Shown here piece after piece: positions 1-57,661 of a stretch of DNA of 57,661 bases. This DNA comes from Candidatus Chromulinivoraceae bacterium (GTDB lineage: Bacteria; Patescibacteriota; Saccharimonadia; Saccharimonadales; Saccharimonadaceae): assembly GCA_035478595.1 (NCBI GenBank), contig DATIJL010000007.1, forward strand, positions 1 through 57,661, given 5' to 3'. Numbering within the stretch: the first letter of the stretch is position 1; each line of letters starts with the position of its first letter. Below the pieces are notes generated by a model, which was not told the origin of the DNA, did no database searches, and saw only the letters and a program-made list of their open reading frames with translations. Both the position numbers and the translations under genes were made by a program.

Positions 1-327
1 AACGGCCAAGACAAAACTGCGCCTGTTGGAAACTGTAAACAACCTTTTGAAGTAACTGTTACTCCAGAAGAATGTAAACCAGGTATCCCTGTAAACGACG
101 ACCGTTGTAAAGAGACTCCTGAGTGTAAGCCAGGTATCCCAATGAATGACAGCCGTTGTAGCGAAACTTGTGTTTCAACTTCAACAAGCACTAACACCTG
201 TGAAACGACTCCTGCGGAGCTTCCACACACCGGTGCAAGCGATGGCTTTATTGCCCTCGTTGGCGCAGGTTCATTGATTGCATCGATTGGTTACTACATT
301 GCTAGCCGCCGTGCAATAACACGCTAG
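1..327 (+). CDS. LPXTG cell-wall-anchored surface protein, C-terminal fragment
   Basis: The reading frame is open from the first base of the window, so the N-terminus lies outside it. The last 35 or so residues form a sortase sorting signal: LPHTG, a hydrophobic stretch (FIALVGAGSLIASIGYY) and a basic tail (SRRAITR). A sortase would cut between T and G and link the protein to peptidoglycan. Before the signal is a tandem Cys-containing repeat of the form ECKPGIPxNDxRC, seen twice, and a Ser/Thr-rich linker. The function of the exposed part cannot be judged. A hairpin terminator follows. The sorting signal is clear; any adhesin role is inference. Confidence 0.85.
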   Translation, partial: NGQDKTAPVGNCKQPFEVTVTPEECKPGIPVNDDRCKETPECKPGIPMNDSRCSETCVSTSTSTNTCETTPAELPHTGASDGFIALVGAGSLIASIGYYIASRRAITR

Positions 328-371
328 AGACTGACCGCTCACCCTTATACTGAAGCATCAGCCTCAGATAG

Positions 372-403
372 AACTACCCCCGTTTCACACGGGGGTAGTT
401 TTT
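372..403 (+). terminator. Rho-independent terminator after the LPXTG gene
   Basis: An 11-bp perfect stem (arm AACTACCCCCG) with a short TTTCACA loop is followed by a T run. It closes the LPXTG transcription unit ahead of the small gene at 422. Confidence 0.85.
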
Positions 404-421
404 GATATACTTATTATATCT

Positions 422-646
422 ATGGCAAAGCAGAAGAAAAAACGCAACAAAGTATACACCGGACAAGATGCCGCTCAGGCTCGTCCAGTTGTCACTAAAC
501 TAACTGCGGCTAACCGCAATAAATTACAGCAATGGTGGTTTGAGAAAAAAGCAATCGCAAAGCCAGTACTTATCGGCGTAGCAGTCGCGATTGTTGTTAT
601 TTGGCTACTACTTGAGCTAATCCGCGTTATCGGTGGGGGCGCTTAG
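422..646 (+). CDS. Small single-pass membrane protein, unknown function
   Basis: This 74-residue protein has a very basic N-terminus (MAKQKKKRNK) and one C-terminal membrane helix (about residues 48-68, IGVAVAIVVIWLLLELI). It follows a terminator and has its own -10-like sequences (TATACT and TATTAT) just upstream of the ATG, with no ribosome binding site, like many genes in this window. Its 3' end overlaps the tail of the convergent histidine kinase by 30 nt. I do not recognise a family. The topology suggests a cytoplasmic N-terminus. Confidence 0.6.
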   Translation: MAKQKKKRNKVYTGQDAAQARPVVTKLTAANRNKLQQWWFEKKAIAKPVLIGVAVAIVVIWLLLELIRVIGGGA

Positions 647-2785
647 TTTCTTAATTGGTAGCCTAAATCCAAAAGTACTACCCACATCTTCTACAGATTC
701 AAAGACAATCGTACCTCCATGTGCGACGACAACCTTCTTGGCCAAGAATAAACCTACGCCTGTGCCATCTGGTCGCTGCTTACGAGCGTTGGTTGCACGG
801 AAAAACTTAGAGAACAAATGTGCCTGTTCTGTTTTAGGTACTCCAATACCTGTGTCTTTCACTCGCAGCACTGCGTCACCTTCCTCGATCGTCAGCTCAA
901 CGTGAATGACCGTATGCTCATGCGAATAATAAATAGCGTTGTCGATAAAGTTCATAATCACTTGGCGAATTTTGCTCTCGTCAATATATAAAATCGGGAA
1001 GACTGAGGGTGCTCTATATTGGAGCTTGAGATCATGCGCGTTTGCAGTGGTCTGAAGGCTATCCACCTCTTGCATCGTTACTTTCGCGAGATCAATCGGT
1101 TTAGATTCAAGTACAAATTTACCCGTTTGCAGACGCGAAACATTCAGAAAGTCATTGATGAGATGTACCATGCGCTCACTGCTTGTAAAAGCCTCACCTA
1201 AGAGCTGACGTTGAACGCCCGTAATCTTACCCGCATCACCCTCAAGTACCATGCTTATATATCCCTTAACACTCGTTAGTGGCGTGCGCAGTTGGTGAGA
1301 AGCCATACTAACAAACTCATCCTTTGCCGCATCAAGACGCTGAAGTTGTTCGTTACTCGTACGAAGTTCTTTGGTTGCATCTTCGATTCTCTTACGGAGC
1401 GTCGCGTTAAAGACCTGGATCTGCTCAAAACGAAGGGTGTTCTGAACTGCGACAGCCAATTCGTCACCTGCTATACGAATCAGATCAATATCTCGTTGAG
1501 AATATGCACTTCCAGTCGTTTTATATCCAAATATACAATACCCAACCACCTCACTTTTAGTCTCAAGGCGAATGATAACTGAAATGCCCGCTTCCTGCAC
1601 CTCACGGTGGAAATGATTTGAGGGTGCTTGAACCGTATCCATACTTACGACGTCCGTGACATGTTGTTGCAGTTGTTGAGGTGTGACTTCAGCTAAAAGA
1701 GGGGCGCTTCGTCCAACGCTGATATGCCTACCTTTCTCATCATCGGCAGCTTCATCAATAAGAATAAGAGTGATAAAATCTGATTTCAGTGCTTTTTTCA
1801 GAATATTCAAAGAAGCAGTCGCGAGCGGCTTCGTTTCAGTCGAATGTACCAACACTGTTGCTAAAGCATCTAGAATATTTTTAGTGTCATAGTCATCTTG
1901 GTAGAAAATAGCCCGTGTAATATGATTGAAAAAACGCCTAAGAGGCTCAACAAACAAGACAAGAAAGCCGACTACTGCAGTAGATACAAGAATTTGTGCA
2001 ATACTCGGCTGCACACCAATAATAAAGAAAGAAAGCCCTGCGCCCAGAAAACCATAAAGAGTACCCGCAACGAGAAGTAAAAGAATATAGGCAATAAAGC
2101 GAGCAATTATCAAGCGGATATCAAATAGTTGATGTCGCACTATTCCATAAGCAAAACTTGTAGTAAAGACCAACCCTACAAGTGGAGACAAAAATATGTA
2201 AGAGGTGTTATGGAACAAGATGATAACAATAAAGTTTAGAAACGCCAAAAGAGAGAATGTCGTCATCACACCGATGATGGCATATCTGACCTGTTCCCTC
2301 ATGTGACCTTTCAGGATATGAAATTTACGAAAGAGGATGTAGATGCTTCCCCCTAATGTCCCAAAAATAAATGGCATGAACAGGATCATTCCAGGTCCAG
2401 GTACGGGATTGACTGACGAACCAGAAATTTCAAGGTGTGTAAATACAAATGGGCTAACAGCAGCAGCCGCAACAATACATCCAACAACAATAGTGACTAT
2501 AGATAGCTTCTTTTTATACGGATTGCCTTGAGGAAAGACATTCGTGAGCAGCAGCATCGCCATGGACATGATTGCCGCGCAAGCTATTGCCAAACGAATC
2601 CAAGTGAGCTGATCGAAAAAGATAGGATGCGTTGATATATAATTCGTTGACAGCCATAAAACAAGAGATAGTGCGAGAAAGCCAAAAAGTCGATTGACTC
2701 GCCCTCCTGGATTTTTTGCAACGACAACAAAGGCTAGTCCGAAGTTGGCAAGAACAGATAGCGACAAGATAATAAGCTCAAGCAT
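617..2785 (-). CDS. Membrane sensor histidine kinase with GAF-like domain
   Basis: This is the sensor of a two-component system. The N-terminal ~300 residues hold about eight membrane helices, arranged as in 7TM/HisKA_7TM sensors. A GAF-like segment (~320-470) and a short coiled coil follow, then HisKA with the H-box MASHQLRTPL (phospho-acceptor His near residue 495) and a HATPase domain with N-box (DNAIYYSHE), G1 (DTGIGVP) and G2 (DGTGVGLFLAKK). All catalytic motifs are intact. No response regulator is adjacent; the nearest is the single-domain regulator at 8323. The ATG lies 7 nt after TATTAT on the minus strand with no SD, suggesting a leaderless mRNA. The ligand is unknown. Confidence 0.9.
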   Translation of the reverse strand: MLELIILSLSVLANFGLAFVVVAKNPGGRVNRLFGFLALSLVLWLSTNYISTHPIFFDQLTWIRLAIACAAIMSMAMLLLTNVFPQGNPYKKKLSIVTIVVGCIVAAAAVSPFVFTHLEISGSSVNPVPGPGMILFMPFIFGTLGGSIYILFRKFHILKGHMREQVRYAIIGVMTTFSLLAFLNFIVIILFHNTSYIFLSPLVGLVFTTSFAYGIVRHQLFDIRLIIARFIAYILLLLVAGTLYGFLGAGLSFFIIGVQPSIAQILVSTAVVGFLVLFVEPLRRFFNHITRAIFYQDDYDTKNILDALATVLVHSTETKPLATASLNILKKALKSDFITLILIDEAADDEKGRHISVGRSAPLLAEVTPQQLQQHVTDVVSMDTVQAPSNHFHREVQEAGISVIIRLETKSEVVGYCIFGYKTTGSAYSQRDIDLIRIAGDELAVAVQNTLRFEQIQVFNATLRKRIEDATKELRTSNEQLQRLDAAKDEFVSMASHQLRTPLTSVKGYISMVLEGDAGKITGVQRQLLGEAFTSSERMVHLINDFLNVSRLQTGKFVLESKPIDLAKVTMQEVDSLQTTANAHDLKLQYRAPSVFPILYIDESKIRQVIMNFIDNAIYYSHEHTVIHVELTIEEGDAVLRVKDTGIGVPKTEQAHLFSKFFRATNARKQRPDGTGVGLFLAKKVVVAHGGTIVFESVEDVGSTFGFRLPIKKLSAPTDNAD

Positions 2786-2834
2786 TACACTTATAATACT
2801 ACGATGTTATAGTAAAACTATAAAGAAGGTTGTT

Positions 2835-3812
2835 ATGAAACAAGAATTATCGCCATCCATTAGAGAACTACTTGAGTATGCCCGGCTTGCACCATCGGTT
2901 CATAATGCTCAACCCTGGCGTTTCATCGTTCGAGACGACACTGTTTCTTTAGCTATCGCACCCAGCCGTGCACTGGACTCCGCAGACCCGACGGGCCGCG
3001 AATCATGGATCAGTTTTGGCATTTGTCTTGAAGCTATGCTTCAGGCCGCAAAAGGACTTGGCATGGAAGCGAAGGTTATAGAGATTCAGGAAGAAACCCT
3101 AGATAATGTTATAGCCACTGTTCAAATCACCCCTGATAGCTTCGAAAAACAGCCAGCCATCCTAAATGCGCTTCAAAATCGACAGACCTACCGTGAAAAG
3201 ATGATACCCACAGAAATTCCTAAAACGCTCCTAGAAAACTGTCAACAAGCCGTCAAGGACCTAGAGGGCGTCGACGTGTTCCTGATGCAAGATAAGACAT
3301 CAATCCAGCATGTAGGCAACTTTACATTCAAGGCTATGTCGCTAGCTCTTGGCAGCCCTGATTTTCGCCGTGAGCTGTACCATTTCGTTCATTACAACTG
3401 GTCTCCGTCACGCATAGGTATGCACGGCTACACTCTTGGCGAAGGTATGCTCGGATCTGTATTTGGCAAACTATCAATTAGACTCGGGCTTGGCCTTTCG
3501 CTCAAAGCGCACCACGATCAGCAGAGAATCAACGATGCATCGGCACTCGTATTTATCGGCACTAGCGGCGATGTGCCTAGTTTTTGGCTACGTGCCGGCC
3601 AGGCTTATTTGCGCGTCGCGCTACAAATTACCCAAAGTGGCCTCGCACAAGGAACATTAGCTGCACCCATTGAAGCTGCTAGCTTTCACGAAGATATCGA
3701 AGCGATGCTTCATACATCCATGCGACTACAGACCATGCTTCGTATTGGCAAAGCAACCCATTCTGTACGTTCGTCCCCTCGGCTCGAAGTAGATGAGCTT
3801 ACATTGCCTTAA
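2835..3812 (+). CDS. Acg-like nitroreductase-family flavoprotein
   Basis: The start is placed at the ATG followed by KQELSPSIRELLEYARLAP. Upstream in-frame codons belong to the promoter and the neighbouring kinase. The protein has 325 residues, longer than ordinary ~200-residue nitroreductases and close to the Acg type, which is an internally duplicated nitroreductase fold binding FMN. The motif APSVHNAQPWRF at residues 16-27 is the family FMN-binding signature. It is convergent with the ThiF-like gene and overlaps its tail by 14 nt. Nitroreductase and ThiF-like domains are fused in some actinobacterial proteins (Rv1355c type, recalled and not checked), which supports a functional link. The substrate is unknown. 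Confidence 0.8.
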   Translation: MKQELSPSIRELLEYARLAPSVHNAQPWRFIVRDDTVSLAIAPSRALDSADPTGRESWISFGICLEAMLQAAKGLGMEAKVIEIQEETLDNVIATVQITPDSFEKQPAILNALQNRQTYREKMIPTEIPKTLLENCQQAVKDLEGVDVFLMQDKTSIQHVGNFTFKAMSLALGSPDFRRELYHFVHYNWSPSRIGMHGYTLGEGMLGSVFGKLSIRLGLGLSLKAHHDQQRINDASALVFIGTSGDVPSFWLRAGQAYLRVALQITQSGLAQGTLAAPIEAASFHEDIEAMLHTSMRLQTMLRIGKATHSVRSSPRLEVDELTLP

Positions 3813-5046
3813 GAGCGCGTTTGAGCTGCTGGGTGTGTTTTCTGTGTTCACGGCGATATCTCAACGTCACGAGATCAGGACGCAAATGTTTATCGAGTGA
3901 TATAAGCGTTCTCCCACTACGCAACTTCTCCTCTGTCGCGATTTGTCGAATTGCATAGGCCACTACCACGCCAGACATCATCGCCGTCGGGCCAAGCTGC
4001 GGCTGTGTTACTAGCTTTGTACCAACCTTCAAGAGTGATTGCTGCATCCGAAGCGGCGTGTTGTGTGGTCCAATAATTGATGTTGCATATTTAAGCCATT
4101 CGCGTTTACTTACTTCTTTCGTAAGTAGCTCCTCGACATTTGGGACAAGCCCGTGGAAAAGTGGGAGTATACGGTCTAAATCGAACCGTTCTACGTCAAG
4201 CATGACATCGTCACCAAGATCAGTTGCCATAATAACAGGTAAACCACGCTTACGAGCCTCAATTCTTAATAATATTTTTATTTTAAGATCGTCAATCTCG
4301 TCAACAACAGCACGAAGTGGCCATGGTTGTTCAAAAAAGTCTGCGACATTTTTTTCGGTAATGTTTTGATCGGACCGTTCAATTTCCATATATGGATTCA
4401 TCTCGTACAGCTTGCGTGCAATTACCAGGGATTTTGAGCTGCCAACATCATAAACACCCGTTGTAATGCGATTAAGATTTGAAGCACTAATGACCGCACC
4501 GTCAACAAGCTTTATTTTTTGTGAACCGCCCGAAATAGCGAGTGATTGTGCAACATTACTACCTACGCTCATACCAGCGCAACCAACAGTAAAGTTTGCG
4601 TACTCGTGCTGCTCTTGTTCATTGATAAGATCTTTGTTTCGGATAGTACGCGATTCCAAAAACAGTTCTTTTTCAAGGATATGAACAAGATCACCATTCC
4701 ATGGATAATACACCCATGACCCAAGTTGCCATGATTGTCGGCCGTCAAAATGCTTTTCCAGATACTCCTTGAGTGATTCGCGTTTCACCTCAAGACTTGA
4801 CTGGTATAATTGCGGCTGCCTGCTTACTATCAGTTCAGCGTATTGCTCGTCGTAGTTGTCAATAATCTGGCGAATATCATAGCTTTCCAAGAGTGCATCA
4901 AGTCTTTTAGCGGCGTCTGTCGTACGCATTTCGACAACAACAGGCTGCCAACTTTCGCCATCGTGACGTGCCTTTTTAGAAAGTCTCTTAAGCTGATCAG
5001 GCCACTCTTGAGAGTGGTCAGCTTCCGTCAATCTACCTTGTCCCAT
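3799..5046 (-). CDS. ThiF/E1-like adenylating enzyme
   Basis: The protein has 415 residues: an N-terminal region of ~145 residues I do not recognise, then an E1-type Rossmann domain. Visible motifs are the glycine loop VGCAGMSVGS, the D...SNLNR nucleotide motif, a conserved Lys in GSSKSLVIARKL, and the Asp-rich VVDEIDD. The adenylation chemistry therefore looks intact. The only cysteine is in the glycine loop: there is no catalytic thioester Cys and no CxxC zinc pair, so it probably adenylates a carboxylate without making a Cys intermediate. The start has a strong SD (GGAGGAATAAGCAAATG) inside the end of the upstream ligase gene, 4 nt away, so the two are co-transcribed and probably coupled. 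Partner and product are unknown. Confidence 0.8.
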   Translation of the reverse strand: MGQGRLTEADHSQEWPDQLKRLSKKARHDGESWQPVVVEMRTTDAAKRLDALLESYDIRQIIDNYDEQYAELIVSRQPQLYQSSLEVKRESLKEYLEKHFDGRQSWQLGSWVYYPWNGDLVHILEKELFLESRTIRNKDLINEQEQHEYANFTVGCAGMSVGSNVAQSLAISGGSQKIKLVDGAVISASNLNRITTGVYDVGSSKSLVIARKLYEMNPYMEIERSDQNITEKNVADFFEQPWPLRAVVDEIDDLKIKILLRIEARKRGLPVIMATDLGDDVMLDVERFDLDRILPLFHGLVPNVEELLTKEVSKREWLKYATSIIGPHNTPLRMQQSLLKVGTKLVTQPQLGPTAMMSGVVVAYAIRQIATEEKLRSGRTLISLDKHLRPDLVTLRYRREHRKHTQQLKRALKAM

Positions 5047-5050
5047 TTGC

Positions 5051-6514
5051 TTATTCCTCCCTCTTCACCCATCTATGTTTTCCAGCCTGAGAGAAATATT
5101 CTGAATCACCAAATCTAATCAAATGTACGCGGGGTAATGCTTTAATACCAATAGCTGTATAGAGTTTATGAAACTCGGCATTAAGCTTCATGAGTTTTTG
5201 GAAGATCACTTCCTCGATAAGCCCTTGATGCTGTTTTTTAAAGACAAAGTCACGCGCCAATTCAACATTGATTTCAAAGTATTGGTCCATATCTGAATAG
5301 TTCTGAGTTGCCATCGTAAAGCGCCCTGTAACCCAACGCTGAACACGTCGATCGATAAGCGCCGCTTTAATATTCTCGGGATAAATATTGACTGCGTAGA
5401 TCGTGGCAGAAAATCCTTTACGACCCTTTAGGTAGAGAAATGGCTGATGACGCCACTTGTTAGTGTCCACATCACGCTGGCTGGCAAGCATCATAAAGCG
5501 GTCTTTGATAGGCGCAACGGCCTGTTCAAACGACAGAATCCCGCCAAAGTCCTTAATGTTATACCGAATAAAAGGAATTCCCGACATGGCCGTAAAGACA
5601 AGTTCACCGTTCACTTCTTCAAAATGACGACGCTGGGGATCATACTGGATGATCGAAGGCGTCATACTTGTACCAAAAAACTCTGATCGGACCTTAGGCC
5701 GTTGGTTATAGATTCGCCTCATCAAAATAGACGCAGGGGTTTCATATCCAAGCATGCCTGCATCCGCGCTCCCGTATACATTGATCGCATCGTGATATGG
5801 ATTAGTCGAGTGCACCAACCTGAGCACGTAGTCACGCCACTCCTCGCTGAACGCCTCACCAGCAGTCATAAGGCGTGTCTTCATATCTTTCCATTTAACA
5901 CCAGCACGCGTGCCTTCATCGATAATATCTTTGATGAACGGTGGATAGCCAACCAGCAAGACTTGCTCATAGGACGGAGCGAGATGTCTAATTGCGTTGA
6001 TTGCTTCGGTCTTATCTAGACCGGGTGTAATGATATTTACAGGGTTACCTTTATCCGCATATGTCAGAGTAGAGGCCGTCGTAAATGATCCCGCAATCCA
6101 TGCCCCCATAGAAAAACAGTTGACAACAAGTGTACTCGTTTGGTTCATTTGAAAAATATTGTTGTAAATTGGAGTGTGCATTTCCGCACCCTCAAGATCT
6201 TGAGTAAGTCCTCTCGGCCAGTAAAACGGCTCACCTGTTGAGCCTGAGCTTACGGAAATAATACGATTGGTGAATAGATTTCCGTCCAAACATAGATCAG
6301 CAAGTGGATACTGCGTGATGTAATTCTCTTTGTCGATGAGTGGAACATATTTCGTGAAGTCATGGTAGGTACGTATTTTCTTTTCCTGGATATGTTCTTT
6401 TTCTAGGAAATTTTTATACGCCGGTACTCGCCGCGCAACTGTATGAAACAGGTCAAGGGCTCTTTTTTCACCACTCGGATCTCCTCGATTTAAAGACCAG
6501 CGCTGATTGCCCAT
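5051..6514 (-). CDS. Phenylacetate-CoA ligase-like AMP-forming enzyme
   Basis: This is a PaaK/CapK-like member of the adenylate-forming superfamily (487 residues), expected to activate a carboxylic acid with ATP. Visible motifs are the Ser/Gly-rich ATP loop (ISVSSGSTGEPFYWPRG), the INVYGSADAG motif and the C-terminal hinge region (YLKGRKGFSATIYAVNIYPENI). A longer frame starts at 6604, but the ATG at 6514 (MGNQRWSLNRG) has an SD (GGAGAA) 9 nt upstream and is preferred. It is first in an operon with the ThiF-like gene and is divergent from the MIO enzyme. An aryl or beta-amino acid supplied by the MIO enzyme is a plausible substrate, but that is inference. Confidence 0.8.
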   Translation of the reverse strand: MGNQRWSLNRGDPSGEKRALDLFHTVARRVPAYKNFLEKEHIQEKKIRTYHDFTKYVPLIDKENYITQYPLADLCLDGNLFTNRIISVSSGSTGEPFYWPRGLTQDLEGAEMHTPIYNNIFQMNQTSTLVVNCFSMGAWIAGSFTTASTLTYADKGNPVNIITPGLDKTEAINAIRHLAPSYEQVLLVGYPPFIKDIIDEGTRAGVKWKDMKTRLMTAGEAFSEEWRDYVLRLVHSTNPYHDAINVYGSADAGMLGYETPASILMRRIYNQRPKVRSEFFGTSMTPSIIQYDPQRRHFEEVNGELVFTAMSGIPFIRYNIKDFGGILSFEQAVAPIKDRFMMLASQRDVDTNKWRHQPFLYLKGRKGFSATIYAVNIYPENIKAALIDRRVQRWVTGRFTMATQNYSDMDQYFEINVELARDFVFKKQHQGLIEEVIFQKLMKLNAEFHKLYTAIGIKALPRVHLIRFGDSEYFSQAGKHRWVKREE

Positions 6515-6557
6515 AGGTAAATTTTCTCCGTTGATTGTATCTTTGACTTTGGTACAT

Positions 6558-6585
6558 ACTATATGCCACCTTGACTGTTTTGCAA
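6558..6585 (-). promoter_or_regulatory. Candidate promoter of the ligase-ThiF operon
   Basis: On the minus strand a TTGCAA (-35-like, 6580-6585) is separated by 16 nt from TATAGT (-10-like, 6558-6563). This would give a leader of roughly 40 nt carrying the SD of the ligase gene. Assignment is by consensus only. Confidence 0.45.
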
Positions 6586-6589
6586 ATAT

Positions 6590-6604
6590 GTGTATGATAT
6601 ACAC
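6590..6604. promoter_or_regulatory. Perfect palindrome in the divergent ligase/MIO promoter region
   Basis: GTGTAT-GAT-ATACAC is a 6-3-6 inverted repeat immediately upstream of the candidate -35 of the ligase operon, between two divergent transcription units. It has the size and place of an operator, but no regulator gene is adjacent. Confidence 0.35.
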
Positions 6605-6683
6605 TTCAGCATATCCATGTTTCGACGATCAAAAACCACACCAAACCTGTCAGTTATAGATCCATTTGCGATATACTTACACT

Positions 6684-8222
6684 ATGACGACAATTCTTTT
6701 AAGCGGTACCAACCTTACTATCAGCGACTTAGATAAAATCCTCAGCGATCCAACCACCATCATTCAAATCACTCCAGACGCCAAGCATGCCGTCGACATG
6801 ACAAAAGAATTCATCGACCAGCAAGCAAATGGCAAAATAATTTACGGTATCAATACTGGTTTCGGCCCGATGGCTTCACATATTATCAGCGAACACCAAC
6901 AACTAGAATTACAGCGTAACCTCATCAGAAGTCACGCCGTTGGCGTAGGCGACCCCATCAAATCCAACTATGTTCTTGCGGCTATGGTCGTACGTCTTAA
7001 TACTCTTTTACGAGGTTACTCCGGCGTATCCTTCGAGCTGGTGGAGCGTCTACAAATGTTCATTAACCACCGAATCCTCCCTATTATCCCTGAGCATGGT
7101 GCGGTCGGAACAAGCGGTGATTTAGTGCAGCTCGCCCATATCGCTCTTGCAGTCATCGGCGAAGGTGAAGTACTTTATGATGGCCAAAAACGACAAACAC
7201 AAGACGTACTTACCGAGCTCGACATTCCACTCACCTACCAGCTAAAACCGAAAGAAGGCTTGGCCCTAATTAACGGCACAGCTGTTATGACAGGGATTGT
7301 TGCGACATTGTGTGTCGATGCAAAACAACTACTTGATCATGCCATCAAAAACGGCGCTTTTTCGCTTGAGCTCGTTCATGCCTATGATGACAGTATTTCA
7401 GAACAGCTACACGCACTACGTCCACACGCTGGACAAAAAGAGGTTGCGCGTAGGATACGCGAACTGTTAAAAGACTCCTATTTGCTTAAAAGCCGCTCCG
7501 AGTTGCACAAGACAGTAAAGGCCCAAGATGATGTTCTCGAGTTACCCCAAGCAGTTCAGGAGGTATACTCTTTGCGATGTATTCCACAGATACTAGGACC
7601 AATCCACGAAACACTTACAAAAACGATAGCTACTGTTGAAATTGAACTCAATGCTGTCACCGACAACCCAATCGTCGATAGAGAACTGGGTGAATTCATA
7701 CATGGCGGCAACTTTCATGGAGATTATATCGCAAGCGCGATAGACCAATTAAAGGCTGCTCTCGTTAAACTAACTATGCTCTCCGAAAGAAGGGTTAATT
7801 TCTTCTTAAACAAGAACGTCAATAAATTCTTCCCGCCGTTCTTGAACCTGAAAAAACCTGGTCTTACCTTAGGTCTACAGGGCATGCAATTCGTTGCAAC
7901 GTCCACAACCGCTCAAAGTCAAAGTCTCGCATACCCTCATCATCTCCACTCTATTCCAACCAACGGAGACAACCAGGATGTTGTCAGTATGGGCACTGAC
8001 GCAGCACTGCTAGCCGCAAAGGTCGTTGAGAATGCTTACATTGTTGTTGCCATAGAGCGTATTACACTCGCACAAGCTGTTGACTTTACCAAAGAAATCG
8101 CGCAACTTTCACAGCCAATACAGACAGAGTACCGAGCTATTCGCGAGGTTTTCCCTGCCGTCATTGACGACCGAGCGTTCTCCTCTGAAATTAACAATGT
8201 GGTCCGTCTACTGAAAAGATGA
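6684..8222 (+). CDS. MIO-dependent aromatic amino acid ammonia-lyase or 2,3-aminomutase
   Basis: The protein has 512 residues, full length for the HAL/PAL/aminomutase family. The MIO cofactor would form from Thr143-Ser144-Gly145 in GAVGTSGDLVQLAH; most relatives have ASG. Other family motifs are the catalytic Tyr loop YGINTGFG, LQRNLIRSHAVGVG, INGTAVMTG, YSLRCIPQILGP, HGGNFHGD and NGDNQDVVSMG. Histidases usually carry QED-H at the last site; NQD-VVSMG is typical of Phe/Tyr lyases and aminomutases, so histidase is less likely. A TTG start 18 nt upstream is possible, but the ATG at 6684 follows TATACT by 6 nt (leaderless pattern). It is divergent from the ligase-ThiF operon. The product (cinnamate-type acid or beta-amino acid) is inferred. 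Confidence 0.85.
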   Translation: MTTILLSGTNLTISDLDKILSDPTTIIQITPDAKHAVDMTKEFIDQQANGKIIYGINTGFGPMASHIISEHQQLELQRNLIRSHAVGVGDPIKSNYVLAAMVVRLNTLLRGYSGVSFELVERLQMFINHRILPIIPEHGAVGTSGDLVQLAHIALAVIGEGEVLYDGQKRQTQDVLTELDIPLTYQLKPKEGLALINGTAVMTGIVATLCVDAKQLLDHAIKNGAFSLELVHAYDDSISEQLHALRPHAGQKEVARRIRELLKDSYLLKSRSELHKTVKAQDDVLELPQAVQEVYSLRCIPQILGPIHETLTKTIATVEIELNAVTDNPIVDRELGEFIHGGNFHGDYIASAIDQLKAALVKLTMLSERRVNFFLNKNVNKFFPPFLNLKKPGLTLGLQGMQFVATSTTAQSQSLAYPHHLHSIPTNGDNQDVVSMGTDAALLAAKVVENAYIVVAIERITLAQAVDFTKEIAQLSQPIQTEYRAIREVFPAVIDDRAFSSEINNVVRLLKR

Positions 8223-8322
8223 GACTAACAACTTCGCACACGCGCCCTAGGTCTACACGAGATGGATCCAGAATGATAGAATGAAAGCATAGAGAAAAAA
8301 TAACCGAAGAGGCAAGACAGAC

Positions 8323-8694
8323 ATGACGAAAATAGCCATCATCGAAGACGATCCAGTCATCAACCAGATGTACCGTATGAAATTTGAGGCGGACGGTTTT
8401 GAGGTACAAATTGCTGATAACGGTCAACGCGGCGTCGAACTGGCAGAGGGCTTCCGTCCCGATATTATACTGTTAGACCTTCAGATGCCCCATATGGATG
8501 GTGCCGAGGCTTTAACACATATTCGCGAACACGACTGGGGTAAAAAAATCCCTGTTATTATTCTAACCAACCTCGGTGAAGAAGAAGCACCAAAAGTGCT
8601 TAAAACACTCGGTGTTCACAGCTACATCGTGAAAGCCGATCTTACTCCACGTCAAGTTGTTGCTCGTACAAAAGAAGCTTTAGGTATCGCCTAG
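8323..8694 (+). CDS. Single-domain response regulator (CheY-like receiver)
   Basis: This 123-residue protein is a lone receiver domain with no output domain. It has the acidic pair (EDD, residues 8-10), the phospho-acceptor Asp52 in LLDLQMPHMDG, Thr82 in ILTNLG and Lys104 in YIVKAD, so it should be phosphorylated normally. It follows the MIO gene by 100 nt with its own weak promoter, and overlaps the tail of the convergent folD by 4 nt. Output must be through protein contacts. The kinase at 617-2785 is a possible partner but is not adjacent. Confidence 0.9.
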   Translation: MTKIAIIEDDPVINQMYRMKFEADGFEVQIADNGQRGVELAEGFRPDIILLDLQMPHMDGAEALTHIREHDWGKKIPVIILTNLGEEEAPKVLKTLGVHSYIVKADLTPRQVVARTKEALGIA

Positions 8695-9512
8695 GCTTTT
8701 TCGGCTGCGGTCTGCGCAGCATGAATAACATTATCAAATAGCGCCGTAATAGTCAGTGGACCAACGCCACCTTTTTCGGGCGTAATCTTAAGATCATCAC
8801 GTTCACGAATGGCCGGTTCGATATCACCTACAATCACACCATTCTCACTAGCCGTGCCAGCGTCCACTACTGTTGCACCGACAGGCACCATAGCCGTCGT
8901 AATGAGTCGAGGCACGCCCGTCGCCGTGATAATAACATCACTTGCACGAAGGATCTCGGCGATATCGCTAACGTGGCTATCAAGAACAGTGACGTCATAA
9001 CCACTCGCCTTCCAGATTTTAGCAAGAGGCGCGCCAACAAGTCGACCGTTACCAACAATCGTGACTTTTTTAGCCTTTAGATCAATTCCATATCCTGCAA
9101 TGAGCCAGTTAATAGCTATCGCGGTTGCACTGTCAAACTTAGCTTTTGAGCCAAGACCGTCAACGTCTTTTTCTGGCGATACCAGATTAATAATTTCATC
9201 TGTCTTACTTTTATCATCAAGTGGTAACTGAATAATCATACCGTGGACAGATGGATCGTTATTATATTTCTCAATCGCTGCCGGCATGTCAATCTCAGGT
9301 AGCGTAGCAACCTCAGTTTCAATTAAAATATCATCACCGTAGCGACGCTTCATGCGCACATAGGTATCAATAACAGGCGACGCATGTTCGCTTTTAATAA
9401 TCACCAACTTTGGAAATATATTATGAGCCTGGCGCAGTGCTCGCACTTGACGAGCCTGGCGCTCTTTGATGAATCCGGCAAGTTCGGTGCCATTTAAGAT
9501 TCTTGCAGTCAT
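8691..9512 (-). CDS. folD: FolD bifunctional methylene-THF dehydrogenase/cyclohydrolase
   Basis: FolD interconverts 5,10-methylene-THF, 5,10-methenyl-THF and 10-formyl-THF in the cytosol. At 273 residues it is slightly shorter than usual (~280-300). Recognisable motifs are the YVRMKRR segment with the catalytic Lys, VHGMIIQLPLDD, PEKDVDGL, the NADP loop VTIVGNGRLVGAPLAK, and ITPEKGGVGPLTITALFDN. The canonical GRS of the NADP loop reads GNG here. An AGGAG precedes the ATG by 4 nt. With GlyA at 23.7 kb it implies retained one-carbon metabolism. Confidence 0.92.
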   Translation of the reverse strand: MTARILNGTELAGFIKERQARQVRALRQAHNIFPKLVIIKSEHASPVIDTYVRMKRRYGDDILIETEVATLPEIDMPAAIEKYNNDPSVHGMIIQLPLDDKSKTDEIINLVSPEKDVDGLGSKAKFDSATAIAINWLIAGYGIDLKAKKVTIVGNGRLVGAPLAKIWKASGYDVTVLDSHVSDIAEILRASDVIITATGVPRLITTAMVPVGATVVDAGTASENGVIVGDIEPAIRERDDLKITPEKGGVGPLTITALFDNVIHAAQTAAEKA

Positions 9513-9572
9513 TATCTCCTATTCTACCACTGTTTCTTCAATTGTTATCAGGTTTTCTTACGACAGTCTTTT

Positions 9573-9586
9573 GTGATATCTATCAC
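9573..9586. promoter_or_regulatory. Perfect palindrome upstream of the SPW-repeat gene
   Basis: GTGATA-TC-TATCAC is a 6-2-6 inverted repeat between folD and the SPW gene. It could be an operator for either divergent unit; no further support is visible. Confidence 0.3.
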
Positions 9587-9645
9587 TGTATTTTTTCGTC
9601 ATTAGGAGGATACTGTAAATGTAAAGTGTAATAGGAGGAAATGCT

Positions 9646-10011
9646 ATGGAAGAACAAGCAAAGTCAACCGCTAAAGGAATCAGGATTACTAACCTGGTAC
9701 TAGGTATCTGGCTAATTCTCTCGCCATTCCTCTTTAGCTACACAAGCACGGCAATGACAAATTCAATTATCTTAGGTGCGATAATTGCCATTCTTGCGGT
9801 TATTCGCCTGAGCACACCGTCACAAACATGGGCAAGTTGGCTTAATGGTATTGCAGGCCTCTGGCTTATAATCGCGCCATTTATCATAGGATCTACCGAG
9901 TCGGCAGTTCTATGGAACCAGATCATTGTCGGCCTGGCCGTAGCCGTCCTCGGTTTCTGGAGCGGCACAATGACCATGCCTGTGCGCATGACCCACCACC
10001 ACAGCGCATAG
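9646..10011 (+). CDS. SPW-repeat membrane protein
   Basis: This 121-residue protein has four membrane helices arranged as two repeats, each with the SPW-type signature (IWLILSPFLF near residue 25 and LWLIIAPFII near residue 83). These proteins are found in bacterial inner membranes and their role is unknown. A strong SD (AGGAGG) sits 7 nt before the ATG at 9646. A second SD with an ATG directly followed by TAA lies 27 nt upstream (see findings). A terminator follows the gene. Confidence 0.8.
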   Translation: MEEQAKSTAKGIRITNLVLGIWLILSPFLFSYTSTAMTNSIILGAIIAILAVIRLSTPSQTWASWLNGIAGLWLIIAPFIIGSTESAVLWNQIIVGLAVAVLGFWSGTMTMPVRMTHHHSA

Positions 10012-10020
10012 CGGTATTTT

Positions 10021-10060
10021 AAAATAGGACAGCGTTACTTAGCCGTCCTATTTTATTTGT
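10021..10060 (+). terminator. Terminator after the SPW-repeat gene
   Basis: A 10-bp stem (AAAATAGGAC / GTCCTATTTT) with a 14-nt loop is followed by a T-rich tract. Confidence 0.7.
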
Positions 10061-10116
10061 TATTATTTTTTCTCCTCTCCGTGCTAGAATACAAATAAGA
10101 AACTAAGGAGGAAATC

Positions 10117-10605
10117 ATGAATATAATCCACTTTTTTGGTGAGATGTCGCCCTACTACAACTCGTACTATTACAATAATGGTACATCGAGTATGTCAGAT
10201 AGTGCAGCCATAGGCATGCTCCTCTTTGTTATGCTATTCGCTCTCGTTTTTGGCATTGCAATGTATATCATCTTTGCCCTCCTAATGGGTCGCATCTTTA
10301 AAAAAGCAGGCGTTGAGAGCTGGAAAGCATGGGTGCCCGTATATAACAATTGGGTACTGCTTGAACTTGGCGGCCAACAGGGTTTTTGGGCCGTCCTTGC
10401 TTTAGTTCCCGTAGTCAATATCGTTTCAGCTGTATTTATCTATATCGCTATGCATAACATTGGTCTCAAGCTCGGCAAAGAAGGGGCTTTCGTTCTACTA
10501 GCCATCTTTTTGCCAGTCGTATGGCTTATTTGGCTAGCAGTCGATAGCTCTACCTGGGAAGGCAAACAAAAACAGAAAGCAGCCCAGGCGCACGAAGAAG
10601 CATAA
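10117..10605 (+). CDS. DUF5684-like membrane protein
   Basis: This 162-residue protein has a Tyr/Asn-rich N-terminus and about four membrane helices. The segment IFKKAGVESWKAWVPVYNNWVLL, followed by helices with VPVVNIV and FLPVVWLIWL, matches the pattern of DUF5684 proteins (often written K-AG-pgW-A-iPiYN). The ATG has a strong SD (AAGGAGGAAATC). The gene is monocistronic between two hairpins. Function unknown. Confidence 0.7.
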   Translation: MNIIHFFGEMSPYYNSYYYNNGTSSMSDSAAIGMLLFVMLFALVFGIAMYIIFALLMGRIFKKAGVESWKAWVPVYNNWVLLELGGQQGFWAVLALVPVVNIVSAVFIYIAMHNIGLKLGKEGAFVLLAIFLPVVWLIWLAVDSSTWEGKQKQKAAQAHEEA

Positions 10606-10610
10606 CACTC

Positions 10611-10650
10611 AATATAAAATAGCTAGCTACTCCGCTAGCTATTTTATATT
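10611..10650. terminator. Perfect 17-bp inverted repeat after the DUF5684-like gene
   Basis: The arms (10611-10627 and 10634-10650) are exactly complementary with a 6-nt TACTCC loop. AT-rich outer ends give a T-rich tail on either strand, so it can act as a terminator. It contains a doubled GCTAGC core. Confidence 0.65.
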
Positions 10651-10746
10651 GACAAACGTAAGTTAGGAGCTCGCTATCTTTAGCTGTGATCTAGCGCACT
10701 GCTCTTTTTATTTTATTTGCTATACTGAAAGAAAAAGGAGATAGAG

Positions 10747-10944
10747 ATGAAGGAAATGCACGAAAACAAACGACAATACCGCGGCGGCGGGGGTGGCGCT
10801 GTGTATGGTCTTGGCATGATTGGTGCAATTATCTACTATATTCAGTATGCAAGTTCATTCTGGGTTGGTGTACTTGGTATTTTAAAGGCTATCGTCTGGC
10901 CAGCCTTCATGGTTTACGACCTTCTTAAATTTCTCCACGCCTAG
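10747..10944 (+). CDS. Small membrane protein, unknown function
   Basis: This 65-residue protein has a charged N-terminus with a run of five glycines (residues 13-17) and two hydrophobic segments (about 20-38 and 42-60). It has a -10 (TATACT at 10721) and a good SD (AAGGAGATAGAG), so it is a conventionally leadered gene. It is convergent with the next gene, ending 5 nt from its stop. I do not recognise a named family. Confidence 0.6.
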   Translation: MKEMHENKRQYRGGGGGAVYGLGMIGAIIYYIQYASSFWVGVLGILKAIVWPAFMVYDLLKFLHA

Positions 10945-10949
10945 TATGC

Positions 10950-11456
10950 TTAATGACTTGCGATAAGTTTTAAACCTATCACCACTAACCCAATAAAAAG
11001 CTCGACACCAGCAAGGACGATTGTCGCAAATCGTCCTGCTCTGATTGCTCTTGCCGACAAAAGCGACCACGTGACTAAGAGTAGTACCAAACCTCCGACG
11101 GCGACATCCAAGGCGAGCGCCAAAGAAATAATGTGTATAAGTGCTAGCGTTGCCATAAATACCGGAAACAATGCCGCATAAATAAGTGGACGGTGTTGAG
11201 CTAAACGAAGATTCAACTTCCTATCACTCTCAATTCGCCCCATGACGATGCGGTATGACATTCGAGAAGCTACCAGGCTCGCCGCCCATAAAGAAAGAGT
11301 TGCTCCACCCAGTACCGTCACAGCCCGAAGCGGTGAAGTGTGAACAACGTCAATCGTCAGCAGGACCGCAAGCAATACAAAGGTTGCGTAGATACGTTCT
11401 TTTAAAAGTTCAACTCGGAACTCAAGAATTTCCGTTTCCTTCGTTTGTTTACTCAT
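10950..11456 (-). CDS. Four-helix membrane protein, unknown function
   Basis: The start MSKQTKETEILEF is preferred over an upstream ATG at 11492 because TATACT lies exactly 6 nt before it (leaderless pattern). The protein is 168 residues long: an acidic/basic cytoplasmic N-terminus, a helix pair around 25-65, a basic loop, and a second pair around 95-165. No catalytic motif is visible and I do not recognise it. It is divergent from the GH67-like gene. Confidence 0.6.
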   Translation of the reverse strand: MSKQTKETEILEFRVELLKERIYATFVLLAVLLTIDVVHTSPLRAVTVLGGATLSLWAASLVASRMSYRIVMGRIESDRKLNLRLAQHRPLIYAALFPVFMATLALIHIISLALALDVAVGGLVLLLVTWSLLSARAIRAGRFATIVLAGVELFIGLVVIGLKLIASH

Positions 11457-11521
11457 TTTTTTAGTATATATCAGCGTCAACAAATATATCACTAAATCTA
11501 CAGTGGTATACTAAAAAGAGC

Positions 11522-13255
11522 ATGAAAACCTCCGTCCGAGCACAAGAGTTCGCCATTATCGACGCCTTAGGACCTTTTATCGAAAAGACAGAGAACAGCA
11601 CTGTTAACTGGTCGAAAGTCGTTTTTTCAAGTTTAGAAACCAACGGAAAACTAAACGATACCGTTCAAAAACGGATCATAGAACGTTTTGAACGATACAC
11701 CACCCGCGTGGCAAGCTTGGGGTATACCGGTCTAAGTATTGATGATGTGGCACATCTTATATCGTTTCCTTTTTATAATTCTCAACTTAAAAGTCTTATT
11801 TCCGACTATCAGAACCTTTACGCCCAATTGTTTGCGATCGCCCAAAAGAAGAAATTACAACTCTATCTTAACACTGACTACCTTTTCCTTAACCCAGATA
11901 TCACTCAGTACATGAACGTGCACGGCATAGCGCCTAGTGATTTTTTCGCCGATGCGCTTAATACTCTTTTCAAGCAGCATCCACAAATTGATGGTATTAT
12001 CCTACGAATTGGCGAGAATGACGGCAAAGATGTGACGGGAACCTTCTTAAGCCAGCTCGTACTTAAGACTCCTCATCAGGCAAATGACCTACTAAAACAA
12101 ATCCTCCCCATCTTTGAATCTCACCATAAAACACTTATTTTTCGCACCTGGACCGTTGGGGTTTATAAAATTGGCGACCTTATCTGGAACGAAAAAACAT
12201 TCGATACAGTTTTTGGGTCAATCAAGAGCGATGCGCTTATTATTAGTATCAAATACGGAGACACTGATTTCATGCGCTATTTACCCCTTAATCCCTTATT
12301 TTTTGCAAGTTCTCACAAAAAATTAATCGAACTTCAGACTCGTAGAGAATGGGAAGGCATGGGTTTATATCCCTCTTTTGTTGGCTGGGACTATGCAAAC
12401 TATCTTGCAAGCTTAAAAACTGCAGAAAATATCGTCGGCATACACGTATGGTGTCAAACGGGTGGTTGGGCCAAAAAAACATGGTCGAACATCACTTATT
12501 TAAATGATAGTTCTTTTTGGAACGAGCTCAACACCGAAGTAACTCTAGCGATCAGTTGTGGACAACCAGTCGAAGAGGCTATTGCCAACTTTTGCGATAG
12601 TCACGGCATTAAAGACGTGCCTCGTTTTATCGAGCTCTTACATCTATCGGACATTGCTATTAAAAAGGGTCTCTACCTCCCGGAAATAGCTCAAAAGAGC
12701 CTCTACTTTCGACGGACTCGCATTCCGCCGCTTACCTGGCTGACTTGGGATCAGATCCTGCTCTCACCTCCAGTCATATGGCTACACTGTATGTTAGTTT
12801 CAAGGCCCGAAAAAGCGATTGGAGATGGAGATGAGGCTGCTAATGCGGTACGAAAGATGATTACTATCGCCCGGCAAATTCACCTACAATCAGAGCTTAT
12901 TCACTCGCTTGAGTTTGAGTACGCCACACTTGCTATATTCGCACAACTGCGCCGATACATGTTGATTGGCCTTACAGAAGATGAGCGAGTTAAACTTCAA
13001 AAGCAAGTTCACGTGTACGAAAAAATGTATCCGCAACATTATTCAATACCGACGCTACTCTCTCGTACAATGAAGCGCCTGCCACCTCGAGGATCACTTA
13101 AGCTTATCCTACGAGAGTCATCCACCTACCGCAAACGAGATAGATTTATCCTCAAGACATCGCCTCTCCAGGCGCGGGCAATTCGCTATTTTTTGAAACG
13201 GTCTCATTCACATCTTACCGATCAATCCATGGGCTTTGATGTGTTCTTCAAGTAA
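11522..13255 (+). CDS. GH67 (alpha-glucuronidase)-like TIM-barrel protein
   Basis: This 577-residue protein has no signal peptide and so is probably cytoplasmic. The block from about residue 240, IKYGDTDFMRYLPLNPLF then KLIELQTRREWEGMGLYPSF, resembles the GH67 core block (kNGp-DFq-rEp-sPLF ... mEfQ-tqEYlG). LRIGENDG around residue 162 fits a barrel strand carrying acidic residues. The last ~180 residues are helical and basic, unlike the usual GH67 C-terminal domain. Hydrolysis of glycosides is plausible, but catalytic residues cannot be fixed by eye and it may be a non-enzymatic relative. It stands alone; TATACT lies 9 nt before the ATG. Confidence 0.55.
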   Translation: MKTSVRAQEFAIIDALGPFIEKTENSTVNWSKVVFSSLETNGKLNDTVQKRIIERFERYTTRVASLGYTGLSIDDVAHLISFPFYNSQLKSLISDYQNLYAQLFAIAQKKKLQLYLNTDYLFLNPDITQYMNVHGIAPSDFFADALNTLFKQHPQIDGIILRIGENDGKDVTGTFLSQLVLKTPHQANDLLKQILPIFESHHKTLIFRTWTVGVYKIGDLIWNEKTFDTVFGSIKSDALIISIKYGDTDFMRYLPLNPLFFASSHKKLIELQTRREWEGMGLYPSFVGWDYANYLASLKTAENIVGIHVWCQTGGWAKKTWSNITYLNDSSFWNELNTEVTLAISCGQPVEEAIANFCDSHGIKDVPRFIELLHLSDIAIKKGLYLPEIAQKSLYFRRTRIPPLTWLTWDQILLSPPVIWLHCMLVSRPEKAIGDGDEAANAVRKMITIARQIHLQSELIHSLEFEYATLAIFAQLRRYMLIGLTEDERVKLQKQVHVYEKMYPQHYSIPTLLSRTMKRLPPRGSLKLILRESSTYRKRDRFILKTSPLQARAIRYFLKRSHSHLTDQSMGFDVFFK

Positions 13256-13297
13256 TTTTTCAAAAACACTATCAATTGCAAAAAGCTGGTATCACAA

Positions 13298-13633
13298 CTA
13301 GAATAGCTTCCCGCCATAGTAAATCGCACCTACTAATACCGAGCCGTCTATAATAAAGAAAAGTCCTTGATAAATAAGTATCAGCTTCTCTCTATGGACA
13401 ATGGCATACCATAGCCAGACAAGAGTCATAATCTCAAAGCCTAGCCATGAAAGTATTGATACGCTTACTGCCGCCTTGTCATGAAAAATTTGATACGCCT
13501 GTGGGAAGGAGAATAAAGGCTCGATAATCGCAGCAATATAAACGAGTCTGTCAACAATCTTTGGCTTGAGAGCTTTTTTGACAGTGAGTATTTTACGCGC
13601 TTTTTGGTGTTTATATCGATGCAGTGAAGTCAT
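13298..13633 (-). CDS. PQ-loop / SemiSWEET-like membrane protein
   Basis: This 111-residue protein has a basic N-terminus and three predicted helices. The first helix ends with EPLFSFPQAYQIF, the PQ motif of SWEET/SemiSWEET transporters, followed by AVSVSILSWLGF, another family-typical stretch. SemiSWEETs are ~90-100 residues, with three helices, and dimerise to move small sugars. The substrate here is unknown. The ATG lies 8 nt after TATACT on the minus strand. Confidence 0.7.
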   Translation of the reverse strand: MTSLHRYKHQKARKILTVKKALKPKIVDRLVYIAAIIEPLFSFPQAYQIFHDKAAVSVSILSWLGFEIMTLVWLWYAIVHREKLILIYQGLFFIIDGSVLVGAIYYGGKLF

Positions 13634-13773
13634 TTAGTTTTAGTATAGCAGACAGCACGTATGAATAATCATTGAGAAAAAGAGGCAAATATACCCTACT
13701 CAAAACACATCTTCCTAAAACTGAACCAAACAAAAAACGCCGACCGGTAGCGAAAATGTCGACGTTCTTTGCT

Positions 13774-13850
13774 TGGAGGGCCAGGAGGGACTTGAACCCT
13801 CGACACCCTGCTTAAGAGGCAGGTGCTCTAACCAGCTGAGCTACTGGCCC
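13774..13850 (-). tRNA. tRNA-Lys (anticodon CTT)
   Basis: Full cloverleaf on the minus strand: acceptor GGGCCAG pairs with CTGGCCC, the anticodon stem CCTGC/GCAGG closes the loop CTCTTAA, there is a TTCAA T-loop, and CCA is encoded. Confidence 0.95.
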
Positions 13851-13915
13851 ATAACTGTAAAGACTATAGCAGACAGGGGCTGTTTTGTAAACACTTCAGC
13901 CCCTGTTAATAAGCA

Positions 13916-14194
13916 CTAAAACGCGCTACTTTGTGAAGTCAACTGATCTACGCTACTACTTGAAACCGTTGACTGATCGAGTGCTTTCGAGGCGGTATCT
14001 AGATCTTGAGTGGATTGCACCTGTGGTGCAGCTGGAGCTGTCATCGCCTGTTGCTGGCCTGAAGTACTGGCAGTTTGCGTGGTATTAGCATCTTTCCAGC
14101 GGCTGTAGCCAATGACTCCAAGCGCACCAATAATAGCGATAACCAAGACCACAATGACCAGTTCCATAATTGCAAAACCCTGATTCTTACGCAT
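13916..14194 (-). CDS. Type IV prepilin-like protein
   Basis: This 92-residue protein starts MRKNQGFAIMELVIVV: a short basic leader, prepilin peptidase site G|F, Glu at mature position 5 and a hydrophobic helix. The remaining ~60 residues are a Gln/Ser/Thr-rich low-complexity tail with no cysteines. It begins 2 nt after the stop of the upstream secreted coiled-coil protein, so the two are co-transcribed. It may be a minor pilin; the tail is too short for a normal pilin globular domain. Confidence 0.75.
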   Translation of the reverse strand: MRKNQGFAIMELVIVVLVIAIIGALGVIGYSRWKDANTTQTASTSGQQQAMTAPAAPQVQSTQDLDTASKALDQSTVSSSSVDQLTSQSSAF

Positions 14195-14196
14195 GA

Positions 14197-14883
14197 CTAT
14201 GCTCCATTCCCCGTTGAGGTTGTACTTTGAACTGACTTAATACCAACAATGAGATTCTTGACCGCTGTTCTATACTGTTCAATTGCAGTATTCTGAGCCT
14301 TGATTTCAGCCTTAAAGACATCGATGGTGGCTTTAGGGTTAGCACTACTACAGTCGAATTGAGTGTCGGCCGTCTTTACCGTCTGAACTGCCGCCTGCGC
14401 TGCTGTTTGTTTAGCGGTTACATCGCTCACAAGCTGGTCATAATTAGAAAGCGTCTTGCCTTTGCTCTTATAGAAATTCTCGACACGCGTCGTAATTGTA
14501 GAGAATAGCGTAATTTGGTCTGTACCGTGCTGTGCAGCATCTTTCATAATCTTAGTAATTGCCGCTTGACGAGCTTGGCATGTTTTAAGACGCGTGCCAG
14601 ATAGACGATCTTCAGCCGTTTTGACTTTATCTTTTGCCACCTGGATTTCTTGTTCAGCCTCAGTACGCGCCTTGGTTTCGGCCTCCTTTGCAGCTTCCAG
14701 TTTTTGCTGCTCCGCAGTTCGTTCTGTGGTGGTTGATGTGGACTCTGATGAGTTTGGTGTGGTAGTGTTCGTTCTATCCATGTTAGTGCCATCCTGCGCA
14801 TAAACGGCAATGCCAGTCCCCACTCCAAGAATGGATGCAAAGGCTACGACGCTCAAAGTTGTTATGGATCTTTTAATTTTCAT
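14197..14883 (-). CDS. Secreted coiled-coil protein, unknown function
   Basis: This 228-residue protein has a Sec signal peptide (basic MKIKRS, hydrophobic core, cut near VYA|QD), a Thr/Ser linker and a long charged helical region rich in Lys/Glu/Ala (about 60-105), then a second helical region with two cysteines (about 110 and 180) that could form a disulfide. It is directly upstream of a prepilin-like gene, suggesting a shared extracellular structure. Family not recognised. Confidence 0.65.
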   Translation of the reverse strand: MKIKRSITTLSVVAFASILGVGTGIAVYAQDGTNMDRTNTTTPNSSESTSTTTERTAEQQKLEAAKEAETKARTEAEQEIQVAKDKVKTAEDRLSGTRLKTCQARQAAITKIMKDAAQHGTDQITLFSTITTRVENFYKSKGKTLSNYDQLVSDVTAKQTAAQAAVQTVKTADTQFDCSSANPKATIDVFKAEIKAQNTAIEQYRTAVKNLIVGIKSVQSTTSTGNGA

Positions 14884-15003
14884 GCGTAATTATCGCCCTA
14901 TTTACGTTATATTCTAAGCTTATGCTTAGAAAAACTGCCTGTCAATTACCGACAAATCGTAAAAATCAATGATACAGATGACAAAGCGGCTACGTTAAAA
15001 TAA

Positions 15004-16539
15004 CTACAATTCGTCTTTTTTGCTGGCGATGAACGCGCCCCACTGACGGACCAAGTGAAGTACTGTTTTGAGTGGAAGCTCAATTACCATATCGAGCATC
15101 ATAGCGACAATGTTTACGCGAGAATATTTTTCACTCATCCATCGACCAACCACTACAAACGGAATATAAAGGAAGTCGCGAATAACTGAGATGCCGTCCT
15201 GGCGACTCTCCGTTGCCTCCAGTTCCCGAATCTGCCGAGACAGTCGAAAACCAAGAAAGCTTGCTGTCGAAAGAAAAACAAAGAATACCAAAAGGTGTAG
15301 TGGTGAAAAACCAAGCGTAATAAGCCATAGAGCAACACCACCGAATACCAAGATAAAGAAGAACGCGTAGGCAATATTAAATCCAAGTCCAAACCCACGA
15401 CCAGTACTTCGGTATGAAGCCTCAACGGAGTTTTCATCTCCATATAACAGATGGTCAGTAATGTCCGTTAATGTTTGTGCATTCGCCTGCCCTGGAAGCC
15501 GCAGTGTAAATCGTAGTAATATCATGTAAATTGGTGGGAACAATAAGTTAATAGCTAACGGCAGCACAACGATCGCGCCACTTACAATATAGTCATACGG
15601 AACCTCAACAGCCATACCAATAAGCACCTTGGTGATAATCAGGAAAATAACACTCTTGATGATTCCACGGTTGATGCGCCCGTTAATGCGTGAGTATTCG
15701 CTTTCTATTTGGGCCTCATATGCCGAGAGGAACTGCTCTCGTGATACCAGTAGATTCACCGCATCCTCATGCTCATCAATCATGCGCCACAAAATACGGA
15801 GTGCTGCACCGCGTCTACTCACAAGACGGTATATCTTATCAGTTGCAGGAGAGTCCAAAACAGCATCAATCATTTTATTTGTCTGAACAAACGCACCAGA
15901 ATCTGGCCGTTGTTGATATCTATGCAAAAGTGCCGTCCGAATAGTGGCAGGATCGGATTTTAAAAGCGCACGGTGGACTGCTACAAATAATGCAATCTCA
16001 AACTCACCAACAGATTGACCAAACAGTTTGCGCTGATCGATCGTGCGAACAAAGTAATCGTAGGAAAACTGCGTGAATACATCGCGTTTTAAATCACTAT
16101 TTACAAGTCGCTCAACTTCTACTGCCAGAACATTTAGCGTCCAGGCATCTTTTTTAAACTGCAGATGAGCTACATAATATTCCTCTGCAAGTTTGTTGAT
16201 CTGCGCCACCGTGTCAGTTGTAACAGTATCGTTTTGTAAATAACCAGCAAGCGTCAGCTCAGTAATAAGCTCTTCACCAGCTTCACGCACTACGACAACA
16301 TCGTGCGAAAGAAAAACGCGACGGTAAAAACGCTGTGCGGCACGCTGGAGTAACAGATGCTCTTCGGTATACTCGGCTGCATTACGAAGCTGCTCGTACG
16401 CAAATGTTAGCGTGCGGCCAGCGCCTGTTACATGGATTTTTTGGGCATTATTATAAACACTAGTGGCAATATCTGTCTGAGTGGCAGCAGTGCGAAGTGC
16501 GTCAGCGAATTGCCGTCCAATAGTATTTAATGTATTCAT
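15004..16539 (-). CDS. Large conserved-looking membrane protein, unknown function
   Basis: This 511-residue protein has an N-terminal ~290-residue helical, soluble region followed by a membrane part with at least four helices in two pairs (about 300-350 and 390-440) and a basic amphipathic tail. No signal peptide and no enzymatic motif are visible. It stands between a secreted protein operon and a tRNA, all on the minus strand. I do not recognise a family. Confidence 0.7.
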   Translation of the reverse strand: MNTLNTIGRQFADALRTAATQTDIATSVYNNAQKIHVTGAGRTLTFAYEQLRNAAEYTEEHLLLQRAAQRFYRRVFLSHDVVVVREAGEELITELTLAGYLQNDTVTTDTVAQINKLAEEYYVAHLQFKKDAWTLNVLAVEVERLVNSDLKRDVFTQFSYDYFVRTIDQRKLFGQSVGEFEIALFVAVHRALLKSDPATIRTALLHRYQQRPDSGAFVQTNKMIDAVLDSPATDKIYRLVSRRGAALRILWRMIDEHEDAVNLLVSREQFLSAYEAQIESEYSRINGRINRGIIKSVIFLIITKVLIGMAVEVPYDYIVSGAIVVLPLAINLLFPPIYMILLRFTLRLPGQANAQTLTDITDHLLYGDENSVEASYRSTGRGFGLGFNIAYAFFFILVFGGVALWLITLGFSPLHLLVFFVFLSTASFLGFRLSRQIRELEATESRQDGISVIRDFLYIPFVVVGRWMSEKYSRVNIVAMMLDMVIELPLKTVLHLVRQWGAFIASKKDEL

Positions 16540-16555
16540 AATTAATAATCAATTC

Positions 16556-16632
16556 TGGTGCACCCGGTAGGATTCGAACCTACGACACCTGGTTCCGAAG
16601 ACCAGTGCTCTAATCCACTGAGCTACGGGTGC
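16556..16632 (-). tRNA. tRNA-Arg (anticodon TCG)
   Basis: On the minus strand, acceptor GCACCCG/CGGGTGC, anticodon stem CTGGT/ACCAG with loop CTTCGGA, T-loop TTCGAAT and encoded CCA. Confidence 0.95.
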
Positions 16633-16676
16633 AAATTTACTCAGGGCTTATTATACCAGATAAAAGAGAAAAATAA

Positions 16677-17474
16677 TCAGGATGGGAGCCAATCTTCTAG
16701 AAGTTCAGTATGAAGTCCCGCAGCCTTTTCGGCATCCAAAAAGGACTGCATGTCACTCTTAAATTCGGGCCTGAAATGCATTAAGACAATGTCACCCGCC
16801 CTCAGACCATGCCCAATCTGATATTGCATTGATCCACCATTAGCTTTTGCGATCCACTGCACCACTGCTTTCATGCCGCATGCAGCAGCCGCTCGTGGTG
16901 TATCTTTATTATAGTTGCCACCAGGCGGTCGCATAATTATAGGCCGTCGTCCATAATACTGCAGTTCTTTATCTGCTTGATCACAGATCTCTTGCTTTTG
17001 GGACTCGTACGACATGAGCGCTAAATCCTTATGATCAACTGTATGATCTTCAATAAGCGATCCTTCACCCATAAAATCCTTGAAAAAACCTGGGTTACTG
17101 TGAATAAAGCTATCCGCCAAAAAAAGCGACGCCTTAATATTATTATCTTTCATCATCTGTAATTCAAACGCCTGCTTGTTTGCACCATCATCTATTCCCA
17201 AGAACACGACGGGCTCTTTTGTGTCGATTCGACTAATAACTGGCGCATAACCATTTACAACTGGTGGAATTAGCACATCATGCACAACAGGCACGGGCGT
17301 GGATACCACTTGTTTAGGTTGAACCGGTTGTACCTGTTTTTGCGGAACATTCGTAACAGGTGGCGTACCTGAATGATTAAACATAGGCCACAGTACGCTT
17401 GCAATAGCCACTATAACCACTAGCCCCGCTACAAACAGAAACACGTGACGTTTGCGTCGAAAGATCTTAAGCAT
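16677..17474 (-). CDS. Membrane-anchored polysaccharide deacetylase (NodB domain)
   Basis: This 265-residue protein has a basic start, one N-terminal membrane helix (about 12-31), a Pro/Val/Gln-rich linker (35-70) and a NodB-type domain. Visible motifs: GIDDG (motif 1, catalytic Asp), DHTVDH (motif 2, metal His), RPPGGNYN (motif 3), and VLMHF (motif 5). These suggest an active extracellular metal-dependent deacetylase, most likely acting on peptidoglycan GlcNAc (PgdA-like), though another polysaccharide is possible. TATAAT lies 6 nt before the ATG on the minus strand. Confidence 0.85.
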   Translation of the reverse strand: MLKIFRRKRHVFLFVAGLVVIVAIASVLWPMFNHSGTPPVTNVPQKQVQPVQPKQVVSTPVPVVHDVLIPPVVNGYAPVISRIDTKEPVVFLGIDDGANKQAFELQMMKDNNIKASLFLADSFIHSNPGFFKDFMGEGSLIEDHTVDHKDLALMSYESQKQEICDQADKELQYYGRRPIIMRPPGGNYNKDTPRAAAACGMKAVVQWIAKANGGSMQYQIGHGLRAGDIVLMHFRPEFKSDMQSFLDAEKAAGLHTELLEDWLPS

Positions 17475-17550
17475 GCTTTTATTATAGCTTACAAAACATA
17501 AGGCTTTTGTTACACTTAGGGTAGTAAGGTGTTATAGGAGTAAGGGTTAT

Positions 17551-18156
17551 ATGGCGCGACTTCCACAACCAGGTAGCGATACGGATATATGGGGTAATGT
17601 TCTCAATGATTTTTTGAGTGTTGAGCATAACTCCGACGGCTCGCTTAAGACCACTGGTTCACTCGCGGCAAAAGCCGACGATACGACTGTCATCCACAAC
17701 ACAGGAAACGAAACGGTTGCGGGTATAAAAACTTTTACCAGTTCACCGATCATTCCAGCCCCAGCTTCTAGCAACCAGGCTGCAAGTAAGACATATGTAG
17801 ATAGCAACACTGTCACGCCAACAAATGGCGGCGGCGAAACATTTCATGATATTGGGAACTCTGGCGCGGCTGTCACTATAGATCTTGCAAGCGGCAATGT
17901 TCAAAAGATTACCCTCACTGCAGCCTGCACGGTAACTCTCGCGAGCCCTGCGGGTGGTTCGTATCGCTCGCTTCTGCTCTATGTATTTCAAGACGGTACA
18001 GGCTCACATACGATCACTTGGCCAGGATCACTTAATTGGGGCACACCTGGAGCACCAATCCTTTCCACAGCAGCTGGCAAAATGGATAAGATTCTACTCG
18101 ATACGGTAGACGGCGGCGTAACATGGTACGGGGCCGCTGGGCCCGGAGGATTCTAG
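17551..18156 (+). CDS. Fibre-like protein with MARLPxPGSD N-terminal module
   Basis: This 201-residue protein has no signal peptide. Residues 1-33 (MARLPQPGSDTDIWGNVLND and on to DGSLK) closely match the N-terminus of the broken gene at 28293, defining a shared module. The middle (TVIHNTGNETVAGIKTFTSSP, then SKTYVDSNT) resembles phage tail-fibre/receptor-binding segments, and the C-terminal ~100 residues look like a beta-sandwich rich in Gly/Thr. It has an SD (AGGAG) ahead of the ATG and is coupled to the LamG gene, whose GTG overlaps its stop. It may be a cell-surface or tail-like appendage; the export route is not visible. Confidence 0.65.
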   Translation: MARLPQPGSDTDIWGNVLNDFLSVEHNSDGSLKTTGSLAAKADDTTVIHNTGNETVAGIKTFTSSPIIPAPASSNQAASKTYVDSNTVTPTNGGGETFHDIGNSGAAVTIDLASGNVQKITLTAACTVTLASPAGGSYRSLLLYVFQDGTGSHTITWPGSLNWGTPGAPILSTAAGKMDKILLDTVDGGVTWYGAAGPGGF

Positions 18157-18839
18157 TGCCAGGATCTATGCGGAGCGTCATATTAGCGCAAACAGTCCCC
18201 CTACCAACATCATCACTGCTTGCCGCCTACGGATTCTCTGAGGGAAGCGGATCAACAACGGCCGACGCCTCAGGTAACGGTCATACCATGAGTCTCAATA
18301 CGGTCTCGTGGGGCGCCGGCCATAGTGGTTTTGGCCTTACAAATACAGCCGCGTCGCTTGGTGCAAAAGCTGCGCTTACCGCCCCAGCAAGTTCTGTGAC
18401 AATCATGGCATGGATACAGCCACTTAACCTTACGATCAATACGACTCATGCGGCATTTGGTTTTATGGATAATGGGGGAAATTCCGACATCGTTATTTTT
18501 ACACAACGAGCCGATTTTGGTACCTCCAATATTCTCCAGGTAGATATTAGGCTCGGAGGCACATTAACACCTGTATACGGTCCGACACTCACCGTTGGTA
18601 CATGGACCCATATCGCCCTCACCTATGACACCTCTCAGATAAAACTATACAAAGATGGATTACTTATAGCTACCGTCACGGCCTCGGGAACTATTTCACC
18701 TGGTGACGGCCTATTTGTGGCTGGCTGGTCGGCTACGACATATGAGGATTCTGATGTGACCATCGATGATGTCCGTGTTTTCAATGCTGCACTATCTGAG
18801 TCGCAGATAGCGTCTGCCATGAGAAAACCTGTTATATAA
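18156..18839 (+). CDS. LamG/concanavalin A-like domain protein
   Basis: The start is placed at the GTG at 18156: it overlaps the upstream TAG and has a strong SD (GGAGGA) 5 nt away. The 227-residue product is essentially one LamG-type jelly roll: [69 protein letters not shown]. Such domains bind glycans or proteins. No signal peptide is obvious. Tight coupling to the fibre-like gene suggests the two act in one complex. An alternative ATG lies 12 nt further in. Confidence 0.7.
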
Positions 18840-18853
18840 CAAAAATAATGTCG

Positions 18854-18930
18854 TGGTACGCCCGAAGGGATTTGAACCCCCGGCCTTTGGTACCGGAAAC
18901 CAACGCTCTATCCAGCTGAGCTACGGGCGC
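18854..18930 (-). tRNA. tRNA-Arg (anticodon CCG)
   Basis: Minus-strand cloverleaf with acceptor GCGCCCG/CGGGCGT (first pair G-U), anticodon stem TTGGT/ACCAA around TTCCGGT, T-loop TTCAAAT, and encoded CCA. Confidence 0.94.
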
Positions 18931-18985
18931 ATACTTCCTAGATTATAGTATATAAGTTGATATTTCTGGGATATAATCAAATCAA

Positions 18986-20005
18986 ATGGACATTCATACC
19001 AATATCCCTCTCAAAAATTACACCACCATGAAACTAGGTGGTAATGCCCGCTTTATGACCGATGCTCACACAGCCGCTGACGTCCAGGAGATTTGTCGAA
19101 ACGCAAAAAAACAAGGTCTCGCCATTTTCATTCTGGGTGGTGGCAGTAACGTTATTGTACGCGATGAGGGGTTTGACGGTATCGTTATTCGTAACCGTAT
19201 ACCAGGTTTTGAAGTCATACAGGATGAACCGGGTGCAACAACACTCAAAATAGGTGCCGGCGAAAATTGGGACGAAGCCGTCAAACGTACCGTAGACATG
19301 AACCTTAGCGGCATAGAGGCCATGTCAGCCATTCCTGGCACCGCTGGCGCAGCGCCGGTGCAAAATGTAGGCGCATATGGGCAGGAAATTGCCGATACCC
19401 TCGTCTCGGTCGACGCATACGACATCGAAAACGATCGTTTTATCATCCTCGAGGCAAGCGACTGTGGATTCTCCTACCGTAATAGCATCTTCCGTAGTAC
19501 TGAAATGGGCCGTTATGTTATTTCAGCCATCACTATTAAGCTATATAAAACAGCTCCACAGCCGCCATTTTATGCTGCTATTCAAGATTATTTTGATCAG
19601 CACAATATCACACTCTACACTCCGCAAATTATTCGTGATGCTGTTATCGAAATCCGCAAAAACAAACTACCAGATCCCACGGTCACACCGAACACTGGCT
19701 CATTCTTCAAAAATGCTATTGTCGAGGATTGGCAATTAGCTGATCTTAAAAAGGAATACCCGGACATTCCAACCTATGACATGTCCGATGGTCGTTTTAA
19801 GGTTCCCACCGGTTGGCTCATACAGGAAGCGGGTCTGGGCGGTCAAACGCTCCATGGTATGCATATTCATGATAAAAATGCCCTCGTACTTATAAACGAA
19901 TCAGCTAAGAGTTACGCCGACCTCGCCGCTGCCCGTGATGAGATAATGGGCGCTATTCGTGATAAGTTTCGCATCACCATTGAACAAGAACCACTTGAAA
20001 TATAA
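18986..20005 (+). CDS. murB: UDP-N-acetylenolpyruvoylglucosamine reductase (MurB)
   Basis: MurB reduces enolpyruvyl-UDP-GlcNAc to UDP-MurNAc with NADPH and FAD, the second cytosolic step of peptidoglycan synthesis. The 339 residues match the long type-I form. Motifs: N-terminal NTTMKLGGNA-like block (NYTTMKLGGNARF), FAD loop LGGGSNVIVRD, AMSAIPGTAGAAPVQNVGAYGQE, FSYRNSIFR (type-I Tyr loop), PNTGSFFKN with the catalytic Ser, and a C-terminal NESAKS Glu. TATAAT lies 8 nt before the ATG, with no SD. Confidence 0.94.
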   Translation: MDIHTNIPLKNYTTMKLGGNARFMTDAHTAADVQEICRNAKKQGLAIFILGGGSNVIVRDEGFDGIVIRNRIPGFEVIQDEPGATTLKIGAGENWDEAVKRTVDMNLSGIEAMSAIPGTAGAAPVQNVGAYGQEIADTLVSVDAYDIENDRFIILEASDCGFSYRNSIFRSTEMGRYVISAITIKLYKTAPQPPFYAAIQDYFDQHNITLYTPQIIRDAVIEIRKNKLPDPTVTPNTGSFFKNAIVEDWQLADLKKEYPDIPTYDMSDGRFKVPTGWLIQEAGLGGQTLHGMHIHDKNALVLINESAKSYADLAAARDEIMGAIRDKFRITIEQEPLEI

Positions 20006-20047
20006 TACTGCTTGCACACAGACACCAAACCTCTTATGCTATAAGAT

Positions 20048-20554
20048 ATGAAACGTAACGCAGCGTTTACGCTTGTTGAGCTCCTTATTACCATAACTAT
20101 AATGGTAATGCTTATTATCATTGCCGTAGTTAACCTTCGCTCAAATCAAGCTAACGCACGCGACGATCAGCGTAAATCCGACGTTAACGCTATCGCACAA
20201 CAACTTGAAACGTACTACGAAGCTGGTACATCCACAACAAGTGCAGGCCAGTATCCAGGTACTAATGACATTAATACTCTGTCGGAAATTCAAACGCTCC
20301 TCCCCGACCTCGATACAAAAGACCTATGGGCGCCTAACGTCAGTACATCCGGTGCCTTGAGCTTTACAGTAGCAACATCTACTACAGCTCCGACACCCAA
20401 CATTAATACATTCGTCTACATGCCGCTCACCGACAGTGGCGGTCTATGTACTACTGCGGGCTCGTCTGCAACAACCGAATGTCGCAAATTCAATATTTAC
20501 TATGCGCTCGAAACAACGTCAGGTACACAAAAGGTAACGAGTAAACACCAATGA
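20048..20554 (+). CDS. Type IV/II (pseudo)prepilin
   Basis: This 168-residue protein has a short leader (MKRNA), prepilin site A|FTLVELL with Glu5, and a ~20-residue hydrophobic helix. The globular part has the pseudopilin pattern DDQRKSDVNAIAQQLETYYE and a C-terminal domain with two cysteines near the end. It is first of three prepilin genes that overlap end to start (ATGA at 20551), so they form one operon. TATGCT lies 7 nt before its ATG (leaderless pattern). It is a minor pilin candidate. Confidence 0.85.
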   Translation: MKRNAAFTLVELLITITIMVMLIIIAVVNLRSNQANARDDQRKSDVNAIAQQLETYYEAGTSTTSAGQYPGTNDINTLSEIQTLLPDLDTKDLWAPNVSTSGALSFTVATSTTAPTPNINTFVYMPLTDSGGLCTTAGSSATTECRKFNIYYALETTSGTQKVTSKHQ

Positions 20555-20943
20555 TACGTTTTTTAAATTTTAATTCCAAAGGGTTTTCTGCAGTCGAACT
20601 GCTTATTAGTCTATTCATTGCCACGGCTTTCGTAACCACTGGCTATCAGCTTTACTCCGTAGTCATTCAAGATAACGAAAAAGCACGCGAACAAGCACAG
20701 GCAAGCAATATCGCCTATAACATCCTGAGACAATATTCGCCCCAAGCGACTAACCCCTGCACTGCCGTAACGCCAACTCCTACCCCAGCTATCCCTAGTG
20801 GTAGCAATCTGCCAAGTCCTTCCGTATCAGTATCTTTTACCTGCCCCTACGGCACCTCAGTAGATGTAACAAAGGTTACGGTAACTGTTAATTACGGTAA
20901 TCCACAAATAGGAGTAGTACATGCCCTCTTCGTTAATGACTAA
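20551..20943 (+). CDS. Minor prepilin
   Basis: This 130-residue protein has a leader MIRFLNFNSKG, cleavage site G|FSAVELLISL with Glu5 and a hydrophobic helix to about residue 35. A Pro/Thr-rich stretch (CTAVTPTPTPAIPSGS) precedes a short beta-rich end with two cysteines. Start overlaps the previous stop (ATGA) and the end overlaps the next gene by 23 nt: translational coupling. A role as an initiating or priming minor pilin is inferred. Confidence 0.82.
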   Translation: MIRFLNFNSKGFSAVELLISLFIATAFVTTGYQLYSVVIQDNEKAREQAQASNIAYNILRQYSPQATNPCTAVTPTPTPAIPSGSNLPSPSVSVSFTCPYGTSVDVTKVTVTVNYGNPQIGVVHALFVND

Positions 20944-22951
20944 ATTCAAGCAAAAAAAAGAGGGCGGCTTTACGCTCATCGAGATACTTATTATTGCGCC
21001 AATCGTTATTATTGCAATTAGTGGCTTTATCGCTCTTATGATCACAATCGTCGGCAAAGTCCTTCTCACACGCGACCAAACGTCCGTAACATACGACTCT
21101 CAAAATGCGCTCGATCGCATAGAGCAGGATGTAAAACTAAGCGCAAAGTTTCTTACAACTACCGGTACCCTACCTTCACCACAAGGTAGCGACAACAATT
21201 ATACAGGCACGGCAGCTTTTAGTAATACTTCAAACACACTCATTCTAAATGCGCTCGCTACAGATAGTAACCCCCACACGTGGGATCGCTGGCTGATATA
21301 TTATGACAACCAGCCAAATCCATGCGATAACACGCAGACATCAAACCGTGCATTCTCAGTTCGTGTTATTTACTATATTAATAACAATACGCTCTGGCGC
21401 CGTACCTATGTACCTCCATGGAACCTTAACACGGGTAGTCCCGATGCCAATACAATTTGTACCTATAGCTCAAGTTACTATCCATGGCAAAAAAACTCTT
21501 GTAGCCCCGGCTATGTCTCCTCGCAGTGTCAAACTGAGGACGAACGTGTTATGGATAATATCAGCTCACTCAATGTCCAGTACTTCCCCGATCCCACCAG
21601 CTCCACCGACATGGGTGCGGCAAATGCAGCCTCAGCAACGGCGATTAACGTTACTATTACGGGTAGCAAAACAACGGCAGGTAAAACGTTTACCACCACA
21701 TCCTCACTTCGAGCGGCAAAGTTAAATAGTATTAATACTGACGCCTCGCCTCTTACTACACCCGTCATCACTAGTACACAACCAGTCCCCGATCAGGCAA
21801 CCTTCAGTTGGACCGGCATTCCATCGGCAACCAACTACCTTGTCTCGTATAACGTTAACGGTGGAAGCTGGACAAATACCACACTCAGCAGTTCAACAAC
21901 CAGCTATACTATCAGTGCTAACAGAGGTGATACGATATCCATCAAAGTTGCGGCAACTAATGGAGCGAATACATCAAGCTATGGTACTAATTCCTCAACC
22001 CTACCACTCTGGACCAATCTTCCATTTCAGAACGGTTGGACAAATTTCGGCAGTGGTTATAATACCGCTCAATTCACAAAAACAAGTAGCTGTCGAGTTT
22101 TCCTTAAAGGACTCGTCATGAGCGGGAGTACAGGCGGCTGGACAGCCATCGGCAGCTTACCTATTGGCTTCCGGCCAAAGGGAGAGCTTGCATTTCAAGT
22201 AGCAACCAGCCCCAACGCTACTGGCCGCATTGATATTATGGCAAATGGTGACGTAAACTTTGTATCAGGCAGTAATGGTTGGATCTCTCTTGACAGTATC
22301 TCCTTTGTTCCGTCAAGCTGTACTTCCACTTGGAATGAACTGCCCTTCTATAATGGGTGGAGTAACTGGGCGGGTGGATATGAAACTGTACATACATTAC
22401 TAGATAACCAAGGACGCGTTGCTTTACAGGGGCTAGCGAAAGCAGGTACAGCTGGTGCAATCACTAACCAAATGAGTGACGTATCAAACTCTTACTACCC
22501 TACTACCGCCCATATGTTCCCTGCAGGGGCTAATGGCTGGGCGGATTTCCAAGTGACAAGTAGTGGATCGGTCCAAGAAAGAGGCTCACCGCCAACAACA
22601 TACTTGGGTCTACAGGCTCTCTACTATCCAGGTACAACGGGAACATGGAGTACACCCTCATCATTTCAAAACGGTTGGCAAAATTACGCCGGCGGTTGGT
22701 CAAACCTGCAATATACAAAAGCAGCTGATGGTGTTGTAACCATACGTGGTCTTATAAAAAGTGGTACCGCCACGGGCACAAATACCATCGCCACCCTTCC
22801 AGCCGGTTACCTACCTCCCGGTCAAGAGCTATTCGCTACACCATCTAATGAGGCGTTCGGACGTGTTGACATCTCAACCAGTGGAAACATTCTTTTTGTG
22901 GCCGGCAGCAATATATGGTTCGCTGTATATCTCTCCTACATTCCAAACTAA
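20921..22951 (+). CDS. Large prepilin-adhesin with Fn3-like and three repeated domains
   Basis: The 676-residue product starts with a prepilin leader (KKEGG|FTLIEILII, Glu5) and a pilin helix, then ~230 residues of pilin-like region with several cysteines. An Fn3-like domain spans about 285-360 (TTPVITSTQPVP ... ATFSWTGIPSATNYLVSYNV). Three repeats of ~100 residues start near 367, 474 and 580, each opening with F-x-NGW-x-N-(F/W/Y)-x-GG-(Y/W) and containing V-x-L/I-x-GL-x-x-(S/A)G. Start chosen by the SD AGGAG 6 nt upstream. The build resembles tip pilins that carry an adhesin; attachment to a host cell is inference. Confidence 0.8.
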   Translation: MPSSLMTKFKQKKEGGFTLIEILIIAPIVIIAISGFIALMITIVGKVLLTRDQTSVTYDSQNALDRIEQDVKLSAKFLTTTGTLPSPQGSDNNYTGTAAFSNTSNTLILNALATDSNPHTWDRWLIYYDNQPNPCDNTQTSNRAFSVRVIYYINNNTLWRRTYVPPWNLNTGSPDANTICTYSSSYYPWQKNSCSPGYVSSQCQTEDERVMDNISSLNVQYFPDPTSSTDMGAANAASATAINVTITGSKTTAGKTFTTTSSLRAAKLNSINTDASPLTTPVITSTQPVPDQATFSWTGIPSATNYLVSYNVNGGSWTNTTLSSSTTSYTISANRGDTISIKVAATNGANTSSYGTNSSTLPLWTNLPFQNGWTNFGSGYNTAQFTKTSSCRVFLKGLVMSGSTGGWTAIGSLPIGFRPKGELAFQVATSPNATGRIDIMANGDVNFVSGSNGWISLDSISFVPSSCTSTWNELPFYNGWSNWAGGYETVHTLLDNQGRVALQGLAKAGTAGAITNQMSDVSNSYYPTTAHMFPAGANGWADFQVTSSGSVQERGSPPTTYLGLQALYYPGTTGTWSTPSSFQNGWQNYAGGWSNLQYTKAADGVVTIRGLIKSGTATGTNTIATLPAGYLPPGQELFATPSNEAFGRVDISTSGNILFVAGSNIWFAVYLSYIPN

Positions 22952-23057
22952 CACATGTTATACACACATAAATGTAGAAAGTGCTTGCGCTTATAAAATA
23001 AGAATAGTATCATACGAACATACGATTGTAATTAAATAATTAGGGGGCAACAGAAAA

Positions 23058-23531
23058 ATGACTTTTAGTAAACTAAAAACCATGAAAAAGGACCGCGGTT
23101 TCACTATCGTAGAGCTCTTGATCGTGATCGTCGTGATCGCCATTTTGGCTGCCATTGTGATTGTGGCCTACAACGGTGTGCAAAAGCGCGCCCAAGCATC
23201 GACAGCAAAGTCTAACGCTGAAGGCGTCCAGAAGATCGTTGAAGCGTACGCTGCGGATACTAGCGCAGGCAACGGTACATATCCATCCGCCGCTACCTTG
23301 ACCGCTTGGACCGGTGGCATTACTCGTATCCCAACCGGTGTAACCGTTAATAGTCTTCAATTGACTACATCTGCCTCTGATGGTAAAACCATTCAGTATC
23401 TTCCAAATGCAGGTGGTACAGGAGGATGTGTTGCCTACTGGGATAACAGTCTCGGTACGCCAGCAGCCGTCTACGTATATACCGGAGCCGCCACAACAGG
23501 CTCAAACGCTGCAACTCCAACTTGTTCATAG
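23058..23531 (+). CDS. Type IV major-pilin-like prepilin
   Basis: This 157-residue protein has a leader MTFSKLKTMKKDRG, site G|FTIVELLIVIVVIAILAAIVIVAYNGV, the classical pilin helix with Glu5, then a ~100-residue globular domain with two cysteines near the C-terminus (GGCVAYW and TPTC) as in pilins with a C-terminal disulfide loop. The textbook helix and short globular head suggest the major subunit. An AGGGGG lies upstream of the ATG; an inner ATG at 23082 is possible. It has its own transcription unit with a strong terminator. Confidence 0.85.
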   Translation: MTFSKLKTMKKDRGFTIVELLIVIVVIAILAAIVIVAYNGVQKRAQASTAKSNAEGVQKIVEAYAADTSAGNGTYPSAATLTAWTGGITRIPTGVTVNSLQLTTSASDGKTIQYLPNAGGTGGCVAYWDNSLGTPAAVYVYTGAATTGSNAATPTCS

Positions 23532-23547
23532 TTGAGAATAGGCTTGT

Positions 23548-23583
23548 AAAAAACATATCGCTCATGGTAGCGATATGTTTTTT
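23548..23583 (+). terminator. Terminator after the major-pilin-like gene
   Basis: A 15-bp perfect stem (arm AAAAAACATATCGCT) with loop CATGGT and a T-run built into the 3' arm. Confidence 0.85.
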
Positions 23584-23620
23584 ATTGACATCATCTACCT
23601 CATCTAACCCACAAAAAAAC

Positions 23621-23661
23621 ATTACTAAAAGCAACCACAGTACGTGGTTGCTTTTAGTAAT
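23621..23661. terminator. Bidirectional terminator between pilin and glyA
   Basis: An 18-bp perfect inverted repeat (23621-23638 with 23644-23661) with a 5-nt loop lies between two convergent genes. The minus-strand copy is positioned just after the glyA stop. Confidence 0.75.
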
Positions 23662-23683
23662 TAGTAATGAATAATAAAGTTTG

Positions 23684-24961
23684 CTATTGATCACTTGGGA
23701 GTGGGAACTGCTGCACAAAAGCCTTAACTTCTTCATGAAGTCCGGCAAGCACATCGTCATTGTCACGCGCATCAATTGCCTGTTTCATCCAGTCGGCAAT
23801 TTGCTCCATATGCTCTTCCTTGAGACCACGAGTAGTAATGGCTGGCGTACCGAGACGAATGCCACTTGGCCTAAATGGAGGCAGAGGGTCGTCCGCAACA
23901 GCATTCGCGTTAAGCGTAAGACCAATTTTATCAAGCGCGCGTTCGGCTACCTTGCCATCTATGCCAAAACTCTTGTAAACATCCGCTAGAATTAGGTGAT
24001 TGCTCGTACCGCCAGTCACGAGCTGAAAGCCACGGCTTTGCAGTTCATCAGCAAGTGTCGTAGCGTTCTTTATGATTTGCGCTGCATATTCCTTAAACTC
24101 CGGTTTAAGTGCTTCACCGAATGCAACAGCTTTAGCAGCGATACTATGCATATGTGGACCGCCCTGCATACCAGGGAAAATAGATCGATCAATAAGCGTC
24201 GGAAGATTCTCGAGCGTTTTTTCTGGTTTTTTAAGCGGATTACCTACTATGCCCTTAGAAAGAATCATACCTCCACGTGGGCCGCGTAGTGTCTTATGTG
24301 TCGTGGTTGTAATAACATGAAACCCGTAATCGAATGGGTTCTTGGCAACACCACCAACAATAAGCCCGGCAACGTGGGCCATGTCTGCCATAAGCATCGC
24401 ACCAACTTCATTACCTATTTCTGCAAACTTACTATAGTCTAGCTCGCGAGGATAGGCACTGTAACCAGCTAGAATGATCTTTGGCTTATGTTCCTGAGCC
24501 AAGCAACGGAGCTCGTCATAATCGATCTCACCAGTTGCAGGGTCTTTCATCTTGTAACGAATAAAGTTATACAGCTGCGCACTACGAGTTACTGGTGCCC
24601 CATGTGTTAAGTGACCGCCATGTGAAAGATCCATGGCCAGTACCGTATCACCCGGCTCAAGCCATGCGTTATATACCGCCTCGTTAGCTGGCGCCCCTGA
24701 GTGAGGCTGCACATTGGCATGATCGGCCTTAAATAGCTGCTTAGCTCTATCGATAGCAAGCTGCTCTACTTGATCGGTGAATTCCTGGCCACCATAATAT
24801 CGTCTACCCGGATAGCCTTCAGAGTATTTATTAGTAAAAATACTGCCAAGCGCCGTTAGCACATCACGTGACACATAGTTTTCGCTTGGGATAAGTTCGA
24901 GGCCGTCGCGTTCACGCTGTTCCTCGCCGTTAATTAGTTGAGCCACGATCTGGTCGTTCAT
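23684..24961 (-). CDS. glyA: Serine hydroxymethyltransferase
   Basis: GlyA converts serine and THF to glycine and 5,10-methylene-THF using PLP. The 425-residue protein has the PLP-lysine motif TTTTHKTLRGPRGG, the N-terminal RDGLELIPSENYVS, NKYSEGYPGRRYYGG, and PHSGAPANEAVYNA blocks. The start at 24961 (MNDQIVAQ) is chosen over an ATG at 24976 because AAAGGA sits 6 nt before it; the upstream ATG itself lies next to that SD. A TATAGT -10 further upstream gives a conventional leader. It supplies methylene-THF to FolD. Confidence 0.94.
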   Translation of the reverse strand: MNDQIVAQLINGEEQRERDGLELIPSENYVSRDVLTALGSIFTNKYSEGYPGRRYYGGQEFTDQVEQLAIDRAKQLFKADHANVQPHSGAPANEAVYNAWLEPGDTVLAMDLSHGGHLTHGAPVTRSAQLYNFIRYKMKDPATGEIDYDELRCLAQEHKPKIILAGYSAYPRELDYSKFAEIGNEVGAMLMADMAHVAGLIVGGVAKNPFDYGFHVITTTTHKTLRGPRGGMILSKGIVGNPLKKPEKTLENLPTLIDRSIFPGMQGGPHMHSIAAKAVAFGEALKPEFKEYAAQIIKNATTLADELQSRGFQLVTGGTSNHLILADVYKSFGIDGKVAERALDKIGLTLNANAVADDPLPPFRPSGIRLGTPAITTRGLKEEHMEQIADWMKQAIDARDNDDVLAGLHEEVKAFVQQFPLPSDQ

Positions 24962-25116
24962 GGGAAATCCTTTCATTTAGGTTTAAAGAAGGTGTTGTGG
25001 CTTGGCAAGTAATTAGATCATGTCTATACTATACACGGTAGCGTTCTCAATTTCCAATCAGAGAACTTCCTTGTAGAATAGTATTTACTTTATATCGTAT
25101 GTGATATAATAAATGC

Positions 25117-26652
25117 ATGAGTAATGATGATTACAAAGTCAAAATCGGTACGCTTATCCAAGAAGCACGTTCTAATAGAGGCCTTACACAGGCGGAATTA
25201 GCTAAAGAACTCGGCACTAGCCAATCTGCGGTTAACCGTATTGAAAAGGGTGGCCAAAATATCAGCCTTGAGATGATTGCTCGTATTAGCGATGTTCTTT
25301 CAAGCAATATTGTCACCTTAAACCAAACAGGTAAAATCAACTTTCGCATTCATGGCGGAAAGGAGCTCTCTGGCTCTATTGAGGTAAAGACGAGCAAAAA
25401 CGCCGCTGTTGGTCTTTTATGTGCAGCCCTCCTTAATAAAGGCAAGACGACACTCCACCGAGTAGCTCGTATCGAAGAAGTAAACCGTATTATTGAGGTT
25501 CTTCAGAGTATCGGCGTTAAGACTCGCTGGATTGGTGACTCGAATGATCTTGAGATTACCCCACCGCGTCGTCTTGAACTCGAAAAAATGGATATTGAAG
25601 CCGCCAAGCGAACTCGTACGGTTATTATGTTCCTAGGGCCTCTGCTTCACCAATATAAGGATTTCAAATTGCCCTTTGCCGGTGGCTGTAACCTTGGTAC
25701 ACGCACCGTCGAACCTCATCTTGTAGGTCTTGCACCATTCGGAATGGATGTCGAAGCCAAGCCAAACACCGACTATTATCATGCAGTCGTCAAAGAAAAG
25801 AAGGTAGAAAAAACCATTCTTCTTACAGAACGAGGCGACACAGTGACCGAGAACGTCATTATGGCAGCGGCTCTTTATGACGGTACAGTGACTATCCGTA
25901 ACGCCAGCCCTAATTACATGGTTCAGGACGTTTGTTTCTTCCTTAAAAAGTTAGGTGTTGAAATCAAGGGTATCGGTACTACTACGCTAACCATCACTGG
26001 TAAAAAGAAGATCGATCAAGATGTCGAGTACTTCCCGAGTGAAGACCCTATCGAGGCTATGAGTCTAATTGCAGCTGGTATTGTCACTGATTCTGAGATA
26101 ACTATTACCCGCGCACCAATCGAATTTATCGAACTTGAACTAGCAATTCTTACCGGCATGGGTCTTCAGCATGATATTACCGATGAATACAAAGCCCGCA
26201 ACGGCCACTCGAGACTTGTAGATATTACCCTTAAGCATTCCGTGTTACATGCGCCAAAAGACAAACTGCACAGCATGCCATTCCCAGGTGTTAACATGGA
26301 TAACTTACCGTTTCTTGGCCTTATTGCCACAGTTGCTCATGGCCGTACGCTTGTTCATGACTGGAGTTACGAAAATCGTGCTATCTACTTCACCGAACTC
26401 ACCAAGCTCAACGCAAACGTAGAGCTAGTCGATCCACACCGCGTTTACATTACAGGCCCAACCAAATGGAAACCAGCTGACGTTGTCGCACCTCCGGCGC
26501 TTCGTCCATCTGTTGTTATTCTATTAGCTATGCTGGCAACGCCTGGCGTCTCAACGCTCCGCGATGTCTATTCCATCAATCGCGGATATGAAGATTTTGC
26601 CAATCGTCTTAATACCCTTGGCGCTGAGATCGAAACAATCCGAGAAATCTAG
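25117..26652 (+). CDS. murA: XRE helix-turn-helix fused to MurA (UDP-GlcNAc enolpyruvyl transferase)
   Basis: MurA catalyses the first committed step of peptidoglycan synthesis. Residues 8-62 are an XRE/Cro HTH domain (IQEARSNRGLTQAELAKELG, TSQSAVNRIEKG). Residues ~75-511 are an EPSP-synthase-fold MurA: Lys94-Asn95 in TSKNAAVG, the loop AGGCNLGTR with Cys191 (site of fosfomycin alkylation in E. coli), Asp395 in PFPGVNMDNL, an Arg in ENRAIYFTEL and another in ALRPSVV. Key residues thus look conserved, though the loop lacks the usual RP(V/I)D. The whole is one uninterrupted frame; TATAAT lies 6 nt before the ATG. The HTH could let the enzyme regulate DNA, possibly its own gene. Confidence 0.88.
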   Translation: MSNDDYKVKIGTLIQEARSNRGLTQAELAKELGTSQSAVNRIEKGGQNISLEMIARISDVLSSNIVTLNQTGKINFRIHGGKELSGSIEVKTSKNAAVGLLCAALLNKGKTTLHRVARIEEVNRIIEVLQSIGVKTRWIGDSNDLEITPPRRLELEKMDIEAAKRTRTVIMFLGPLLHQYKDFKLPFAGGCNLGTRTVEPHLVGLAPFGMDVEAKPNTDYYHAVVKEKKVEKTILLTERGDTVTENVIMAAALYDGTVTIRNASPNYMVQDVCFFLKKLGVEIKGIGTTTLTITGKKKIDQDVEYFPSEDPIEAMSLIAAGIVTDSEITITRAPIEFIELELAILTGMGLQHDITDEYKARNGHSRLVDITLKHSVLHAPKDKLHSMPFPGVNMDNLPFLGLIATVAHGRTLVHDWSYENRAIYFTELTKLNANVELVDPHRVYITGPTKWKPADVVAPPALRPSVVILLAMLATPGVSTLRDVYSINRGYEDFANRLNTLGAEIETIREI

Positions 26653-26671
26653 TTATATATCAGAGCAGCAA

Positions 26672-26717
26672 AGGCTATGGTCGGCTTGTCGATAATAGCC
26701 TCTTTTACAGAGGCTAT
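26672..26717. repeat. Three mutually complementary arms between murA and tRNA-His
   Basis: AGGCTAT (26672-26678), ATAGCCTCT (26695-26703) and AGAGGCTAT (26709-26717) can pair as 1:2 or 2:3, two exclusive hairpins. The 2:3 hairpin is the stronger (9 bp, 5-nt loop) and may terminate murA; it overlaps the -35 of the tRNA promoter. Confidence 0.5.
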
Positions 26718-26731
26718 GCCTGTGGTACAAT
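26704..26731 (+). promoter_or_regulatory. Candidate promoter of tRNA-His
   Basis: TTTACA (26704-26709) and TACAAT (26726-26731) are 16 nt apart and sit at the right distance from the tRNA 5' end at 26743. Confidence 0.5.
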
Positions 26732-26742
26732 AGCTGATGTTT

Positions 26743-26820
26743 GGCGAATGTAGCTCATCTGGTTAGAGCGTCGGGTTGTGGTTCCGAAGGTAGTGGGTTC
26801 GATCCCCATCATTCGCCCCA
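26743..26820 (+). tRNA. tRNA-His (anticodon GTG)
   Basis: Anticodon stem TCGGG/TCCGA with loop TTGTGGT. The genomic G-1 opposite C73, diagnostic for tRNA-His, is present: G then GCGAATG pairing with CATTCGC, then C and encoded CCA. Confidence 0.95.
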
Positions 26821-26832
26821 TAGAAGTTATGC

Positions 26833-26862
26833 AATAGAAGACACTGTTGAGTGTCTTCTATT
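26833..26862 (+). terminator. Terminator after tRNA-His
   Basis: A 13-bp perfect stem (arm AATAGAAGACACT) with a GTTG loop; the 3' arm ends in TT and continues AT-rich. Confidence 0.7.
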
Positions 26863-26866
26863 ATTA

Positions 26867-27100
26867 TCAAACAACGCCTCGGCTCTCACAACACGAACTC
26901 AGGGGCATCATTGTCACGTTCCACGTGGCGGGCCGGTCATCAAGAAGTTTCACTCTGGCTATTTCGTCCAGAAGTGACCGTCCCAGTTACCGCCCGACGC
27001 CTAACAGCGTTGGGCGGCTTTCCATACCCATTCACCTAGGAGATAGCTGGTCACAGAATAAGATTCTTTATCCGGACCTTCTTTTTATTTACCCATAATT
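26867..27100. other. Intergenic stretch with GC-rich hairpins, possible structured RNA
   Basis: No convincing gene lies between the tRNA-His terminator and the LbH gene. Short frames exist but show no family resemblance. The stretch is more GC-rich than other intergenic DNA here and contains an 11-bp hairpin (26990-27000 with 27007-27017, one G-T pair) followed by CTTTCC, and a weaker one around 26950-26978. I looked for SRP RNA, RNase P RNA, tmRNA and 6S signatures and did not find them. Confidence 0.25.
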
Positions 27101-27115
27101 TGTTATTATATGCCC

Positions 27116-27724
27116 ATGAACCTAGAAGATTATTGTGAAGCAGTGTTCAAGGATGGGTTGCCTAAAACGCACAACGCACCATGGGAAATAATCAACAACC
27201 TAGAATCAACTATTTGGGAACTACTCGACACATTACCAGAAGAGTATGACGTATCTGGAGGCGTCGCTATTCATTTGACAGCCATCGTCGACCCGAGCAC
27301 CATCATCATACCACCAGCGATCATCGGTAAGGATTGCTTTATTGGCGAACACGGTCTACTGCGAAGTGGTGTTATTATGGGCGAAAAATCTACCATCGGC
27401 GCCAGTTGCGAGGTTAAATGTACTGTAATGGGTCATAAAAGCGCGCTTGGCCACTTTAACTTTGTCGGTAATAGCATTATAGGTGCTAACGTCAATATAG
27501 AAGCTGGTGCAATCGTGGCCAACCATTTTAATGAACGACCACCTAACGACCAGGCTATTCGTATTCGGGTTGAGAACGAAATCATTGAGACAGGAAGTAC
27601 GCGTTTTGGTGCTATTATTGGCGATCACGCAAAGATCGGCGCCAATGCCGTTCTCTCGCCTGGTACAATCCTAAAACCTCGTACCGTCGTTAGACGACTA
27701 GAGCTTATTGACCAAGCAGCTTAA
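27116..27724 (+). CDS. Left-handed beta-helix (hexapeptide repeat) protein
   Basis: This 202-residue protein has a short helical N-terminus (MNLEDYCEAVF) and then imperfect hexapeptide repeats (AIVDPSTIIIPPAIIGKDCFIGEHGLLRSG and on to IIGDHAKIGANAVLSPGTIL), the LbH fold of acyl- and sugar-nucleotidyl-transferases. No nucleotidyl-transferase domain is present, so it resembles a free-standing LbH acyltransferase-like domain; the substrate is unknown. The second ATG (27116) is chosen because TATTAT lies exactly 6 nt before it. The stop overlaps the convergent neighbour by 4 nt. Confidence 0.75.
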   Translation: MNLEDYCEAVFKDGLPKTHNAPWEIINNLESTIWELLDTLPEEYDVSGGVAIHLTAIVDPSTIIIPPAIIGKDCFIGEHGLLRSGVIMGEKSTIGASCEVKCTVMGHKSALGHFNFVGNSIIGANVNIEAGAIVANHFNERPPNDQAIRIRVENEIIETGSTRFGAIIGDHAKIGANAVLSPGTILKPRTVVRRLELIDQAA

Positions 27725-28086
27725 CCAAACGGGTTATAAGTTCTTCCTTTAGGCTCGGAGAATTTTCGAGGTGGAATAGCCAGCCTAGGTGCGCTTACGG
27801 CATTAAATCTTTGGCGTGATGAAGTCGACGTAGATGAATTTGGAACCTGAGGAGCGTGCGGCGCAACGTCATCTGTCCGCTGTCCGGCAATATCTCGGTT
27901 AATTACTGTCCGCGCCAAATTTGAATCTCGGTATTTTTGAACCATTTTCCGATTCTGGTCTATCTGGTAGCGACGATTAAACGATTCCGCGCTGGTTGCG
28001 CCCATTTTAGAACCGTTAGCGACTTCTGCGAAGCCGCTAGAGTGAAACGGCTTGTCTGCATCATTTACAAACTTACTAATATTCAT
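27721..28086 (-). CDS. Hydrophilic protein of unknown function
   Basis: This 121-residue protein is basic, Ser/Asn/Arg-rich, with no membrane helix or signal. The N-terminal half (NISKFVNDADKPFHSSGFAE, SFNRRYQIDQNRKMVQKY) could fold; the C-terminal half looks disordered. TATAAT occurs 13 nt upstream on the minus strand. Not recognised. Confidence 0.5.
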   Translation of the reverse strand: MNISKFVNDADKPFHSSGFAEVANGSKMGATSAESFNRRYQIDQNRKMVQKYRDSNLARTVINRDIAGQRTDDVAPHAPQVPNSSTSTSSRQRFNAVSAPRLAIPPRKFSEPKGRTYNPFG

Positions 28087-28134
28087 GGTTATGGTTTATA
28101 TTATACAGCTAAACCTGATATAATTTGAAGACCT

Positions 28135-28209
28135 GCGGGTGTAGTACAGTGGCTAGTATGCAAGCCTTCCAAGCTCGAGACGGGAGTTCGATTCTCCCCA
28201 CCCGCACCA
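28135..28209 (+). tRNA. tRNA-Gly (anticodon TCC)
   Basis: Acceptor GCGGGTG/CACCCGC, anticodon stem CAAGC/GCTCG with one A-C mismatch around loop CTTCCAA, T-loop TTCGATT, encoded CCA. TATAAT lies 10 nt upstream. Confidence 0.93.
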
Positions 28210-28221
28210 CATGAGAATTTT

Positions 28222-28247
28222 ATAGACGGATTACCCGTCTATTTTTT
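28222..28247 (+). terminator. Terminator after tRNA-Gly
   Basis: Stem ATAGACGG/CCGTCTAT, loop ATTAC, followed by a T run. Confidence 0.8.
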
Positions 28248-28292
28248 ATATCGTATCTTGTATAATAGTAGTAAGGATAAGCATTTTTATAT

Positions 28293-29486
28293 ATGGCACG
28301 ATTACCAGTACCGGGGAGTGACGAGGGGCAATGGGGCGCCCTTCTTAACGATTACCTCTCTCAGTCGCTTGATACGGGAGGAGCGCTCAAGAGTAATACT
28401 GTTGGAAGTAGTCAATTGGCAAACGGAGCTGTAACGGCCGCTACCCTTGCAGACGGTACAATTACCACAGCTAAGCTGCAAGACAACAGCATTACCAGTG
28501 CGAAAATTGCCGATGGAGCTATTCCAAGTGCCAAGATTACCTATGATCCAAGCGTAGCTGCGGGAATCCGATCACTACTTATCGTTTATTCACCCCCTAA
28601 CATCATCAATACGCAGTATAGTGACGACTACGCGGCAGATGTTCTGTGTCGTTACGACGATGTTGTACTTGGTGGTGGTCTCGAAGATTCAGGCAACGCC
28701 TACCATACTAGTACACAAAATATTATCCAGAAAGTAAAAGCTATTTCGCCTTCTACGGTAGTCTGGGGTTATATTGACACGGGTGTTACTACAAGTAACT
28801 TGCCTCTTTCTACTATTCAAACGCAAATAGATGGATAGATCGCAATGGGTGCTGGCGGCATCTTTTTAGATACGTTCGGCTATGATTACCATACGTCACG
28901 CAGTCGTCAGACTAGCATTCTCTCGTATGTACATAGTAAAAACGTTGGCGCCATGATAAATGTGTGGAATCCAGACGATGCTCTCAGCTCTGCGGTAGAT
29001 GTAACCTATAATCCGACAGGGACCGCCACCGTTGCAGGTTCAACTGATGTATTAATACTTGAGTCATGGATTTGTAACAGTGATAGCTATGCCTCACCAT
29101 ATTATGCCACTATTTCGGATGTAAAGACTCGCGGCGACAAAGCCGTAGCCTACCGTGCGAGTCTTGGTATTCGCATCTACGCCGCAAATATTATGCTCCA
29201 CACAGGCACGGTTGATGCAACTCTTCAAAACTATCGCAGCATCAGCGAAGGTATGGCACGAACCTGGCGTCTTGATGGTACCGGCCTGCAAGCATCTAGC
29301 TACTCGTCAACTGGCTCAGACCTGGCAATCGTCTCTCCGCGCTTTTCGGCCTATCGCGACATCACCAAGCGTACATCGGCTCCTTATATCCTCAATGGCG
29401 CTTGGACGCAAATACAAGCACCCGATCTCGGCATAACTATCACATACAACGCTAATACGTCGACATATTCTTGGCAGCAGCTGTAA
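28293..29486 (+). pseudogene. MARLP-module glycosidase-like protein interrupted by an in-frame TAG
   Basis: Two open stretches, 28293-28838 and 28845-29486, lie in the same frame and are separated only by TAG at 28836-28838. Together they would encode 397 residues. The N-terminus (MARLPVPGSDEGQWGALLND) matches the module of the gene at 17551; a fibre-like repeat region follows (ANGAVTAATLADGTITTAKL). From ~95 onward it resembles TIM-barrel GH114/TM1410-like or spherulin-4-like proteins, where a typical core reads DxWxxMGxxGIFLDxFGYD; here it is DG-stop-IAMGAGGIFLDTFGYD. The stop therefore replaces what is probably a Trp codon (TGG to TAG). It may be a recent pseudogene, a sequencing error, or a read-through site. 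Confidence 0.75.
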
Positions 29487-29515
29487 AACCATAAGCAGTT
29501 TGCTATACTAAAGCC

Positions 29516-29899
29516 ATGCAAACAACAAAACTCATGAAACGCATTGTCAGTACTGAATATCTTATTGCGGCTGTTATTGTTGCACTCTTTTACGTTATGG
29601 TGGGAAACTTTCAATGGTATTGGTTATTCATTCTCTTTATTGTCGTTGACCTCAGCGCACTTGGCTATATGGCCAATACGCGTATAGGTGCTCTTGTTTA
29701 CAATCTTGGCCATAGCCCTATCGGACCAACATTGCTCGTCGCCCTTTACATCACCACAACCAACCAAGTTGTTCTCTTTATTTCATTGATTTGGCTTTTC
29801 CATATCTTTGTAGATCGTGCTCTAGGCTATGGCCTTAAACACACCACAGGTTTTCACCAGACCCATCTAGGCCCTATCGGTAAAGCAAAAAAGAATTAA
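29516..29899 (+). CDS. DUF4260-family membrane protein
   Basis: This 127-residue protein has about four membrane helices. The C-terminal pattern GALVYNLGHSPIGPTLL, then IWLFHIFVDRALGYGLKH and TGFHQTHLG, is the signature of DUF4260. Function is unknown in the family. TATACT lies exactly 6 nt before the ATG (leaderless). It is immediately upstream of tRNA-Arg(TCT), which has its own TATAAT. Confidence 0.8.
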   Translation: MQTTKLMKRIVSTEYLIAAVIVALFYVMVGNFQWYWLFILFIVVDLSALGYMANTRIGALVYNLGHSPIGPTLLVALYITTTNQVVLFISLIWLFHIFVDRALGYGLKHTTGFHQTHLGPIGKAKKN

Positions 29900-29919
29900 T
29901 AAGGTATAATAACTCTAGC

Positions 29920-29996
29920 GCCCCGATAGCTCAGTAGGATAGAGCAGAGGACTTCTAAGCCTAAGGTCGTTGGTTCGATTCCAACTCGGGGTACCA
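29920..29996 (+). tRNA. tRNA-Arg (anticodon TCT)
   Basis: Acceptor GCCCCGA/TCGGGGT (first pair G-U), D and T arms normal, loop CTTCTAA, encoded CCA. The anticodon stem GAGGA/GCCTA keeps only three of five pairs (31 A-G and 27 G-A are mismatched). TATAAT lies 9 nt upstream. Confidence 0.9.
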
Positions 29997-30036
29997 TTTC
30001 TGTGGTATATAAAAATCACAGGTTATATTTATTATT

Positions 30037-30372
30037 ATGTTTAATGACAATCCACAAACTCTAATCGATCAGCTTCGTACAGACTTACTAAAGGCACGCA
30101 AAGCACGAGATCAACTAACCTCCACCACGCTACAGGGGGTTATTTCTGCCATCGATAACGCGGGCGCGGTCCCAGCTCCAGAAAACACTGTCTCAATTGG
30201 CGTAGGATCAACCGAAGCAACACGCCGAGAGCTATCAAAACAAGACCTCCAAATGATAATTCAAGGTGAGCTCGTTGAGCTAGAGCAAGCAATTAAAGAG
30301 CTTGACGATAGAGAAAATACCTATACGAACGAATTAAGAAATAGAATAACCATCTTAGAGAGCTACCTATAG
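30037..30372 (+). CDS. Short YqeY/GatB-like domain protein
   Basis: This 111-residue protein resembles the N-terminal part of YqeY proteins: LIDQLRTDLLKARKARDQLTSTTLQGVISAIDNAGAVP, then GVGSTEATRRELSKQDLQMII. The second block is characteristic of actinobacterial YqeY, where it reads close to GVG-xxE-xRRELTEAD. Ordinary YqeY is ~150 residues; the C-terminal helical part is short here. YqeY resembles the tRNA-binding tail of GatB, and its role is uncertain. A TATATT lies 7 nt before the ATG. Confidence 0.7.
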   Translation: MFNDNPQTLIDQLRTDLLKARKARDQLTSTTLQGVISAIDNAGAVPAPENTVSIGVGSTEATRRELSKQDLQMIIQGELVELEQAIKELDDRENTYTNELRNRITILESYL

Positions 30373-30515
30373 ACACCTTTTGTAATGGTTGTTGTTCTAA
30401 TTTCATACAATGCACTGTGTGTAAAATAATATTCAAAACATCATGTTCTCTCAGATAAGTCTTCCACCAAATTTTGCCAGTTCTTATTCTCAGAAATTTT
30501 GGTAAACTACATAAT

Positions 30516-31115
30516 ATGGGGAAAATTAAATGCGGAATTGGTATGTCTATAGATGGGTATGTGGCAGGACCCAACCAGAGATTTGATAAACCGATGGGTG
30601 ACATACCGGAAAACTACTTACATCATTGGATGTTTGATGAGCCAGAGAAACACAAAGCAGAACTTGATAGCCTCACCGATGCGAGCGCTTTCATCATGGG
30701 AAAGAACATGTTCGTCCCTAAAGATAAAGCAGATGATGACGGTTGGAATGGCTGGTGGGGTGACAACCCTCCTTATCACGCTCCGGTGTTCGTGCTAACT
30801 GATCAACCTCATGAACCTATCGAAATGAGCGGCGGCACAACCTTTACATTTATAACAGATGGAATCTATAGCGCCCTAGAAAGCGCAAAGGCTGCCGCCG
30901 GAGACAGGGACATTTCGATCGCAGGGGGTGCAAATACGGTTAATCAATATCTTGCAGCAGACCTTATTGATGAGTTATGGCTTCATATTGCTCCTGTAAG
31001 TATTGGAAGTGGGGCTAAATTATTTCAGGATACGCCCAACCTGCGACTTAAGCCACTCGAGGCGCGCACTACTAGTTTGGTTACGCATATTCGATACGAA
31101 ATTTTACATTCGTAG
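30516..31115 (+). CDS. RibD C-terminal / DHFR-like reductase
   Basis: This 199-residue protein begins MGKIKCGIGMSIDGYVAGPN, the classic opening of YyaP/RibD-C dihydrofolate-reductase-fold proteins, followed by DASAFIMGKNMF, a cofactor-type loop SIAGGANTVNQYLAADLIDELWLHIAPV and IGSGAKLF. NADPH-dependent reduction is expected; the substrate (pterin, flavin precursor or other) is unknown. The ATG at 30516 lies 7 nt after TAAACT and is preferred over an in-frame ATG at 30474. Confidence 0.85.
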   Translation: MGKIKCGIGMSIDGYVAGPNQRFDKPMGDIPENYLHHWMFDEPEKHKAELDSLTDASAFIMGKNMFVPKDKADDDGWNGWWGDNPPYHAPVFVLTDQPHEPIEMSGGTTFTFITDGIYSALESAKAAAGDRDISIAGGANTVNQYLAADLIDELWLHIAPVSIGSGAKLFQDTPNLRLKPLEARTTSLVTHIRYEILHS

Positions 31116-31283
31116 CCACTATCGAAAGACATAGAGAAGACTTTTGGATTCTCCAAGGGCCTACAGAAAAACAAGTCTTCGATGTCACAAACAACCATTC
31201 GACATCGCCAAATAAGATATTCTCTCTTCAGCCTACTCTCATTTACAACCATTACACTAACTATTGAGCGTCCAGAATGAAGC
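31116..31283. other. Intergenic stretch without visible gene
   Basis: No conserved frame, tRNA or clear hairpin is visible on either strand between the reductase and the VanZ-like gene; it presumably holds the promoter of the latter. Confidence 0.4.
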
Positions 31284-31763
31284 ATGAAAAAATTCTCTAA
31301 AGTATTATTAGTCCTCTATCTCATGGCCTTGCTCTGGTTGGTCTTGTTTAAATTTTCGTTCGATATTCCTTCGGTACTCATACATTATCAAACAAGGAGC
31401 CTTAACCTCATTCCATTTGCCGGTAGTCACCTAGGCGAGATGCTCGCCAATTTTGTTGTTTTTGTACCTTTTGGGCTGCTCCTAAGCATCAACTTCAAAC
31501 AGCCTACTATATGGCGAAAACTTACCTATATATTTATTTTTAGCGTTGGCGTTGAAATAACCCAGTTTGTATTTGCCATAGGCGCAACAGACATCACGGA
31601 CGTCATTATGAATACCTCAGGCGGACTAGCCGGATTGCTACTGTATGGTTCTACAGGAAAAGTTGATAGCTCAAAACGCGACCGATTGATTACTGCTATC
31701 TGTGCGGGTCTGATATTCATTATCATTCTCCTACGACTCTTTGTTTTTAGAGTAAGATACTGA
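31284..31763 (+). CDS. VanZ-like membrane protein
   Basis: This 159-residue protein has four to five helices. The order SLNLIPF, then LANFVVFVPFGLLLSI, then GVEITQFVFAIGATDITDVIMNTSGGLAGLLLY is the VanZ-family signature. VanZ of the vancomycin cluster gives low-level teicoplanin resistance; most members have unknown roles at the cell envelope. No SD is visible. Confidence 0.85.
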   Translation: MKKFSKVLLVLYLMALLWLVLFKFSFDIPSVLIHYQTRSLNLIPFAGSHLGEMLANFVVFVPFGLLLSINFKQPTIWRKLTYIFIFSVGVEITQFVFAIGATDITDVIMNTSGGLAGLLLYGSTGKVDSSKRDRLITAICAGLIFIIILLRLFVFRVRY

Positions 31764-31818
31764 TCCATGATGATAGTGCTTATTGGCTCATAGGTTGAAT
31801 GCTGGTATTATTTTTATA

Positions 31819-32205
31819 ATGAAACATAAGAAGTTAATTATATGGGGCATCTGTTTGGCTGTGCTTGCCGGACTCATAGGCGCATTTCTTTTACTGGGTG
31901 GCGTACAAAAAGTTAAAGACATCCTTAATCCGCCAACAAACCAACCACAATCGGTGACCCTTGAAGGAAAGGTACTTTGTTTGCCCCACAAGGGCGACAG
32001 TGACGTTAACACACTCGAATGTGCTATTGGCCTGCAGGCTACCGACGGTAAATATTATGGACTGAGCGGATCAACCGATAGCTTAACTTCAAGTGAAGGA
32101 ACCGATCAAAAAGTGAAAATAACCGGAAACCTTGAATCCCAGAATAGCGATAAATACCAAATGGACGGTATTATTGCTGTAAATAGTTTTGAATTGGTTA
32201 AGTAA
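31819..32205 (+). CDS. Membrane-anchored extracytoplasmic protein, unknown function
   Basis: The start at 31819 (MKHKKLIIWG) is preferred over one at 31783, as TATTAT lies 7 nt before it. The 128-residue protein has one N-terminal helix (about 6-29), a linker (NPPTNQPQ), then a ~85-residue beta-rich domain with the OB-like pattern VTLEGKVLCLP ... QKVKITGNLES. Two cysteines could pair outside the membrane. The stop overlaps the Nudix start (TAATG). Confidence 0.65.
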   Translation: MKHKKLIIWGICLAVLAGLIGAFLLLGGVQKVKDILNPPTNQPQSVTLEGKVLCLPHKGDSDVNTLECAIGLQATDGKYYGLSGSTDSLTSSEGTDQKVKITGNLESQNSDKYQMDGIIAVNSFELVK

Positions 32206-32771
32206 TGGTCTCGCCAATTGATATTATCAATGAGAAGAACCGACTAACCGGCAAGATTAGCAACCCAGAAGAAGCGAATGAGCACGGCTATTGGCATCGA
32301 GGTGCACATGTTTTTGTATTTACTCCGAGTGGACGTGTACTAGTACAGCGCCGCAGCCAAACCACCTTACAGCATACGGGTTTTGTAGAATTAGGTGCGG
32401 GTGGTTTTGTTGATAGTGGCGAAACACCTGAGATTGCTGCTGCACGAGAGCTTAAAGAAGAAGTGGGGCTCATAGTCTCCCCTAACGACCTGATATTCTT
32501 AGGAACTACGCGCTACAATCATCGCTGGGGAAAACTTCGTCACAAAACAAGCCGAGGTATCATCTATAGTTACGCGATTATGCTATCGACGGAAGATGCT
32601 GCACTTATGCTTGAGCACGATGAGGTGGAGTGGGCAGACTTTATACCTGTCAAAAGTGCTCAGTGGCTTGTTCTAAGAGGCTCTATTAGGCGTCTTGGGC
32701 ACATGACGCCTATGTACGCCTATTACCGAAAACAGCTCCGTCAGGCCCTGCACGTACTTGACATTCGCTAA
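32205..32771 (+). CDS. Nudix hydrolase (YfcD/IDI-like)
   Basis: This 188-residue protein has a complete Nudix box from the Gly-Gly of GGFVDSGETPEIAA to RELKEEVGL, with the metal-binding RELKEE. The fold ahead of it (GYWHRGAHVFVFTPSGRVLVQRRS) is that of the YfcD-like group related to isopentenyl-diphosphate isomerase. The substrate is unknown. It is coupled to the preceding membrane protein by a TAATG overlap and its tail overlaps the convergent Clp-like gene by 4 nt. Confidence 0.88.
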   Translation: MVSPIDIINEKNRLTGKISNPEEANEHGYWHRGAHVFVFTPSGRVLVQRRSQTTLQHTGFVELGAGGFVDSGETPEIAAARELKEEVGLIVSPNDLIFLGTTRYNHRWGKLRHKTSRGIIYSYAIMLSTEDAALMLEHDEVEWADFIPVKSAQWLVLRGSIRRLGHMTPMYAYYRKQLRQALHVLDIR

Positions 32772-35221
32772 GCCTGCGGAGCGACAGGCGGTTCGCCTGC
32801 TGCAATCTGGTTCGCTTGTTCAGCGACATCTAGTACCTGGCGTACTTGATCAAGTGTAATAGCAACCGTACCACCCGCCGTAACTGTCCCGCCTAGCATT
32901 TGCTTTGCAATCGTATTTTCGACAGTTCGCTGAACTATACGTCTCATTGGACGCGCACCAAGTCGAGGATCATACCCCTTATCTACCAAGTATAGTTTTG
33001 CATCCTGGTCTACGGTTACGCGTATCTTTTGTACAGCGAGCGTTTTATTGATGCCGGCAATAATAAGATCGATTACCTGTACCAGCTCCTGTTTACCGAG
33101 CGGCTTGAATGTCACTATTTCATCAAAACGGTTTAAGAACTCCGGCCTAAATTGATTGCTATTAATGAGCTCGTCAATGAATGGCTTTTCAAACTGTTCG
33201 AGCTGGTAGCCACGTTCGATGTATTCGCGAATCCTATCCGCTCCGGCATTGCTAGTTGCAATGACAATAGCATCCCTAAAGCTAACCTCGCGGTTTTTGA
33301 TATCACGCAAGATCCCTTCATCAAGCATTTGCAATAAGGTCGTCAACACGTTAGGGTGTGCTTTTTCAATCTCATCTAGCAGCACAACACTAAACGGCTG
33401 TTTCATAGCCTGCGCAGTAAGACTCGAGGAATCATCGGCACCATCGGCTATCAGGCGTGCTACATCTTCACTTCGTACGTATTCGTTTAGGTCTAATCTA
33501 ATAAGCCTATCTTCACCCCCAAAATAGACATCAGCTAGTGCCTTTGCAAGCTCAGTCTTACCAACGCCTGTTGGGCCCAAGAACAGGAATGTACCGATGG
33601 GCCGATTCTCATTGCGAACTCCAGCCATTGCTCGCCTCAGAGCATCACTTACCACGCTCACCGCTCTCACCTGATTGATCATACGTTTGTGAATAAGGTC
33701 TTCAAGGTTAAGTAATTTGTCACGCTCTTCTTGACCGTTTGCAACGCCCACCTTAATATCCATCGTCTTTTCAATAGTGCTTTGGACAGAGTTCATCGTA
33801 ACCAAGCCACTTTCAGCATACGATGCCGCCGATTCCATCAGTTTAATAGCTCGTCCTGGCATAGAGAGGTCATGGACATAACGCTGACTCAATCGATATG
33901 CCTCTTTAAGCGCTTGATACATATAGGTAACCTTGCGTTGGTATTCGGTCGTGATAAGTTGATCTTCCATAACTGCTAGCGTCTCTTCCTCGTTAGCCTC
34001 GGCAACGCTCACGCGGTTAAGGGCATTAATGAGTGCCGAATTACGCTGACCAATTTTAAGGTATCGCTGCTCATCCATTGTCAATATAATTCGGAGCCGG
34101 CCAGCCTCTAGAATTGGCAGTAATACATTTGTTAAATCTACAGAGCCAATACCTTCTTCAAAAAATAGTTGTGCATTATCGAGACATATAATAATATTCT
34201 TCGCACCAAACGCCTCCCCCAATACCTGCATTACTAGATTCTCCAACTCTCCACGTCCAGGTGCACCGGCGATAAGAGCAGCAGAGTCGAGTATAAATAC
34301 CTGGCGAAATTTAAGACTTTCCGGTAAGTCAGACTCCGCATCTAGTAGTCGCTCAGCAAACGCATGAACAATCGTAGTCTTACCAACACCTTCGCCACCA
34401 ACCAGCGCCACGTTTTGACGACCACCAGAGCCGAATGTTTGAATCATTTGATCGAGCGCCTGGGTATGAGCTTCGAGGTCCGTTGAAATCAAACCACCAT
34501 GAGATATTTGCTCGCTGATATTCTGACCAAAGCGTGTTAGTAGCGGAATATAACCGAAGGACCAATCACGGGCGATGCCACCGGTACGGCGAGGTTTGGT
34601 GTGCTTTGTAATTAGATCACGAATATGCTGTTGCCAACGAACGCCATGCAGTAAATCCTCGTCGTCAAGTTGCATATGCGCAAGGAGACTCTCGTAGTCT
34701 GGAAAAACATGAACAAGAGCAACAGCCAAAACACTGCCAGTGAGATGCGGCACACCTGTTTTTTCACGAATAGCCAGTGCTTCTTCCCAAACTTTTGATG
34801 TCATACCTGGATCCTCTGATGAGATATCCTGCAAGAACTTTGCCGTAATACCAAACCGTGCGCCGAAAAAATGTCCGCTCGAAACACGTCCAACCGCGGT
34901 TGCAATATGACGCGGAGTGGGGTTCTTGGGAAGTTGTCCTAAAATATCACCTGATATAATATCGTCAATCGTTTTAGGGTCTTTAGGGCTAGGCAGATGA
35001 TGCAGTTCATGATCGTACCATTCCTTAAACATAAAAGGCACGGCCGCAAAACCAATAAGCAACCAACCAGTGGACATCTGTATAAAAAGAAGTCCGACAC
35101 CAGCTAGTACCATTAAAATCGTAAGGATAAGCATAAGACGCAGCCATATACCACGAATAGCCGCTCCAATTCGAGCTTTTTGAGCCCGGTTACTACCATA
35201 GATTAGCTCTGTTGAGATCAT
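32768..35221 (-). CDS. Membrane-anchored double AAA+ Clp-like ATPase
   Basis: The protein has 817 residues: two membrane helices near the N-terminus (about 28-66), Clp-N-like repeats (~100-200), AAA-1 with Walker A GGEGVGKT (275-282), and a ClpC/ClpB-type AAA-2 with GPTGVGKT, Walker B VVLLDEIEKAHP, FRPEFLNRFDEIV and the C-terminal arginine block GARPMRRIVQ. In AAA-1 the Walker B reads ICLDNAQ, with Asn for the catalytic Glu. The VGF/IGF tripeptide loop that docks on ClpP is not seen in AAA-2, where YIERGYQLEQF stands instead. It is probably a membrane-tethered unfoldase rather than a protease subunit. The start at the ATGA overlap is preferred over GTG at 35230. Confidence 0.85.
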   Translation of the reverse strand: MISTELIYGSNRAQKARIGAAIRGIWLRLMLILTILMVLAGVGLLFIQMSTGWLLIGFAAVPFMFKEWYDHELHHLPSPKDPKTIDDIISGDILGQLPKNPTPRHIATAVGRVSSGHFFGARFGITAKFLQDISSEDPGMTSKVWEEALAIREKTGVPHLTGSVLAVALVHVFPDYESLLAHMQLDDEDLLHGVRWQQHIRDLITKHTKPRRTGGIARDWSFGYIPLLTRFGQNISEQISHGGLISTDLEAHTQALDQMIQTFGSGGRQNVALVGGEGVGKTTIVHAFAERLLDAESDLPESLKFRQVFILDSAALIAGAPGRGELENLVMQVLGEAFGAKNIIICLDNAQLFFEEGIGSVDLTNVLLPILEAGRLRIILTMDEQRYLKIGQRNSALINALNRVSVAEANEEETLAVMEDQLITTEYQRKVTYMYQALKEAYRLSQRYVHDLSMPGRAIKLMESAASYAESGLVTMNSVQSTIEKTMDIKVGVANGQEERDKLLNLEDLIHKRMINQVRAVSVVSDALRRAMAGVRNENRPIGTFLFLGPTGVGKTELAKALADVYFGGEDRLIRLDLNEYVRSEDVARLIADGADDSSSLTAQAMKQPFSVVLLDEIEKAHPNVLTTLLQMLDEGILRDIKNREVSFRDAIVIATSNAGADRIREYIERGYQLEQFEKPFIDELINSNQFRPEFLNRFDEIVTFKPLGKQELVQVIDLIIAGINKTLAVQKIRVTVDQDAKLYLVDKGYDPRLGARPMRRIVQRTVENTIAKQMLGGTVTAGGTVAITLDQVRQVLDVAEQANQIAAGEPPVAPQA

Positions 35222-35592
35222 GGTGTCCACCCCGCGCTCACCATCACTATACTAATAAGCGGCAGAAGTGGTACGACGCCCCATACTACTAATAAAATAA
35301 CACCAAAAATAGCGTATACGACTAGTATCACGCTACCAATAAGGATCATCGTGAGACGAATCATGCCGCCAATCATGCGCGAGATTAACCTATCCGCAAA
35401 TGCCCTCATTTGTACGCCAAGCGCACCACGCACTTTGCCGGCGGATATTTGTCTATACGGTGAAAAAAGTGTTCGAAGTAGCAGGTCTATAGAAAAATAA
35501 TCGAAGGTACTCATGAGTTTATCGCGCAGCATTTGAGCGCGCATGCCCCAGCCTCGGCCATACCACCATCCCAAGATCCCAACAATAAACAT
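35218..35592 (-). CDS. Membrane protein co-transcribed with the Clp-like ATPase
   Basis: The 124-residue protein starts at MFIVGILGWWYGRG (TACAAT 6 nt before, leaderless), rather than 18 nt upstream. It has a short N-terminal hydrophobic segment, a basic central region (LRTLFSPYRQISAGKVRGALG) and two close C-terminal helices. Its TGA overlaps the ATG of the ATPase (ATGA), so the two proteins are made together and probably form one membrane complex. Not recognised as a named family. Confidence 0.65.
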   Translation of the reverse strand: MFIVGILGWWYGRGWGMRAQMLRDKLMSTFDYFSIDLLLRTLFSPYRQISAGKVRGALGVQMRAFADRLISRMIGGMIRLTMILIGSVILVVYAIFGVILLVVWGVVPLLPLISIVMVSAGWTP

Positions 35593-35637
35593 GCCTCTAT
35601 TGTAACGCACGCGTTACGGTTACGCTATAATAGACCT
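35593..35637. promoter_or_regulatory. Compact divergent promoter region (membrane protein / murT)
   Basis: Only 45 nt separate two divergent ATGs. Plus strand: TATAAT 6 nt before murT. Minus strand: TACAAT 6 nt before the membrane protein. Both transcripts would be leaderless. The near-palindrome GTAACGCACGCGTTAC lies between. Confidence 0.55.
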
Positions 35638-36909
35638 ATGGCAAAACCTTATATAGCATTACTCGGCAAGGCAGTTCGCAAGATTGCTCAGATGCGCGGC
35701 GGCGGCTCTGCGCTTCCAGGATTATTTGTCGAAAAGATCGATCCTTCCTTTATCAAGCGTACGCTCTCCGATCTACCTCAGGGTATTGTCGTAGTAAGCG
35801 GTACTAACGGTAAAACCACTACAACAAAAATGGTTGTAGAGCTTCTCCAGAGCCAAGGGCTGAAGGTCTTTACCAACCGGACGGGTAGTAACTTTACTCG
35901 AGGCGTTGCTGCTGCACTACTCGGTGATATAGATAACTATGGCAATCTTGACGCCGATATAGCGGTGCTCGAACTCGACGAAGCCCATGCCGTACATTTT
36001 GTAAAAACCATCGCACCTCGCTACAGCCTACTACTCAATGTCATGCGTGATCAGCTTGACCGTTTTGGAGAGATCGACGCCACCGCCAAGCTTTTGGCTT
36101 ATATCGCACTTGCTACCACTGACACGGTCGTTCTTAACCGTGAAGATCCACGTGTCGCTGCCATTGCTAAAGTCTTGAACGATCAAAAGGTTAGCTATTT
36201 TGGTCTAGCATCTACCCTTACGGCCCTATTTCCAAATGACGACGACATGCGCTCGGGCAGCAAAAAAGCAAATTCAACCTTAACGGCTGACGTTGTATTA
36301 AAAAGTCTAAAGGACCATACGGCAGAATTTCAATTGGGTGATCATGCCGTTTCTGCAACGCTAGAACTCTCCGGCGTCTATAATATCTACAATGCAGCCG
36401 CAGCCCTAGCACTTGTACGTACTATTGTAAAAAACGATTTAGATGAGACAAAACTTATTGACGCACTTTCCAAAGTAACGCCTGCTTTTGGCCGCGGCGA
36501 AACTATTACTATAGGTGGCCAACCACTCGAACTCGTATTAGTTAAAAACCCAAGTGGTTTTCGCTTGAGTCTTTCGTCATTCAAACCAGACGGTGTTGCA
36601 ACGATGATCGCCATCAATGATAATTACGCCGACGGTCGTGACATGTCATGGCTATGGGACGTCGATTTCGACAGTCTGCAACCAGGTGGAGTATTGGAGG
36701 TAAGCGGTGTTCGGGCTTACGATATGGCGCTGCGTTTACAATACGACGAGGTTGAGGTTTCGCATGTCTCGACTGATCTGGCCGAAGGTTTGCAACAGTT
36801 CATCACAGACGCGAGCACTGTACCTAAACGTATCTTTTGTACCTATACTGCTATGCTTAGTTTACGTCGAGAGTTGGCTAAAATGACTGACGTGGAGACA
36901 ATCTCATGA
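35638..36909 (+). CDS. murT: MurT subunit of lipid II isoglutaminyl synthase
   Basis: With GatD, MurT amidates the D-Glu of lipid II to D-iGln. This 423-residue Mur-ligase-like protein has the P-loop SGTNGKTTTTK (54-64), FTNRTGSNFTRGV, ELDEAHAV, NVMRDQLDRFGEID, YNIYNAAAAL, and the C-terminal MurT domain (VLVKNPSGFRLSL, then DGRDMSWLWDVDF). Known MurT proteins carry a Cys4 zinc ribbon in the central domain; here there is no CxxC at all and only one cysteine near the end, so the ribbon is missing. ATGA overlap with gatD; TATAAT 6 nt before the ATG. Confidence 0.9.
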   Translation: MAKPYIALLGKAVRKIAQMRGGGSALPGLFVEKIDPSFIKRTLSDLPQGIVVVSGTNGKTTTTKMVVELLQSQGLKVFTNRTGSNFTRGVAAALLGDIDNYGNLDADIAVLELDEAHAVHFVKTIAPRYSLLLNVMRDQLDRFGEIDATAKLLAYIALATTDTVVLNREDPRVAAIAKVLNDQKVSYFGLASTLTALFPNDDDMRSGSKKANSTLTADVVLKSLKDHTAEFQLGDHAVSATLELSGVYNIYNAAAALALVRTIVKNDLDETKLIDALSKVTPAFGRGETITIGGQPLELVLVKNPSGFRLSLSSFKPDGVATMIAINDNYADGRDMSWLWDVDFDSLQPGGVLEVSGVRAYDMALRLQYDEVEVSHVSTDLAEGLQQFITDASTVPKRIFCTYTAMLSLRRELAKMTDVETIS

Positions 36910-37625
36910 ACAAGGAACTTACCGTTTTACAACTATACCCACGAGACATGAATATCTATGGCGATTGGGGTAATGCCCTTGTTTTAAAGCGTCGACTAGA
37001 GTGGCATGGATACACACCGAAACTACTCGAGTATAATCCTGGCGATATTTTTCCTACTGATATAGATATCATCGTGGGAGGCGGCGGTCAGGACTCAGGA
37101 CAGGATACCGTTCAGCAAGACCTTCTTGCAATTGGTACACGACTCCACGATCTTGCAGACGATGGCACGCCCATGCTTATGATCTGCGGACTCTATCAAC
37201 TATTCGGTAAATTCTTTAAAACTCAGGACGGCCATACAATTGAAGGTATTGGTATGTTAGACATTGAAACACATGCCGGCCCTGAGCGACTGATTGGCAA
37301 TATTGTCACAAAGAGCGAACTATTTGATGAGATTGTTGGCTACGAGAACCACAGTGGCCAAACTTTCCTTGGCAAGGACGTACAGCCACTTGGTAAAGTT
37401 ATAAAAGGCGCCGGCAACAATGGTCAGGACGACACTGAGGGGGCTCGCTATCATAATGTGCTCGCCAGCTATCTACATGGTTCACTTTTACCAAAAAACC
37501 CTGCCATTGCCGACTTTTTAATTGAACAAGCGGCTATAAAAAAATACGGCGACTTTACGCCGACTGTTATTGAAGATCGTTTTGCAGCACTTGCCCGTGA
37601 AGTAGCCCTAAAGCGACCACGCTAA
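36906..37625 (+). CDS. gatD: GatD glutaminase subunit of lipid II isoglutaminyl synthase
   Basis: This class I glutamine amidotransferase of the CobB/CobQ type provides ammonia to MurT. It has 239 residues with the nucleophile Cys94 in MLMICGLYQLFG, YENHSGQTFLG, and the catalytic His191 in SYLHGSLLPKNP. The gene overlaps murT by 4 nt (ATGA). The presence of the pair indicates amidated peptidoglycan stems, a trait shared with actinobacterial and firmicute hosts. Confidence 0.93.
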   Translation: MNKELTVLQLYPRDMNIYGDWGNALVLKRRLEWHGYTPKLLEYNPGDIFPTDIDIIVGGGGQDSGQDTVQQDLLAIGTRLHDLADDGTPMLMICGLYQLFGKFFKTQDGHTIEGIGMLDIETHAGPERLIGNIVTKSELFDEIVGYENHSGQTFLGKDVQPLGKVIKGAGNNGQDDTEGARYHNVLASYLHGSLLPKNPAIADFLIEQAAIKKYGDFTPTVIEDRFAALAREVALKRPR

Positions 37626-37638
37626 TCCAAGATAATCA

Positions 37639-37715
37639 TGGTCGGGGTGAGAGGATTTGAACCTCCGGCCTCACCGTCCCGAACGGTGCGCGCTACCGAG
37701 CTGCGCCACACCCCG
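37639..37715 (-). tRNA. tRNA-Pro (anticodon CGG)
   Basis: Minus strand: acceptor CGGGGTG/CACCCCG, anticodon stem CACCG/CGGTG with loop TTCGGGA, T-loop TTCAAAT, encoded CCA. Confidence 0.95.
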
Positions 37716-37727
37716 ACATATCACCCA

Positions 37728-38192
37728 CTATACACCTTGAAGCTTTTTGATATCAGCGATGACTTGCTCACCATGCCCCAGAGGAGTAACGCGTCCATAC
37801 ACCTTTACAACTTCCCCATTCGGGTTAATGATAAATGTCTTACGCAGGACACCTTCTTGACCAAACATCTTTTTACCCCAGGCGCCATAAAGGTCCATGA
37901 CAGTATGATCCGGATCTGTTAACAGCGTAAAATTAAGCGAATGTTTTGCTTTGAATTTTTCGTGGCTACTTGCATCATCACGACTAATACCCACAACTTC
38001 TGCGCCAAGCGCTGCAATATCATCGCGAGCATCACGCAAACTACATGCTTCGGTTGTACACCCTGGCGTCTCATCCTTAGGGTAAAAATATAGAACAAGC
38101 CACTTCCCCTTGTAGTCGGATAGCGAGCGTGCAACACCTTCGCTATCTGTTAAAGAGAAGTCTGATGCTGCATAGGGAAGATCGTTTGTCAT
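37728..38192 (-). CDS. bcp: Thiol peroxidase of the Bcp/PrxQ type
   Basis: This 154-residue thioredoxin-fold peroxiredoxin has the peroxidatic Cys45 and the resolving Cys50 in PGCTTEAC, five residues apart as in atypical 2-Cys PrxQ. Other blocks: WLVLYFYPKDETPGC, GISRDDASSHEKFKAKHSLNFTLLTDP and RKTFIINPNG. It reduces hydrogen and organic peroxides in the cytosol with thioredoxin. TATACT lies 6 nt before the ATG. Confidence 0.93.
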   Translation of the reverse strand: MTNDLPYAASDFSLTDSEGVARSLSDYKGKWLVLYFYPKDETPGCTTEACSLRDARDDIAALGAEVVGISRDDASSHEKFKAKHSLNFTLLTDPDHTVMDLYGAWGKKMFGQEGVLRKTFIINPNGEVVKVYGRVTPLGHGEQVIADIKKLQGV

Positions 38193-38281
38193 ACATTTAG
38201 TATACTATTTTTCTATATAGTGTACACAAAGTACATATTTATTCAGCAAAAACAAAGGCCGTATTGTTACAGTTTAGAAGA

Positions 38282-39352
38282 ATGAAGGATACAGCTACCA
38301 CACCCAAGGCAACTAGCTCCCGCATTCTTGCGCTCGACTATCTTCGCGGGTTTTTCATCATCATTATTATCAGCGATCATCTATGGCGATGGCCTAATTT
38401 ATTTGAGCTACTGAGCGGTCGAGGTGAACTATGGTCGTCTGCAGCTGAAGGATTTGTTATTATTTCCGGTCTTTTAGTGGGCTATATTCGCGGCTATAAA
38501 AACCGCAATCAACCGCTACTTACGGTTAGCAAAAAACTTGTCGCCCGAGGTGTCATGTTATACGTTTGGATGATCATTACGACACTCCTCCTCGTTTCCG
38601 CCTCCTGGCTTCTTGACTTCGAAGGCAGTATGGCATACGTCCCGATCCCCGAAAATCATTGGAGTGAGCTTGTTCTTAGCGTCCTACGACTCGACTACGT
38701 TCACACACTCACTCACTTCCTCTATCTGTATGCGATATTTCTTGTCATATCTCCACTTGCTATATGGTTGCTCCGCAAGGGCAAATACTGGATTGTAGCG
38801 CTGGCTTCCATGGTGGTTTGGGGGATTGGAACTCGAAGTGGTATCGAATGGATGCAGTGGCAAATCCTCTTCTTCATACCAGCCGCAGGGGGTTTCTACT
38901 TTGAGCCCCTTATAAAATACTATCGTACGTTATCGAAAAAGCTTCGTTATATGCTTCGTTTTAGCCTTATCAGCATCACACTATTAACTGTTATCTTGGC
39001 CGAGCTTAAAGTATTGTCGCAGGTTCCAGGCACCTACCAAAGCATTTTATTCGGTCGAGAGCCCATTACACTTGCTACCGTTGCCATATCATTTTTGTGG
39101 TTTTTAGGCCTACTCAGTCTGTTTCAATACGTATTGCCATTCCTTAAAAAATGGTTTGGCTGGTTACTACTAACCCTTGGCGAGCGTTCCCTCACTGCGT
39201 ACATTCTTCATATCGTGCCGCTTGTTCTCTGTGCATTGTTATTTAAAGCCACGACAAATATTTTCGTAAACACGCTACTGTCACTCTTGTGTATTCTCTT
39301 CACCTGGGGATTACTAAAAATCCCTTACATTAACAAAGTTATTCCGCGCTAA
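38282..39352 (+). CDS. OpgC/acyltransferase-3-like membrane protein
   Basis: This 356-residue protein has about ten membrane helices. It opens with RILALDYLRGFFIIIIISDHLWRW, matching the R-x-x-x-LDxLRG...DH start of OpgC and related membrane acyltransferases. The last helices include GERSLTAYILHIVP, another family feature. It likely transfers acyl groups to an extracytoplasmic glycan; the acceptor is unknown. The start at 38282 is favoured over 38264. Tail-to-tail with the GT-C gene, overlapping 14 nt. Confidence 0.72.
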   Translation: MKDTATTPKATSSRILALDYLRGFFIIIIISDHLWRWPNLFELLSGRGELWSSAAEGFVIISGLLVGYIRGYKNRNQPLLTVSKKLVARGVMLYVWMIITTLLLVSASWLLDFEGSMAYVPIPENHWSELVLSVLRLDYVHTLTHFLYLYAIFLVISPLAIWLLRKGKYWIVALASMVVWGIGTRSGIEWMQWQILFFIPAAGGFYFEPLIKYYRTLSKKLRYMLRFSLISITLLTVILAELKVLSQVPGTYQSILFGREPITLATVAISFLWFLGLLSLFQYVLPFLKKWFGWLLLTLGERSLTAYILHIVPLVLCALLFKATTNIFVNTLLSLLCILFTWGLLKIPYINKVIPR

Positions 39353-40841
39353 ACGTATCGACATTCAGTGGTCCGTAGGACTCGTGATTCGTCTGCAGCA
39401 AGTTAGTCGGCATAGTCAGTTCTGCTTTGTCGTAATAGACGTAGACGAGCTTATGACTATTAGCCAGTTCTTTAGACGGATGCTCTATCTTTAGTGGACT
39501 GTCAGAGAGTGGCGTATAACCACCTTTTAGAACGGCATCCTGACTGTAAAAGCGCACTTCGCAATTTGGCATGTAGTACGAAAGCTCGATAGCAACATAC
39601 GGATCAGCTGCAAGAACAGTAGCGTCCTGGCTACAATCGATCGTTGCAACGGCTTGTTTAATGGCAGGTTTCTGGAGCCGTTGATAGTTATAGTTACCGA
39701 CATCAGCAAGATGCCCCACACCAAGGAGTAAGACGATGTAGAGTGCACCGACTGCGAGTAGGGTACGAGGCGAAGCCTTTCTTGTTACATATGTCACCGT
39801 CACTCCAATGAATAACAATACGCCAATTATAACGTGTGAGATATATCGTTCTACATACATGGGCTTTAAGAGTGAAACAAGTGCGATTAGAACGATCGGC
39901 ACGAGCGTATAAAGTACAAGAAGCCAAAGATATACTCGTTCTCTTTTAGTAGCCAGTCTAAATGCTCGTACGGCAAAAATACCGCATGTCATAAGTACGA
40001 ATAGCATAACAATCGAGGTGAATCCATCCAGTTGCCATGTTGGGCGATAGATAAAGGCAAAAGAAACAATACCACTGAGATTATCGATAGTCATTGGCTG
40101 GGAAATTGCCGCCAATGCCCCATTAGTAATTTGCTGTATAAATTCCGGAACCCACGGCAAAAATAACAGTACGCTCCCGACAAATGCAACAAACCATGGC
40201 GTCTTGATTATTGGCTTCTTTTCTTTGTAGGCCTTCCAAGCAAGCCAGGTAAAATGAGCGAGCCACAGAAGCACCGTGTAGTATAGTGTGTAAACACCAA
40301 TCGCCACAAGAAGAGCGTACAGAGCGTATAACTTCCATTGATGGTTTTTAGACCGAACCTCAATCGCCGATACTAAAACATAGGTAGCTGCGATGCCGAT
40401 AAACGAAGCGACTGCGTACATCCTAATTTCAAAACCGTATCGCAACAAAAGTGGTGAAAGTGCTGCAAACGGCAACGCCATGAGTGCCGCTCTAACGCCG
40501 AAGAGGCGTTTTATTAACAATCCACCAAATAGCACCGCGCCACCCATCGCAAGAACGCTCAAACTACGAAGCGCTAACTCACCCCAACCGAATACACTTG
40601 CCCAACCCTTTAGTAATAAATAGTAAAAAGGAGGGTGAGTATCCATTGCTGTCAAATGAATAAGGTTTATGACCGGCTGCTTAGCAAGCATTATCGAGTA
40701 GGCTTCATCGAACCATACGCTTTGCTGCAAACCAACAATAAGACTTATGAGCATAGCGCCCACTACAATAGTAAGTAGGACCGCCACAAAATGTCGTTCT
40801 AGTTTACGAGATCTGAAACGATCTACCATCGTTTGTATCAT
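39339..40841 (-). CDS. GT-C family glycosyltransferase (PMT/ArnT-like)
   Basis: This 500-residue protein has ~11 membrane helices. Between helices 1 and 2 the extracytoplasmic loop has QQSVWFDEAYSIMLAKQP, with the conserved D-E of lipid-linked sugar transferases, then AMDTHPPFYYLLLKGW. The C-terminal ~110 residues form an extracytoplasmic domain. Probably moves a sugar from polyprenyl phosphate to a wall or protein acceptor. Its convergent neighbour may modify the same glycan. Confidence 0.82.
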   Translation of the reverse strand: MIQTMVDRFRSRKLERHFVAVLLTIVVGAMLISLIVGLQQSVWFDEAYSIMLAKQPVINLIHLTAMDTHPPFYYLLLKGWASVFGWGELALRSLSVLAMGGAVLFGGLLIKRLFGVRAALMALPFAALSPLLLRYGFEIRMYAVASFIGIAATYVLVSAIEVRSKNHQWKLYALYALLVAIGVYTLYYTVLLWLAHFTWLAWKAYKEKKPIIKTPWFVAFVGSVLLFLPWVPEFIQQITNGALAAISQPMTIDNLSGIVSFAFIYRPTWQLDGFTSIVMLFVLMTCGIFAVRAFRLATKRERVYLWLLVLYTLVPIVLIALVSLLKPMYVERYISHVIIGVLLFIGVTVTYVTRKASPRTLLAVGALYIVLLLGVGHLADVGNYNYQRLQKPAIKQAVATIDCSQDATVLAADPYVAIELSYYMPNCEVRFYSQDAVLKGGYTPLSDSPLKIEHPSKELANSHKLVYVYYDKAELTMPTNLLQTNHESYGPLNVDTFSAE

Positions 40842-40941
40842 ATAAGTATCGTACCGTTTTTAGAGAAAAAATACTACCTCCTTCCATAAACCTCTAGAAA
40901 TTTACCTTGCTATAGGGTATAATTTCTCAAGTAACACCTAT

Positions 40942-41017
40942 CGGGGTGTGGCGCAGTTGGTAGCGCGCGCGGTTTGGGACCGTGAGGCCGAAGGTTCGAG
41001 TCCTTTCACCCCGACCA
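40942..41017 (+). tRNA. tRNA-Pro (anticodon TGG)
   Basis: Acceptor CGGGGTG/CACCCCG, anticodon stem CGCGG/CCGTG around TTTGGGA, T-loop TTCGAGT, encoded CCA. TATAAT lies about 20 nt upstream. Confidence 0.95.
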
Positions 41018-41029
41018 AGAATTTATTCA

Positions 41030-41061
41030 ATACAGTATGCCTTGCCGCATACTGTATTTTT
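41030..41061 (+). terminator. Terminator after tRNA-Pro
   Basis: Stem ATACAGTATGC/GCATACTGTAT with loop CTTGCC and a following T run. Confidence 0.85.
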
Positions 41062-41110
41062 TATGTATGATACATTGCGTAACCATAAATAGTATGTTAA
41101 AGTATTATTT

Positions 41111-41206
41111 ATGATAGCTGTCAACATCGGTCACAATTCTCTGACCCTCGCGTCGCGAGGTTATGTTGCTAGTACTTTCTCTTTCTTTGGTTTTTTTGCT
41201 GCCTAG
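41111..41206 (+). CDS. Phe-rich leader peptide ahead of the PheRS gene
   Basis: A 31-codon frame starting ATG ATA GCT and ending TAG. Residues 22-31 read TFSFFGFFAA: five of seven consecutive residues (F23, F25, F26, F28, F29) are Phe. A hairpin with a T-run begins inside the last Phe codon. The architecture is that of an amino-acid leader peptide controlling transcription by attenuation, as in E. coli pheM upstream of pheST; the sequence itself is unrelated to PheM as I recall it. The synthetase gene follows 68 nt after the stop. Translation of this frame is inferred; there is no clear SD, and TATTAT lies only 2 nt and TATGTT 12 nt upstream of its ATG. Confidence 0.65.
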   Translation: MIAVNIGHNSLTLASRGYVASTFSFFGFFAA

Positions 41207-41220
41207 CAGCAATATTTTTC
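41196..41220 (+). promoter_or_regulatory. Attenuator hairpin overlapping the end of the leader peptide
   Basis: TTGCTGC (41196-41202), loop CTA, GCAGCAA (41206-41212), then TATTTTTC. The 5' arm overlaps the last Phe codon and the stop codon lies in the loop. A partial alternative partner of the 3' arm (TTGCT at 41165-41169) and a separate hairpin CCTCG/CGAGG (41146-41160) lie upstream. Confidence 0.6.
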
Positions 41221-41274
41221 TACACACCATTTCCAGATAACTATTATTACTCCAAGAAGAGAAAGATCTCTATT

Positions 41275-42405
41275 ATGAAAATGTACATCCAGCCTATCGG
41301 CGACGAGGCCCTAAAAACCTACCTGGCTATTCCTGACCTGACGAAATCACAAAGCCCGCATGCCATAAAAATGGTATACGAAAAGATCCTCGCTTATATT
41401 CATTCGACCCATCCACAAAGCGACGTTCAGGTGCATCGCAAGGATCCGATTGTATCCGCTAAAGATAACTACGATGCTCTACTTATCTCAAAAGATAATA
41501 TGAGCCGCTCATCAACATATACGCATTACATCGACAGAACGCACGTCCTCCGTACTCACACAAGCGCCCATTTACCCGGTATATTACGTGATCTGGCCAG
41601 TCGCAATGATTGGGATGACATCGTCATTCTCCTTCCTGGCCTCGCCTATCGCCGTGACGTCTCAGACAAGAAGCATGTCAGTGAAGTCCATATGCTTGAA
41701 ATGTGGCGCGTTGTTAAGAACGACGCGCGCGTACCTATTACGAAAAACGACCTACTTGCTGTCGTTAAGGGCATTGGAGCAACTGCAGCTCCCGGCTGGC
41801 ATCTACGAATCGAAGACTCTCCACATCCTTATACGAATCAGGGCATAGAAGTAAACGCAGTTGATGGAGATCGCGATATTGAGATACTTGAGTGTGGCCT
41901 TATTAAGGACGCTATCCTAGCAAACGCCGGCTTGGACCCTAAGATCCACTCCGGCTGGGCCCTTGGCATGGGACTTGATCGACTAGTTATGACTTTAAAA
42001 GACATCCCCGACGTTCGCTATCTTCGTTCAAACAATCTTCGAATCTCTGAACAAATGACTAATCTTGACCCGTACATAGAGATCTCTAATCAGCCTGCCA
42101 TAAGGCGCGACATGTCCTATAGCGTACCGCAAAACTACGTAGAAGAAGATATTAGCGCAGGTATTCGAGAGGCTTTAAAAGATAAGATAGATACGCTCGA
42201 AGAGGTAGAAATACTAAACGAAGCACCATATAACTCGCTTCCGCCTATTGTCCGCGAGCGGCTCGGTTGTCAACCTGATCAGAAAAATGTATTAGTACGC
42301 GTTACACTTCGACACCTTGAGCGAAGCATAACAAACATGGAGGCGAACGAAATCTACGAACAAATCTATAGAAGTGTTAACAAGGGTAATGCTGGCTATC
42401 TTTAG
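41275..42405 (+). CDS. Single-chain phenylalanyl-tRNA synthetase-like enzyme with FDX-ACB tail
   Basis: This 376-residue class II synthetase has motif 2 region HTSAHLPGILR, PGLAYRRDVSDKKHVSEVHMLEMWRV, the pocket block HPYTNQGIEV, and motif 3 GWALGMGLDRLVMTLKDIPDVRYLRSN, which is the PheRS alpha motif. From ~285 a ferredoxin-like anticodon-binding domain follows (RRDMSYSVP, KNVLVRVTLRHLERS). Bacterial PheRS is normally PheS plus a large PheT; a PheS-like core fused to FDX-ACB is the mitochondrial arrangement. The HQ-EG of motif 2 reads HMLEMW. No pheT is adjacent. The Phe-rich leader supports Phe specificity. Whether a second PheRS exists elsewhere is unknown. Confidence 0.8.
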   Translation: MKMYIQPIGDEALKTYLAIPDLTKSQSPHAIKMVYEKILAYIHSTHPQSDVQVHRKDPIVSAKDNYDALLISKDNMSRSSTYTHYIDRTHVLRTHTSAHLPGILRDLASRNDWDDIVILLPGLAYRRDVSDKKHVSEVHMLEMWRVVKNDARVPITKNDLLAVVKGIGATAAPGWHLRIEDSPHPYTNQGIEVNAVDGDRDIEILECGLIKDAILANAGLDPKIHSGWALGMGLDRLVMTLKDIPDVRYLRSNNLRISEQMTNLDPYIEISNQPAIRRDMSYSVPQNYVEEDISAGIREALKDKIDTLEEVEILNEAPYNSLPPIVRERLGCQPDQKNVLVRVTLRHLERSITNMEANEIYEQIYRSVNKGNAGYL

Positions 42406-42410
42406 AGACG

Positions 42411-42896
42411 CTACTGGTCATCTTTACCAAATGTCTGTTCAATATAACCACTTCGGCCATGTGCCCAGTGGTCAATCACCTTCCCGTAGCGTCGATCATT
42501 CACTCCAGCTTGTTCTTTCGTGATCAGAGCGTACTGGTCAATCTCTGTCACCTGCAAGGTTATACCATTCAGCATTGCTTTTGTGAGAGGAGCTTTAAAA
42601 ATAAATTGGTAGGTATCGGCAAAATCGCTTTTTCGGTTCACCACCGCCACAAACTCTACTTTTGACTCACTTATTTCAATTCCGACTTCTTCAAACGTTT
42701 CGCGAAGCGCGGCTTGCTTGGGTGTTTCACCTGCGTCAACGATACCACCAGGGAATGTCCAATATGGCTTGTAGTTAGCCTTTACAACAAGCACCTGGCC
42801 AATTGAGTTTTCTAGTATGAGGGTTGCGCTAGAAACGCGCGAGTGCTGCGCTTCTAGCCAATGTTTTTTTGAAAGTTTTTTCCCAAACAGCTTCAT
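42411..42896 (-). CDS. Nudix hydrolase
   Basis: This 161-residue protein has a complete Nudix box, GGIVDAGETPKQAALRETFEEVG, preceded by TLILENSIGQVLVVKANYKPYW. It probably hydrolyses a nucleoside diphosphate derivative. It begins 11 nt after the rny stop with the SD AGGTGG and is likely co-transcribed with it, which hints at an RNA-related role without proving it. Confidence 0.85.
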   Translation of the reverse strand: MKLFGKKLSKKHWLEAQHSRVSSATLILENSIGQVLVVKANYKPYWTFPGGIVDAGETPKQAALRETFEEVGIEISESKVEFVAVVNRKSDFADTYQFIFKAPLTKAMLNGITLQVTEIDQYALITKEQAGVNDRRYGKVIDHWAHGRSGYIEQTFGKDDQ

Positions 42897-42907
42897 GGAT
42901 GTGCCAC

Positions 42908-44398
42908 CTATTTTGCGTATTCTATAGCGCGCGTTTCTCGTATAACGTTTACCTTGATCGTACCTGGATATTGCATAGTGCTTTCGATCTTATTAGCGAT
43001 GTCACGGGCAAGTTTGATTGCAGAAAGATCATCAATAGATTTAGGGCTAACAATCACGCGGATTTCACGACCAGCGCTAATCGCATACGCTTTATCAATA
43101 CCCGGGAAGCTCGTTGCGATGTTTTCAAGATCGCGCATACGCTCCACAAAGTTCTCAGCACTAATATTACGAGCACCAGGACGAGCTGCAGAAAGTGCAT
43201 CGCAAATACGAACAATGATCGCCTCTGGAGTGGTCGCTTCAATATCATCGTGATGTGCCTCAATAGCGTGAACAATACGCTCGTCCATGCCATTTTTACG
43301 TGCAATTTCAGCACCGATGTGGTGATGCTTACCCTCAACCTTGTGTGTTACTGCCTTACCAATATCATGCAAGAGGGTAGCAGTTTTAGTAATTCGAACA
43401 TCGGCACCAATTTCCTCGGCAATGAGTCCGGCCATATGCGCCATTTCAGTACTGTGCATTAAGACGTTTTGGCCGTAGCTAGTACGGAACTTCAACTCCC
43501 CCAACAGACGGAGCATTTCTTTTGGAATGCCGGCAACGCCAACTTCGCGCGCAGCGTCTTCGCCAGCACGAACAACATCTTTTTCGATTTGCTTTTCAGC
43601 TTTTACTACGACTTCTTCAATACGGCCAGGATGGATACGACCATCTTTCATGAGCATTTCGAGGGTCAGCCGAGCAACTTGGCGACGGATAGGATCAAAA
43701 CTTGAAAGTACGATCATTCCTGGCGTGTCGTCAACTAGCACGTCAACGCCAGTAGCACGCTGCAGCGCCTGGATGTTACGTCCTTCTTTACCGATAATGC
43801 GACCCTTCATTTCGTCATCAGTGAGCTTGATAGCTGTAACGGTACGTTCCGCAGTCACTTCGCTGCTCATGCGTTCCATAGCACTAACGAGAATGGTTTG
43901 TGCTTGCTCTTCGGCGTCTTCAGTTGCTTCGTTTTGAAGCTTCGCAACAAGGCCGAGAAGATCATCTTTAATATCACGCTCGGTCATCTTCATAAGCTTA
44001 TCGGCAGCGTCTTGTTTTTTAAGCCCAGCAATTTTCTCGAGCTTCTCCTGCTGGCGTGTACGAATTTCACGGATTTCGCTTTTAAGCGATTCAACTTCGT
44101 CTTCTTGCTTGCGCAGTCTTTCAGCACGCTTATCGAGTTCGTCAAGCTTTTTATCGAGGCTAACCTCACGTTCGGCCAGACGCTGCTCGACCTTTTGCAT
44201 TTCCTTACGACGCTGATTCTCAAGCTCAAGAGCTTCATCCTTTGCCTTTAAGACAATGTCGCTCGCTCTAGTTTTCGCTCGCGCGATTTCTTTTTCCGCG
44301 GTATTTTTACCCGCTGCTTCACGGCGCTTCTCGTAAACAACCGTTCCACCCATACCAAAAACAACCCCAAGGATTGCGGCAATTATTCCTTCTACCAT
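42908..44398 (-). CDS. rny: Ribonuclease Y
   Basis: RNase Y is a membrane-bound endoribonuclease starting mRNA decay. The 496 residues show an N-terminal helix (2-20), a long charged coiled coil (25-190), a KH domain with GRIIGKEGRNIQ, and an HD domain with LLHDIGKAVTHKVEGKHHHIGAEIARK, ending DRAIEYAK-like (TRAIEYAK). Length is near the usual ~520. The SD (AAGGAGAAAGGATATAACT region) gives a conventional leader. A single-domain Nudix gene follows. Confidence 0.95.
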   Translation of the reverse strand: MVEGIIAAILGVVFGMGGTVVYEKRREAAGKNTAEKEIARAKTRASDIVLKAKDEALELENQRRKEMQKVEQRLAEREVSLDKKLDELDKRAERLRKQEDEVESLKSEIREIRTRQQEKLEKIAGLKKQDAADKLMKMTERDIKDDLLGLVAKLQNEATEDAEEQAQTILVSAMERMSSEVTAERTVTAIKLTDDEMKGRIIGKEGRNIQALQRATGVDVLVDDTPGMIVLSSFDPIRRQVARLTLEMLMKDGRIHPGRIEEVVVKAEKQIEKDVVRAGEDAAREVGVAGIPKEMLRLLGELKFRTSYGQNVLMHSTEMAHMAGLIAEEIGADVRITKTATLLHDIGKAVTHKVEGKHHHIGAEIARKNGMDERIVHAIEAHHDDIEATTPEAIIVRICDALSAARPGARNISAENFVERMRDLENIATSFPGIDKAYAISAGREIRVIVSPKSIDDLSAIKLARDIANKIESTMQYPGTIKVNVIRETRAIEYAK

Positions 44399-44564
44399 AG
44401 TTATATCCTTTCTCCTAAGGATAGCCCCGCCAAATAATCAATTGTGTTTCTGTTTATAAAGCAAAAATAGGACTACGCTGGAAATTCAAAAAGTTTCAAT
44501 ACGTCCATATTTGGAACGTAATTTTATTGTAGCGCTTTTTACGTCAAGCCCGCAAGCATATTTG

Positions 44565-44951
44565 CTATTTGCGTGGTGTTGTAATATTTGCTTCAGAACC
44601 ATAAAAGGGAAGTACGATGTGTTCGTTTTTGCCGTTCTCTAGTTTTTGCAGAACCTCGGCCTGCCAATCCTCACCCATACCGCCAACAATAGGAATATGC
44701 TCAGAATCAGCGAGCGTATTCAAGACTGTAAGCCCTATTCGTAAACCCGTAAAACTTCCCGGCCCAGCGAAAGCACCTATCCCCGTAAGATCGCTGAATA
44801 CTTTATCTTGAGATTCTAGTTGGTCATGCAGATATGCCAAAAGTCCTTTTGCGAGCTGACGATCAGCCTGCCATTCATTCTCATAGCGAGTATCACCATC
44901 AATAAGGCTCAGTTTACATACTGGTGTTGAAGTATCGAGTAGTAAGATCAT
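44565..44951 (-). CDS. tsaB: TsaB-like protein, N-terminal half only
   Basis: TsaB partners TsaD and TsaE in making the t6A modification of tRNAs reading ANN codons. This protein has the ASKHA N-terminus (ILLLDTSTPVCKLSLI) and the hallmark GAFAGPGSFTGLRIGLTV, but ends after 128 residues where bacterial TsaB has ~220-230. The last ~35 residues do not continue the known C-terminal lobe. It overlaps tsaE by 4 nt (ATGA). It could be a naturally reduced dimerisation lobe or a truncated gene; no remnant of the missing part is visible downstream. Confidence 0.8.
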   Translation of the reverse strand: MILLLDTSTPVCKLSLIDGDTRYENEWQADRQLAKGLLAYLHDQLESQDKVFSDLTGIGAFAGPGSFTGLRIGLTVLNTLADSEHIPIVGGMGEDWQAEVLQKLENGKNEHIVLPFYGSEANITTPRK

Positions 44952-45403
44952 GTTAATTTCTCCAATAGCTGTGTACTTTTCTCACCACCAGCTTTTAATT
45001 CTAAGGTACGAGTTGTTTCTCTCGGTGACGCAATAGTTATAGAGATACGATCAAGAGGCAAGACACCACCCACGATTTCTGCCCATTCAATAATCGTTAC
45101 GGTTCGTGGATCCCGTACAGCTTCGTGCAGTTCAGCCGCCATTATTCCCGCATCTTGCAGACGATAGAAATCGTAATGTGCCAATGAGAGATCCTTTGGA
45201 GTCTCATATACTCGGCTAATCGTAAAGCTCGGACTCTGAACATCATCATCCACCTCCATGCCGGCAGCGATACCTTTAGTAAGCGTCGTCTTACCAGCAC
45301 CCACATCACCGATAAGTTCCAAAATTTCTCCGCCGCCTAAAAGCGCGCCTAGCTTTTTACCAAACGCCTTCATTTCAGACTCACCATTGACCTCTATAAT
45401 CAT
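44948..45403 (-). CDS. tsaE: TsaE, ATPase of t6A synthesis
   Basis: This 151-residue P-loop protein has Walker A GDVGAGKT (32-39), then SPSFTISRVYE, LAHYDFYRL, and IIEWAE, the TsaE set. It stimulates the TsaBD complex by ATP hydrolysis. First gene of a two-gene operon with tsaB (ATGA overlap); TATAAT lies 8 nt before the ATG. Confidence 0.93.
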   Translation of the reverse strand: MIIEVNGESEMKAFGKKLGALLGGGEILELIGDVGAGKTTLTKGIAAGMEVDDDVQSPSFTISRVYETPKDLSLAHYDFYRLQDAGIMAAELHEAVRDPRTVTIIEWAEIVGGVLPLDRISITIASPRETTRTLELKAGGEKSTQLLEKLT

Positions 45404-45506
45404 AGGCTCTTATTATACCATTAATACGTCCTACAAAGATGAGCAGCTGTTTCTATGCGAATGTGGAACTTTTCCAGAGCATCGCGTACAATAGAGCGTA
45501 AGTATT

Positions 45507-47288
45507 ATGCGTATTTCTGATGCAACTATCGAAACATTGCTCACCCGAAAAGGTATTAGTAAAGAGCAAATCTCCGATCTTAAAGAAGAAGGAGTACGTT
45601 CAAGGCGCCTATTGCAGGATATTGTCATTCAAAACAATATCATGGATGAAAGAACACTCGTCGAGGCATTTGCAGAGTTCGTCCAAATTCCTTTTGTTGA
45701 AATAGATCCAGATGACATTACTCAAGATGTCCTTAATAAAATTCCCGAACGTATCGCACGCCAGTACAATGCCATTCTCTTTAAGATCGACGAAAATGGT
45801 ACACAGTACCTTGCTATGGACGATCCTGACGATGTTCAGGCCGTAAACTTTATTGAGAAACAAATTGGTGAAAATATCAAGTTACATATTGCGACCCACA
45901 GCAATATTCTAGCGTGTCTTGAAAACTACCGCGGTGATGTAAATAAGGAACTGACTCAAGTTATCGACGTTCAGCGACAGGGGAATGGGGAAGAGAACCA
46001 GACCCTTACTGAGGCTGACGTAGCCGAAGACTCCCCTATTGCCCAGACCGTTAATCTACTGCTTGAATATGCTATTCGTTCTAACGCCAGTGACGTCCAT
46101 ATCGAACCTCGCGAGGATTATGTCCAGGTGCGCTACCGTATAGATGGTGTGCTAAAAGAAGTCAACCGACTCCCCCGCAACGTTATGAACGCTCTTGTAA
46201 GTCGTATCAAAATTCTTTCTAACCTCAAAATCGACGAACGTCGCGTCCCACAAGATGGTCGCTTTAAGATTAAGGTTGGAGGCAAACAATATGCCCTTCG
46301 TGTTAGCACGCTTCCCGTAGTGGACGGTGAAAAGATTGTCATGCGTATCTTGGATGAGTCTAACCAAGCAATCACCCTCGAGGATCTTGGTTACTGGGGT
46401 CACTCAATCGATGTTATTCACCAAGCACTTACCGAACCAAACGGTATGGTGCTTATCACTGGACCGACCGGATCTGGTAAGTCTACGAGTCTCTTTAGTA
46501 TTCTGACCATTCTTAATACACCAGATGTTAATATCTCCACCGTTGAAGACCCAGTAGAGTATAAAATCCCTGGCGTTAACCAAACCCAGACCAATGCTAA
46601 GGCTGGCATGACCTTCGCGAGTGGACTTCGTGCACTTCTTCGTCAAGATCCAAACATTATCATGGTTGGTGAGATCCGAGACACCGAAACGGCCAACTTA
46701 GGTATCCAAGCAGCTCTTACGGGACACCTTGTATTCAGCACACTCCACACTAATAACGCAGCGACTTCCCTACCGCGTCTCCTCGACATGAATATCGAAC
46801 CGTTCTTGATCGCAAGTACAGTTAAGGCTGTTGTGGGCCAACGACTAGTGCGACGCCTCTGTATGACCTGTCGCCAAAAACACACGCCCGACCAAGCTGA
46901 GGTAGATACTGTTATCCGCTTATTTAACCTTCGCCCAGGCCAATCATTCAGCTACATTCATGCTCTCGAACAACAGGCAAAAGAACAGCATATCGGTGGC
47001 GATGTACCTCTTAGTACGGGTGAAACGTCTATTATCAACCTTTGGAAAGCCTCACCGGACGGCTGCGAAGAATGTAATCACACAGGATACAAGGGGCGTA
47101 TTGGTATTTACGAGGTACTTGGCAATACCGTACCTATTCAAAAAATGATCATCAGTAACGCAACGAGTAATCAGATTCAAGATCAAGCAATAGCCGAGGG
47201 TATGATTACAATGCAAACCGACGGTCTCATTAAATCACTTCGGGGTGATACAACAGTCGAAGAAGTTCTTCGCGTCACGAAAGAGTAG
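45507..47288 (+). CDS. pilB: Type IV pilus assembly ATPase PilB
   Basis: PilB is the hexameric cytoplasmic motor for pilus extension. The 593-residue protein has an N-terminal GspE-N-like domain (1-150), then the ATPase core with Walker A GPTGSGKST, Asp box, Walker B IIMVGEIRDTETANL and His box GHLVFSTLHTNNA. The zinc motif is a CxxC pair in CMTCRQKH and another in CEECNHTG, spaced ~70 residues. First gene of the pil operon; 6 nt before pilC. Confidence 0.95.
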   Translation: MRISDATIETLLTRKGISKEQISDLKEEGVRSRRLLQDIVIQNNIMDERTLVEAFAEFVQIPFVEIDPDDITQDVLNKIPERIARQYNAILFKIDENGTQYLAMDDPDDVQAVNFIEKQIGENIKLHIATHSNILACLENYRGDVNKELTQVIDVQRQGNGEENQTLTEADVAEDSPIAQTVNLLLEYAIRSNASDVHIEPREDYVQVRYRIDGVLKEVNRLPRNVMNALVSRIKILSNLKIDERRVPQDGRFKIKVGGKQYALRVSTLPVVDGEKIVMRILDESNQAITLEDLGYWGHSIDVIHQALTEPNGMVLITGPTGSGKSTSLFSILTILNTPDVNISTVEDPVEYKIPGVNQTQTNAKAGMTFASGLRALLRQDPNIIMVGEIRDTETANLGIQAALTGHLVFSTLHTNNAATSLPRLLDMNIEPFLIASTVKAVVGQRLVRRLCMTCRQKHTPDQAEVDTVIRLFNLRPGQSFSYIHALEQQAKEQHIGGDVPLSTGETSIINLWKASPDGCEECNHTGYKGRIGIYEVLGNTVPIQKMIISNATSNQIQDQAIAEGMITMQTDGLIKSLRGDTTVEEVLRVTKE

Positions 47289-47294
47289 TTTAAT

Positions 47295-48524
47295 ATGCCA
47301 AAATTTTTATATATAGCTACTAACGACGCTAGTAAGTCGGTTAACGGAACAATTGAGGCACAGGACCGAGGTGCAGTTATTTCCGCCCTCAACAAGCAAG
47401 GTCTGCATCCTATTAGCGTCAAAGAACAAAGTTCAAGAGCCAGTTCAAAGAATGTAAGCCTTTTTAAAAGCGGTAACCATGTAAAATCTGATGATTTGGT
47501 CATGTTTACTCGTCAGCTCAGTACCATGGTTGGAGCCGGCGTCCCCCTACTTCGAGCGCTAAATTCTCTTGAGCAACACTCGGAGAGCCCAGGTCTTAAA
47601 AAGGTTCTTAACGGTATTATTAGCGACGTGCAGGCGGGTTCACCACTTGCCGATGCGCTCGCAAAATCACCGAACGTCTTTAGCGACGTATATGTAAACA
47701 TGGTTCGCGCCGGTGAGGCGGCGGGTATCCTTGACGAGATTCTTAAGCGACTCGCCATGCAGCAAGAGAAAAACGCGACTATCCGTAAAAAAGTAAAAAG
47801 CGCCATGACATACCCAATGGTACTTATTGGCATTACTGTCATCGCCTTTTTTGGTCTAATGCTCTTTGTCATTCCACAAATTGGAAAAATCGTCACCGAT
47901 CTTGGTGGACCAGATGCAAAACTACCAGGTCTTACGCTCGCCATGCTTGGCATTAGCGGCTTTATGACAAGTTACTGGTATATTCTTTTTCCAGCGCTTG
48001 GTGGCGGTATCTTCCTCATACTGCGATACATTAAAACACCAAGTGGCAAGAATCAGTTTCACCACCTAGTGCTTAAGATTCCTGGGTTAAAAACAATTGT
48101 AATGAAGGTGGCTGTTGCGCGTTTTGCCCGTACATTCTCAGCGCTCATGGGGGCTGGTGTCGCGGTACTTGAAGCACTAGACGTTACCTCGCGCGCAGTT
48201 GGTAATCTAGTATATGAACAGGCACTTCAGGATGCCGCAAAACAAGTTAAAAACGGTGATACACTTTCTTCGGTTATTGAAAAGAACAGCCTTTTCCCAT
48301 CGATCGTATCGCAGATGCTTGCAGTCGGCGAAGAAACAGGTCAAACCGATACCGTTCTCGTCAAGGTGGCTGACTTTTACGAAGAGGAAGTAGACGTAGC
48401 AATTGATGGCGTCAGTGCTATTATCGAACCGGTCATGATTGTCTTCATGGGTGGCATGGTAGGACTCATCGCCGCCAGTGTTATGATGCCAATTGCTGGG
48501 CTCGCAAACCAGATTAAAAGTTAG
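47295..48524 (+). CDS. pilC: Type IV pilus inner-membrane platform protein PilC
   Basis: This 409-residue GspF/PilC protein has two repeated T2SSF domains (FTRQLSTMVGAGVPLLRAL near 75, and FARTFSALMGAGVAVLEAL near 278), with membrane helices around 175, 220 and 385. It couples PilB rotation to pilin insertion. It follows pilB by 6 nt. Confidence 0.95.
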   Translation: MPKFLYIATNDASKSVNGTIEAQDRGAVISALNKQGLHPISVKEQSSRASSKNVSLFKSGNHVKSDDLVMFTRQLSTMVGAGVPLLRALNSLEQHSESPGLKKVLNGIISDVQAGSPLADALAKSPNVFSDVYVNMVRAGEAAGILDEILKRLAMQQEKNATIRKKVKSAMTYPMVLIGITVIAFFGLMLFVIPQIGKIVTDLGGPDAKLPGLTLAMLGISGFMTSYWYILFPALGGGIFLILRYIKTPSGKNQFHHLVLKIPGLKTIVMKVAVARFARTFSALMGAGVAVLEALDVTSRAVGNLVYEQALQDAAKQVKNGDTLSSVIEKNSLFPSIVSQMLAVGEETGQTDTVLVKVADFYEEEVDVAIDGVSAIIEPVMIVFMGGMVGLIAASVMMPIAGLANQIKS

Positions 48525-48580
48525 CAAAAAACCAAACCGCTCATGGTATACTGGTAACAAAGTAGAAGTGGGCATTTTAA

Positions 48581-49636
48581 GTGGCGAAATTATTTTATAA
48601 AGACAAGCCGGTAATTGGCCTCGACATCAGTCAAACTGGTGTTAAAGTTATGGCCATCGACTCAAAAAAGTGGCTTGTTTTAGGGTACGGTTCAGTCGAC
48701 CTCGACCCTGCAAAAGTCCAAAAATCCCTTGAGAGCAATGATGCTTATTTAGCCGATAACATAGCTTCACTCCTTACGAGCAAAGTTATTGGTGTGCTAC
48801 CTAGCGATCAAGCTATTATTAGCGTTCCAACAAGTCGCACTTTTTCACGCACCTTTACCGTTCCTGCTAAAGCAGAATCCACCCTTTCGGATGCTGTCGA
48901 GATTGAGGTTGATCAGTACATCCCCATACCCATGAATTCTCTGTATGTTGATTACGAAGTCATTGAACGACATAAAGACCAGCTTAGTGTTATCATGTCG
49001 GCAGTACCAAAAAACCTTGTGGATAGCTGTCTTGCGGCCGTCCGAACTGCAGGCCTGCAGCCAATTATGGTTGAGCCAGGAATTAATTCTGTTGCTCGTG
49101 TTATTGAGTCTACCGAAGAAGGTCATCTACCCACCCTTATTGTTGACATCGGACCTGCTAGCACCGATATTGCCGTGCTTGACGGTGGCGCTATTCGTAT
49201 TAGCGGTGGACTTGGTATTGGCGGTAACACCTTTACGCTCGATATTGCCAAAAAACTCAATGTAGCCCTTGAGAATGCTCACCAATTAAAGGTCTTAAAC
49301 GGCCTGAGTGCCGGGCCGCGTCGTGCTAAGATTACGGCTGCACTTCAGCCGAGTCTCCAGCGTATAGCCACTGAAATCCGTAAGGTTATCCGCTATTACA
49401 ACGAACGTCTCAACGACGACCGCAAACTCGAGCAAGTCATTATCGTAGGTGGAGGAAGCAACGTTCCAGGTATTGGCGACTACTTTACTAACGAACTCGT
49501 TATGCCAGCACGTGTTGCCAGTCCATGGCAAAAATTGGATTTCGGTAAGTTGCCGCAGCCAAACAAACAGTTTCGCCCTCGTTATATTACCGTTGCAGGG
49601 TTAGCGAGTGTTGACCAAAAGGGGTTTTGGAAATGA
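48581..49636 (+). CDS. pilM: Type IV pilus assembly protein PilM
   Basis: PilM is an actin-like ASKHA protein on the cytoplasmic face, binding the N-terminus of PilN. The 351-residue protein starts with GTG and has VIGLDISQTGVKVMAI (phosphate 1), LIVDIGPASTDIAVLD (phosphate 2), and IIVGGGSNVPG (adenosine). The C-terminal 10 nt overlap the pilN start. A TATACT 36 nt upstream may give an internal promoter. Confidence 0.93.
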   Translation: MAKLFYKDKPVIGLDISQTGVKVMAIDSKKWLVLGYGSVDLDPAKVQKSLESNDAYLADNIASLLTSKVIGVLPSDQAIISVPTSRTFSRTFTVPAKAESTLSDAVEIEVDQYIPIPMNSLYVDYEVIERHKDQLSVIMSAVPKNLVDSCLAAVRTAGLQPIMVEPGINSVARVIESTEEGHLPTLIVDIGPASTDIAVLDGGAIRISGGLGIGGNTFTLDIAKKLNVALENAHQLKVLNGLSAGPRRAKITAALQPSLQRIATEIRKVIRYYNERLNDDRKLEQVIIVGGGSNVPGIGDYFTNELVMPARVASPWQKLDFGKLPQPNKQFRPRYITVAGLASVDQKGFWK

Positions 49637-50187
49637 TTAACCTTCTCCCTCATGAAGAAAAGCGGCAGCTTCAGGCAGCTCGCACTAATACACTTCTTAT
49701 CCGTTATAATATCTTCCTTTTGGGGGTTATTGGCTTCATGGGTATCGCAATTGGTATCACCTACATCTATCTCTCAAGCACATTTAATACTGCCGCCCAA
49801 ACGATACAGTCCAACCAGGCTAACGTAGTACAGTATGCTTCTGTGCAGGCGCAGGCTCAGCTGTTTCGTGATCGTCTTAGCACCGCCAAGCAGATCCTCG
49901 ACAACGAAGTAACTTACTCTAAGGTCGTCCTGGAAATAGCACAGCTTATACCAAGTGGTGTAGTTCTTCAAACATTATCTCTCGACTCCGGAACATTCGG
50001 AACACCAACCACACTTACTGGGCAGGCAAAAGATTATGCTAGCGCACTCGCGCTCAAAGATTCCTTTAGTAAATCTCCACTTTTCTCTGACGTACACTTT
50101 CAAACCATTGATACTGCCTCTGGTACGGGAGGTTATCCCGTCACGGTGAACCTTGGCATAACTATTAAAAAGGATGCAGCGAAATAA
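49633..50187 (+). CDS. pilN: Type IV pilus assembly protein PilN
   Basis: This 184-residue bitopic protein starts MINLLPHEEK, the INLLP motif that docks into PilM. One membrane helix (about 22-46) is followed by a coiled coil and a ferredoxin-like periplasmic-side domain. The ATG at 49633 overlaps the pilM TGA and has AGGGG 8 nt upstream; a TTG two codons earlier is less likely. Confidence 0.92.
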   Translation: MINLLPHEEKRQLQAARTNTLLIRYNIFLLGVIGFMGIAIGITYIYLSSTFNTAAQTIQSNQANVVQYASVQAQAQLFRDRLSTAKQILDNEVTYSKVVLEIAQLIPSGVVLQTLSLDSGTFGTPTTLTGQAKDYASALALKDSFSKSPLFSDVHFQTIDTASGTGGYPVTVNLGITIKKDAAK

Positions 50188-50798
50188 TGAGAAAACAGAG
50201 CAATCTCACCGCTACTCGTCTTCGACTTATATTGTCGATATCGCTATTTGTTATCGCTCTTGCAGGAGGCGTCATCTTTTCACTCATTAACAACCAGCTA
50301 AAGTCCTATGCCGTAGACGTTAGCCATAAGATCATCGACGCCAATGCAAGTCGAGACAACGTACAGACACTCCAGCGCATTCAGCAGGAGCTCACGAACG
50401 ATAAGGACATTATCGCTCGCACAAACAGCATTGTTGCCGATAGCCAAAGTTACCAGTATCAGGATCAGATCGTGAGTGATCTTAATAATTACGCCAGCAC
50501 AGCCGGTATAACCATTACGAATATGGATTTCTCGGCCAACTCAGCGACCGGTCCGACGGGTGCAGTTACTACTCCGACGGCTACACCCCCCGCCGCTACA
50601 GCGCCGGCGGGTGTGAAGTCAGTCTCCGTCTCCGTAACTCTTAAAAACCCTGTTGGATACAGTAATTTTCTGCGATTTGTACGCTCTATAGAAAACAACC
50701 TTACCAAAATGCAGATCCAGAAAATCACACTCTCTAAGGGCACGACCGGTAGTGATATTTCAAGTGATGTCTTAAGCATACAGGTATACACAAAATAG
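50187..50798 (+). CDS. pilO: Type IV pilus assembly protein PilO
   Basis: This 203-residue bitopic protein has a helix at about 12-32, a coiled coil (DVSHKIIDANASRDN...), a Pro/Ala/Thr linker (about 123-140), and a C-terminal domain that includes VTLKNPVGYSNFLRFVRSIENNL, typical of PilO. It pairs with PilN. TAATG overlap with pilN. Confidence 0.88.
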   Translation: MRKQSNLTATRLRLILSISLFVIALAGGVIFSLINNQLKSYAVDVSHKIIDANASRDNVQTLQRIQQELTNDKDIIARTNSIVADSQSYQYQDQIVSDLNNYASTAGITITNMDFSANSATGPTGAVTTPTATPPAATAPAGVKSVSVSVTLKNPVGYSNFLRFVRSIENNLTKMQIQKITLSKGTTGSDISSDVLSIQVYTK

Positions 50799-50806
50799 GA
50801 ATTATT

Positions 50807-51112
50807 ATGAAAGATACAAAGATCAGTCTCACACTTTCACCAGATGCAATAAAAAAATCTATCTTAGCTTTCCTACACCGTTTTCATATTGTACTTTTCG
50901 TCATTATCGTTCTAGGTGGTCTTGCAGTAGTCATTTTTTTACTCAACAACGCCGTCATAACATCTGGACAAGATAACGGCTATAGCCCAAACGCGAATAA
51001 CTCTAGTTTCGACCAGTCCACTATTCAAAAAATTCAAAACCTTAAAACAGCCGACCAATCAGACCCTACAATCAGTAACAATGGCGCACGGACTAATCCA
51101 TTTGTTGAGTAG
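50807..51112 (+). CDS. Pilus-operon bitopic protein, unknown
   Basis: This 101-residue protein has one membrane helix (about 25-48) and a ~50-residue Asn/Ser/Gln-rich external tail ending GARTNPFVE. It is last in the pil operon, where diderm bacteria have the lipoprotein PilP, but there is no lipobox or PilP fold, as expected for a cell lacking a secretin. A role in the PilMNO complex is inferred from position only. Confidence 0.6.
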   Translation: MKDTKISLTLSPDAIKKSILAFLHRFHIVLFVIIVLGGLAVVIFLLNNAVITSGQDNGYSPNANNSSFDQSTIQKIQNLKTADQSDPTISNNGARTNPFVE

Positions 51113-51139
51113 TAAGCCAAAAACGTCTATACTAAAGTT

Positions 51140-51721
51140 ATGCTAATCGCTGGATCAAGACTGATCGACGCACCGGTTATGGGTCTACAGACCGGTGGCG
51201 AACTTGCACGTACTCAGCGTGCTATTATCGACCCCCATTCACTTCAGATTGTCGCCTATGAGCTCGCAGGACCACTCCTCAACATTCACCCGTCTCTACT
51301 TCGAGTTGCTGATGTGCGCGAATTTAGCAACATTGGTCTAATTGTCGATTCTAGCGATGAATTTGTGTCGCCCGAAGACATCATAAAACTAAACGAGACG
51401 TATAAATTACAGTTCGACCTCATCGGCAAGACAGTTGTTGATACAAAACGCCATAAACTAGGTAAAATAGATGACTACACTATCGAGACGGCTGGATTTG
51501 TCGTACAACAACTGAGTGTCAAACGACCGCTCCTTATGAGCCTGAATGATACACATCTCCTAATTCACCGAAGTCAGATTAAAGAAATTACTGATGCAAA
51601 AATAGTCGTTGAGTCAGAGATCAAACCAGCCGAACCTGTTATGCGTGCAGTACACGACACCTATACTAATCCCTTTCGTAAACCCGCAGGCCCACAGACA
51701 GAGCAGAGCGAACGCCGTTAA
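51140..51721 (+). CDS. PRC-barrel domain protein
   Basis: This 193-residue protein has two PRC-barrel-like halves: SRLIDAPVMGLQTGGELARTQ ... IVAYELAG and DLIGKTVVDTKRHKLGKIDDYTI ... VQQLSVKRP. PRC barrels bind proteins or RNA (as in RimM) or act in photosynthetic and division complexes. No enzymatic site. TATACT lies exactly 6 nt before the ATG, so it is transcribed apart from the pil operon. Tail overlaps recX by 4 nt. Confidence 0.8.
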   Translation: MLIAGSRLIDAPVMGLQTGGELARTQRAIIDPHSLQIVAYELAGPLLNIHPSLLRVADVREFSNIGLIVDSSDEFVSPEDIIKLNETYKLQFDLIGKTVVDTKRHKLGKIDDYTIETAGFVVQQLSVKRPLLMSLNDTHLLIHRSQIKEITDAKIVVESEIKPAEPVMRAVHDTYTNPFRKPAGPQTEQSERR

Positions 51722-52356
51722 TCTTCCGTTTCAGCTAAAGCCTGTTTAATATCATCATACTGAAAACCTTGTCGAGCTAGGTATTGCATTAACTTCATAT
51801 CGTCCGGATAACGATTACGTTTTTTATTAATGATTTTTTGCAATTCGTTCTCATCGGTTCTTTTAGACTCCAAAAGGAACGTATCGATAATTGTCGGAAG
51901 CACACCCTTTGCTCTCAGTTCAGCCGTTAGCTTGCGCTGACTTGTACCTTTAGCGGTATTTCGATTTTCAATCCAAAACTTCGCGAACTTTTCATCATTG
52001 ATGTAGCCTTTTTCAACTAACCTATCGAAAACACGGTTCGTGATCTCCACTGGTGTGCCTTTTTTTATACTGCCGTCTTTCGTACGTTGATCGCGCGTTT
52101 TTTTATATAAGTAATCTCTCACTTCTTTAGCGCTATGGGGTCGCATCAAGCAGTATTCTAAAGCTCTGCCGTATAGCTTGCCAAACAGACTTTCGGTTTC
52201 TAAGTTTACGAGTTCTTCCTCGGCATATTCTTTGTTGGTTCGAATTCCCAGGTCAGCTACTTGGTATAAATCAAGAGAGAACCGGTAAACGCCATCCACC
52301 ATGACATTTACGCGGTTCTTATTTTTAGCCTGAATAGAGATCGCGGTAATTTTCAT
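51718..52356 (-). CDS. recX: Regulatory protein RecX
   Basis: RecX modulates RecA filaments. The 212-residue protein has the three-helix repeats of the family: ALEYCLMRPHSAKEVRDYLYKK, IVDRLVEKGYINDEKFAKFWIENRN-like (VFDRLVEKGYINDEKFAKFW), and KRNRYPDDMKLMQYLARQGFQYDDIKQAL. The N-terminal ~50 residues are an additional beta-rich segment as in some Gram-positive RecX. It follows recA by 13 nt on the same strand. Confidence 0.92.
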   Translation of the reverse strand: MKITAISIQAKNKNRVNVMVDGVYRFSLDLYQVADLGIRTNKEYAEEELVNLETESLFGKLYGRALEYCLMRPHSAKEVRDYLYKKTRDQRTKDGSIKKGTPVEITNRVFDRLVEKGYINDEKFAKFWIENRNTAKGTSQRKLTAELRAKGVLPTIIDTFLLESKRTDENELQKIINKKRNRYPDDMKLMQYLARQGFQYDDIKQALAETED

Positions 52357-52369
52357 ACCAACAACACTC

Positions 52370-53404
52370 CTATGCCTCTACGGCTACTTTTTCGCGGACC
52401 TTTTTATCAATTTCGTTCAGTACGTCTAAATGTTCTTTAAGATAGGTCTTGGCAGCTTCACGGCCTTGGCCGATCTTACCATCGTTGTAGTCGAACCACG
52501 CGCCAGACTTACCGACAATACCGTGCAGTACCGCTAAGTCAAGTACGTCACCAGTCTTAGAGATTCCTTCGTTATACATGATATCGAATTCGGCAATCCT
52601 AAACGGCGGTGCGATCTTATTTTTTACCACCTTAACTTTGGTTCGGTTACCAACAATTTCTTCACCAGCCTTAATCTGGCCAGTACGACGAATATCGAGA
52701 CGCACAGAAGCATAAAACTTTAATGCATTACCGCCGGTTGTCGTTTCAGGGTTACCAAACATCACACCGATCTTCATACGAATCTGGTTAATAAAAATCA
52801 CAGTCGTGTGACTCTTGTTGATGATGCCTGTCAGCTTACGAAGAGCTTGGCTCATCAGACGAGCCTGAAGACCCATGTGGCTATCACCCATATCACCATC
52901 AATTTCCGCCTGTGGAACTAGTGCCGCGACGGAGTCCACAACCACAAGATCAACTGCACTGGAACGTACAAGCGTTTCTGCGATCTCAAGCGCCTGCTCA
53001 CCGTTATCTGGCTGGCTTACCAGCAGATTATCGGTATCAACACCAAGGCGTTTTGCGTAGGCTGGGTCAAGCGCATGCTCGGCATCAATAAATGCAGCCG
53101 TACCACCATTTCTTTGCACCTCTGCGATAGCATGCAGTGTTAATGTCGTCTTACCACTTGATTCAGGTCCATAGATTTCAATAATGCGACCCTTAGGATA
53201 TCCGCCGCCAAGCGCTAAATCGAGACTAAGCGCACCAGACGAAATAAGCTCTACATCCGCCCTATGCGTATCACCAAGTTTCATAATTGAACCATCACCA
53301 AACTGCTTGGTAATCTGGTCCATAGCAAGTCCTAGAGCCTTAAGCTTACCTTCATTGCTGGCAGCTTTTTCAGTCACATCTGTGTTGTCAGCTTTTTTAG
53401 CCAT
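52370..53404 (-). CDS. recA: Recombinase RecA
   Basis: RecA drives homologous strand exchange and LexA-type autocleavage. The 344-residue protein has Walker A GPESSGKT (79-86), the catalytic Glu in [10 protein letters not shown], Walker [13 protein letters not shown], loop 1 [21 protein letters not shown], and loop 2 [22 protein letters not shown]. The full C-terminal domain is present with a short, weakly acidic tail. First of the recA-recX pair. Confidence 0.97.
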
Positions 53405-53471
53405 TATTCTCCCTCTCTTTTACTGCTTCCTATTATACTTCTTCTCTGACTTATTTGCTATAATAGAGGCA

Positions 53472-53864
53472 ATGAAGCGTACATCTGGATTTACAGTTAT
53501 TGAAATTATCGTTGTCATTGCGTTCCTTGGCGTAGCGTCTGTTTTACTACTCTTGCAGCGAAATGACCTCTCTGCCGCCCAGCGTGACAGCCAGCGTAAG
53601 ACAGCTATCAACGCCATGTATTACAACCTGGAAGAAGCTTACTACGCAAAAAATGGCTACTACCCGGATACTATCAATGAAAGCGTCCTCCCTGCTATGG
53701 ATCCTGCCCTCTTTACAGATCCTGACGGCACAAAGATAAACGATACAAGTGCCGAATACCACTATGACGCGAGCAACTGTCAAGACAGCAAGTGCAAAAG
53801 CTACAAGCTAACCGCCGACATGGAAAAAGAAGCGTCCTATACTAAGACCAGTCGTCACAATTAA
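53472..53864 (+). CDS. Type IV prepilin-like protein
   Basis: The start is MKRTSG|FTVIEIIVVI; the open frame extends 288 nt further upstream but only as antisense to recA. TATAAT lies 7 nt before the ATG (leaderless). The 130-residue product has the prepilin helix, pseudopilin block AAQRDSQRKTAINAMYYNLEEAYYAKNGYYPDTI, and a short globular domain with two cysteines (CQDSKC). It is a minor pilin candidate located just outside the pil operon. Confidence 0.85.
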   Translation: MKRTSGFTVIEIIVVIAFLGVASVLLLLQRNDLSAAQRDSQRKTAINAMYYNLEEAYYAKNGYYPDTINESVLPAMDPALFTDPDGTKINDTSAEYHYDASNCQDSKCKSYKLTADMEKEASYTKTSRHN

Positions 53865-53876
53865 CAGCTATTTATT

Positions 53877-54644
53877 CTAATCTTCGTACTGGACGGGTCG
53901 GCCGTTTTTAAATGCTTCGACCGCGTTGTTCAATATAGCAATCTGCTGTTTTGGATTTGCTGCATATTGGAAGGTGTAGGTTGTTTCGTCGCCCTCTGTG
54001 CTAAGTCGAATAGTCCCATAATTAAATAGCAGCTGAAGTGGACCACTCTGATGAAAACTAGCATCCTCAATATTAGCAAGACTTACCGTTTGTTCTTGAC
54101 GCGAGAATAAGCCTGACTGAATTTCCTGAACCACACTCTCGTTCGTAAGAAAAAACTTATTAGCTGAATATATCCAAATAGACACATAGCAACTCAATAG
54201 AATGGCTGCAATCACAAGTAGACCACCTATGAGCACAGCCCCAAACGGTAGAGGCGAAACAATACTCATTGCATTCATAATAAGAGGATAGTTAATAAGG
54301 AGTGATGCTACCACCGCAACAGAAAACACTGTTAATACAACAGGCAAGACCATACCAATAGGATGCCTTCGGATGGCGCTGATAATATACTCTGCTTCAC
54401 TAATACTAAGCGACGGAAAATCTTTAACCGATTGATCGTGTTTAGTCTTCAACTCATCACTGATCGTCGGCGCAACAGGGTCTGCCGCACGGCTCAAATG
54501 GACAAACTGCGGGCCGGGTTGCGGACCGTACGAAGGGTCGGCAGGTCTAGGGGGCGCTGCGTACAACGGGTTGCCGTCAGCATCATAGGCAACGGGCTTA
54601 GGTTCTTCTGTTTGCGGTCGGCGCGGAAGATCATCCATATCCAT
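53877..54644 (-). CDS. PH-domain membrane protein
   Basis: This 255-residue protein has a disordered Pro-rich N-terminus (~80 residues, PPRPADPSYGPQPGPQ), two membrane helices (about 112-134 and 143-167), and a bacterial PH-like domain (NKFFLTNESVVQEIQSGLFSRQEQTVSLANIEDASFHQSG ... YGTIRLSTEG), the YdbS/YdbT type. Function unknown. TATAAT lies 6 nt before the ATG. Confidence 0.8.
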   Translation of the reverse strand: MDMDDLPRRPQTEEPKPVAYDADGNPLYAAPPRPADPSYGPQPGPQFVHLSRAADPVAPTISDELKTKHDQSVKDFPSLSISEAEYIISAIRRHPIGMVLPVVLTVFSVAVVASLLINYPLIMNAMSIVSPLPFGAVLIGGLLVIAAILLSCYVSIWIYSANKFFLTNESVVQEIQSGLFSRQEQTVSLANIEDASFHQSGPLQLLFNYGTIRLSTEGDETTYTFQYAANPKQQIAILNNAVEAFKNGRPVQYED

Positions 54645-54663
54645 ACTGGTATTATACCAACAT

Positions 54664-55680
54664 TTATTGGTTTTCAGCCATGACCTTGCCGAGGTGAGTG
54701 TACGCTTTAGCTGTCACGCGTCGTCCGCGTGGCGTTCGCTCAATAAAGCCAAGCTGCAATAAGTATGGTTCGTAAAAATCCTCAATCGTACTCGCCTCGT
54801 CGCCTGTCAAGGCTGCAATGGTAGTAAGCCCCACTGGATTATTGCCATAGTTGTCAATAATGCTCAGAAGCATATTACGGTCAGCCGGATCGAGACCCAG
54901 TTCATCGACCTCCAAAAGCTCAAGTGCCATGAGTGTGGTCTTTCGATCAATAATCCCATCGCCATTTACATCAGCATAATCTCGTACACGTTTTAACAGA
55001 CGATTGGCAATACGCGGCGTCAAGCGCGCCCGAGTAGAAAGCAGCTGTGCTGATTCGGGATGAATTTTGCTCTCCAGTATACTTGCTGCTCGCATAATAA
55101 TCTTACCAATTTCATCGTGGGTATAGAAATCCAGTCGATAGATATGCCCAAATCTATCTCGGAGTGGTGCCGCAAGTGCACCCGTACGTGTTGTGGCACC
55201 AATAACCGTAAACTTTGGCAGATCAAGACGTACACTACGAGCCGCCGGACCCTTACCTATCACAATATCAAGCTTAAAATCCTCCATGGCGCTATAGAGC
55301 ACCTCTTCGACAACTCTGCTTAATCGGTGGATCTCATCAATAAATAGCACGTCGCCATCTGCAAGGTTGGTCAAAATACTCGCAAGATCACCAGCGCGCT
55401 CTATAGCAGGTCCCGCGGTTACCCGCAGCTTTGCACCCATTTCATTGGCAATGACATTCGCCATCGTTGTTTTACCAAGTCCTGGTGGCCCGTACAGTAA
55501 CACATGATCAATTGGTTCGTCACGTTTTTTAGCAGCATCAATTGCCAGTTTTAAGTTCTTTTTTAAACGCTCTTGGCCAATGTATTCTGAAAAATCACGC
55601 GGGCGCAGTGATATCTCTACCAGCTGTTCATCCTCGTCTTCGTCGTGATTACTTGTATCAACTATTCGTTCTACCGCCAT
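54664..55680 (-). CDS. ruvB: Holliday junction helicase RuvB
   Basis: RuvB is the AAA+ motor for branch migration with RuvA. The 338-residue protein has [19 protein letters not shown], Walker A GPPGLGKT (64-71), Walker [12 protein letters not shown], sensor 1 [10 protein letters not shown], the arginine finger in LRDRFG, and the winged-helix C-terminus with [13 protein letters not shown] short acidic N-terminal stretch is present. No ruvA or ruvC is adjacent. Confidence 0.96.
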
Positions 55681-55752
55681 ATCAGTACTTTCAGTATAGC
55701 AGTTTATACTTCTAGGGAATGTTGTTTATTTTTAGGCAAGATTGTTAAAAGA

Positions 55753-56322
55753 CTAGAGGTCTTTTTTCTCAATTTCTTGTTGCACCAAACTACGTAGAAT
55801 CTCGGCCTTTGTTTTACCCGTTTTCAAAGCGGCCCAACGAAGATAGTTGTAGATAGGTCGATCGATGAAGAAGTTAAAGCGCATGTCTTTGGTAGAGATA
55901 TCATTCTCGCCGATAAACCGTTGTATAATCTTATCTAGTGTTGCTTCTTCGTATTCTTCATGCTTAACCCAACCATCTTCGATTCCAGTTGCAAAAGCAC
56001 TTTTGTCCATCGATGCACGACGTAACAAAAGGATCGGCTTTTTTTGCTGAACAGCCACTGCTACCTGATATCCGATTGCGAAGTTCTCATAACTTGCTTC
56101 GGCAATTACAACGTCAGCCTGAGCGATTGCACTAATACTCTCGTTGTATATATTAGACCAATCCTCGGCTGTTTGCCCTGTTTTTTGATTCGCATTAAAT
56201 GCCCCATCCACCCAATCACGTGCAAGTACATGTCCTTCTTGCTTGATAACTTGCATTATTTTTCTAAGGACATCAATATCATTCTCAAGAGTTGGTTTCG
56301 ATGTTACCAAATGAATTTTCAT
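55753..56322 (-). CDS. Nucleoside 2-deoxyribosyltransferase-like protein with RHH-like tail
   Basis: Residues 1-135 have the NDT/Rossmann-like pattern MKIHLVTSKPTL, AIAQADVVIAEASYENFAIGYQVAVAVQQKKPILLL. The C-terminal ~45 residues (RFNFFIDRPIYNYLRWAALKTGKTKAEILRSLVQQEI) resemble a ribbon-helix-helix DNA-binding fold. This combination could be a nucleotide-sensing regulator. The start at 56322 is favoured by the SD AGGTGAG; a GTG 9 nt upstream lies within it. A broken paralogue lies at 57096. Confidence 0.72.
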   Translation of the reverse strand: MKIHLVTSKPTLENDIDVLRKIMQVIKQEGHVLARDWVDGAFNANQKTGQTAEDWSNIYNESISAIAQADVVIAEASYENFAIGYQVAVAVQQKKPILLLRRASMDKSAFATGIEDGWVKHEEYEEATLDKIIQRFIGENDISTKDMRFNFFIDRPIYNYLRWAALKTGKTKAEILRSLVQQEIEKKDL

Positions 56323-56431
56323 CTTACTCACCTTTTTGAACGGCCGTCATCGCTTGACCCCTTTACCAAATTATTTCTTACATGTATAATATCACACTTA
56401 GGTACTAAAATACATTATAATGGATACAGTA

Positions 56432-57115
56432 ATGGATAAACTGGTGATTGACAAAGCATTAAAAAAACGAGGCATAGCCCTTAGTGACCCGAATAAAATT
56501 ACTTTAAACTCATACAATAGATACGCTAACGAATATATTCGTAATACCGTACCGACAATCGCACAATCTCCCCTCCAAATGCGCGAATGGATAGATACAG
56601 CCTTAGGTGCGATACCCCAGGACGGTGTGGTGTTTGAGATAGGAAGCGCAACAATACGAGATGCGAGCTATATGCGACAGCAAGGTTACAAGGTAATCTG
56701 CAGCGACGCTACCGAGAGCTTTATAGAAATCATGCTTGCCGCGGGCGAGCCCGCTGTTCATTTTAACGTACTTGAAGATAAACTAGCCGACCAATATCAC
56801 ATGATCTATGCGAATGGTGTTTTTCCTCACTTCACCGTAGAAGAAATACAGCTTGCGCTCCAAAATATTCACTCGTCGCTCAAGCCTGAAGGTATTCTAG
56901 CTTTCTCCATCAAACAAGGTATGGGAGAAGAATGGATAAAGGAAAAACTGGAGGATGTACGCTTCGCTCATTACTGGAGTCAGCAAGACATTACTGACGT
57001 ACTTAATGAAGAGGGTTTCAGTCTACAGTACACAAGCTTCAATACAGGTCTTTATCCTTCACATAGATGGTTAAACATCATCTGTAAGAAAGAGGCCAGA
57101 AATCGTCGAAAGTAA
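56432..57115 (+). CDS. SAM-dependent methyltransferase-like protein
   Basis: This 227-residue protein has a helical N-terminus and a class I methyltransferase core: motif I VVFEIGSATIRDASYM (degenerate compared with E-GxGxG), motif II acidic VICSDATESF, motif IV MIYANGVFPHF, and LKPEGILAFSIKQG. The substrate is unknown. TATAAT is 10 nt before this ATG; another ATG at 56420 overlaps the -10 and is less likely. Its 3' end overlaps the first recognisable codons of the following pseudogene. Confidence 0.72.
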   Translation: MDKLVIDKALKKRGIALSDPNKITLNSYNRYANEYIRNTVPTIAQSPLQMREWIDTALGAIPQDGVVFEIGSATIRDASYMRQQGYKVICSDATESFIEIMLAAGEPAVHFNVLEDKLADQYHMIYANGVFPHFTVEEIQLALQNIHSSLKPEGILAFSIKQGMGEEWIKEKLEDVRFAHYWSQQDITDVLNEEGFSLQYTSFNTGLYPSHRWLNIICKKEARNRRK

Positions 57116-57513
57116 CGTTAATGCAGTTCTCCAAGCCGATGTGCTTATCGTTGAAGGGTCTCGCTTCAATTACAGTCAGGGCTATCAAACTGCAATCGCA
57201 CTACAGCATAATAAACCTGTTCTCAACTTATACAGGAACAACCTGCCCGAGTATAAAGAGCGGCCTAATAAGCTCTTTGTTTCAGGCATCAGTCATCCGC
57301 TTTTTCCAGTAGACATATACGACAGAACAAGAACTGGAGAAGATTGTCATTCGATTCGTAAATAATCACTCCAAGAAAACCCATGAGCTTAATGTCAAAT
57401 TCTCTCTTGATGACAATATTTATAAAAAGCTGCAAGGCCTTGCAGGTAAAAACCAGAAAAGTGAATCGGGCGTAGCAAGAGATCTTCTGTCTACAGCCCT
57501 TGACAAACAATAA
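57096..57513 (+). pseudogene. Decayed paralogue of the NDT-like/RHH protein
   Basis: Frame 3 reads EIVESNVNAVLQADVLIVEG and then SRFNYSQGYQTAIALQHNKPVLNLYR, matching the middle of the intact gene at 55753. No N-terminal half or start is present. Around 57315-57325 the match jumps frame: the following frame reads EQELEKIVIRFVNNHSKKTHELNVKFSLDDN and ends SGVARDLLSTALDKQ then TAA, matching the RHH-like tail. It is thus both 5'-truncated and frameshifted. It lies beside a transposase remnant or end, which may explain the damage. Confidence 0.75.
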
Positions 57514-57530
57514 TTCGCTACGTAGAGAAC

Positions 57531-57661
57531 TCAAGACCTTTGCAACATCTCCGCAGGTGTTCGTAACTGCAATCCTAAGTGTACACGCCTTTGGTTGTAG
57601 TAGTCGAGATACGTGGTGAGTGTTTCTCGCTGGCGCCGGAGCGGAACGCTCCTGCGCCAGT
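57531..57661 (-). mobile_element. IS transposase (integrase core), C-terminal end, cut by the window
   Basis: On the minus strand a frame open to the window edge ends YLDYYNQRRVHLGLQLRTPAE then MLQRS and a stop. The YYN-xRxHxGL-xxTPAE pattern is the C-terminus of DDE integrase-core transposases of the IS3/IS481 kind. Most of the gene, and any terminal repeats, lie outside. Its left end falls near 57.5 kb. Confidence 0.8.

Follow-up and report, generated by a model that had tools for sequence, protein, structure and literature searches.

A short frame that encodes a run of Phe codons, and that runs into a hairpin holding its own stop codon, precedes srmL, the gene of a PheS-related ligase, in the window (the whole stretch of 57,661 nucleotides analyzed, from contig DATIJL010000007.1 of Candidatus Chromulinivoraceae bacterium). 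The element probably senses how much Phe-tRNA(Phe) is available and, by ribosome-mediated attenuation, controls srmL, the gene of an auxiliary PheRS-like ligase. Comparative evidence strongly backs Phe-codon attenuation: in the sequences compared, the Phe leader, its hairpin, and their link to SrmL and pheA are conserved, which suggests that srmL is switched on when charged phenylalanine tRNA is short. As to how this is done, we tentatively put forward a compact class of Saccharibacteria attenuator, leaderless and antiterminator-free, that would act by hairpin occlusion together with unmasking of a Shine-Dalgarno sequence, with SrmL as an auxiliary Phe-tRNA-responsive ligase backing up or protecting the housekeeping PheRS.

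The Phe leader and its conservation

The 31-codon frame with five Phe codons in seven, reported in a preliminary description made from the letters alone, was recovered to the base, as was the gap of 68 nt between its stop codon, ending at 41206, and the srmL start at 41275 (Table 1). The peptide ends FSFFGFFAA, with Phe at positions 23, 25, 26, 28 and 29. When small ORFs of 8-60 aa were counted on both strands of the whole window, this was the single one of 1539 with at least five Phe in seven codons. The 7-bp hairpin said to overlap the end of the leader, with the stop in its loop, is likewise present at 41196-41212 (TTGCTGC-CTA-GCAGCAA) and is followed by the T-rich tract TATTTTT. The final two T of the last Phe codon (41195-41197) belong to the 5' arm; the stop codon TAG (41204-41206) has its TA in the loop and opens the 3' arm with its G.

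Table 1. Features of the srmL leader region, with positions in the window
Feature	Position	Strand	Remarks
Predicted promoter	41075-41103	+	-35 TTGCGT 41075-41080, 17-nt spacer, -10 TAAAGT 41098-41103
Leader ORF MIAVNIGHNSLTLASRGYVASTFSFFGFFAA	41111-41206	+	31 codons; intact homologous ORFs in L004, L007, L008, L009, L010, L043
Helix P1	41117-41173	+	41117-41120/41170-41173 and 41122-41127/41163-41168; from folds
Phe control codons F23 S F25 F26 G F28 F29	41177-41197	+	Kept with synonymous TTT/TTC changes in five loci
Possible outer helix P4 around hairpin	41188-41229	+	UGGU 41188-41191 with ACCA 41226-41229
7-bp hairpin with stop codon, and T-rich tract	41196-41219	+	Terminator-like; weak T-tract
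srmL Shine-Dalgarno region (CCAAGAAGAGAAAG)	41252-41265	+	Complementary to Phe run
srmL, PheS-related mystery ligase, 376 aa	41275-42405	+	Class II catalytic core and FDX-ACB domain

Lying directly downstream of a tRNA-Pro gene (40942-41017) and a terminator-like hairpin (41029-41058), the leader seems to form a unit of its own. A tRNA occupies the same place 5' of the leader in L008. The predicted promoter ends 7 nt 5' of the leader ATG and is a weak match when taken alone (p 0.35). In relatives, the 17-nt spacer recurs with better hexamers, TTGTAA-17-TATAAT in L010 and L007, TTGACA-17-TACTAT in L008, TTGTAA-17-TATGAT in L009 and TTGTAA-17-TATTGT in L041, and the distance from the -10 hexamer to the leader start codon is 6-8 nt. 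This recurrent spacing suggests that transcription probably starts at the leader ATG, or one to two bases from it, giving a leaderless mRNA. By the same token, a transcription start downstream of 41206, which the preliminary description had named as evidence against its proposal, is not indicated.

The comparison covered 11 distinct Patescibacteria SrmL loci, with the window as L001, and a Phe leader with a hairpin was found in ten. The SrmL proteins of the other nine leader-bearing loci are 55-76% identical to that of the window. At least three Phe in nine codons occur in nine of the leaders; in L040, the remaining one, there is FF plus F. The sole exception is L011, from another class, which has no clear leader. 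The window type, in which the Phe run leads into a stop-holding hairpin, precedes SrmL in L001, L010/L005, L007, L008, L009, L004 and L043. Its peptides end VNFSFFGFFAA in L010/L005, VNFFFFGFFAA in L007, NSFFFGFFAA in L008, NSFFFGIFAA in L009, SISFCSTFNFAA in L004 and SSTFFFAL in L043, where the hairpin has a different sequence (TGCCCTCTAGGGCA). In L041 (MKTCSHNLFFNFILNPFRG), L040 (VIYQVQNQAVFFTSSTHGGLANFTR) and L006 (ending DAVFFFGNFIQAASPRT), a separate terminator lies downstream of the Phe leader. As the preliminary description had anticipated, frame, Phe run and hairpin are kept in relatives, with drift in the middle of the peptide; the Phe codons themselves change synonymously. No leader of this kind precedes housekeeping pheS in the same genomes (0 of 9 loci). 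Between the Phe leader and srmL, L006/L042 and L043 carry a small T/P/S-rich ORF of ~70-80 aa.

A covariance model built from six leaders and run on 343 Saccharimonadia genomes matched five SrmL leaders (E <= 1.3e-16) and, more weakly, two further sites (5e-4 and 4e-3), each directly before a prephenate dehydratase gene as assigned by PF00800; its matches were confined to the upstream regions of these two kinds of gene. The two prephenate dehydratase leaders encode MIKSSKTSLTSSNSFYFSFFAA and MIKSSNTALISSHSFAFAFFAA, ending SFYFSFFAA and SFAFAFFAA, and their stop codons lie within TGCTGC(C/T)TAAGCAGCA. Thus three Phe leaders of Saccharibacteria precede prephenate dehydratase genes: L079 and L080 are of the window type, and L085 is classical, a textbook leader (MHYIVSNFFAFTNPS) with a terminator 5' of the chorismate mutase-prephenate dehydratase gene (pheA). 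Among the other prephenate dehydratase genes examined in the family, the majority have no leader. A classical Phe attenuator, MLANAIKNFTNFFFSPVV with a terminator, also lies ~190 to 20 nt upstream of a single-chain PheRS gene (L021, G500:C5). Together with the conservation before SrmL, the classical Phe attenuators before srmL elsewhere support the earlier proposal that the Phe-codon leader controls the gene downstream. In Rfam searches, the window gave tRNAs only, with no riboswitch, T-box or Phe-leader family above the gathering score, and the relatives' leaders gave no match.

SrmL, the product of the downstream gene

SrmL scores 400.8 bits against NCBIfam NF051887, above the curated cut-off of 300, and falls below the cut-offs for pheS (90.8 of 237 bits), pheS_mito (146.6 of 258 bits) and pylS. 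In all 13 SrmL proteins compared, His replaces the first Phe (F258) of the FPF/FPY pocket, and ECG stands where PheRS has its G(C/S)G (GCG) segment. We take the Phe pocket of PheRS to consist of F258/F260 and the LGxG segment, in T. thermophilus numbering. The arginines of class II motifs 2 and 3 are retained despite the altered pocket, so that SrmL probably adenylates some substrate. The genome of the window (1.14 Mb in 19 contigs) has an ordinary pheS and a pheT on another contig. This full pair excludes SrmL as the only PheRS of the cell. The preliminary description, which had seen the logic of pheM-pheST in front of a single-chain PheRS, was therefore correct as to the likeness of the gene to PheRS and mistaken as to its being the PheRS of this genome: the target is SrmL, and the standard pheS is without such a leader. 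SrmL may instead be a stand-in for, or a partner of, a compromised PheRS.

The distribution of srmL is rare and patchy, with 5 of 394 genomes in the family and 9 of 393 in the class. The gene is also found on Glutamicibacter and Azotobacter plasmids, and a Corynebacterium plasmid has a partial relative; no SrmL was found on the viral contigs searched. The srmL leader of the Azotobacter plasmid (L045, 7801-7960) encodes MMNNRSHRFSRPWVRSDQDRAARA and has a strong terminator; that of the Glutamicibacter plasmid (L044, 7841-7980) encodes MSWQQRFSSPRPGNGRGVLDVRL. Each has just one Phe codon, and RFSxP is common to both. These single-Phe leaders, and the want of a clear leader in L011, speak against the attenuator reading. 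Additional pheS copies (H8, H9, H15, H17-H20), one of them accompanied by pheT, are annotated on plasmids of Klebsiella pneumoniae, Enterococcus faecium, Bacteroides and Anoxybacillus, and are possibly auxiliary PheRS genes.

Many other Patescibacteria families seem, from their sequences, to be without a full-length pheT. Fourteen tested genomes of other families, G500 included, gave no full-length pheT match and have a mitochondrial-like single-chain PheS+FDX-ACB, whose FPYT pocket is kept in the seven aligned. This protein, encoded at loci L012-L039 (for example G212:C12:16843-18351, G345:C8:189043-190522 and G470:C30:25296-26826), looks like a monomeric bacterial PheRS. At several of these loci, a separate ORF of ~135 aa that matches PheT positions 40-155 lies directly upstream.

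Leader folding and the possible modes of control

Every leader was folded with a ribosome footprint at each codon. In L040 (QAVFFTSSTHGG), L041 (NLFFNFILNPFRG) and L085, the terminator is abolished when the ribosome has its A site at the FF/F codons and is back once it has passed, and L021 folds alike. With the ribosome at the stop codon, the terminator is free in L041, L085 and L021 and covered in L040. In this model, Phe shortage would mean expression for the leaders of classical geometry, which is the expected sign. Switching by the ribosome between mutually exclusive antiterminator and terminator was seen in these four loci only. The terminator of L006 is present at all ribosome positions, so L006 gives no support for a switch.

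The window class behaves otherwise. Its hairpin is blocked only from F26/F28 onward, the stop codon included, and a ribosome at F23 or F25 leaves it free at any footprint edge from +11 to +17. The footprint folds gave no conserved antiterminator in this class. The one candidate, a segment before the Phe run that pairs with the 3' terminator arm, appears in the window and L010 only, at some early ribosome positions, and is absent in L004, L007, L008, L009 and L043. The terminator of the window has its stem, but its T-tract is weak: the T-tract discriminant of the class is -15.6 to +18.8, against 31.6-40.7 for three classical leaders.

Two further helices are predicted in the leader RNA. P1 closes two inner hairpins (41129-41146 and 41147-41159), and its 3' strand terminates just 5' of the Phe run. 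In seven leaders of differing sequence, its stability exceeds that of dinucleotide shuffles (z -0.96 to -3.96), with a combined z of -6.8 over the seven, which are related and hence not independent. As a guess, P1 might pause RNA polymerase until the ribosome arrives. The possible P4 is kept in five close loci, with one compensatory change (UGGC/GCCA in L008), and its pairs are also present in single-leader folds.

Folds of the full 5' leader pair the Phe run with the srmL Shine-Dalgarno sequence in the window, L007 and L008. In the window, the probability that the Shine-Dalgarno core is unpaired is 0.01 with no ribosome, 0.49 with a ribosome in S21-F29 and 0.02 with one at the stop codon; in L007, the values are 0.03, about 0.6 in the Phe run, and 0.11. 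The pairing is absent in L004, L079 and L080. It is not significantly better in matched than in mismatched loci (p 0.06 by permutation). With synonymous-codon controls, p<0.05 was reached in the window only (0.047). The matched-pair value led us to reject the pairing as proven; it is retained as a part of the explanation. Given a pairing that is not significantly specific and is missing in three loci, a mixed mechanism is favored, in which control may act on transcription, translation or both.

The sequence of events in the mixed mechanism would be as follows. A sigma-70-type promoter would give an mRNA that begins at the leader ATG and is probably leaderless. When Phe-tRNA is plentiful, the ribosome would clear the Phe codons, stop inside the hairpin and leave; the hairpin would then form and cause partial termination, and in the transcripts that escape, the Phe run would pair with the srmL Shine-Dalgarno sequence, keeping the output of SrmL low. 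Under Phe-tRNA shortage, a ribosome lingering at the last Phe codons would cover the hairpin arm, and a ribosome anywhere in the Phe run would free the Shine-Dalgarno sequence, allowing SrmL to be made. With such unmasking, all five Phe codons would count, and with the expected sign.

A purely transcriptional control, in which the 5' arm of an intrinsic terminator is hidden under a ribosome that stands on the last Phe codons, with neither an antiterminator nor a translational arm, is possible but doubtful. Direct occlusion, in place of a separate antiterminator or alongside one, had been proposed in the preliminary description; the geometry allows it from the last two or three Phe codons, and as an account of the element it is incomplete. 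It is favored by the stop-in-loop hairpin kept in seven SrmL and two prephenate dehydratase leaders, by the blocking of the hairpin in all nine only from the last one to three Phe codons onwards, and by the lack of conservation of the alternative pairing seen at early ribosome positions in the window. The T-tracts, however, are weak, and a ribosome stalled at the first Phe codons leaves the hairpin free: with the terminator free at F23/F25 and covered at the stop codon, occlusion alone could even give the opposite sign, since a fast ribosome would cover the hairpin and a lagging one would not. Judging from known footprints, the ribosome would hardly be past about F28 when RNA polymerase stands at the T-tract, which would make speed and sign delicate.

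A purely translational control, in which the Phe run masks the Shine-Dalgarno sequence, a held ribosome unmasks it and the hairpin merely joins the strands, is unlikely. The long pairing in the window, L007 and L008, and its opening whichever codon of the Phe run the ribosome occupies, speak for it, and the proposed pairing of a run of Leu codons with the leuA Shine-Dalgarno sequence offers a precedent (PMC1262725). Phe runs, however, are always pyrimidine-rich and Shine-Dalgarno sequences purine-rich, a bias to be set beside the borderline tests and the three loci that lack the pairing.

That the leader acts through its product, be it a small peptide with a function or an arrest peptide of specific sequence (FFGFFAA), and not as a Phe-codon sensor, is very improbable. 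The five closest leaders do share G27 and the terminal AA, but the AA is fixed by the hairpin, the other leaders have no more in common than their Phe runs, whose contexts are unrelated (STFFFAL, NLFFNFILNPFRG, AVFFTSS, SFYFSFFAA), and the target genes are Phe-linked. An accidentally open, Phe-rich frame in a U-rich spacer is hardly credible and already refuted by the comparison: Phe codons are common in U-rich intergenic DNA, but the leader is one in 1539 small ORFs, occurs at 10 of 11 SrmL loci against 0 of 9 pheS controls, and is matched by the covariance model only before srmL and prephenate dehydratase genes.

Significance and comparison with known systems

That the target is SrmL and not PheRS makes the element more interesting, because the leader offers a strong hint to the function of SrmL. 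A conserved Phe leader is a direct clue that SrmL is expressed according to how far tRNA(Phe) is charged, and through it the function of the protein becomes testable. The comparison also points to patescibacteria of about 1 Mb retaining amino-acid-sensing attenuators, some of them compact and without an antiterminator. Literature searches on SrmL and on leader-peptide attenuation in Saccharibacteria returned no relevant paper.

The element resembles pheM-pheST and pheL-pheA of gammaproteobacteria in its Phe-codon leader peptide, its hairpin and its Phe-linked target. L040, L041 and L085 share the pheM/pheL geometry, with a terminator blocked at the Phe codons and formed after their passage. 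The window class differs in its stop codon inside the hairpin, its weak T-tract, its probably leaderless mRNA and the absence of a conserved antiterminator, and the target in the window is SrmL instead of the pheST of the pheM-pheST attenuator.

By analogy, the closest physiological counterpart is the auxiliary TrpRS gene of Streptomyces, which, as Vecchione and Sello reportedly described in 2010 (reference 57 of PMC4787780), is under ribosome-mediated attenuation. The enzyme there is a known antibiotic-resistant TrpRS. Both systems have a second synthetase-like gene besides the housekeeping one, preceded by a leader with cognate codons. The activity of the Streptomyces enzyme is known, whereas SrmL is a mystery ligase.

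For the unusual geometry, the nearest parallels come from Actinobacteria. In their ilvB leaders, the regulatory codons overlap the terminator hairpin, and the mode of regulation was called unclear (Seliverstov et al. 2005, PMC1262725); the codon-terminator overlap is common to these and the window, whereas the branched-chain codons and the target differ. In the LEU element of leuA, the run of regulatory codons may pair with the downstream Shine-Dalgarno sequence, and a pseudoknot is described (PMC1262725). A like Shine-Dalgarno pairing may occur in the window, with Phe codons and a stop-carrying hairpin in place of the Leu codons and pseudoknot. Both features, the overlap of codons with a terminator and the pairing of a codon run with a Shine-Dalgarno sequence, are thus already suspected in Actinobacteria (PMC1262725).
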